From Protofrankia sp. CiT1 (GTDB lineage: Bacteria; Actinomycetota; Actinomycetes; Frankiales; Frankiaceae), in NCBI RefSeq assembly GCF_917627385.1, contig NZ_CAKJTL010000136.1, positions 47,256 to 82,090 on the forward strand: a stretch of DNA of 34,835 bases. The letters are read 5' to 3'. The stretch's first letter is position 1; each line of letters opens with the position of its first letter. The notes beneath the pieces were generated by a model. That model was not told the origin of the DNA. It saw only the letters and a program-made list of their open reading frames with translations, and did not search any database. Shown here piece after piece: positions 1-34,835 of this stretch. The position numbers and the translations under genes were made by a program.

Positions 1-4
1 CGCT

Positions 5-247
5 CTAATCCACCGGACGAAGGCTCATCGGGCCGTAGACCTTGTGGCCGGCCTCCTGCAGCACCACCTGCTGGACGCCGGCCGCCAGCAGCTCCCGCCA
101 GGTTTCCCCCAGCCAGGTCTCGGCATCGCTCTGCGTCGGGAACGGCTCTGACGACGACGGCTCTGGCAACGACGAGTCCGACAACGACGAGCCGGACAGG
201 GCGGCCGCGCCACCGTCCTCGGTCTCAAAACGCCACACCCAGCTCAC
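5..247 (-). CDS. Small conserved actinobacterial hypothetical protein (80 aa)
   Basis: The GTG start at 247 follows a GGGAGG ribosome binding site on the minus strand. The N-terminus (MSWVWRFETEDG) and C-terminus (acidic/aromatic, ending YGPMSLRPVD) resemble a small family of unknown function seen in actinobacteria, in which a tryptophan-rich start is followed by an FPTQ-x-DAE-x-WLGE-x-WREL core (visible here at residues 37-53). Between start and core lies a serine/proline/acidic stretch (residues 17-35) encoded partly by a 15-bp duplication at 168-197, which looks like a lineage-specific insertion. There is no membrane segment or catalytic motif. I cannot assign a function; the family likeness is from memory. 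Confidence 0.7.
   Translation of the reverse strand: MSWVWRFETEDGGAAALSGSSLSDSSLPEPSSSEPFPTQSDAETWLGETWRELLAAGVQQVVLQEAGHKVYGPMSLRPVD
168..197. repeat. 15-bp tandem duplication inside the 80-aa gene
   Basis: Two adjacent 15-bp units (aacgacgagtccgac and aacgacgagccggac) differ at one base. They keep the reading frame of the minus-strand gene and encode part of its serine-rich insert. Confidence 0.7.
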
Positions 248-504
248 CGGGCGACCTCCCTGTTGTTCTGCCCATCTGCGTCATCCCGAACGGCAGGCAC
301 CCATCCAACACGCTCACGGCCGGAGAGCGCTGCGGCCATGACTCTATTTCGCGCGCTCGAAGGCCCGGAGAGCGCGTTTGAGATCGTCATTCCGGCTCGC
401 CGCGCCCAGGCGCCGGAAGTGCTCCTGGCCTGATCGCCCTGCTTCTCCTCGCTACCGTGCGGCCAGCCCCATACGATCCGGCGGACGGGCAGACAGGTCG
501 AAAA
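248..504. other. Intergenic region without a recognisable gene
   Basis: This divergent gap lies between the small minus-strand gene and the small membrane protein. I see no tRNA, no cobalamin riboswitch-like core and no convincing ORF; the ORFs that cross it have no family features. It presumably holds the promoters for both flanking genes, but no clear -35/-10 pair stands out. Confidence 0.4.
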
Positions 505-774
505 ATGAGGAAGGAAGCCGTGATCACAGCTTCATACGGCATCACGACGGCGCTCGCTGGCGCGTCCACGCTCGCCGAGGCCGCCGAACCGCACAAGGGA
601 CCGCTGGAATGGTGGGCGGTCGGCCTGGTCACGATCGGCGCGATCCTGCTGCTCGGACTCGTCATCATGATCATGACGTTGGCCGACCGGAAGCGCCATC
701 CGCACGCAGCCCCGCACACAGCCCCGCACGCGCACGCACGCCCACCGGCACAGGCGCAGAAGCCTTCGGCGTGA
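505..774 (+). CDS. Small single-span membrane protein with His-rich tail
   Basis: An 89-residue protein if the ATG at 505 is used; an in-frame GTG at 520, preceded by AGGAAGG at 508-514, would give 84 residues and is equally plausible. A long hydrophobic segment (residues 36-60, from WWAVGLVTIG to IMIMTLA) is followed by a basic DRKR stop-transfer and a tail with five histidines in 13 residues (H65, H67, H71, H75, H77) and Ala/Pro spacers. The predicted topology is N-out, C-in by the positive-inside rule. The gene ends 13 nt before the MBL-CobU fusion and is probably co-transcribed with it. A His-rich tail beside cobalamin genes might bind metal, recalling CbtB-type cobalt transport subunits, but no homology is visible and this is only a suggestion. 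Confidence 0.55.
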   Translation: MRKEAVITASYGITTALAGASTLAEAAEPHKGPLEWWAVGLVTIGAILLLGLVIMIMTLADRKRHPHAAPHTAPHAHARPPAQAQKPSA

Positions 775-787
775 GGACGTCGCGCGC

Positions 788-2317
788 GTGCGGCTGAGAC
801 TGCTCGGCACGGGCTCAGCCGATGGCTGGCCCAACCCGTGGTGCGAGTGCGCGTCGTGCCGCTGGGCACGCGAGCACGAAGTGCGCACCCAGACCGCGGT
901 GCTCATCGACGAGCTCATGCTCATCGACTGCGGGCCAGACGTACCGCGCGCCGCAACCCGCTTCGGGGTGCGGCTCGCGGGCGTGCGTCATCTGCTGTTC
1001 AGCCACGCCCATCCCGACCACACCGGCCCGGCGGCCCTGCTGTGGCGGGAGTGGGCGACCGCGGCCGACCAGCCATTGGACGTTGTCGGGCCGCCCGCCT
1101 GCCTGGACGCCTGCCGTGCCTTCGTCGGTCCGTGGGACGGCCCGGCTGAGGGTTCGGCGGCTGAGGGTTCGGCGGCTGAGAATCCGGCGGTCCAGGCGGC
1201 GGACAGCCCGGCCCCCAGCGGGTCCGGCGCGTTTCGGTTCCACCCGGTGGTCGCCGGCGGCGTGCTGGCGCTCGGCGGCTTCGAGATACGGCCGGTGGCG
1301 GCCAACCACGGGGGCACGGCCATCGGGCCGGCGGTGCTCTACGACGTGACCACCCCGGACGGCGGACGGGTGCTCTACGCGTGCGACACCGCGGCGCCGC
1401 TGCCGCCGCGGACCCTGGACGCGCTCACCGGCCGGGCGTTCGACGCCGTGCTGATGGAGGAGAACAACGGCGACCGCCCGGGGTTCGGCGACCATCTCGA
1501 CCTGGCCAGCTTCGCGGATGTCCTCGCGCAGTTGCGGCAACACGGCGCCGTGGTGGGAACGACCCGGGTCCTCGCCGTCCATCTGAGCCACCGAAACCCC
1601 CCTGGGGACGCGCTCGCCCGGCGGCTGGCGCTGATGGGGGCCGAAGTGCATCCCGACGGTGCCGTGCTCGACATCATCCCGAACGCCAGCCCGAACGCTA
1701 TCCCGGACACCAGCTCGACCGCCGCTTCGGACACCACCTCAGCCGGCGTGCCGGTCACTGCGCGCCACGGAACGCGCCGCACGCGGTCAGCCTTCGGGCT
1801 GCCCCGGCCGTACCGCGTCCTGGTCACCGGGGGTGCCCGGTCCGGCAAGTCCGCGGAGGCCGAGCGCCGCCTGGCCGCCTGGCCGGACGTGGTGTACGTC
1901 GCTACCGCGGGACCGGTCGCGCCGGGCGACACCGAGTGGGCGGCGCGGGTGCACGCCCACACCATCCGCCGGCCGCGGCACTGGACGACGGTGGAGACCG
2001 CTGAGCTGACGCCGCTGCTGAGCACCGACGGCCCGCCGCTGCTCGTCGACTGCCTCACCCTGTGGCTGACCGCCCATCTCGACGACGATCCCGTGGACGG
2101 CGGCTGGCCCGCCCGCGTCGACACACTGGTCGCGGCCTGGCGTGACACCCGGCGCCACGTGGTCGCGGTGACCAACGAGGTCGGCTCGGGCATCGTCCCC
2201 ACAAGCGCGGTCGGACGCCGCTTCCGCGACGCCCTGGGCCGGCTCAACGCGGCGGTCGCGGCCGAGTCCGACGAGGTCTGGCACGTCGTCGCCGGCATCC
2301 CCACCCGCCTGCGCTGA
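788..2317 (+). CDS. cobU: MBL-fold hydrolase fused to CobU (adenosylcobinamide kinase/guanylyltransferase)
   Basis: A 509-residue two-domain protein. The N-terminal half (about 1-295) is a metallo-beta-lactamase fold of PhnP-like type, with a CECASC cysteine cluster near residues 19-24 and the metal site SHAHPDH (H73, H75, D77, H78), plus a later LYACDTA and LSHRN. The C-terminal half (about 340-509) is CobU, with P-loop GGARSGKS, HTIRRPRHW around the guanylylated histidine, LLVDCLTLWL and TNEVGSGIVP. CobU phosphorylates adenosylcobinamide and transfers GMP to give AdoCbi-GDP, the substrate of CobS. The domains are joined by low-complexity linkers, one of which contains a 15-bp tandem repeat. 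The start is GTG at 788, just after the upstream small gene. CobT and CobS, the expected partners, lie 5.3 kb downstream. The MBL half is functionally unassigned; a phosphodiesterase or phosphatase role is possible. Confidence 0.9.
   Translation: MRLRLLGTGSADGWPNPWCECASCRWAREHEVRTQTAVLIDELMLIDCGPDVPRAATRFGVRLAGVRHLLFSHAHPDHTGPAALLWREWATAADQPLDVVGPPACLDACRAFVGPWDGPAEGSAAEGSAAENPAVQAADSPAPSGSGAFRFHPVVAGGVLALGGFEIRPVAANHGGTAIGPAVLYDVTTPDGGRVLYACDTAAPLPPRTLDALTGRAFDAVLMEENNGDRPGFGDHLDLASFADVLAQLRQHGAVVGTTRVLAVHLSHRNPPGDALARRLALMGAEVHPDGAVLDIIPNASPNAIPDTSSTAASDTTSAGVPVTARHGTRRTRSAFGLPRPYRVLVTGGARSGKSAEAERRLAAWPDVVYVATAGPVAPGDTEWAARVHAHTIRRPRHWTTVETAELTPLLSTDGPPLLVDCLTLWLTAHLDDDPVDGGWPARVDTLVAAWRDTRRHVVAVTNEVGSGIVPTSAVGRRFRDALGRLNAAVAAESDEVWHVVAGIPTRLR
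1145..1189 (+). repeat. 15-bp in-frame tandem repeat, three copies
   Basis: The unit gctgagggttcggcg occurs twice exactly (1145-1159, 1160-1174) and a third time with two changes (1175-1189). It encodes an (AEGSA)n-like stretch inside a loop of the MBL domain of the CobU fusion. Confidence 0.85.
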
Positions 2318-2394
2318 CCCGCGCTCAGCACCCGCCGTGAGCACCCGCCGGGAGCTGAGGATCGACCTGGAAGAATGGAGGAACTCGAAGAAAC

Positions 2395-4221
2395 GTGCGG
2401 GAGAAGGCGTGGGAGGTTGTGGGCTTGAACGAGCACGAGGTGCCGTCGCTGCGCAGGCAGGTCGAGACCGCCGTCTCCGACGCGATCAGCCAGGCGCTGC
2501 CTGAGCTGGCGGGAGCCGACCCGGTGGTCCGGCGCTCCGAGCACGCGGACTTCCAGGCCAACGCGGCCCTCGCACTCGCCAAACGCGCCCGGCGCAAACC
2601 TGCCGACCTGGCCGCTTCCGTGGCCGACGCCCTGCGCCGCGACATCGGTACCGACACCGACACGGATGCCGACACGGGTACCCCGGTTGCCTCCGTCACC
2701 GTCTCCGGGCCGGGATTCATCAACCTGGTCGCGTCCGACACCGCGCTGTGGCGCCAGGTGGCGGCACGGCTGGCAAGTCGCCATCTCGGGGTGGGAACAC
2801 CACAGCAGGGCCGTCGGACGGTCGTCGACTACTCCGGTCCGAACATCGCCAAGGAGATGCACGTCGGTCACCTCCGGACGACGATCATCGGTGACTGCCT
2901 GTCCCGGGTACTCGGCTTCCTCGGCGCGGAGGTGCTCCGCCAGAACCATCTCGGGGACTGGGGCACCCAGTTCGGGATGCTCATCGAGTATCTCGACGAG
3001 CATCCCGACGTCGCGTGGCACCACGACGAGCTCTCCGACGGCACGTCGACCGTCTCCGCGCTCAACACCCTGTACCGGGCCGCCCGGGCCGTGTTCGACG
3101 CCGATCCCGACTTCGCCGACCGGGCCCGGCGTCGCGTTGTCGCGTTGCAGGCCGGTGACGAGGCGTCCGTCACCCGCTGGCGGGAGATCGTCGCCGAGTC
3201 GGAGTTCGCGTTCAGCGAGATCTACCAGCGGCTCGGTGTGCTTCTCACCGCCGCCGACTCGGCGGGCGAATCGTTCTACAACCCGTGGTTGCCCGAAGTG
3301 GTCGGCGAACTCACCCAGGCCGGCATCGCCGTGGAAAGCGACGGCGCGCTGTGTGTGTTCTCCGCCGAGATCACCGGCCCGGACGGCGAACCGGTACCGC
3401 TCATGGTCCGTAAGACCGACGGCGGCTTCGGATACGACACCACCGACCTCGCGACGATCCGCTACCGCATCCGCGACCTCAAGGCCGACCGGATTCTCTA
3501 TGTCGTCGACGCCCGTCAGGCCCTGCACTTCCAGCTCATCTTCGAAGCCGCCCGCCGCGCCGGCTGGCTCACCGACGACGCCGACGTCACACACGTCTCC
3601 TACGGGACGGTGCTCGGCCCCGACGGGCGGCCTTTCAAAACCCGCTCGGGCGACACCGTCAAACTGATGGACCTGCTCGACACCGCCGTTGGGAGGGCCC
3701 GGGAAGTCGTCACCGAGAAAGCTCACGATCTCGACCCGGCCGAACTCGACCAGATCGCCGAGCAGGCGGGCATCGGCGCCGTCAAATACGCGGACCTGTC
3801 GACATCCCGCACCAAGGACTACACCTTCGACGTCGACCGCATGGTGTCCTTCTCCGGCAACACCGGTGTGTACCTCCAGTATGCGCACACGCGGATCTGT
3901 TCCATTCTTCGCAAAGCTGGCGACGCATCCGCACCGGTCGACACGACGCTCGCGCCGCATCCCGCCGAACGCGCGCTGATACTCGCGCTGGACGCCTTCG
4001 GCGACACGCTCACCGAGGTCGGCCAGACGCTCGAGCCCCACCGGCTCTGCGGCTATCTCTACGACCTGGCGAAGGCCTTCACCGACTTCTACGAAGCCTG
4101 CCCCGTCCTGTCCGTGGCGCAGCCGACGCGCGGTAATCGCGTCGCACTGTGCCGGCTCAGCGCCGAGACGCTGCGCCGTGGCCTGAACCTCCTCGGTATC
4201 GCCGCGCCGGAACGCATGTGA
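2395..4221 (+). CDS. argS: Arginyl-tRNA synthetase, KTRSG-type (probable second copy)
   Basis: A 608-residue class I aminoacyl-tRNA synthetase that charges tRNA-Arg with arginine. The N-terminal tRNA D-loop binding domain (about 10-105, with ADFQANAALALAK) is followed by the catalytic core with the HIGH-type motif HVGH (residues 156-159, context SGPNIAKEMHVGH). The KMSKS position reads FKTRSGDTVKL (K415-G419). The C-terminal anticodon-binding domain ends in LLGIAAPERM, a usual ArgS terminus. The core resembles the E. coli class (FKTRSG, VKYADLS, YLQYAHTR) rather than the MSKRAG type I recall from mycobacterial housekeeping ArgS, so this may be an extra copy. The GTG at 2395 follows GGAGG near 2377 with long spacing; GTG 2410 is an alternative. 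The gene interrupts the cobalamin gene set. Confidence 0.93.
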   Translation: MREKAWEVVGLNEHEVPSLRRQVETAVSDAISQALPELAGADPVVRRSEHADFQANAALALAKRARRKPADLAASVADALRRDIGTDTDTDADTGTPVASVTVSGPGFINLVASDTALWRQVAARLASRHLGVGTPQQGRRTVVDYSGPNIAKEMHVGHLRTTIIGDCLSRVLGFLGAEVLRQNHLGDWGTQFGMLIEYLDEHPDVAWHHDELSDGTSTVSALNTLYRAARAVFDADPDFADRARRRVVALQAGDEASVTRWREIVAESEFAFSEIYQRLGVLLTAADSAGESFYNPWLPEVVGELTQAGIAVESDGALCVFSAEITGPDGEPVPLMVRKTDGGFGYDTTDLATIRYRIRDLKADRILYVVDARQALHFQLIFEAARRAGWLTDDADVTHVSYGTVLGPDGRPFKTRSGDTVKLMDLLDTAVGRAREVVTEKAHDLDPAELDQIAEQAGIGAVKYADLSTSRTKDYTFDVDRMVSFSGNTGVYLQYAHTRICSILRKAGDASAPVDTTLAPHPAERALILALDAFGDTLTEVGQTLEPHRLCGYLYDLAKAFTDFYEACPVLSVAQPTRGNRVALCRLSAETLRRGLNLLGIAAPERM

Positions 4222-4252
4222 TCCCCATGCCCCGGCGCCGAGGCCGCCGGAG

Positions 4253-4274
4253 GGTCACCCGCGCGCGGGTGACC
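4253..4274 (+). terminator. GC-rich palindromic hairpin after argS
   Basis: A perfect 22-nt palindrome begins 31 nt after the argS stop: GGTCACCCGC, a two-base centre, and its exact complement. It can form a 9-10 bp stem and has no T tract, as is usual for high-GC actinobacteria. It probably terminates argS and, read the other way, the remnant gene at 4293-4520. Confidence 0.6.
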
Positions 4275-4292
4275 ACGACGCCCTCGCTCACC

Positions 4293-4520
4293 TCAGGACC
4301 ATGCCAGCACTATCGATCCCTGTTCCCTGGAAAAACGGGTGCGGCGAACGGTTTCGCCCGCCCCGACAATGCGGCGCCGATGCGGTTGGCCAATTCGTTT
4401 GAGGCCGCGTCGGCGCTGGGCGACCGAATGGATGGCGGAGACGGCTAGATTGTGATCCCCCACGACGATGTTTCCCTGCACCTGGCCATCGACCTCGATG
4501 CGCGGACCGGGGCTGACCAT
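4293..4520 (-). pseudogene. Truncated remnant of a GNIVVGDHN-type N-terminus
   Basis: On the minus strand an ATG at 4520 follows a strong GAGGGAGG ribosome binding site. The 75-residue product begins MVSPGPRIEVDGQVQG and continues NIVVGDHNLAVSA, then a basic segment (RRRGLKRIGQPHRRR), and stops at 4293. From memory, a GNIVVGDHN-like strand repeat near the N-terminus heads much larger multidomain actinobacterial proteins (NACHT/NB-ARC, CHAT or TPR type), where it is followed by a similar basic linker. Here the frame ends right after that linker and no continuation is visible in any frame before argS, so this looks like the 5' end of a gene whose body was deleted. It could instead be a genuine short protein. 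Confidence 0.45.
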
Positions 4521-4957
4521 CCTGGCCTCCCTCGATTCATACAACGGGATGGACAGACCGGTCGATGGCGTCCCCGTTGTGCCATTCGCCCCGACCGTGA
4601 CAATCAGTCGTACTCGGGACAGAGTACGCGCTGGCATGAATAGTCGATCGGACTCCAGTAGCGGTCGCCCAAGTATGCGGAAAGTGGCGCGCAGACTGAC
4701 GCCAACGGTCCGCTACCGCGAGCCGAAAGCCATATCACAACGGGTTTGTAGACAGGCTGGCCGCGAGCCCTCCGGGCCGAGGGAACAAGAAGATTTCAGC
4801 TGTATTCGCGTCAACCAGCGCCACGAAGCCTCGGAAGCTCCCGGCCTGGCCCATGCCTTCCGGCGTGGCATACCGATCAATTTACTGATCATCAAGCAGC
4901 GCACGAAGGTCCCGGAGAGCATCACCGGTAACACTCACTCGCATAGCCTCCAGCCCT
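4521..4957. other. Intergenic DNA, no supported gene
   Basis: Base composition here is less GC-rich than in the neighbouring genes. The plus-strand frame through 4468-4995 has no family features, codon bias or ribosome binding site and is not called. The stretch looks like degraded accessory DNA between argS and the AlbA_2 regulator. Confidence 0.4.
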
Positions 4958-4976
4958 ACCAGTACTGGTTTAGAAT
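4958..4976 (+). promoter_or_regulatory. Promoter -10 with adjoining 12-bp palindrome before the AlbA_2 gene
   Basis: A near-consensus -10 box TAGAAT lies at 4971-4976, 38 bp before the GTG at 5014. One base upstream of it is the perfect palindrome ACCAGTACTGGT (4958-4969), in the spacer where a repressor would act. No clear -35 box is seen. Operator function is inferred from position only. Confidence 0.45.
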
Positions 4977-5013
4977 CCTCGTAAAGGCGTACTGACCAGC
5001 GGGAGGCGCGGAC

Positions 5014-6804
5014 GTGTCGTTGTTCGACGCACACGGTGATCTTGTAGAGGCTCGCGCTCGGCTACGGTCTCAGGTCGACGAGATCCTTGCCGCGCTGGAG
5101 TCCGGCCGGCTCCCGCGCCCGCACGAGCGAGAGCAGGTGGATCTCAAGGAGGAAGCCGGACGACGTGATCGTCGTGGTGGCGTCCTCCCCGGTGAGCGCC
5201 AGAATCCCCAGGCGGTGGAGCAGCTGGCACGCGAGGTGCCGTGCATGGCCAACACACCGGGTGGCGGTGCGCTCATCGTCGGCGTGGACGACTCCGGCCG
5301 TGTTCTCGGCACCGAGCTGGACGTCGAATGGCTCCGCCACAGGATCTTCGAGCGCGTTGACATCGCTCCTGCCGTCGAACAGCGGCTCGTGCGGGGTGAA
5401 CGGCTCCTGGTCCTCTATGTTGCCGAGACTCGCGAGCCGGTCGAGGACCCGGAAAACAAGATCCGATGGCGGGTCGGCGATCACTGTGTTCCGGTGGACC
5501 GGTCCGAGTGGTGGCTCCGCAGACAGGAGCGGGCCGGGCTGGACGTGATGGCCGCAGTGACCGGCCGGACGATCGCGGACGTCGCCCTGGGCGCCCTTGT
5601 GACGGCCCGCCGTTATCTCATCAGCGGCAACGACGACGAAACGGCCGACACCACCGACACCGAACTGCTCGGGCGCCTCGGCGTCCTGCGCCCGGACGGC
5701 GCACTCACCCAGGCCGGCGTGCTGGCCTTCTGCCCGGCGCCACGGACGCTCATCGAACTGACCCGCTTCGACGTCCCCGGCGGTGATGTTCTCAACCCGC
5801 CGACCGATCTTTCGGGACTGGCCCTCGTCGAACAGCTCGCCGCGGTTGAAAGCGATCTCCTGGCATTCAACGTCGCGACCACCGTCCACCGCGGGTTCGC
5901 CGAGATCCCCGTCCGGCAGATCCCGCCTCGTTCGGTGCGTGAGGCCCTGCTCAACGGGCTTGTGCACCGCGACTGGATGCGTCCGGATCCGATCACCGTG
6001 ATCTGGTTCGACCACGACCATGTTCTCGAGGTGGAAAGCCCGGGCGGCTTTGCCGGCGGCGTGTCCCAGGACACCGTGCTCTCCCGCAGGTACGCCCGCT
6101 ACCCGGCGCTCTCCGATCTCTTCCGCGCGCTGCGGCTGGTGGAGAAGCAGGGGGTCGGTGTCGACCGCATGTACCGGGAAATGATCTCGTTTGGCCACCG
6201 GCCCCCGCGGATCGTCGAGGTGGTCGGGCCTGCGGTTCGGACCCGCCTGGCGGGTGGGGCGCCGGTCGTGCCGGTGATGTCGCTGATGGAGTCGGTCCAA
6301 CCCGCCGCACGCCGCCGTGACGTGCGAATCGCCGTGATCTTCTACGAACTGCTGCACCGGCCGTTCCTCACCCTCGACAGCGCGGCGCGCGCCCTGCAGA
6401 CCGACGCGGACGACGCGCGGAGCGCGCTTGAGACCGCCTGCGCCACCCGCATCGACGACGACGTGCTCGTCGAGCCGTACAAGGACGTCTGGATGCTGTC
6501 CGCGGCCGTGTTCCGTCGGCTGGACAACGACCAGAGCACCAACGACCAGGGCACCGCGGGGGCGCTGATCGGACGCGGCCTGCTGCCCTACCGCCGGCCC
6601 AACCAGACCAACAGCCCGGACGTCGTCCAGGCCTGGCTTGCCGCCCACGACCGCATCACCAGCGGTGACTACGCGACCCTGACCGGCCTCACCCAGACCG
6701 GCGCGAACCGTGCGCTCGACCGCTTCGTCCCGGATCTGCTCGTCCGCGGCTCCACCACCGGCCGCAACGCCCACTACATCGCCGTGCCGACACGTTCTCG
6801 ATGA
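5014..6804 (+). CDS. AlbA_2 (Schlafen-type) / RecG-C-like ATP-binding protein, putative regulator
   Basis: A 596-residue protein. Residues about 35-150 match the AlbA_2/AAA_4 putative DNA-binding domain: VDLKEEAGRR, then MANTPGGGALIVGVDDSG and a WRVGD segment. Residues about 300-400 match the GHKL-like RecG C-terminal ATP-binding module: RSVREALLNGLVHRDWM, LEVESPGG and VEKQGVGVDRMYREM. The last 100 residues contain a probable winged helix (SGDYATLTGLTQTGANRALDRF). Such proteins are usually annotated as putative transcriptional regulators or ATP-dependent helicase-like proteins and often sit in accessory or defence-related regions. The GTG start at 5014 is supported by GGGAGG 8 nt upstream. 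The Phd/VapC pair follows 40 bp later. The biochemical activity of this subgroup is not known to me. Confidence 0.85.
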   Translation: MSLFDAHGDLVEARARLRSQVDEILAALESGRLPRPHEREQVDLKEEAGRRDRRGGVLPGERQNPQAVEQLAREVPCMANTPGGGALIVGVDDSGRVLGTELDVEWLRHRIFERVDIAPAVEQRLVRGERLLVLYVAETREPVEDPENKIRWRVGDHCVPVDRSEWWLRRQERAGLDVMAAVTGRTIADVALGALVTARRYLISGNDDETADTTDTELLGRLGVLRPDGALTQAGVLAFCPAPRTLIELTRFDVPGGDVLNPPTDLSGLALVEQLAAVESDLLAFNVATTVHRGFAEIPVRQIPPRSVREALLNGLVHRDWMRPDPITVIWFDHDHVLEVESPGGFAGGVSQDTVLSRRYARYPALSDLFRALRLVEKQGVGVDRMYREMISFGHRPPRIVEVVGPAVRTRLAGGAPVVPVMSLMESVQPAARRRDVRIAVIFYELLHRPFLTLDSAARALQTDADDARSALETACATRIDDDVLVEPYKDVWMLSAAVFRRLDNDQSTNDQGTAGALIGRGLLPYRRPNQTNSPDVVQAWLAAHDRITSGDYATLTGLTQTGANRALDRFVPDLLVRGSTTGRNAHYIAVPTRSR

Positions 6805-6830
6805 AGCGGAACCCGCGCACACCCAAGGTG

Positions 6831-6844
6831 CTACCATGTAGAAC
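6831..6844 (+). promoter_or_regulatory. Leaderless promoter and small inverted repeat of the toxin-antitoxin operon
   Basis: TACCAT (6832-6837) fits the TANNNT -10 pattern and is separated by exactly 7 nt from the antitoxin ATG at 6845, so transcription would start at or next to the start codon. It overlaps the inverted repeat CTAC-cat-GTAG (6831-6841), a plausible operator for autoregulation by the antitoxin. Confidence 0.5.
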
Positions 6845-7117
6845 ATGCTGCAGGTGGGAGTGCGGGAGCTCAAGCAGAACGCCAGTCAGGTACTGGCCCG
6901 GGTGAAGGCCGGAGAGACGGTCGAGGTCACCGAACGCGGAACGGCCGTTGCGATTATCACTCCGTACGAATCGATCTCGAGCTACGAGCGTCTTGTCGAC
7001 TCCGGCGACCTGCTACCCGGCGGGCAGGGCATTCTGGGCATCGAGCCGGTGACTATGAGCACCGGCGTCCGGTTGTCGGATGAGCTCGCCGCTCTGCGTG
7101 ATGAGGACTGGAGATAG
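6845..7117 (+). CDS. Phd/YefM-family antitoxin
   Basis: A 90-residue antitoxin. Residues 1-55 have the prevent-host-death fold signature: VGVRELKQNASQVLARVKAG, then VTERGTAVAIITP. This part dimerises and binds the operon promoter. The C-terminal part (SDELAALRDEDWR) is the flexible acidic/Trp tail that wraps around the toxin. There is no Shine-Dalgarno sequence; the upstream TACCAT box suggests leaderless translation. The stop codon (7115-7117) is 2 nt before the proposed CTG start of the VapC toxin, a typical coupled arrangement. Confidence 0.92.
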   Translation: MLQVGVRELKQNASQVLARVKAGETVEVTERGTAVAIITPYESISSYERLVDSGDLLPGGQGILGIEPVTMSTGVRLSDELAALRDEDWR

Positions 7118-7119
7118 TT

Positions 7120-7548
7120 CTGATCTACCTCGACACCAGTGCACTGACCAAGCTCGTTGTCGCAGAGGAGGAGACCTCGGACCTACGGGCTTGGCTCGCC
7201 GAGCACACGAACCGGCGACTGGTCAGCAGCGCGCTGGTACGCACCGAGCTACGACGCGCGGTTCTTCGCGTCGCTGACCGTCCTGATGTCAGTCGGACGG
7301 AGGCGCAGGCCGCAGCTGGAGCGGCAACGGCACTTCTCCGAGAACTCGACCAAATCAGGTTGAGCTACCCGTTGTTGGACCGAGCCGGTCTGCAACCACC
7401 GACGCGCCTACGCAGCCTTGACGCAATTCACCTTGTCACCGCCGCTGCCCTCGGCCCGGATCTGCACACCATGGTTGCCTACGACCACCGCCTCCTCGAC
7501 GCTGCTCGCGACATCGGCATAGCGGTCGCCGCCCCCGGCATGCTGTAG
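7120..7548 (+). CDS. VapC-family PIN-domain toxin with non-standard CTG start
   Basis: The 142-codon frame from 7120 to 7548 is complete and encodes a canonical PIN ribonuclease toxin. The acidic metal-binding residues are visible: D5 in [13 protein letters not shown]43 in [10 protein letters not shown]100 in [12 protein letters not shown] and D118 in [11 protein letters not shown]. VapC toxins cleave tRNA or rRNA and are neutralised by the antitoxin encoded upstream. No ATG, GTG or TTG lies between the in-frame stop at 7102-7104 and TTG 7360, which would remove the first half of the fold. The natural start is CTG at 7120, giving the usual LIYLDTSA N-terminus, with GGAG at 7110-7113 spaced 6 nt upstream. 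ATA/GTT codons upstream are less likely starts. The intact frame argues against a pseudogene. Confidence 0.88.
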
Positions 7549-7616
7549 CGCCGGATCGGAGCGCAACGAGTGGCCGACGCGGTAGCCGGGATCGTCCATC
7601 AGGTAGGAAAGACGCT

Positions 7617-8771
7617 GTGCAGACTCCAGACCTCGACAGCGACGCCATGGACGCAGCCCGGCAGCGACAGCGAGCACTGACCAAACCACCGGGCGCGCTC
7701 GGGCGCCTTGAGGAGGTCTCGGTCTGGCTTGCCGGCGCGCAGGGAACCTGCCCGCCACGGCCGTTCCAGCGCGTCCGGGCCATCGTCATCGCCGGTGACC
7801 ACGGCGTCGCCCGGTCGGGTGTCTCCGCGTTCCCCCCGGAAGTCACCGCCCAGATGGTGGCGAACTTCGCCACCGGTGGCGCCGCCGTGAACGTCCTGGC
7901 CCGCACGGTCGGTGCCTCCGTGCGCGTGGTGGACGTCAGTGTGGACACCGACGAGCCGAGCGGGCCGGGCGGAGTGGACGGGACCGCTCCGGCCGGGCGT
8001 TACCGGATCCGCCGCGGCAGCGGGCGGATCGACATCGAGGACGCCCTGACCGCGGACGAGGTCTCGCGCGCGCTCGACATCGGCCGCACGATCGTCGACG
8101 AGGAGGTGGATGCCGGCGCTGACCTGCTCGTCCCGGGCGAAATGGGCATCGGGAACACCACTGCCTCCGCGGCGATCGTCGCCACCCTGCTCGACCGTGA
8201 ACCGATCGACGTGGTCGGGCGCGGGACCGGTATCGACGATGCCCGGTGGATGATCAAAACAGCCGCGATCCGGGACGCGATGCGCCGCGGCCGGCCGTTC
8301 GCCGCCGACCCGCCGGCCCTGCTCCGGGTGATCGGCGGCGCGGACCTCGCCGTGCTCGTCGGCCTGTTGGCCCAGGCCGCCGTCCGCCGCACCCCGGTGG
8401 TGCTCGACGGTGTCGTCATCTGCGCCGCCGCGCTGGTCGCCGAAGCCCACGCGCCAGGGTCGAAGGCATGGTGGATCGCTGGCACACGGTCGACCGAGCC
8501 CGCGCAGCACCTCACGCTCGAGTCACTCGGCTTCGATCCTCTGCTGGACCTCGGCCTGCGGCTCGGTGAGGGCACCGGTGCGCTACTCGCCGTCACCCTG
8601 CTGATGGCCGCGCAGGCGACACTTGCCGAGATGGCCACGTTCGACCAGGCCGGGGTCAGCGACAAGACGGGAACGCTCGCCGCCGCGGGCGACGGCCCCA
8701 CCGCGGGTCGCGAGCCCACCGCCGGCAGCGAGCCCACTGCGGGTCGCGAGCCCACCGCGACCGCCACCTGA
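7617..8771 (+). CDS. cobT: CobT, nicotinate-nucleotide:dimethylbenzimidazole phosphoribosyltransferase
   Basis: A 384-residue enzyme that makes alpha-ribazole phosphate from nicotinate mononucleotide and the lower-ligand base, the second arm of nucleotide-loop assembly in cobalamin synthesis. Family motifs run in order: [13 protein letters not shown] (residues about 21-33), [18 protein letters not shown] (about 60-77), the [15 protein letters not shown] loop and [12 protein letters not shown], which carries the glutamate thought to be the catalytic base. The GTG start at 7617 follows AGGTAGGAAAG. The C-terminus has a dispensable-looking tail made of an 18-bp tandem repeat. cobS starts 3 nt after the stop, so the two genes are translationally coupled. 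The gene follows the toxin-antitoxin pair by 68 bp. Confidence 0.96.
8697..8750 (+). repeat. 18-bp in-frame tandem repeat at the 3' end of cobT
   Basis: Three consecutive 18-bp units (8697-8714, 8715-8732, 8733-8750) and a partial fourth vary around cccaccgcgggtcgcgag. They encode a [12 protein letters not shown] hexapeptide repeat in the C-terminal tail of CobT. Confidence 0.85.
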
Positions 8772-8774
8772 GCG

Positions 8775-9590
8775 GTGCCGATTCGAACGATCTTCTCCCT
8801 GCTGTCCGTACTGCCCGTACGCGGGCCGGTCGCCATCGACCGGCGCGCCATGGGACGCGCCATGGCGATCGCGCCGCTGGTCGGCCTCGTCCTCGGTGTT
8901 GTCACCGCCCTGGCCGTGGTCAGCATGAGGATCGTCACGAAGACGCCCGGCCAACCGGCGGAGACCCTGCTCCCGGCCGCCGTGGGGATCGCCACGCTGA
9001 CCTTGCTGACCCGGGGCCTGCACCTGGACGGGCTCGCTGACGTGGCCGACGGGTTCGGCGCCGGCCGGGAACGCGCCCTGGCCGCGATGCGCGACTCCCG
9101 GCTCGGCGCCTTCGGCACGCTGGCCCTGGTGTTCGCGGTGCTCATCCAGGTCAGCGCGCTGTCCCTGACGATCAGTGAACACCGGGGCACGGTGTCGATC
9201 GTGGTGGCCGCCATGACCGGGCGGCTCGCGGCGACACTCGCCTGCGTCCGCGCGCCGGCGGCGCACCCGACCGGGCTCGGCGCTCTCGTCGCCCGCTCGG
9301 TACAGCCGTGGCAGGCAGCCTGCTCCGCCGCCGCGGTGGTTGTCCTCGCGGCCTTGGCCGGACGCTTCGACATCGACGGCGGGGATGCCGGCCGCGCGGT
9401 CCACGCGGTGACCGCCGTCGCCGCCGGGACGGCCGCGGGCTGGCTGCTGCGGCGCTTCCTGGTTCGCTACCTCGGCGGTATCACCGGGGATGTGCTCGGC
9501 GCCCTCATCGAGGTCACGGCGACGGTCACGCTGATGTTCATGACCCTGAACATCCCCGCGGGCCCGCGGATCCACCTCGGTCTGCGCTAG
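8775..9590 (+). CDS. cobS: CobS, adenosylcobinamide-GDP ribazoletransferase
   Basis: A 271-residue polytopic membrane enzyme that joins AdoCbi-GDP (from CobU) with alpha-ribazole (or its phosphate, from CobT) to complete the cobalamin nucleotide loop. Motifs: N-terminal SLLSVLPVRGP, then the active-site region TRGLHLDGLADVADGFGAG (residues about 78-96) and MRDSRLGAFG, all typical of CobS. Several hydrophobic helices are spread over the length (for example about 35-55, 110-130, 175-200 and 210-225). The start is GTG at 8775, 3 nt after the cobT stop. The gene runs convergently into gcvT with a shared hairpin between them. Confidence 0.95.
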   Translation: MPIRTIFSLLSVLPVRGPVAIDRRAMGRAMAIAPLVGLVLGVVTALAVVSMRIVTKTPGQPAETLLPAAVGIATLTLLTRGLHLDGLADVADGFGAGRERALAAMRDSRLGAFGTLALVFAVLIQVSALSLTISEHRGTVSIVVAAMTGRLAATLACVRAPAAHPTGLGALVARSVQPWQAACSAAAVVVLAALAGRFDIDGGDAGRAVHAVTAVAAGTAAGWLLRRFLVRYLGGITGDVLGALIEVTATVTLMFMTLNIPAGPRIHLGLR

Positions 9591-9649
9591 TGGTCGCCGC
9601 CGTGGGAACGCTCGTTCGCAAGACGGGGCTCACCTCGGCGCCATGGCCG

Positions 9650-9668
9650 CGGGCGCGGGTCGCGCCCG
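9650..9668. terminator. Bidirectional hairpin between cobS and gcvT
   Basis: The stem CGGGCGCG / CGCGCCCG (9650-9657 and 9661-9668) closes a GGT loop in the 80-bp convergent gap, ending 2 bp before the gcvT stop codon. It has no T tract. It is a likely terminator for both genes. Confidence 0.6.
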
Positions 9669-9670
9669 GC

Positions 9671-10777
9671 TCACCGAGGGGAGGCCGGGACGAACGGCGG
9701 CCGCACAACCGCCATCGTCGACAGCCGGCCGCGCACGTCCACCTGGACGGTGTCGCCCTCGCCGACGGTGCGGTCGATCAGGGCGAGCCCGATACCTGTC
9801 CGCAGCGTCGGCGAGAACGTCCCGGTGGTGACCTCGCCCACGGGCGCCCCCGCTGGGCCGTACACCGTCATGTGCGGCCGTGGAATGCCCCGGTCGGTGG
9901 CGCGCAGCCCCCACAGCAGCCGCGCCGGGCCGGTGGCGCGCTCCGCCAGCAGCGCATCCCGGCCCCAGAACCGCTGCTTGCCCCAGCCCACCGCCCAATC
10001 CACCCGGGCCTGCACCGGAGTGATCGATGTCGACAGGTCCTGGCCGTGCAGCGGATAGCCCATCTCGGTCCGCAGGGTGTCGCGGGCGCCGAGCCCACAG
10101 GGCAGGGCTCCGAGCGGGGCGCCCGCGGCGGTCAGCGCGTCCCACAGCGCGGGCGTGTCCGCCCACCGGGACACGAGCTCGAAACCATGTTCACCGGTGT
10201 AGCCCGACCGGCACACGATCACCTCTGTACCGGCACTCGGCCAGCTGGCCCGGACGAAACTCATGTAGGCCCCGCTGGTGGGCAGGCCCAGCAACGACAT
10301 CAGCTCCGCCGAGCGCGGGCCCTGCACAGCGACTATCCCGAAGGCCGTGTGCAGATTGTCGACGGCCACGCCGGGCGGTGCGGCGGCGGCGAGCCGGCGG
10401 ACGACGTCCACGGTGTTGGCCGCATTGGGGACGAGAAAGACCTCGGAGTCGGCGTACAGGTACGCAATAAGATCGTCGGCCACACCGCCGCTCTCCTCAT
10501 CGCAGCACAACGTGTACTGGGCCCGGCCGGGAGCGATCCGAGAGAGATCATTGGTAAGAACGGAGTTCACGAAAGCCGCCGCTCCCGGGCCGTGTACCCG
10601 GGCCTTGCCGAGGTGGCTGACGTCGAAGATCCCGACGGCCGACCGGACCGCCGCGTGTTCCTTCAGGACGCCCCCGCGGGGATACTCGATGGGCATCTCC
10701 CAGCCGCCGAAGTCGGCCAGCTTGGCGCCCAGCGCCACGTGCCGATCGTGCAGCGCCGACCGCGACAGTTCGCCCAT
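9671..10777 (-). CDS. gcvT: GcvT, glycine cleavage system aminomethyltransferase
   Basis: A 368-residue T-protein that moves the methylene group from aminomethyl-lipoyl H-protein to tetrahydrofolate, releasing ammonia. Motifs: [17 protein letters not shown] (residues about 16-32), [44 protein letters not shown]-type [34 protein letters not shown] and [12 protein letters not shown] near the C-terminus. No gcvH or gcvP is in the window. The ATG at 10777 lacks a ribosome binding site but is 6 nt after TAGCCT, so the mRNA is probably leaderless. The promoter lies inside a large palindrome shared with pepA. No glycine riboswitch was seen. Confidence 0.95.
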
Positions 10778-10784
10778 GCTCGCA

Positions 10785-10830
10785 GGCTAGTCCTGTCTTC
10801 CGCACGCACGTGCGGAAGACAGGACTAGCC
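10785..10830. promoter_or_regulatory. 46-nt perfect palindrome between gcvT and pepA
   Basis: Two perfect 21-bp arms (10785-10805 and 10810-10830; core GTCCTGTCTTCCGCAC) flank a GCAC centre. The left end overlaps the presumed gcvT -10 box (TAGCCT on the minus strand, 10784-10789) and the rest covers the -35 region, so it could be a high-affinity operator. It could also form a very stable hairpin or cruciform, or be a copy of a dispersed palindromic element. No other full copy is in the window. Confidence 0.75.
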
Positions 10831-10931
10831 CCGCGCCCCGCCCGCGGCACGGTGCGGGGCCCCGGCCTCGCGGACGGGGCGTCCGGCGGGGCAGCGTCCC
10901 CTGCTGTGACAGCCTCTCCCGCGGTGTTCCG

Positions 10932-10943
10932 TAGTCTCTCGGC
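10932..10943 (+). promoter_or_regulatory. Leaderless -10 box of pepA
   Basis: TAGTCT (10932-10937) lies 6 nt upstream of the pepA ATG and there is no ribosome binding site. This spacing places transcription initiation at or beside the start codon. Confidence 0.5.
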
Positions 10944-12560
10944 ATGACCGTGACTGCCGTGACGACATCATCCGTGCTGGACCTCGACACCGACGCGCTG
11001 GTGATAGGTATCGCGGCGGGCGCGGACGGGCCGATGCCGCTGGGTGGTGCCGAAACGCTGGACGCGGCCCTCGGCGGCCGCCTCGCCCAGGTGCTGGCCA
11101 GCCTCGGCGCGACCGGAAAGGCAGGTGACCTCGTCCGGTTCGCCACGCTCGGCATCCTGCCCTTCCCCACCGTGGTCGCGGTCGGCCTCGGGCCAGCCGG
11201 GCCGGCCGCCGGTGACCGTGATCCCGCTGGCGGCGGGATCGACGTCGACCACGAGACGCTGCGCAGAGCATCGGGCGCCGCGACGCGGGCGCTGGCCGGC
11301 ACCGCCCGCGTCGCGACCACCCTCGCCCTGGCCGCCGGCCCGCCCGGAACAGGCCAGCTACGGGCGGTCGCCGAAGGTGCGCTGCTCGGCGCCTACTCCT
11401 TCGACACCTTCCGGGCTGCCTCCCTGGGCGACCGGCGTCCTCCGGTCCAGGAGATCACGCTCGTCGTGGACGGCCCGTCCGAGGCCGCCGCCCAGGACGC
11501 CGTGCGCCGGGCCGCCGTGTCCGTGGACGCCGTCGCGCTGGCCCGGGATCTCGTCAACACACCGCCTGGGCACCTGCCGCCCGCGGAATTCGCCGAGATC
11601 GCGGCCCGGCGGGCCACCGAGGCCGGTGTGGCCGTCGCGGTACTCGACGAGAAGGCGCTGGCCGACGGCGAGTTCGGCGGGATCCTCGGGGTCGGCCAGG
11701 GATCGGTGAACCCGCCGAGGCTGGTCCATCTCAGCTGGCGGCCCGCTGGTACGGACCCGGCCAGCCCGCCCGCGCTGACCTTCGTCGGCAAGGGAATCAC
11801 CTTCGACTCCGGCGGCCTGTCCCTGAAACCCGCGAGCGCGATGGAGTGGATGAAGACCGACATGGCCGGCGCGGCCAGCGTGCTCGCCGCTGTCATCGCC
11901 GCCGCCCGGCTGAACCTGGCGGTCAGCGTCAGCGCATGGATACCGCTGGCCGAGAACATGCCGTCCGGGGAGGCGATCCGGCCAGGCGACGTCCTCACCC
12001 TGCGAGGCGGCACCCGGGTCGAGGTTCTCAACACCGATGCCGAGGGACGGCTGGTGCTCGGTGACGCCATCGCCCGTGCCGCGCAGGACTCCCCCGACCT
12101 CATTGTGACCGTCGCGACGCTCACCGGTGCGCAGATCGTGGCGCTGGGCCAGCGCACCAGCGGTGTGATGGGCCGTGACGACGCGGTGGGACAAGTCGTC
12201 GCCGCGGCCCGCGCCGCCGGTGAGGCGGTGTGGCCGATGCCGCTGCCGCCGGAGCTGCGCAAGGTGCTCGAGTCGGCCATCGCGGACCTTGCCAACATCG
12301 GCAGCGGCAACCGGGATGGCGGCATGCTGGTGGCCGCGCAGTTCCTGAGCGCCTTCGTGCCCGATCACATGCCGTGGGCACATATCGATATGGCCGGGCC
12401 GGCCTGGAACGCGGGCGAACCATACGGTCACACCCCGAAGGGCGGTACCGGTGTGATAGTACGAACCCTGCTCCAGCTGGCCGAGAACATCTCCGCGGCG
12501 AACATCTCCGCGGCGCCAGCGCCCCACGCCGAGCCGGGCGAACAAACTACCAGCGAGTAG
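10944..12560 (+). CDS. pepA: Leucyl aminopeptidase (M17 family)
   Basis: A 538-residue cytosolic aminopeptidase with two metal ions that removes N-terminal residues from peptides. The N-terminal macro-like domain spans about 1-200. The catalytic domain carries VGKGITFDSGGLSLKP, with the metal-binding Lys and Asp, then MKTDMAGAASVLA and the family signature NTDAEGRLVLGDAI. The C-terminal WAHIDMAGPAWN and PKGGTGVIVRTLLQL are also typical. After the family's usual end there is a short variable tail that includes a duplicated SAANISAA segment. The ATG start is preceded by a TAGTCT box at leaderless spacing. lpdA follows after 134 bp. Confidence 0.97.
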   Translation: MTVTAVTTSSVLDLDTDALVIGIAAGADGPMPLGGAETLDAALGGRLAQVLASLGATGKAGDLVRFATLGILPFPTVVAVGLGPAGPAAGDRDPAGGGIDVDHETLRRASGAATRALAGTARVATTLALAAGPPGTGQLRAVAEGALLGAYSFDTFRAASLGDRRPPVQEITLVVDGPSEAAAQDAVRRAAVSVDAVALARDLVNTPPGHLPPAEFAEIAARRATEAGVAVAVLDEKALADGEFGGILGVGQGSVNPPRLVHLSWRPAGTDPASPPALTFVGKGITFDSGGLSLKPASAMEWMKTDMAGAASVLAAVIAAARLNLAVSVSAWIPLAENMPSGEAIRPGDVLTLRGGTRVEVLNTDAEGRLVLGDAIARAAQDSPDLIVTVATLTGAQIVALGQRTSGVMGRDDAVGQVVAAARAAGEAVWPMPLPPELRKVLESAIADLANIGSGNRDGGMLVAAQFLSAFVPDHMPWAHIDMAGPAWNAGEPYGHTPKGGTGVIVRTLLQLAENISAANISAAPAPHAEPGEQTTSE

Positions 12561-12592
12561 CGAGCGACGAACGGAAGTGGCGCGGAAGAATA

Positions 12593-12640
12593 CCCGGCGT
12601 CATGGGCCACAGTTGCCGGGACGTGCGATGCATCCGTCCC
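12593..12640 (+). terminator. Overlapping hairpins between pepA and lpdA
   Basis: CCCGGC (12593-12598) can pair with GCCGGG (12615-12620), and the overlapping CGGGACG (12617-12623) can pair with CGTCCCG (12635-12641). The two stems are mutually exclusive. It could act as the pepA terminator or as a leader structure for lpdA; the sequence alone does not decide. Confidence 0.35.
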
Positions 12641-12694
12641 GTGGCATGAAAGACTGAACCCATCCCAACCAGTCAACGAGAAGGGACGCCTGGC

Positions 12695-14077
12695 GTGGTG
12701 GACTCTGCGGCCGGTCCCGTAGACCTTGTCATCCTCGGTGGTGGTAGCGGCGGTTACGCCGCGGCCCTGCGTGCCGCCGAGCTCGGTCAGGAAGTCGTTT
12801 TGATCGAGCAGGACAAGCTGGGTGGCACCTGCCTGCACCGCGGGTGTATTCCAACCAAGGCACTGCTGCACTCAGCGGAGATCGCGGACAATATCCGCGA
12901 AAGCGAGAATTACGGAATCCGATCAACCTTCGACGGAATCGATATAGCAAAAGTCAATGCCTACAAGGACTCGGTGGTCAGCAAGCTCTACCGCGGTCTC
13001 ACCGGCTTGGTGAAGGGCCGCGGCATCGAGATCGTCGAAGGGCACGGACGGCTGGTGTCGCCCACCGCCGTCGCCGTCGGCGACCGGGTCATCTCCGGCC
13101 GCCATGTGGTGCTCGCAACCGGCTCCCGGTCGAAGTCACTGCCTGGCCTGGAAATCGACCATCGCCAAGTGATCACTAGCGACGACGCCCTGGCGCTCGA
13201 CCGCGTACCGGCGTCCGCCGTGGTTCTCGGCGCTGGCGCGATCGGCTGCGAGTTCGCCTCGGTATGGCGTTCCTTCGGCGCTGACGTCTCGATCGTCGAG
13301 GCGCTGCCACATCTGGTCCCGTTGGAGGAGGAGTCCAGCTCCAAGCTGTTGGAGCGGGCGTTGCGCCGCCGCGGCGTCAAACAGCATCTGGGCGCCCGGT
13401 TCGCCGGTGTGAAGAGTACCGACGCGGGTGTCACGGTGTCCCTGGAGGACGGAACGACCATCGAAGCCGAAGTGCTGCTCGTCGCGGTCGGACGCGGTCC
13501 GGTCTCCGAAGGGCTCGGCTACGACGAGGTCGGCATCGCGATGGACCGCGGCTTCGTCCTCGTCGACCATCAGCTACGGACGAACGTGCCGACCGTTTCC
13601 GCAATCGGCGACCTGCGGCCGGGCCTCCAGCTCGCCCACGTCGGATTCGCCGAGGGCATCTTCCTCGCGGAGAGCCTCGCCGGGCTGAGCCCCGCGCACG
13701 TCGACTACGACAACGTCCCGCGGGTCACCTACTCCTCGCCCGAGGTGGCGTCGGTGGGTCTGACGTCGGCCAGGGCCACCGAGCTGTACGGCGAGATCGT
13801 GACGCACACCTACGACCTCGCGGGCAACGGCAAGGCGCAGATCCTCCAGACCGCGGGTGCCGTGACGCTGGTCGCTCTGCCCGACGGACCGGTGGTGGGC
13901 ATCCACATGGTGGGTGACCGAGTCGGCGAACTGATCGCCGAAGCCCAGCTCATCACCAACTGGGAGGCCACCGCCACCGACGTCGCCCAGCTCATCCACC
14001 CGCATCCGACCCTGTCGGAGGCGATCGGCGAGGCTCACCTCGCCCTCGCCGGCAAACCACTGCACTCCCACAACTAA
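12695..14077 (+). CDS. lpdA: Dihydrolipoyl dehydrogenase (E3)
   Basis: A 460-residue FAD-dependent disulfide oxidoreductase that reoxidises dihydrolipoyl groups of 2-oxoacid dehydrogenase and glycine cleavage complexes with NAD+. The N-terminal FAD motif GGGSGGYAAALRAAELG is followed by the redox disulfide GGTCLHRGCIPTKALL, the NAD-binding GAGAIGCEFASVW (about residue 180), the second FAD contact SAIGDLRPGLQLAHVG and the C-terminal catalytic HPHPTLSEAIGEA. GTG 12695 is preceded by GAAGGGA. The E2 gene is immediately downstream, so the pair likely serves one complex, pyruvate or 2-oxoglutarate dehydrogenase. No E1 gene is in the window. Confidence 0.97.
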   Translation: MVDSAAGPVDLVILGGGSGGYAAALRAAELGQEVVLIEQDKLGGTCLHRGCIPTKALLHSAEIADNIRESENYGIRSTFDGIDIAKVNAYKDSVVSKLYRGLTGLVKGRGIEIVEGHGRLVSPTAVAVGDRVISGRHVVLATGSRSKSLPGLEIDHRQVITSDDALALDRVPASAVVLGAGAIGCEFASVWRSFGADVSIVEALPHLVPLEEESSSKLLERALRRRGVKQHLGARFAGVKSTDAGVTVSLEDGTTIEAEVLLVAVGRGPVSEGLGYDEVGIAMDRGFVLVDHQLRTNVPTVSAIGDLRPGLQLAHVGFAEGIFLAESLAGLSPAHVDYDNVPRVTYSSPEVASVGLTSARATELYGEIVTHTYDLAGNGKAQILQTAGAVTLVALPDGPVVGIHMVGDRVGELIAEAQLITNWEATATDVAQLIHPHPTLSEAIGEAHLALAGKPLHSHN

Positions 14078-14112
14078 CTCCCACAACCAAGTCCACTACG
14101 TCCAAAGCCGGT

Positions 14113-14143
14113 GGCGGCGCGAGAGAATCATGATCGCGTCGCC
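14113..14143 (+). terminator. Hairpin between lpdA and the E2 gene
   Basis: GGCGGCGCGA (14113-14122) pairs with TCGCGTCGCC (14134-14143) over ten positions if one G-U pair is allowed, with an 11-nt loop and TTAAG after it. It may reduce read-through from lpdA into the E2 gene. Confidence 0.45.
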
Positions 14144-14234
14144 TTAAGCAGACCAGTTACTGACAGGCCCACAGCGTTTGCGGCCACTCCCCGTCGCCCA
14201 CGGTCGGCCGGACGCCACGAAGGAGTCCTACCCC

Positions 14235-15686
14235 ATGTCTGTGTCCGTCACGATGCCCCGTCTGGGTGAGAGCGTGTCCGAGGGCACCGTCATCCGCTGG
14301 CTGAAAAAGGAAGGCGAGCGCGTCGAGGCTGACGAGCCGCTTCTCGAGGTCAGTACGGACAAGGTCGATACCGAGATCCCAGCGCCCGCCTCCGGCGTGA
14401 TCAGCGCCATCCGAGTCGCCGAGGACGAGACGGTCGAGGTCGGCGTCGAGCTTGCCGTCATCGACGAGGGTGCGGCAGCGGGGCAGGGCGCGCGCCAAGA
14501 CCTGGCGGCCTCCACTGGCCAGACACCCGCGCCTGCCGTAGCCGTCACGCCACCGCCTCCGGTACCCCCGGCTCCCGCGCCGGTGGCGGCCCGGACACCC
14601 CCGGCGGCCGTTCCGGCCCAGGAGTTCACGCCGGCCCAGGCCGGCGAAACCCCGGCCAACGGCAACGGCTCGCTCGGGGCCTACGTCACCCCGCTGGTCC
14701 GGCGGCTCGCGGCCGAGCACGATGTGGACCTGTCCGCGGTGACGGGTACGGGTATCGGCGGCCGTATCCGCAAGCAGGACGTCATCGACGCCGCGCGCAC
14801 ACCGGCCGATGCGACCGCCACGCCCACCACTCCAACTCCGGCTCCGGCTCCGGCGGTAACGCCGGCTCCAGCGGTGGCACCGGCACGGGCCGTGGCGGCG
14901 GCCCCGGCGTCCGTGTCGCCAGTGCCGTCCGTGTCGCCAGTGCCGGCTCCCGCGCCGGTTTCACTGCGCGGCCGCACGGAGAAGATGTCGCGGCTGCGAT
15001 CGGTCATTGCGCAGCGGATGGTCGAGTCCCTACAGGTCAGTGCCCAGCTCACCACGGTTGTCGAAGCCGACGTCACCCGCGTGGCCCGTCTGCGGGACCG
15101 CGCGAAGGCCGCGTTCGAGGCACGGGAAGGCGTCAAGCTCTCCTTCCTGCCGTTCTTCGCGGTCGCCGTCTGCGCAGCGTTGCGGGAGTACCCGAACCTC
15201 AACGCCAGCGTCAACGTCGAGCAGGGGACGATCACCTACTACGACACCGAGCACCTGGGCATCGCGGTGGACACCGACCGGGGGCTGCTCGTCCCGGTCA
15301 TCCACCACGCCGGGGATCTCAACCTCACCGGCATGGCACGCAAGATCGACGATCTGGCAACCCGAACCAGGGACAACCGCGTGTCACCGGACGAGCTGGG
15401 CGGCGGTACCTTCACGCTGACCAACACCGGCAGCCGTGGCGCCCTGTTCGACACGCCGATCATCAACCAGCCTCAGGTCGGCATCCTCGGCACCGGTTCC
15501 GTGGTCAAGCGGCCTGCCGTCGTGGATGACCCCGAACTGGGCGAAATCATCGCGGTGCGGTCGAAGGTGTACCTCGCGCTCACCTACGATCACCGGATCG
15601 TCGACGGCGCCGACGCGGCTCGTTTCCTCACCGCCGTCCGCCGCCGGCTGGAGGAAGGCGCGTTCGAGGCCGAACTGGGCCAGTAG
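14235..15686 (+). CDS. sucB: Dihydrolipoamide acyltransferase (E2), one lipoyl domain
   Basis: A 483-residue E2 component of a 2-oxoacid dehydrogenase complex. The N-terminal lipoyl domain (1-78, [20 protein letters not shown]) carries the lipoyl lysine K43 in [14 protein letters not shown]. An Ala/Pro linker with repeats leads to the peripheral subunit-binding domain (about 148-185, [20 protein letters not shown]), a second Ala/Pro linker, and the catalytic domain (about 250-483) ending with the active-site [15 protein letters not shown] (H453, D457). The ATG at 14235 has GAAGGAG upstream and starts exactly at the lipoyl domain, so the longer frame from 14178 is not used. Many actinobacterial E2s have two or three lipoyl domains; this one has one. 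Substrate (succinyl or acetyl) is not certain, so the symbol is tentative. Confidence 0.93.
14910..14945 (+). repeat. 18-bp exact tandem duplication in the E2 linker
   Basis: tccgtgtcgccagtgccg occurs twice without change (14910-14927, 14928-14945), encoding SVSPVP repeats in the Ala/Pro linker before the catalytic domain. Confidence 0.9.
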
Positions 15687-15701
15687 GATCAGCTGCCGGC
15701 A

Positions 15702-15736
15702 TCCGTGGTGGGCCCGCCTCGCCGGCCCACCACGGA
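15702..15736 (+). terminator. Strong hairpin after the E2 gene
   Basis: The perfect 13-bp stem TCCGTGGTGGGCC / GGCCCACCACGGA (15702-15714, 15724-15736) has a 9-nt loop. It begins 15 nt after the E2 stop and ends 18 nt before the next start. It has no T tract; a GC-type terminator is likely. Confidence 0.75.
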
Positions 15737-15754
15737 CAGGCAAGAATCCGACCA

Positions 15755-16663
15755 GTGAACATCGCTGTTACCGGTACCACCGGTCTGATCGGCTCCGCGC
15801 TTGTCCCGGCCCTGCGCGGCGGCGGGCATACTGTGCGCGCCCTCGTCCGCCGGCCGCCGCGGAACAGCCTGGAGATCTACTGGGATCCAGGCCAGGGCAT
15901 CCTTGACCCGACGGCGCTGACCACTGTCGATGCCGTCGTCCACCTTGCCGGCGCCGGGGTCGGGGATCATCGTTGGACCAGCGGCTACAAGAACAAGATC
16001 CTCAACAGTCGAGTAGCCGGCACGACGCTGCTCGCGGCTGCTCTCGCCGATCTGGACGAGCGTCCGCGGGTGCTGCTGTCGGCCAGCGCGGTCGGCTGGT
16101 ACGGCGACACCGGGGAGCGTGAGGTCGACGAGTCCGCACGCCCCGGGACCGGCTTCCTCGCCGAGGTCACGGCCGCGTGGGAAGCCTCCACCGCGGTCGC
16201 CGAACATGCCGGGGTGCGTGTGTGCCATCTGCGTTCAGGTGTTGTGTTGTCCACCCGCGGCGGAGCACTCGCCAGACAGCTCCCGCTCTTTCGGCTCGCT
16301 CTCGGCGGCCGGCTCGGATCGGGCCGCCAATGGCTGAGCTGGATCACGCTCGCCGACGAGATCGCGGCGATCCGTTTTCTGCTCACCGCCGACGCCGTTC
16401 ACGGCCCGGTGAACCTGACCAGCCCCGAGCCGGTCACCAACGCGGCCTTCACCCGCGCGCTCGGCGCGGCGCTGCGCCGCCCGGCGATCATGCCGGTACC
16501 CGCGGTGGCGTTGCGAGTCGCGCTGGGCGACTTCGCCGACGAGGGTGTGCTCGTCTCCCAGCGGGTCAGACCGCGGGTGCTCACCGAAGCCGGCTTCACC
16601 TTCTCCCACCCCGCCATCGACGCCGCCCTGGCGGCTGCCATCACCCGCGCGGACGGTGACTGA
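15755..16663 (+). CDS. TIGR01777-family NAD-dependent epimerase (YfcH/SulA-like)
   Basis: A 302-residue short-chain dehydrogenase-like protein. The N-terminal Rossmann motif is VTGTTGLIGSALVPAL (residues about 4-19). VVHLAGAGVGDHRW, SASAVGWYGDTG, RSGVVLSTRGGAL and the C-terminal DUF1731 region (RPAIMPVPAVALRVALGDFADEGVLVSQRV, in two parts) are family hallmarks. In actinobacteria this gene commonly sits between the E2 gene and lipB/lipA, as here, but its substrate is unknown. The GTG start at 15755 lies right after the E2 terminator hairpin, so it likely has its own promoter or depends on read-through. Confidence 0.9.
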   Translation: MNIAVTGTTGLIGSALVPALRGGGHTVRALVRRPPRNSLEIYWDPGQGILDPTALTTVDAVVHLAGAGVGDHRWTSGYKNKILNSRVAGTTLLAAALADLDERPRVLLSASAVGWYGDTGEREVDESARPGTGFLAEVTAAWEASTAVAEHAGVRVCHLRSGVVLSTRGGALARQLPLFRLALGGRLGSGRQWLSWITLADEIAAIRFLLTADAVHGPVNLTSPEPVTNAAFTRALGAALRRPAIMPVPAVALRVALGDFADEGVLVSQRVRPRVLTEAGFTFSHPAIDAALAAAITRADGD

Positions 16664-16698
16664 CACCGCTGAGCGATCGGCAGCACGATCAACGGCAT

Positions 16699-18198
16699 TC
16701 AGCCGACGGTGTCGACCTTGGCGATCCGCCAGCCCTGCTCGGCCCTGACCATGGCGATGTCCCACTGTTGCCGGTCATGCCCAGGCTGACTGGCGAGGAC
16801 CTTTCCCGAGGCGTCCACATAACTGTACGGAGGGAGCCGATCGGTGACTCGTAGTACGGACTTCTCGCTTCCAGCCTCCCTGACAGCAAGATCAATAATC
16901 TCCTGATGTAAGCCGACCGCATGGCCACCGCGCGCGACCATCTGCCGCATCAGCACCACATCCCGGGCATAGGCGGTGCTACCGGCGGCGTCCACATCGG
17001 TCAGACCTGCCTCGTTCGCCTGTTCGAACGCCCGGCTGCGGGCAACGTCCAAGCCCGCCAGGACATCCCGCCAGCCCTGCTCGGACGGCAAGCCCGTGGC
17101 GGGAGCCGCATCGAGTTGACGCGCCTGCCGCGGAGCGGACCGGACGGCGACCAGCAGGCCACCGACCGCCAGCGCCGCGATCACGGTGACCACAGCCACG
17201 ATGACCAGGATGCGCCGCTGGCCGGAGAACCCGGCGCGCGGTTCGCCATGCGCGGCGACAGTACGCACAAGGGCCGCGCGAGAGCTCGACCCGCGAGAGC
17301 TCGACCCGCGAGAGCTGGAGGCACGTGAACCGCCAGCGGTGCCGGCCGCCTGGGCGCGCGGCGACCGGGCCGATCGTGGCATCGTGTGGGCGGGCGGCTT
17401 TGTCCGCAGGCCGCGGCTGGCGGGTTCAAGCTGGGCATCGTCGGCTCCGGTCGGCTGCGGGGGCAGCGGCAGCGGCAGCGGAGTGACCGCGTCGCTGACG
17501 AAGCGAACCGGCGCCGGATTGCAGCTGTGCGCCAAGGCCGCGACCAGCTCCTCCGCCGTGGGCCTGCGGACGGGATCATCAACCAGGGCCGGCGCGACCG
17601 CCACCGCAACGGCCGCCGCGTCCGGACCGGTCGCCTGCGGCATCGTCGCGAGCAGCAGACTCGCGAGATCGCTGACGTCCGCTGCCGGTGTCGTGACCAC
17701 ACCTGCCAGGCCCGCGACGCCGACACCGGCGAGCACCGGCCGGCCGTTCGGCTCCAACAGGACATCATCAAGATCAAGTTGCCCGTGGGTGAACCCGGCG
17801 GCATGCGCCGCGGCCAGCGCCTGAGCCAGTGGTAACCCCACCGTGACCACCTCGCCGGGGTCGAGGCGTTCCCGCGTCCCCAACAGCTGGCCCAGACTGA
17901 TCGCCCCGGTAACGGGCTCGGCGATCACCGCGAGGCCCTCAGCCGTGGCGATCACATCGATCAGCGGGAGGAGGTGCGGATGCGAAAGCCCGACCAGGGC
18001 TCGCGCCGCCCGCATCGCGGCATCCCTGGCCACGGCGTCCGGTGGCAGCCGCACCCGGCGGACCACGCACTCGGCTCCCGTGGCCACCATACGGCCGGCC
18101 CAGACCTCGCCGGCACCACCGGCTCGCACACGGGCCCGCAATACCACCCCGGGAATGACCGGACCAGCCGGAATCCCGCGCCGTCCGCGAGAACCCAT
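16699..18198 (-). CDS. Membrane-anchored protein pseudokinase with extracellular domain
   Basis: A 499-residue protein if it starts at ATG 18198; the frame stays open to 18372. Residues about 10-235 have the layout of a Hanks-type Ser/Thr kinase, but key residues are changed: the ATP lysine position reads VVRRVRL, the HRD loop reads HGQLDLDDVLL and the DFG site reads AGVG. It is therefore probably catalytically inactive. A Ser/Arg-rich juxtamembrane linker with a 15-bp tandem repeat precedes one membrane span (RRILVIVAVVTVIAALAVGG). The C-terminal extracytoplasmic domain (about 130 residues, ending MVRAEQGWRIAKVDTVG) looks like an NTF2/SnoaL-type fold. It may be a scaffold or sensor in envelope regulation. 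It is divergent from the peptidase E gene. Confidence 0.8.
   Translation of the reverse strand: MGSRGRRGIPAGPVIPGVVLRARVRAGGAGEVWAGRMVATGAECVVRRVRLPPDAVARDAAMRAARALVGLSHPHLLPLIDVIATAEGLAVIAEPVTGAISLGQLLGTRERLDPGEVVTVGLPLAQALAAAHAAGFTHGQLDLDDVLLEPNGRPVLAGVGVAGLAGVVTTPAADVSDLASLLLATMPQATGPDAAAVAVAVAPALVDDPVRRPTAEELVAALAHSCNPAPVRFVSDAVTPLPLPLPPQPTGADDAQLEPASRGLRTKPPAHTMPRSARSPRAQAAGTAGGSRASSSRGSSSRGSSSRAALVRTVAAHGEPRAGFSGQRRILVIVAVVTVIAALAVGGLLVAVRSAPRQARQLDAAPATGLPSEQGWRDVLAGLDVARSRAFEQANEAGLTDVDAAGSTAYARDVVLMRQMVARGGHAVGLHQEIIDLAVREAGSEKSVLRVTDRLPPYSYVDASGKVLASQPGHDRQQWDIAMVRAEQGWRIAKVDTVG
17281..17310 (-). repeat. 15-bp tandem repeat in the pseudokinase linker
   Basis: Two exact copies of agagctcgacccgcg (17281-17295, 17296-17310) and a diverged third encode SSRGS repeats in the Ser/Arg-rich segment just before the membrane span. 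Confidence 0.85.
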
Positions 18199-18272
18199 GG
18201 AATCGTCCACTGCTGCCACAAGCCGTGACGGTAGGCCGAAAAAGCAATTCTGTGCAGCCGTCTCCATAAACC

Positions 18273-18312
18273 TGTGGATAACTCGTGTGAACGCCTGGCC
18301 CGACGATAGGCT
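18273..18312 (+). promoter_or_regulatory. Probable pepE promoter with a perfect DnaA box upstream
   Basis: TAGGCT at 18307-18312 matches the -10 box used by other genes in this window and lies about 88 bp before the pepE ATG. Just upstream, TGTGGATAA (18273-18281) is a perfect 9-mer DnaA box (TTATCCACA on the other strand), in the divergent gap between the pseudokinase and pepE. It is a single box, so it may be a chance match or a DnaA-responsive promoter. Confidence 0.4.
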
Positions 18313-18400
18313 CCCACCGGGCACACCGCTTCGCGCCGCTCCGGGCCGCCGCGTGCGGCGAGCGCCGGCCAACGGATGCGACCGGGACGGGGGCTACACC

Positions 18401-19132
18401 ATGAACATTCTCGCGACCAGCGCCGGCTTCGCGCCGGACGGGCGGTGGGGCATCCGGGTGGGCCCGGTCATCCGCCACGCGCTGCGCCTGGCCCAGAGCC
18501 CGGCACGTCCCAAGCTCTGCCTGCTGGCGACGGCCAGCGGTGACGACCCGGCGAGCTACGCGCGCTACTACGCGGCACTCGCACGTGATCTGCCGGACGT
18601 GCGCGTGTCCCATCTCGCCCTGTTCCCCATGCCGAACGTGGCCGACGTACGCGCGCACCTGCTGGATCAGGATGTGATCTGGGTGGGTGGTGGCAGCGTC
18701 GCGAACCTGCTCGCGGTGTGGCGGGTCCACGGCCTCGATTCGATCATGAAAGAAGCGTGGCAGGCCGGGGTTGTCCTGGCCGGCGTGTCCGCGGGGTCGC
18801 TGTGTTGGCATGCCGGCGGTACCACCGACTCGTTCGGGCCGGACCTGCGGCCAGTCACTGACGGGCTCGCTCTGCTGCCGTTCAGCAACACGCCGCACTA
18901 CGACTCCGAAGCCGGCCGGCGGCCGTTGTACCGCGGGCTGGTCGCCGCGGGGACCCTGCCGCCTGGTTGGGCCACCGATGACGGCGTCGGCCTGCACTTT
19001 CGCGGCACCGAGCTGGTGGAGGCGGTCGCCGACCGGGCCGACGCGTACGCCTGGCGGGTCGAGCGGGACTCGGCCGTGGAGGCAGGTGCCCGGGAGACGC
19101 AGGTGGTCCCCCGACGCCTGCCAGACGTGTGA
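18401..19132 (+). CDS. Peptidase E-like protein (S51 family)
   Basis: A 243-residue serine peptidase of the dipeptidase E/cyanophycinase family. The nucleophile motif [10 protein letters not shown] places the catalytic serine at S130, following [16 protein letters not shown]. The late histidine motif [14 protein letters not shown] matches the S51 His-Tyr-Asp region. Classic PepE hydrolyses Asp-X dipeptides; actinobacterial members have not been tied to a specific pathway as far as I know. The ATG at 18401 follows a purine-rich GACGGGGG; the upstream extension in the same frame overlaps the divergent gene and lacks homology. The stop overlaps the extreme 5' edge of the lipB frame, but lipB probably starts 62 nt later. 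Confidence 0.9.
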
Positions 19133-19181
19133 CCCAGACGGCGTCTTCCTGTCCGCGCTGGGACGGCACCGCAGGTCAGCG

Positions 19182-19194
19182 TAGCCTCGTGTGC
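19182..19194 (+). promoter_or_regulatory. Leaderless -10 box of lipB
   Basis: TAGCCT (19182-19187) is followed after exactly 7 nt by ATG 19195. There is no ribosome binding site. This decides the lipB start in favour of 19195 over GTG 19129. Confidence 0.5.
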
Positions 19195-19914
19195 ATGGAG
19201 GTCATGCGGCTGGGCCTGGTTCCCTACGACGATGCCTGGCGGCTCCAGCGTTCGCTGGCCGACCGGCGGATCGCTGACCAGACAGGCGACACGTTGATCC
19301 TCCTGGAACACCCCGCCGTCTACACGGCCGGTCGCCGTACCCAGCCATGGGAACGCCCGGTTGACGGCACCGCGGTGGTGGACGTCGACCGAGGCGGAAA
19401 GATCACCTGGCACGGCCCCGGCCAGCTCGTGGGCTATCCGGTCGTGCGCCTGCCAACGCCGCTGGATGTGGTGGCCTACGTCCGCGCGCTGGAGAACGGG
19501 CTGATCGCAGCCTGTGCCGACCTCGGCCTCCCGGCCGCGCGGGTGACCGGACGCAGCGGCGTATGGACCACCGACGGCGCCCGCAAGCTCGCGGCGATCG
19601 GTGTACGGGTGCGTTCCCGCGTCGCCTATCACGGCTTCGCGCTCAACTGCTGCCCGGACCTGGCCGCCTTCAGCCGGATCATCCCGTGCGGGATCGCCGA
19701 CGCCGCGGTGACCAGCCTCAGCCAGGAGCTCGCACGGACCGTGACGGTCGCCGAGGCCCTGCCCATCGTGACGGACCGCCTGGTCAACGTGCTGACAGCC
19801 TTCACGGCGCCCGGCCCGGCCGGCGGCCAGGCGGTGGCCTCAACGCTGTCGTCAGCCCTGCCACCACCGGACCGGGCGACCGAGACGGTACGCGAGCCGG
19901 AGATGGCAGGGTGA
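19195..19914 (+). CDS. lipB: LipB, octanoyl-ACP:protein N-octanoyltransferase
   Basis: A 239-residue enzyme that transfers octanoyl groups from acyl carrier protein to the lipoyl lysine of E2 and GcvH. Motifs: [34 protein letters not shown], the catalytic lysine in [23 protein letters not shown] and the catalytic cysteine in RIIPCGI. The ATG at 19195 is chosen because it begins just before the family's conserved N-terminus and has a TAGCCT box at leaderless distance; GTG 19129 would add 22 residues without homology. The stop overlaps the GTG of lipA by 4 nt (GTGA), so both are in one operon. The target proteins (E2, GcvT partner) are encoded nearby or elsewhere. Confidence 0.95.
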
Positions 19915-20882
19915 CCGCGGTCACGCCGGACGGCAGAAAGCTGCTGCGGCTGGAGCTACGCAACGCGGCAACGCCGATCGAGCGCAAACCGCCCTGGATC
20001 CGCACCCGGCTGCGGACCGGCCCGCGGTACTCCGGCATCCTGGATCTCGTCCACGACAAGGGCCTGCACACGGTGTGCGAGCAGGCTGGCTGCCCGAACA
20101 TCTACGAGTGCTGGGAGGACCAGGAGGCGACCTTTCTCATCGGTGGGGAAGTATGCACCAGGCGTTGTGATTTCTGCCAGATCGATTCGGGACGACCGGG
20201 CGCGTTCGACGCCGACGAGCCCCGTCGGGTCGCCGAATCGGTCCGTGTCATGGGCCTGCGCTACGCGACCGTGACCGGAGTCGCACGCGATGACCTGCCC
20301 GACGGTGGGGCGTGGCTGTACGCGCAGACGGTTCGGGAGATCCATACGCTGTGCGGCGCTGTCGGTGTTGAACTGCTCATCCCTGACTTCCACGCCCGTG
20401 CCGAGCAGCTCGCCGAGGTGTTCGGCGCGGCTCCCGAGGTGCTCGCCCACAACATCGAGACGGTACCGCGGGTGTTCCGCCGGATCCGGCCGGGATTCCG
20501 CTATGACCGGTCGCTGGAGGTTCTCCGCGCCGCCCGCGCGGCCGGTCTGGTGACCAAGTCCAACCTGATCCTCGGCCTCGGGGAAGAGCCAGCGGAGATC
20601 CTCGCGACCATGGCCGACCTGCTGGATGCCGGCTGTGAGCTGCTGACGATCACGCAGTACCTGCGGCCCAGCCCACGGCATCACCCGGTGCGACGCTGGG
20701 TAGACCCCACGGAGTTCACCGAGCTGCGGGCGGAGGCGGAGCGGATGGGGTTCGCGGGGGTGCTGTCAGGTCCGCTGGTCCGGTCCTCCTACCGCGCGGG
20801 CCGGATGTACCAGCAAGCGATCGAGCAACGCGCCAGCGCCGGAGGCGAAGCGACCAGGCGACACAATAATTACGCAGAGTAG
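19911..20882 (+). CDS. lipA: Lipoyl synthase (radical SAM)
   Basis: A 323-residue radical SAM enzyme that inserts two sulfur atoms into the octanoyl chain to make lipoyl groups. The auxiliary cluster motif [13 protein letters not shown] is followed by the radical SAM motif CTRRCDFC, then [41 protein letters not shown] and the C-terminal VRSSYRAG, whose serine ligates the auxiliary cluster. GTG 19911 overlaps the lipB stop by 4 nt. A longer frame open to 19563 lies inside lipB and is not used. The C-terminal 20 residues are variable. It acts after LipB on the same protein-bound substrate. Confidence 0.97.
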
Positions 20883-20914
20883 CCACCGGAGTGGTGCACC
20901 CGCCCCAAGGGAAC

Positions 20915-20920
20915 TAGGCT
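20915..20920 (+). promoter_or_regulatory. -10-like box after lipA
   Basis: TAGGCT matches the -10 sequence recurring in this window. It lies 33 bp after the lipA stop and 86 bp before the proposed GTG of the small gene at 21006, which it could drive. No -35 is obvious. Confidence 0.35.
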
Positions 20921-21005
20921 CACCGGAAGGTCACTCGTCCGCCACCCGTGGATGACGATCGAGATCATGACTGAACAATGCCTACGACCGGTCCGGGAGG
21001 TCCGT

Positions 21006-21185
21006 GTGGTCGTGCTGAGGTCACTCCTGACCGCTGTTGAGGAACTCACCCTGCTGCTGCTGCCGCACGGCGGCCAGCGGACCGCGCGCCGCAACGCGTG
21101 GCGCGCCGCCGCCGAGATCTCGTTGCCGGTGGGCCGCATACCACCACAGATCGGCGGACGGATCGTGTTTGCCACCGAGCGCTGA
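21006..21185 (+). CDS. Small conserved-looking protein downstream of lipA (59 aa)
   Basis: The GTG at 21006 has GGGAGG at 20995-21000, 5 nt upstream, which decides this start over ATG 20952. The product begins VVVLRSLLTAVEELTLLLLPHGG, an amphipathic to hydrophobic helix, followed by a basic segment RTARRNAW. A short protein of unknown function is commonly found at this position, between lipA and the DUF4191 gene, in actinobacteria. The function is unknown; a peripheral membrane association is possible. Confidence 0.5.
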   Translation: MVVLRSLLTAVEELTLLLLPHGGQRTARRNAWRAAAEISLPVGRIPPQIGGRIVFATER

Positions 21186-21214
21186 ACAATCGATCACCAA
21201 AGAGGCGATCATTT

Positions 21215-21262
21215 TATACTGAAGAGCACGGTACGGGTATCCGTCCCGCCGGGTCGTAGGCT
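21215..21262 (+). promoter_or_regulatory. Two candidate promoters of the DUF4191 gene
   Basis: An unusually AT-rich stretch contains TATACT (21215-21220), a good -10 box. Further down, TAGGCT (21257-21262) is exactly 7 nt from the ATG at 21270, the leaderless spacing. The gene may have both a leadered and a leaderless transcript. Confidence 0.45.
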
Positions 21263-21269
21263 CGCGGTC

Positions 21270-22034
21270 ATGGCGCGTAAGAACAGCTCCGGCAATGACT
21301 CGCCGAGCACTGGTACGACAAAGGCCCGAGTGACGGCCTCGGGACGCAAGCAACAGCTGGACGCCACGGGGGGCAAGGCCCGGCCCGGCCGCCTCGCGCA
21401 GGTCAGGACGGTGTACCGGCTCACTCGGGAACGCGATCCGCGCGCGCTCTGGTGGTCACTGGTTGGCCTCGTCCTCCCTGTCGCCATCGGCGTGCTGCTC
21501 AGTGTGCTGGTCGGGCGGCTGTGGATATGGCTGCCCATCGGGATCATGCTGGGTCTTGTCAGCGCCATGAACATCTTCAGTCGGCGCGTGCAGCGGACCG
21601 CTTACGCCGAGATGGAGGGGCAGCCCGGCGCGGCCGCCGGAATCGTCGAGCGCATGCGCGGCGACTGGCGGCTCACGCCCGCGGTCGCGGTCAACCGTCA
21701 CCAGGACGTGGTGCATCGCGTGGTGTGCCGAGCCGGCGTCGTGGTGATCGCCGAAGGCCGCGGCCGCGGCCAGCGTGAGCTACTCGGCAACGAGGTGCGG
21801 CGGATCCGCAAGGTGATCGGCGAAACACCTGTCCACGACATCGTCATCGGCACCGGGCCCGGCGAGGTGCCCCTGCCCAAGCTGCAGGGAACCCTCATGC
21901 GGCTGCCCCGCACCCTACGGCGCGGCGAGGTTGATCCCGTCGAACGGCGGTTGCGGGCGGTGACCGCGCCTTCCCTGCCCATCCCGAAGGGGCCGATCCC
22001 CCGCAACATCCCCCGCGGGGGGAAGATGCGCTGA
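21270..22034 (+). CDS. DUF4191 membrane protein
   Basis: A 254-residue protein with a basic cytoplasmic N-terminus (about 1-58), two closely spaced membrane helices (about 62-80, LVGLVLPVAIGVLLSVLV, and 84-100, LWIWLPIGIMLGLVSAM) and a cytoplasmic C-terminal domain with RRVQRTAYAEMEGQPGAA, GVVVIAEGRG and PKGPIPRNIPRG. This is the DUF4191 family, which in actinobacteria sits between lipA and glnA; its function is not established. It has no ribosome binding site, but TAGGCT lies 7 nt before the ATG. It ends convergently against the RDD gene. Confidence 0.9.
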   Translation: MARKNSSGNDSPSTGTTKARVTASGRKQQLDATGGKARPGRLAQVRTVYRLTRERDPRALWWSLVGLVLPVAIGVLLSVLVGRLWIWLPIGIMLGLVSAMNIFSRRVQRTAYAEMEGQPGAAAGIVERMRGDWRLTPAVAVNRHQDVVHRVVCRAGVVVIAEGRGRGQRELLGNEVRRIRKVIGETPVHDIVIGTGPGEVPLPKLQGTLMRLPRTLRRGEVDPVERRLRAVTAPSLPIPKGPIPRNIPRGGKMR

Positions 22035-22067
22035 CCTCGTGCCCCGCGACGGGCGCCCCCTATTGCC

Positions 22068-22084
22068 GGGCGCTCTTAGCGCCC
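22068..22084. terminator. Bidirectional hairpin between DUF4191 and RDD genes
   Basis: GGGCGC-tctta-GCGCCC (22068-22084) forms a compact 6-bp stem in the 49-bp convergent gap and touches the RDD stop codon. Confidence 0.5.
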
Positions 22085-22578
22085 TACCCACGACCCGCGT
22101 CGCGGACGACCACGGTGCCAGCGGCGCGGTCGTGGGTGGCACGCAGGTCGCGGTCCCAGATGAAGGCCGGGACAAGCAGACCGAGAAGCACCGTACGAAC
22201 AGCCACCCAGCGCCACCCCGCCCGGCCATGGTCACGCACCCGGATGACACCGATGCCCGCCAGCCGCATCCCGATGGTCTGTCCGTTCGCCGCGATCAGG
22301 ACGAACTCCTCCAGCAGGAACGCAAGGTAGACGGCGAGCCCGCGGGCATCGACCGAGTAGCGGACCCCGAAGAGCACCGGGACACCCACCAGCAGGTTGG
22401 CCACGATGGCGTCCACCGTGAACGCGGCCAGCCGGTGGCCGAAACCGGCTACCGCGCCAGAACCTTCGGCCGGTAGGCCGAGCCGTACGCCGGGAGGTGA
22501 GTCCCGGGGCAGTTGCGGACCTTCCAGCCAGTTCCCGAGCGCGCGTCCCACCACGCAAGCGTATGCCTCACGGGCCAT
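22084..22578 (-). CDS. RDD-family membrane protein
   Basis: A 164-residue protein with the RDD pattern: GFGHRLAAFTVDAIVANLLVG (R and D of the first helix, residues about 45-65), a second helix LAVYLAFLLEEFVLIAANGQ, then GQTIGMRLAGIGVIRV and a third helix with LLGLLVPAFIWDRDLRATHDRAAGT. RDD proteins are small membrane proteins of mostly unknown function, some linked to ion exchange. Its place next to glnA, divergently transcribed, is conserved in actinobacteria. The start is ATG at 22578. Its 5' region is shared with the GlnR-like site of glnA. Confidence 0.9.
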   Translation of the reverse strand: MAREAYACVVGRALGNWLEGPQLPRDSPPGVRLGLPAEGSGAVAGFGHRLAAFTVDAIVANLLVGVPVLFGVRYSVDARGLAVYLAFLLEEFVLIAANGQTIGMRLAGIGVIRVRDHGRAGWRWVAVRTVLLGLLVPAFIWDRDLRATHDRAAGTVVVRDAGRG

Positions 22579-22618
22579 CCCGGAGAAACGATCACCGTGA
22601 GCAATACATTAGCCACAC

Positions 22619-22656
22619 GTTACCGACGGGAAACTTCTTCGTCATATCAGCGGAAC
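22619..22656 (+). promoter_or_regulatory. GlnR-type binding array upstream of glnA
   Basis: Four pentamers are spaced by exactly 6 nt: GTTAC (22619-22623), GAAAC (22630-22634), GTCAT (22641-22645) and GGAAC (22652-22656). This matches the actinobacterial GlnR a/b-site layout gTnAC-n6-GaAAC-n6-gTnAC-n6-GaAAC with only two mismatched positions. It lies 78-115 bp before the glnA ATG, and 41 bp before the divergent RDD gene. GlnR control of glnA is inferred from this match. Confidence 0.75.
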
Positions 22657-22733
22657 TGCATCAGGTTACGGTCCGCATCAGGGCATCGCGTATCCTTCCA
22701 TCCACACAGCCATGAAGCTTCCTTGGAGGGTGG

Positions 22734-24158
22734 ATGTTCATAAAGGCCGAAGATGTGCTTCGCTACATCGCGGACGAGAGCGTTGAGTTCGTCGACGTCC
22801 GCTTCTGCGACCTTCCCGGAATTATGCAGCACTTCACGATCCCGACCGAGGTCTTCGCCGAGTCGGTGTTCACCGATGGGCTGATGTTCGACGGGTCGTC
22901 GATACGTGGCTTCCAGGCGATCCACGAATCGGACATGTTGCTCCTACCGGACCCGAGCACAGCCTTCGTCGATCCTTTCCGTGAGCACAAGACGCTCGCG
23001 ATGACCTTCTTCATCCACGACCCGATCACAAAGGAGGAGTACTCCCGCGACCCACGCAACACGGCGAAAAAAGCCGAAGCCTACCTGCGGGGCACGGGTT
23101 TCGCGGACACCGCCTACTTCGGCCCGGAGGCCGAGTTCTACATCTTCGACGACGTTCGCTATGACTACAGCCCGTACGGTTCCATGCACGCTGTCGACTC
23201 CATCGAAGCAGCCTGGAACACGGCCCGTAAGGAGGACGGCGGGAACCTCGGCTACAAGCCCCGGTTCAAGGGCGGTTACTTCCCCGTACCCCCGACCGAC
23301 CACTTCACCGATCTGCGCTCGGAGATGACAAGGGCGCTGTTCCGGGCCGGCATCACCGTCGAGATGCAGCACCACGAGGTGGGGACCGCGGGGCAGGCGG
23401 AAATCGACATCCGGTACAGCACGCTCCTGCGGACCGCCGACAACCTGATGCTGTACAAGTACATCATCCGCAATGTTGCCTTGTCCCGCGGCAAAACCGT
23501 GACGTTTATGCCCAAGCCGCTGTTCCAGGACAACGGCTCGGGCATGCACGTCCACCAGAGCCTCTGGCAGGGCGACGAGCCGCTGTTCTACAGCGAGAGC
23601 GGCTACGGCGGCCTGTCCGAGCTGGCCCGGTACTACATCGGTGGGCTGCTTCACCACGCGCCGGCGCTGCTGGCGTTCACGAACCCGACCACGAACTCCT
23701 ACCGGCGGCTGGTGCCGGGCTACGAGGCGCCGGTCAACCTCGTCTACTCGGCGCGCAACCGCTCGGCCTGCTGTCGCATCCCGCTCAGCGGTGTCTCACC
23801 CAAGGCGAAGCGGATCGAGTTCCGCGTACCCGATCCGAGCTGCAATCCCTACCTGGCCTTCGCTGCCATGCTCATGGCCGGCCTGGACGGCATCCGCAAC
23901 AAGATCGAGCCGCCGGACCCGATCGACAAGGATCTCTATGATCTGCCGCCGGACGAGCTGGCCGCGGTGCCGCAGGTGCCGGGATCGCTCGAGAAGGTGC
24001 TGGAAGCCCTCGAGGCCGACCACGATTTCCTGACCGAGGGCGACGTGTTCACGCCCGACCTGATCGAGACATGGATCGACTACAAACGTGTCCACGAGGT
24101 GGACGCTATTCGTCTCCGCCCGCATCCCTATGAGTTCCAGCTCTACTACGACATCTGA
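22734..24158 (+). CDS. glnA: Glutamine synthetase type I (adenylylatable)
   Basis: A 474-residue dodecameric-type GSI that condenses ammonium and glutamate with ATP. Motifs in order: [18 protein letters not shown] (residues about 51-68), [46 protein letters not shown] and [19 protein letters not shown], with the glutamate/ATP-site arginines after it. Tyr402 in KDLYDLPP is the adenylylation site, so activity is expected to be controlled by the GlnE encoded 1.5 kb downstream. The ATG at 22734 follows GGAGGG. A GlnR-type array lies upstream and a strong hairpin downstream. glnII follows in the same direction. Confidence 0.98.
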
Positions 24159-24194
24159 CAACTGACGGCGGACGGCTGACAACTGACGGCGGAC
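24156..24194 (+). repeat. Direct repeat at the glnA 3' end
   Basis: The 18-mer tgacaactgacggcggac occurs at 24156-24173, starting with the glnA stop codon, and again at 24177-24194, with diverged fragments further on (gacggcgggc, gcggacagctg). The period is 21 nt. Its function is not known. Confidence 0.8.
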
Positions 24195-24268
24195 AGCTGA
24201 GACGGCGGGCCGCGGACAGCTGCCCGCGGCAGCGGACCGCAATATAACCGGACAGCAGGATATGGGAT

Positions 24269-24304
24269 GGCGCCCGCTTCGCGGAAAACCGCGGACCGGG
24301 CGCC
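24269..24304 (+). terminator. Large hairpin in the glnA-glnII gap
   Basis: GGCGCCCG (24269-24276) pairs with CGGGCGCC (24297-24304), and inside it CGCGG (24280-24284) pairs with CCGCG (24289-24293) around an AAAA loop, with a symmetrical 3-nt internal loop. It lies 110 nt after glnA and probably ends the glnA transcript, separating it from glnII. Confidence 0.7.
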
Positions 24305-24400
24305 GTCGCATGGCTGGGTACGCGCCCGGCGGACTTTGTTCACGGCTGCCGGAATGCCAGTTCGGGCAGCCCGGGAAATGAACTGTCCAGCAATGCGCGA

Positions 24401-24438
24401 TTGACCGAAAATTTACCGTGGTGGAACCGTGCGGAAAC
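24401..24438 (+). promoter_or_regulatory. GlnR-type binding array upstream of glnII
   Basis: AC dinucleotides ending four pentamers recur every 11 bp: TTGAC (24401-24405), TTTAC (24412-24416), GGAAC (24423-24427) and GAAAC (24434-24438), each separated by 6 nt. The central TTTAC-n6-GGAAC is the best a/b pair. The array lies 116 bp before the glnII start. The match is weaker than at glnA but the phasing is exact. Confidence 0.6.
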
Positions 24439-24553
24439 GGGGCTCAACAAAGATCCGGACGAGCCCTCCTGTCACCCGCGGCCGGGGTCGGGCGATCCGC
24501 AGGTGCGCGATGAGAAACTTCGCTATGTGCTACGCCAACCACGGGGAGTATGA

Positions 24554-25615
24554 GTGAGCTACCAGGCCGAGTACATCTGGATCGACGGCACCAGGCCGGA
24601 ACCTCTGATGCGGAGTAAAACCCGCATCGTCGCCGACGGCAAGGAACCGGACATCTGGGGCTTCGACGGCTCGAGCACCAACCAGGCACCCGGATTCAAT
24701 TCGGACTGCGTGCTGCAACCGGTGTTCACCTGTCCGGACCCGCTGCGCGGCAGGGATAACGTTCTGGTGCTGTGCGAGGTCCAGCTGACCGACTTCACTC
24801 CGCATCCGACCAACACCCGCGCCTTCTGCCGACAGGCCGCTGAGAAGTACGCGGACCAGTCCCCCATGTTCGGAATTGAGCAAGAGTACACCTTCTTCCA
24901 GCACGGGCGGCCACTCGGCTGGCCCGCGGTGGGCTTTCCGGCCCCACAGGGCCCCTACTACTGCGGTGTCGGCGGCGAGAAGATGGTCGGCCGTGCCATC
25001 GTCGAGAGGCACACGCAGGCCTGCCTTGACGCGGGCCTGTCCATCGAGGGGACCAACGCCGAGGTCATGATGGCCCAGTGGGAGTTTCAGATCGGGGTGC
25101 TCCCGCCTCCCGCCATCGGTGACCAGCTCTGGATCGGCCGCTGGTTGCTGCACCGGGTGGCCGAGGACTTCGACGTCACCGTCTCGTTCGCGGCGAAGCC
25201 GATCCCCGGCGACTGGAACGGCGCGGGCGCGCACACCAACTTCTCCACCAAGGCCACGATGGAAAGCTGGGAAGCGATCGTCACCGTATGCGAGGCTCTC
25301 GGCACCCGTGTGCTGGAGCATGTCGAGAACTACGGTGACGGGATCGAGAAGCGCCTGACGGGTCAGCATGAGACCGCTCCGCACGACGCGTTCTCCTGGG
25401 GCGCCTCCGACCGCGGCGCGTCGATCCGCATCCCGTGGGCGGTGGAGAAAGCCAAGAAGGGCTGGATCGAGGACCGTCGCCCGAACGCCAACATGGACCC
25501 GTACCTCGTCACCGGTCTGATCGTCGACACCTGTTGCAGCGCGCTGGCCGGCGGGAGGCCCATCTTGGCCATCCCAGGCCAAAAGGAGGCGGCCGAGACC
25601 GCCGTCACGGCCTGA
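24554..25615 (+). CDS. glnII: Glutamine synthetase type II (eukaryote-like)
   Basis: A 353-residue GSII, shorter than GSI and lacking the adenylylation loop. Motifs: AEYIWIDGT (N-terminus), DIWGFDGSSTNQAPG (residues about 33-47), FGIEQEYTFF, GTNAEVMMAQWEFQIG, PGDWNGAGAHTNFSTK and FSWGASDRGASIRIP. GTG 24554 follows GGGGAG with 5-nt spacing. GSII is known from Rhizobiales, streptomycetes and Frankia, and close linkage of GSI and GSII genes is a known Frankia trait. It is heat-labile and nitrogen-starvation induced in studied species; here the GlnR-type array upstream supports such control. It ends convergently against glnE. Confidence 0.97.
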   Translation: MSYQAEYIWIDGTRPEPLMRSKTRIVADGKEPDIWGFDGSSTNQAPGFNSDCVLQPVFTCPDPLRGRDNVLVLCEVQLTDFTPHPTNTRAFCRQAAEKYADQSPMFGIEQEYTFFQHGRPLGWPAVGFPAPQGPYYCGVGGEKMVGRAIVERHTQACLDAGLSIEGTNAEVMMAQWEFQIGVLPPPAIGDQLWIGRWLLHRVAEDFDVTVSFAAKPIPGDWNGAGAHTNFSTKATMESWEAIVTVCEALGTRVLEHVENYGDGIEKRLTGQHETAPHDAFSWGASDRGASIRIPWAVEKAKKGWIEDRRPNANMDPYLVTGLIVDTCCSALAGGRPILAIPGQKEAAETAVTA

Positions 25616-25628
25616 TCGTCACCATCGC

Positions 25629-25686
25629 GGATAGCGGGCTTTCCCGTGCCACACCCATGGCGTCGCACGGGGAAAGCCCACTATCC
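25629..25686. terminator. Long bidirectional hairpin between glnII and glnE
   Basis: Arms at 25629-25649 and 25665-25686 pair over about 21 positions with one mismatch and one extra C (GGATAGCGGGCTTTCCCGTG against GGATAGTGGGCTTTCCCCGTG-type complement), leaving a 15-nt loop. The right arm includes the last two codons of glnE. Each direction has three T or A residues inside the stem but no tail tract. Confidence 0.8.
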
Positions 25687-28600
25687 GACGGACGGCCCAG
25701 CTACCGCTTCGCGGGCGAAAAGAGCCTCGGCCACCGCGCGCGCACGTGCGCTCATCCGCTGGTAGTCGCCGAGCAACGCCTCGCTCTGGTCCGCCGCGTA
25801 GCCGACCGCCCGCGCGACCCTGGCCAGCGCCCGCGGTTCACGCGGCAGCACGTCCCCGGGACGCCCGCGGGCCAGCGTGATCGCGTTGCGGAGCCGGGAC
25901 GCGAAGATCCATGCGTCCGCCAGGGCCGCGGCCTCGGCAGGGTCGAGCAGGCCGGCCGCGGTGGCCGCCCGAAGCCCGGCAAGCGTTGACGTCGTACGCA
26001 ACGCCGCTATCGCCCGGCCGTGACGCAGCTGCAGCACCTGCACCACCCACTCCACATCGGTAAGGCCGCCGGGCCCGAGTTTCAGATGCAGGGAACGATC
26101 AACGCCCCGCGGGATGCGCTCGGCCTCCATCCTGCCTCGCAGCCGGACGACCTCGGCCACCGTGCCAGGGGGCAGAAACGCCGGGTAGCGGATCTCATCC
26201 ACCCAGTCGCGGAACCGGTCGCCCAGTTCCGTGTCGCCGGCGACCGGCCGCGCCCGCAACAGCGCCTGTGCCTCCCAGCCTGCCGACCACCGGCGAAAGT
26301 AGGCCGCGTAACTGGCCGGCGTACGGGTCATCGGGCCCGCGCTGCCCTCCGGGCGCAGCTGCACGTCAAGGATCAGCGGCGGGTCGCCGGCGGGCACGGC
26401 GAGCAGCCGGCGCAGTTCGGCCACGACCGCACCCGCGGCATCGGCCGCTTCGCTGTCGGTGACACCGATCCCAGCACCGGCTGTCGTGCCGTCCGCCCGG
26501 CCATCGATCGGCTCGTGGACGAACACGACATCCGCGTCGCTGCCGTAGGACAGTTCACCACCGCCGAGACGGCCCATGGCCATCACCGCGATCCGTACCG
26601 GCAGCGGCCGGCCGGCCTGTCGCTCGAAGCGCCGTTCCGCCACGAACAGAGCGGCCTCGATGGTCGCGGCCGCCGCGTCCGACAGCGCCCGGCCGACCGC
26701 GGCGGCGTCCAGCAGCCCGAGCACATCCGCGCAGGCAACCCGGACGAGTTCGACCCGACGTACCGCCCGTGCCCGCCCAACCGCCTGCTCCCCGGACGGA
26801 TTGCGGCGGGCAACCGCGATCATTACCTGAACCAGCTGGTCACGGGTGCGGGGACGCAGGTCGTCGATAGTCCGCAGCAGCCGCACCGATTCCGGCGCGC
26901 GCTGCATCAGGTCCGCGGCATAGCTGCTCGTCGCCAGTACGCGGCACAGCCGTTCAGCCGCACCGCTGTCGTCCCGCAGCAGCCGCAGATACCAGGGCGT
27001 GTGGCCCAGCGCATCGCTGACCTGACGGTAGGCGAGCAGACCGGCGTCGGGGTCGGCCGCGTCGGCGAACCAATGCAACATCGCCGGGAGCAGGCGGCGT
27101 TGGATCGTGGCCGTCCGGCTGACACCGTTGGTCAGCGCCTCGATGTGGCGCAGCGCGCGTGCGGTGTCGGCAAACCCCAGCGCCGCCAGCCGATCCCGGG
27201 CCTCCGCGGGCGTGAGCCGGACCTCCTCGACCGACAGCCGTGCCACCGCCGCCAGCAATGGCTGGTAGAAAAGCCGCTCGTGCAGCCGGCGCACGAACCG
27301 GGCGACCCGGGCATGCTCGTTCTGGATCTCCTCCGCGGATGTGAAACCAAGAGATCGGGCCAACCAGCGCAGCTCACCGGGGTCGCGGGGCAGGGTGTGC
27401 ACCCGGCGGAGCCGTTGCAGCTGCAGGCGGTGCTCGGTAGCTCGCAGGAAGCGGTACGCGTTCGCGAGACCGGCCGCGTCCCGGCGGGCCACATAGCCAC
27501 CGCGGGCGAGCGCGTCGAGCGCGGACAGCGTCGAGACCGTCCGCAGCTTGGGGTCGGTCCGGCCGTGGACGAGCTGGAGCAGCTGGACGGCGAACTCGAC
27601 ATCGCGCAGCCCGCCCGGACCGAGTTTGAGGTTACGGTCAGCGTCTCCCGGCGGCAGCGACCGTTCCACCCGCCGCCGCATCGTCTGGACGTCGCTGACG
27701 AACCCCGGCCGCGACGCGGCCGACCAGACCAGCGGCCTGACCGCGGCGCAGAACCGCGCTCCCAGTTCATGGTCGCCCGCGACCGGGCGCGCCTTGAGCA
27801 GCGCCTGGAACTCCCAGGTTCTCGCCCATCGCCGATAGTAGGCGTCGTGGCTGGCCAGCGTACGCACCAGCGGGCCGTCCCGGCCCTCGGGCCGCAGCCC
27901 CACGTCGAGCTGGAACAACATGCCCTCACGGGTGACCGCCCCACACGCACGGACCATCCCCTCCGCGAGACGGGTGGCCACCTCCAGCGCGGCGGCCTCG
28001 TCGGCCCGGTCGTCCTGAGTACCGCCGCCGGACCGTCCAGGTTCCGCTACGAACAGGACGTCGACGTCGCTGACATAGTTCAGCTCCCGGCCACCGCACT
28101 TACCCATACCGATGACGGCGAGACGAACCGGCGCCGCCGCCGGCCGCACCGCCGACCGCGCCACGGCGAGCGCGGTGTCAAGGGCGGCTCCGGCGAGGCC
28201 GGCAAGCTCCGCGGTGGCATCATCAAAGGACACAGCGCCGGTGAGATCACGAGCCGCGAGGACGAACAGAGCACGACGATAGGCAACGCGCAGCGCGTCC
28301 AGAACATCGGTACCGTCCCCGACGGCGCGCGGCTCGGCCTCCTGCGGGTCCGCTCCGACCGCACGCAGCAGGCGCGCACGGGTGACGCGGTCGTTCGGCG
28401 CGGCCCGCAGCACGCCGTCGTCAGCGATCACCCGCCAGTCGGTGGGATGGCGGACCAGATGGTCGCCGAGCGCGGTACTCGCACCGAGCACCGCGACGAG
28501 CCGGCCGCGCAGCCCCGGCTGACCGGCCAACGCCGCGAGCAGCTCACGCCCGGCCGCGGGCGGCGCTGTCGCCACGATCCGTTCCAGCGCCGCGAGCGCC

Positions 28601-28983
28601 AGATCGGGATCAGCCGCCCGCGAGAGCGCCACCAGGACAGGGCTGCGTGAGAGGTCGACGCCTGGCCGGTCGGCAGCGCCGGGCGGCGCCGCGCCGACAG
28701 CGGCGCTGACACCGGTACCACCGCTGACGCCAGTGGCCCCGCTGGGGCTGTCGGTACCGGCGAGCAGCCCGAGCCGCCCCATGCTGGCAACGGATCTGTC
28801 GACATTACTGAAACCCAGCCGAGCCAGCTGCGCCTGGATGGAGCTCCCCCGTGGATGGGTGTGGCTAGAGGCTCCGACAACAGGACTGTCCGGCTCGCGC
28901 AGTCCGAGCGGCGCCTCGCGTCGTTGCCGTCGGTCGACGCCCAAACCAGGGCGCCTCCCTCCGCCGCCTCGCGATCCATCCAC
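25681..28983 (-). CDS. glnE: GlnE, glutamine synthetase adenylyltransferase/adenylyl-removing enzyme
   Basis: A 1100-residue bifunctional nucleotidyltransferase that adds AMP to, and removes it from, the regulatory tyrosine of GSI. It has two repeats of the family: an N-terminal catalytic half with GMGKCGGRELNYVSDVDVLFV (in two parts) and a C-terminal half with AMGRLGGGELSYGSDADVVFV, each holding the paired aspartates, plus two copies of LKLGPGGLRDVEF / LKLGPGGLTDVEW. The GTG at 28983 is the longest start; the conserved region (SSIQAQLARLGFSN) begins near residue 47, so a later start is possible. The first 80 residues include Gly/Val/Ser low-complexity sequence. It lies next to glnA2, as in mycobacteria and streptomycetes, and its target is the GlnA encoded in this window. 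Confidence 0.97.
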   Translation of the reverse strand: MDGSRGGGGRRPGLGVDRRQRREAPLGLREPDSPVVGASSHTHPRGSSIQAQLARLGFSNVDRSVASMGRLGLLAGTDSPSGATGVSGGTGVSAAVGAAPPGAADRPGVDLSRSPVLVALSRAADPDLALAALERIVATAPPAAGRELLAALAGQPGLRGRLVAVLGASTALGDHLVRHPTDWRVIADDGVLRAAPNDRVTRARLLRAVGADPQEAEPRAVGDGTDVLDALRVAYRRALFVLAARDLTGAVSFDDATAELAGLAGAALDTALAVARSAVRPAAAPVRLAVIGMGKCGGRELNYVSDVDVLFVAEPGRSGGGTQDDRADEAAALEVATRLAEGMVRACGAVTREGMLFQLDVGLRPEGRDGPLVRTLASHDAYYRRWARTWEFQALLKARPVAGDHELGARFCAAVRPLVWSAASRPGFVSDVQTMRRRVERSLPPGDADRNLKLGPGGLRDVEFAVQLLQLVHGRTDPKLRTVSTLSALDALARGGYVARRDAAGLANAYRFLRATEHRLQLQRLRRVHTLPRDPGELRWLARSLGFTSAEEIQNEHARVARFVRRLHERLFYQPLLAAVARLSVEEVRLTPAEARDRLAALGFADTARALRHIEALTNGVSRTATIQRRLLPAMLHWFADAADPDAGLLAYRQVSDALGHTPWYLRLLRDDSGAAERLCRVLATSSYAADLMQRAPESVRLLRTIDDLRPRTRDQLVQVMIAVARRNPSGEQAVGRARAVRRVELVRVACADVLGLLDAAAVGRALSDAAAATIEAALFVAERRFERQAGRPLPVRIAVMAMGRLGGGELSYGSDADVVFVHEPIDGRADGTTAGAGIGVTDSEAADAAGAVVAELRRLLAVPAGDPPLILDVQLRPEGSAGPMTRTPASYAAYFRRWSAGWEAQALLRARPVAGDTELGDRFRDWVDEIRYPAFLPPGTVAEVVRLRGRMEAERIPRGVDRSLHLKLGPGGLTDVEWVVQVLQLRHGRAIAALRTTSTLAGLRAATAAGLLDPAEAAALADAWIFASRLRNAITLARGRPGDVLPREPRALARVARAVGYAADQSEALLGDYQRMSARARAVAEALFAREAVAGPSVG

Positions 28984-29037
28984 CCGGACACCGCTCCCTG
29001 ATCGAACGCCCTGCTGCCGGAGCCTCTTAACTGCCGG

Positions 29038-30396
29038 TCACAATATCGGTAGATACCGGTCAATCTCGAAGGGTGTGACCTGCCGGCGGTACTCGGCCCA
29101 TTCGGCACGTTTGTTCCGCAGGAAGAACTCGAAAAGGTCGTCGCCGAGCGTCTCACGAACCAGCGTGGATCTTTCCATGGTGGCAATCGCCTCCGCCAAC
29201 GAACCGGGCAACGCCGTGATACCCCGCTCATGGCGCTGCGACTCGCTGAGCGTCCACACGTCGTCGGCCGCTGGCGGTGGGAGTTCGTAACCCTCCTGGA
29301 TCCCGCGCAGGCCAGCCGCGAGAATCAGCGCGAAGGCGAGATAGGGGTTGCACGCGCTGTCGGGCGAGCGGAACTCGATGCGGGCCGTATTCGGCTTGTT
29401 CGGTTTGTACAACGGCACCCGCACGAGTGCGGACCGGTTGTTGTGTCCCCAGCAGACGTAGGCGGGCGCCTCCAGCACCTCGCCGGCACGCTGGTCACCG
29501 ATGATCCGCTTGTACGAGTTCACCCACTGGTTGGTGACCGCGGTGATCTCGGCGGCGTGCCGGAGGAGGCCGGCGATGAACGCCTGCGCGACCTTGGAGA
29601 GATGGTAGGCATCGGTCGGGTCGTGAAACGCGTTCCGATCACCTTCGAAAAGACTCAGATGGGTGTGCATACCGGACCCGGCCTGATCACTGTAGGGTTT
29701 CGGCATGAAAGTCGCGTAGACGCCCTGCCGGCGAGCTACCTCCTTCACCACCTGGCGAAAAGTCATGATATTGTCAGCGATGGTGAGTGCGTCGGCATAC
29801 CGTAGATCAATTTCCTGCTGGCCGGGCGCGACCTCGTGGTGGCTGAACTCGACCGATATCCCCAGGCGTTCCAAGACCCCGATGACCTGCTGTCGGAATT
29901 CATGGCTGACGTCGTTCGGTGTCAGGTCGAAATATCCGGACTCGTCCACCGGTGATGGTACCGGAGCACCACGTGCCGGCGCCTGCCGCAGTAGGAAGAA
30001 TTCTATCTCGGGATGGGTGTAGAAAGTGAAACCAGCATCCGCCGCGCTGGCCAGTATACGACGCAGAACCCAGCGCGAATCCGCCGGGGACGGCGTACCG
30101 CCGGGCATGACGAGGTTGCAGAACATCCGGGCGGTAGCCGGGTTCTCACCGCGCCAGGGCAGCACCTGGAATGTCGACGGATCCGGTTTCGCGAGCATGT
30201 CGGCTTCGTGTACGCGGGCGAACCCCTCGATCGAGGAACCATCGAAACCGATGCCCTCGGCCAACGCCCCCTCAAGTTCAGCCGGCGCGATCTCGACGGA
30301 CTTCAGCACCCCAAGCACGTCGGTGAACCACAGCCGGACAAACCGGATATCTCGTTCCTCCATCGTACGCAGGACGAACTCCTGCTGCTTGTCCAT
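29038..30396 (-). CDS. glnA2: GlnA2, glutamine synthetase-like protein lacking the adenylylation tyrosine
   Basis: A 452-residue GSI-fold enzyme. Motifs: IGFDGSSIEGFARVHEADM (residues about 49-67), HPEIEFFLLR, VEFSHHEVAPGQQEIDLRY, KPYSDQAGSGMHTHLSL and NRSALVRVP. At the place where GlnA has DLYDLPP it has DDVWTLSE, so there is no tyrosine to adenylylate. The ATG at 30396 is supported by GGAGG just upstream; the longer frame to 30531 is not needed. Related streptomycete enzymes have been reported to act as gamma-glutamylpolyamine synthetases rather than true glutamine synthetases, so the substrate here is open. It lies upstream of glnE on the same strand (55 bp gap) and is divergent from nadE. 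Confidence 0.93.
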   Translation of the reverse strand: MDKQQEFVLRTMEERDIRFVRLWFTDVLGVLKSVEIAPAELEGALAEGIGFDGSSIEGFARVHEADMLAKPDPSTFQVLPWRGENPATARMFCNLVMPGGTPSPADSRWVLRRILASAADAGFTFYTHPEIEFFLLRQAPARGAPVPSPVDESGYFDLTPNDVSHEFRQQVIGVLERLGISVEFSHHEVAPGQQEIDLRYADALTIADNIMTFRQVVKEVARRQGVYATFMPKPYSDQAGSGMHTHLSLFEGDRNAFHDPTDAYHLSKVAQAFIAGLLRHAAEITAVTNQWVNSYKRIIGDQRAGEVLEAPAYVCWGHNNRSALVRVPLYKPNKPNTARIEFRSPDSACNPYLAFALILAAGLRGIQEGYELPPPAADDVWTLSESQRHERGITALPGSLAEAIATMERSTLVRETLGDDLFEFFLRNKRAEWAEYRRQVTPFEIDRYLPIL

Positions 30397-30661
30397 GACC
30401 GCCTCCGCGCTGAGAGTCGGGCTCGCCGTCGCGGGCGGGCGAGGTTCAACCGGGCCGGCGGTAACGCGGTCACGAAGAACCCACCTGATCACAAAACGAT
30501 CTGTCTGGCGGGAGGGATCTCCCCGCATCACCCGAGGCCCGTCAGGTTGCTAACGCCGACCATAGCGACTGACCTGCCCACACGCTCTCATGCAGCCGCC
30601 ACGGCCGCAGCCCTCAGCTCTTCGGCAGCGCGGAAAACATGATCGCGCAACCTTTGGGCTC
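30397..30661. other. Divergent glnA2/nadE intergenic region
   Basis: About 265 bp holding the promoters of glnA2 and nadE. I looked for a GlnR-type array and found none convincing. No RNA gene is seen. Confidence 0.4.
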
Positions 30662-30673
30662 TAGGCTGCACCC
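30662..30673 (+). promoter_or_regulatory. Leaderless -10 box of nadE
   Basis: TAGGCT (30662-30667) lies 6 nt before the nadE ATG at 30674 and there is no ribosome binding site. Confidence 0.5.
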
Positions 30674-32566
30674 ATGGCCCAGTTGCGTGTCGCGCTCGCT
30701 CAGGTCAACACCACAGTAGGAGATCTTGAAGCAAACGCGGACCTGGTGAGCGAATGGGTACGGCTCGCCGCACGCCGCGGGGCTCACCTGGTGGCGTTCC
30801 CCGAGATGACGCTCACCGGGTACCCCGCGGAGGATCTCGTCCTGCGCCGTTCGTTCGCCGCGGCGTCCCGCGACGCCGTTGATCACCTTGCCCGGCGCCT
30901 GGCCGACGAGGGCAGCGGGGAGCGGGCCGTGATCGTGGGCTACCTCGACACCTCCCGCGCTCCCACGCCGCGCCTGGGCCGTCCCGCGGGCGAGCCGCAG
31001 AACGCTGCCGCGGTGTTGTGGCGTGGTGAGGTCGTAGCCCGCTACGCCAAACACCACCTACCGAACTACGGCGTGTTCGACGAGTTCCGCTATTTCGTCC
31101 CCGGTTACGACTTCCCGGTGTTCCGGCTGCATGGCGTGGATGTGGGACTCACCATCTGCGAGGACCTCTGGCAGGACGGCGGACCGGTCGCGGTCGCGCG
31201 GGCCGCCGGGGTGAACCTGCTGGTGTGCGTCAACGGGTCACCGTACGAACGCGGAAAGACGTCCCAACGTGACGAGCTGGCAGCCCGGCGAGCACGTGAG
31301 GCCGGCGCCGCGCTCGTGTACGTCAATCTTGTCGGCGGCCAGGACGAGCTCGTCTTCGACGGTGGTTCGCTCGCGGTCGACGCCGCCGGCCGCCTCCTCG
31401 CCCGCGCCGAACAGTTCACCGAGACGCTGCTGACCGTCGACCTGGACCTGCCGACCGGCGCTGCCGCCCTGGCCGCGGGCAGGGCGGCCGGCGAGGGGAC
31501 CTCGGTGGACGCGGGCGACGGCACCGCGATGACGGTGACCCGGCTGCCGTTGGCGAGCGAACCCGTCCCGGCGTTCGATGCCGAGCCGCCGGTCGTGGCG
31601 CACCGGCTGGACTCCGCGGCCGAACTGTACCGCGCGGTGGTCACCGGCACCCGGGACTACGTCCGCAAGAACGGGTTCACCTCGGTCCTACTCGGCCTGT
31701 CCGGCGGCATCGACTCAGCGCTGGTCGCCGCGATCGCCGTGGACGCTCTCGGCGCCGAGCAGGTGCACACCGTCGCGATGCCGTCGATCCACTCGTCGGC
31801 CGGGTCGGTGGACGACGCGGCCGAACTCGCCAGGCGGACCGGTGTCACACACACCGTGATCCCGATCCAGCCGGTGGTCGACTCCTTCCACCGCGCGCTC
31901 ACCGCCACCGGCGGGCTCGCCGGCCTGGCCGCGGAGAACCTGCAGGCCCGGGTCCGCGGGACGCTGCTGATGGCGCTGTCGAACGCCCACGGCCAGCTGG
32001 TACTCACCACCGGCAACAAGAGCGAACTCGCGACCGGATTCTCCACCCTCTACGGCGACAGCGCGGGCGGCTTCGCCCCGATCAAGGATGTGCCCAAGAC
32101 CCTGGTCTGGGAACTCGCGCGCTGGCGTAACGCGGAAGCCGACCGCCAGGGCGAGACCCCGCCCATCCCCGAAGAGATCATCGTCAAGCCGCCGTCCGCC
32201 GAGCTCGCTCCCAGCCAGCTCGACTCGGACCGGCTGCCGGACTACTCCACCCTGGACGCCGTCCTCGACGACTACGTCGAGCGCGACCAGGGCCGCGCTG
32301 AACTGATCACGGCAGGTCACAGCCCCGAAACCGTGGAACGGGTGATCCGGCTGGTGGACCTCGCCGAGTACAAACGCCGACAGAATCCCCCCGGACCGAA
32401 GGTGACCTCGAAGGCGTTCGGTCGCGACCGCAGGCTACCGATCACCTCCCGCTGGCGGGAACACCCGACCCGACCGTCCACCGTCGAACCACCAACCAGC
32501 GAACCACCAACCAGCGAACCACCGACTACCGAGCCGCCTCCCGCCGAGTCGCTCACCGCCGAATGA
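30674..32566 (+). CDS. nadE: Glutamine-dependent NAD+ synthetase
   Basis: A 630-residue two-domain enzyme that amidates nicotinate adenine dinucleotide with ammonia drawn from glutamine. The N-terminal nitrilase-type glutaminase domain (1-270) shows the catalytic Glu in VAFPEMTLTGYP, Lys in YAKHHLPNYGVFDEFRYF and Cys in LTICEDLWQDGG. The C-terminal synthetase domain has the PP-loop LLGLSGGIDSALVAAIA (about residue 340), MPSIHSSAGSVDDA and TTGNKSELATGFSTLYGD. The last 30 residues form a Pro/Glu/Thr tail from a 15-bp tandem repeat and are unlikely to matter for catalysis. The gene consumes glutamine, fitting its place beside the glutamine synthetase genes, a linkage shared with streptomycetes. 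Confidence 0.97.
   Translation: MAQLRVALAQVNTTVGDLEANADLVSEWVRLAARRGAHLVAFPEMTLTGYPAEDLVLRRSFAAASRDAVDHLARRLADEGSGERAVIVGYLDTSRAPTPRLGRPAGEPQNAAAVLWRGEVVARYAKHHLPNYGVFDEFRYFVPGYDFPVFRLHGVDVGLTICEDLWQDGGPVAVARAAGVNLLVCVNGSPYERGKTSQRDELAARRAREAGAALVYVNLVGGQDELVFDGGSLAVDAAGRLLARAEQFTETLLTVDLDLPTGAAALAAGRAAGEGTSVDAGDGTAMTVTRLPLASEPVPAFDAEPPVVAHRLDSAAELYRAVVTGTRDYVRKNGFTSVLLGLSGGIDSALVAAIAVDALGAEQVHTVAMPSIHSSAGSVDDAAELARRTGVTHTVIPIQPVVDSFHRALTATGGLAGLAAENLQARVRGTLLMALSNAHGQLVLTTGNKSELATGFSTLYGDSAGGFAPIKDVPKTLVWELARWRNAEADRQGETPPIPEEIIVKPPSAELAPSQLDSDRLPDYSTLDAVLDDYVERDQGRAELITAGHSPETVERVIRLVDLAEYKRRQNPPGPKVTSKAFGRDRRLPITSRWREHPTRPSTVEPPTSEPPTSEPPTTEPPPAESLTAE
32486..32545 (+). repeat. 15-bp in-frame tandem repeat at the nadE 3' end
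   Basis: The unit gaaccaccaaccagc occurs twice exactly (32486-32500, 32501-32515) followed by two diverged units (to 32545). It encodes EPPTS/EPPTT repeats. Confidence 0.9.
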
Positions 32567-32638
32567 TCGACCGAGGACCCGGCTGCACCCATCAGCTGGT
32601 TCAGCGTCGCGTGGCTGTCAGGTGAGCGCCCGCCGTTC

Positions 32639-33190
32639 TCAGTCGTCGGCATTCCTGCGGCGCCAGGCCGGCAGCAATCGCCAGAGTCGACCGCCGAGGA
32701 TGAACGCCACGGCGAAGCCGGCGTAGACCAACGGGGTCCACGCTCCCCCGAGTGTGCTGTACCTGCCGTCGACAAAGGTGTACGTGGTCTCCTGGTTCAG
32801 ATACGTGAACCCGTGCCAGTGGAATGTGCCGCTGGCGTGTGGATCGACCGCGCGAATGCCGTCACCAAAGGCAGTCTGCCCGACCGCCACCAGCTTGGTC
32901 ATCAAGAGGACCGCGAGGAGCATGCAGGCGGCTCCGGTCTTCCACTCAGGCCGGGGCTGCCACTCCCCGTATTCGGCGGCCAGGTAGCCCGCCGCGAGCC
33001 GGCGCAGGTTGCCCAGGCGCCGCAGCGCTTCGACAGTGCCGACGTCGTCCGCGGCGGCGCGCAGGTTGGTACGCACCTCTCGGCGCTGAGTGATCCGCGA
33101 TTTCCTCGGCAGATCGGTCAGATAGGTGTCGAGCGTCCACACCGCGCGTTCAATACGCAACCGGTCGGCCCAGGTCAGGCTACGAGTCAT
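32639..33190 (-). CDS. Membrane protein partnered with PadR regulator
   Basis: A 183-residue protein starting 1 nt after the padR stop, so co-transcribed. The N-terminal cytoplasmic part (about 1-80) is helical and charged (RIERAVWTLDTYLTDLPRKS, then RREVRTNLRAAADD and ALRRLGNLRRLAAGYLAAEYG), similar to the HAAS/permease-prefix type domain often encoded after PadR genes. It is followed by a membrane helix (about 86-104, KTGAACMLLAVLLMTKLVA), an external loop of about 45 residues and a second helix (about 153-170, PLVYAGFAVAFILGGRLW). The function is unknown; it may be an anti-regulator or an envelope stress component. Confidence 0.8.
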   Translation of the reverse strand: MTRSLTWADRLRIERAVWTLDTYLTDLPRKSRITQRREVRTNLRAAADDVGTVEALRRLGNLRRLAAGYLAAEYGEWQPRPEWKTGAACMLLAVLLMTKLVAVGQTAFGDGIRAVDPHASGTFHWHGFTYLNQETTYTFVDGRYSTLGGAWTPLVYAGFAVAFILGGRLWRLLPAWRRRNADD

Positions 33191-33191
33191 G

Positions 33192-33557
33192 TCAGACCTC
33201 CTCGGAAGGTGGGGCAGGCTGCGCAGGGATCGGCCGGGACAGCACCGGGTTGACCACGTCGGCGAGCGACAGCCAGTGGACGGTCCCCTGTGCCAGCGCC
33301 GCGTAGCCCGCCTCGGTGGGTCGGTAGTACTTGCGGGCAGGCCCTGAGCGAGAGGTGACCAGCCGGCTGGTCACCCGGCCTTCGCGCTCCAGCCGGGTCA
33401 GCGCCGGATAGACGGTGCCGTCCGAGATGTCGGACAGGCCGATCTCGCGAAGACGTTGCACCAACTGGTACCCATACGACTCGCGTTCGGCGAGCAGGCA
33501 CAGCAGCAGCAGTGACAGCACGCCTTTGAGGAGCTGCGGATCGTGAGCGTTGGGCAT
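33192..33557 (-). CDS. PadR-family transcriptional regulator
   Basis: A 121-residue winged-helix regulator. The N-terminal domain (about 8-90) has the PadR pattern: LLKGVLSLLLLCLLAERESYGYQ (in two parts), then ISDGTVYPALTRLEREGRV, the recognition helix region, and ARKYYRPTEAGYAAL, the wing and following helix. The C-terminal part is short and Pro-rich, as in subfamily 2. The ATG at 33557 has no ribosome binding site but has a promoter at leaderless spacing with an inverted repeat inside it. It probably represses itself and the downstream membrane protein. The ligand is unknown. Confidence 0.93.
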   Translation of the reverse strand: MPNAHDPQLLKGVLSLLLLCLLAERESYGYQLVQRLREIGLSDISDGTVYPALTRLEREGRVTSRLVTSRSGPARKYYRPTEAGYAALAQGTVHWLSLADVVNPVLSRPIPAQPAPPSEEV

Positions 33558-33564
33558 GCAAGTA

Positions 33565-33592
33565 AATTTAGCAAACTACCTTGCTATGTCAA
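33565..33592 (-). promoter_or_regulatory. padR promoter with internal operator
   Basis: On the minus strand TTGACA (33592-33587), a 16-nt spacer and TAAATT (33570-33565) form a near-consensus promoter, with 7 nt to the padR ATG. The inverted repeat TAGCAA-n6-TTGCTA (33569-33586) fills the spacer and touches the -10 box, the expected place for PadR to block RNA polymerase. Confidence 0.7.
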
Positions 33593-33602
33593 GTAGCAGG
33601 CC

Positions 33603-33658
33603 AAAAAAATAAGCGGCGGGCACGAGCTCTCCTCGTTGCCATGGCCGCCTGCCGCCGC
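33603..33658 (-). terminator. Intrinsic terminator with T tract
   Basis: Read on the minus strand, a compound stem (CCGCCGC at 33652-33658 reading against GCGGCGG at 33613-33619, with an inner ACGAG/CTCGT stem at 33622-33636) is followed by TTATTTTTTT (33612-33603). It lies 30 bp after the stop of the terminal minus-strand gene. This is the only hairpin with a clear T tract in the window. Confidence 0.75.
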
Positions 33659-33687
33659 GAACCGCGGAGCCTTCGGGTACGTCCTCG

Positions 33688-34835
33688 CTACTCCACGAGG
33701 ATGACGCGCACAGCATTCAACAGGTCACGGCCTACCTCGGTCACCGCGTAGGAATGGCCAGGCATGATCAATAAGATGGTCCCCGGCGGCTGGCCGTTCA
33801 TCTCGGAGAGGTCCAGCGCGGTGCCGAAGATTGCCAGGCCGACGGCCGCACCGACGATCGTGGCCGGATCGGACGACGCCTGCGCGAATCCCGGCAGGCC
33901 GACCCGGGTGCCGGGCCGCAGGCTGGCGGCCATCTCCGGGGTGAACAGGTTCGCTGTGTACATCCATCCGTGGTATGTCCTGACCTTGAGATCAGGAAGA
34001 TCCTTCTCATAGGCGGTTGTGCGGTGGATGCCGTTGTGACCCCGCACCACCAAGGCGAGGAGATCGTTGGGCGTCAACAGCGCCCGGCCAGAACCGCTCT
34101 CCACGAACCGTTCCACCGCATCGAGCAGCTCGGCCACCCGCACGGCACCGACCCGCCGCAGTAGTTCACCGGCAGTGGACATCCCGTTGCTGGACCACCC
34201 CCAGGGGGAAGTCCCACCGGTGGCGGGGCGGGACGCATCCGTGGATTCGGTGGCAGCGGTCTTCCCGCCACCGTCTGGGCTGCCGACAACCGGCATGGAA
34301 TCCGGCGGGTCTGAGCGATCGTGGCGAAGCGTCACAAACGTCGAACCGGGCTCTGGCCAGTCCTCGACCATCAGGTCAATCTCAGTCGACGGGTCGACAA
34401 CGGCGACGGTCACCGCTGCCGAATCGGCGTTCAGCAGAGCGGAGGCGTCCCGGCCAGTGCCCGGCGGGAACTGTACGACAGTCATGTCACCGTAGGTCTC
34501 CGGCAGCGTGTTCGAGACCGTCAGCGGATGGTCGGACGCAGCTTGTAGCCAGTGGGCGACAGCATCCTCCGACATGGGCGGCAAGATCGCGTACACGGGT
34601 TCCTGGACGACTGGTGAACGATGGAGCAGTTCGGGGAGGGTCGTATCGGCGCCCCACCGCAACGCCGCCTCCGTCGTCGACGCCCCCACCAGCGAACCAC
34701 CCACCGAAACGCCCGTGGACACAGCCCCACCAGCCAACGCCGCCAGCACATCATCCCCCACCAAATCCACCCGCCGACCATCCGCCGTAAACCGCGACCA
34801 CCCACCAGAACCCACCACCGGAACAGGAACACCCC
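33688..34835 (-). CDS. Unrecognised long protein, 3' part only (5' end outside window)
   Basis: The frame is open through the right edge of the window: codons before the GTG at 34818 read on as GVPVP without a stop, so at least 381 residues of the C-terminal part are visible. Features are a Gly/Val/Ala-rich region with VDLVGDDVLAALAGG, an ALRWGADTTLPELLH segment, a Ser/Asp/Pro-rich low-complexity section in the middle (about residues 175-215 of the visible part), and a C-terminal region with a YHGWMYTANLFTPEMAA segment and a hydrophobic stretch (IVGAAVGLAIFGTALDLS). I do not recognise the family. The composition suggests a large surface-associated or multidomain accessory protein. A true T-tract terminator follows it. 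Confidence 0.7.
   Translation of the reverse strand, partial: GVPVPVVGSGGWSRFTADGRRVDLVGDDVLAALAGGAVSTGVSVGGSLVGASTTEAALRWGADTTLPELLHRSPVVQEPVYAILPPMSEDAVAHWLQAASDHPLTVSNTLPETYGDMTVVQFPPGTGRDASALLNADSAAVTVAVVDPSTEIDLMVEDWPEPGSTFVTLRHDRSDPPDSMPVVGSPDGGGKTAATESTDASRPATGGTSPWGWSSNGMSTAGELLRRVGAVRVAELLDAVERFVESGSGRALLTPNDLLALVVRGHNGIHRTTAYEKDLPDLKVRTYHGWMYTANLFTPEMAASLRPGTRVGLPGFAQASSDPATIVGAAVGLAIFGTALDLSEMNGQPPGTILLIMPGHSYAVTEVGRDLLNAVRVILVE

Follow-up and report, generated by a model that had tools for sequence, protein, structure and literature searches.

In this study, the spacer between two divergent genes, gcvT and pepA, was investigated in a window of 34,835 nucleotides, the window being the whole stretch of DNA that was analysed. 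The identities of both genes were confirmed by family models, and their positions are collected in Table 1 together with those of the features described below. The spacer harbors a perfect palindrome of 46 bp, which consists of two exact 22-bp arms (10785-10806 and 10809-10830) around a 2-nt centre, CA, and reads GG CTAG T CCTGTCTTCCGCACG CA CGTGCGGAAGACAGG A CTAG CC on the plus strand. The sequence-only reading had described 21-bp arms around a centre of 4 nt; the two descriptions cover identical sequence of 46 nt and differ in whether the innermost pair, which stays open in a folded single strand, is counted. As that reading had also observed, the palindrome covers most of the putative gcvT -10 box TAGCCT and lies 113 bp from the ATG of pepA (10944).

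Table 1. Features of the gcvT-pepA spacer and its flanking genes, in window positions
Feature	Position	Strand	Basis
gcvT, aminomethyltransferase of the glycine cleavage system	9671..10777	-	Pfam GCV_T, NCBIfam gcvT
Putative gcvT -10 box TAGCCT, 6 nt before the ATG (10777), leaderless layout, apparently restored by the target duplication	10784..10789	-	Sequence comparison
Palindrome, 46 bp, 22-bp arms, centre CA	10785..10830		Sequence, shuffles, folding
Target duplication CTAG, left copy (on the minus strand it supplies TAG of the gcvT -10 box)	10787..10790		Single CTAG (CTAA in one species) at that place in four congeners
Inserted 34-bp remnant (32-bp core with T before and A after it) composed of two joined IS1634-family terminal inverted repeats, left end first on the minus strand	10791..10824	-	38-bp difference from the empty site = 34 bp + one CTAG; minus-strand core matches intact left end 24/24
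Right-end (RE) portion of the remnant, GTGCGGAAGACAGG, which shares GTGCGG (10800-10805, putative deletion junction) with the LE portion	10792..10805	-	Predicted product = observed 32 bp
Left-end (LE) part of the remnant, CCTGTCTTCCGCACGTGCGTGCGG	10800..10823	-	Identical to LE of intact elements L042/L063
Target duplication CTAG, right copy	10825..10828		Congener comparison
Neighbouring ancestral hairpin CCCC...GGGG, outside the insertion	10829..10859		Position kept in all congeners, arm sequences differ
pepA, leucyl aminopeptidase, divergent from gcvT	10944..12560	+	Peptidase_M17

The length and perfection of this palindrome had been singled out as exceptional, and comparison with shuffled sequence bears this out. 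With a loop of 0-6 nt allowed, the longest exact arm measured 22 bp in the window versus 9-11 bp across five shuffled windows, and the number of such arms expected by chance is approximately 3e-7 per window and 4e-5 per genome. Folding of the single strand gave a z of -12.4. The palindrome occurs once in its own genome (5.02 Mb in 191 contigs) and remained single across 35 Frankiaceae genomes even when 3 mismatches were tolerated, which fits a one-off scar. The layout with CTAG on both sides was absent from the other short palindromes with a similar core that were inspected (L044, L102-L105 and L107). The sequence-only reading had proposed that many dispersed copies would favour a repeat element over an operator; no such dispersal was seen for the whole palindrome, whereas a single arm did prove to be dispersed in relatives, as the ends of transposons.

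Comparison with the genus discloses how the spacer looked without the palindrome. In four congeners the gcvT-pepA spacer is the same but reads GCAGGCTAGCCCC (in one of them CTAACCCC) where the window has GCAGG-CTAG-[34 bp]-CTAG-CCCC. When the flanks in the window are joined, the arrangement of the congeners is reproduced exactly, the difference of 38 bp being made up of 34 bp and one CTAG, and the window therefore carries a lineage-specific 34-bp insertion with CTAG duplicated. The suggestion that the palindrome might be a recently inserted palindromic element is thus supported, as it is missing from the same site in four congeners and is built of transposon ends.

The source of these ends was recognized when related genomes were searched with the DNA around the palindrome, for many loci matched the palindrome part alone. 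Each such locus represented the terminus of a mobile element and shared the sequence CTAG-N-CCTGTCTTCCGCACGTGCGTGCGGTGAGACAG..., and the DNA beyond the CTAG differed from case to case. Each arm of the palindrome is, in sequence, the terminal inverted repeat (15 bp, CCTGTCTTCCGCACG) of an insertion sequence of the IS1634 family that other Frankiaceae carry. The left end (LE) adjoins CTAG at many Frankiaceae loci, and its carriers named by a public genome scan are Frankia nepalensis, Parafrankia soli and Frankia canadensis. The gene that adjoins the LE inside the element encodes an IS1634 transposase (NF033559). Elements complete at both ends and flanked by a target duplication were found at L050 (1,760 bp, TCTAGG), L101 (CCTAGC) and L053 (GCTAGC), as well as in a more distant form at L081 (TGTCCT). 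The window's own genome also holds a complete element, L072, of 1,776 bp with the duplication CTAC and a repeat that differs in one base; it is the closest copy in this assembly, in which no full-length element with exactly the ends of the palindrome was detected. The complete elements are 1.4-1.8 kb long, with the end signature C-----YT and a duplication of about 6 bp, and so agree with the IS1634 family as defined in the literature (PMC2266710); for one element, ISGka5, a 6-bp target duplication has been seen experimentally (PMC8024623). The signature is likewise present in CCTGTCTT, with C at position 1 and T and T at positions 7-8.

The gcvT feature thus shares with the IS1634 family its C-----YT ends and terminal repeats identical to those of elements with the NF033559 transposase; unlike the family members, it consists of the terminal repeats alone and has no transposase. 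Since only 2 bp separate the two repeats, it is a remnant and not an intact member of the family. The Frankiaceae subgroup of IS1634 is distinguished by a preference for CTAG targets, and literature searches for IS1634 combined with CTAG returned nothing. This tetranucleotide is strongly avoided in the window (1-34835), with 8 occurrences observed versus approximately 98 expected from base composition, two of the 8 being those that flank the footprint. A general targeting of -10 boxes by the element was also considered and rejected: CTAGNNT with a start codon at 4-10 nt was observed at 1 of 22 insertion ends, the gcvT site alone, versus 9% of all CTAGs, with no enrichment.

We consider it very probable that an IS1634-family element left the palindrome behind as its footprint, through a "nearly precise excision" like that of Tn10 or an equivalent internal deletion. 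This reading draws on a peculiarity of the LE of intact elements, in which an inverted copy of part of the element's own terminal repeat (CGTGCGG) lies just inside the repeat. As this inner copy is inverted, it has the same orientation as the matching part of the right terminal repeat (GTGCGGAAGAC...), of which it is a direct repeat, and the longest direct repeat common to both ends of one intact element is GTGCGG. When the LE and RE of L063 (Parafrankia soli) are joined at GTGCGG, the product, CCTGTCTTCCGCACGTGCGTGCGGAAGACAGG, is identical to the observed 32-bp minus-strand core; the RE of L043, an element of the same genus, joined to the same LE, gives 31 matches out of 32. Before the junction, the minus strand matches the intact LE in 24 of 24 positions, versus 22 for the plus strand, and this difference, together with the central TG, indicates that the remnant is oriented with its left end first on the minus strand. 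Given this TG at the centre, the transposase gene would formerly have pointed in the same direction as gcvT.

The course of events may be pictured as follows. An IS1634-family element of approximately 1.8 kb, whose relatives persist intact in other Frankiaceae, was inserted at the CTAG within the gcvT -10 box and duplicated CTAG, as comparison shows. A deletion between the two copies of GTGCGG would then have removed the entire interior and joined the terminal repeats into one perfect fold-back, in exact agreement with the observed sequence; its most likely mechanism is replication slippage across a hairpin of the element ends. The Tn10 system offers a close parallel, as there too an element with inverted repeats is lost between short direct repeats inside its ends, and what stays behind is a short palindrome between the copies of the target duplication. 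The palindrome that remains after nearly precise excision of Tn10 is about 50 bp in length. The gcvT footprint likewise displays an empty site in relatives, a target duplication, and a junction at a short direct repeat of both ends. Unlike the case of the composite Tn10, it derives from a single IS1634-family insertion sequence, has a 32-bp core, and is a natural footprint in a genome instead of the outcome of a selection experiment. Copy-choice slippage between short direct repeats is a supported mechanism according to the work of d'Alencon et al., as summarised in PMC12524634.

The exact repeat at the footprint is 4 bp (CTAG), as in L072 (flanks ACTACC/GCTACA), versus the 6 bp duplicated by four intact relatives. 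The 6-mers at the footprint are GCTAGT on the left and ACTAGC on the right, each one base off GCTAGC, and the two odd bases are mutually complementary. These bases fit either a 4-bp duplication, which L072 suggests, or a change in one base beside the element, transferred from one arm to the other in the hairpin; the transposon origin holds alike under both.

The same complementary bases bear on a related possibility, in which an imperfect hairpin of the LE (CCTGTCTTCCGCACG TG CGTGCGGTGAGACAG) was made perfect by copying within the hairpin, the flanking base included, which would yield the symmetric T and A. The LE is itself a quasi-palindrome, and the T on the left and the A on the right of the repeats are complementary and do not form a 6-bp direct duplication. 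We nevertheless regard this template switching as unlikely, since the missing interior and the duplicated CTAG on the right would still have to be accounted for, and a plain deletion between LE and RE already yields the exact core. It is very unlikely that the 34-bp fold-back is itself a MITE-like non-autonomous element, moved by an IS1634 transposase acting on the back-to-back terminal repeats. Both terminal repeats and the CTAG duplication are present as such an element demands, but several dispersed copies would be expected in place of the single one in the 35 genomes, and, given what is generally known of DDE transposases, synapsis is implausible for repeats only 2 bp apart.

The other alternative named in the sequence-only reading was a strong regulator site. 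As an operator, the palindrome would bind a dimeric protein that controls gcvT, pepA or both, and its perfect two-fold symmetry and placement over the -10 box would speak for this. The palindrome is, however, missing from the same promoter in four congeners, so that orthologous conservation is lacking, and it has no further copy in the genome, while the transposon ends account for its full sequence; we hold this claim to be highly improbable, though a secondary effect through binding of a transposase or a host protein to the palindrome could occur. Least probable of all is an RNA element of gcvT, whether riboswitch or terminator. The palindrome can fold into a hairpin, but no Rfam family reached its gathering threshold in the window or in the gcvT loci of 12 relatives, and a match to mir-2300 was weak, far below threshold, and of the generic kind that any perfect hairpin gives. 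No terminator-like T tail was found at the palindrome; moreover, with a transcript beginning at the ATG, to which the position of the -10 box points, the palindrome would lie outside the mRNA. The replacement of a glycine riboswitch by the palindrome, as had been proposed, was not sustained, because Rfam detected none in the window or at the gcvT loci of these relatives, so that nothing was replaced, and because the start of gcvT looks leaderless.

TAGCCT stands 6-8 nt before the ATG of gcvT in all five congeners, which suggests that the gcvT promoter is leaderless, and TANNNT-like boxes occur at a similar distance from the gcvT start in other actinomycetes. A consensus -35 was not found in the region around the gcvT promoter. 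As the CTAG target is part of the -10 box, its duplication would have rebuilt the box, and only the upstream sequence, including an ancestral hairpin, was displaced, by 38 bp; for this reason the footprint probably has little regulatory effect on gcvT. It is highly improbable that a CTAG-seeking IS1634 subgroup tends toward the TAGNNT -10 boxes of leaderless actinobacterial promoters, rebuilds the box through target duplication and leaves perfect fold-backs as new regulatory DNA, with the gcvT palindrome as a domesticated part of its promoter.

The pepA gene has a comparable arrangement, with TAGTCT at 10932-10937, exactly 6 nt before its ATG, like the TAGCCT of gcvT, and this TAGNCT leaderless layout is conserved in the genus. 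Between these two apparently leaderless divergent promoters, and directly adjoining the insertion, sits the 31-nt hairpin mentioned above (CCCCGCGCC...GGTGCGGGG). It was observed at the same place in all five congeners with constant CCCC/GGGG feet, the remaining arm sequence being different, with compensating changes, so that the hairpin appears to change fast.

Other classes of short palindrome with links to transposons resemble the gcvT feature in part. REP/REPIN and similar repeats are also short extragenic palindromes of transposon ancestry, but they are multi-copy and tied to RAYT-type transposases, whereas the gcvT palindrome is single-copy and has the ends of a DDE transposon. The inverted-repeat-replacing transposition of IS1272 likewise links a short inverted repeat to an insertion sequence (PMC5678879). 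IS1272, however, replaces a pre-existing palindrome and makes no target duplication (PMC5678879), whereas the empty gcvT site has no palindrome and CTAG was duplicated.

The gcvT palindrome is thus an unusually clear example of an ordinary and known kind of genome scar. It illustrates that a promoter palindrome, however striking and perfect, can be the scar of a transposon rather than an operator, and it is a clean example from nature in which the ends of intact elements predict such a scar base for base. It also indicates that a -10 box can survive being hit by an element whose target duplication is short. The finding is of use in annotation, where fewer false operators would be called, and leaves the understanding of glycine cleavage control unchanged.

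Further fold-backs were noticed during the analysis. In another Frankiaceae genus, what appears to be a single locus in two species (L104 and L105, ~1501) holds an almost perfect palindrome, GTCCTCCGCAC(G)TGTGCGGAGGAC, which has compensating outer pairs and resembles the terminal repeat of the insertion sequence in L072. At 1994-2040 of L044, an imperfect fold-back with IS1634-like ends (GCTGCCTTCCGCACG...TGCGGAAGGCAGGGCTAG) adjoins sequence that is repeated in one genome, and is possibly another deletion footprint. The window itself harbors a second strong inverted repeat at 25628-25687, with 18-nt arms that are 94% complementary (CGGATAGCGGGCTTTCCC / GGGAAAGCCCACTATCCG) and 24 nt between them.
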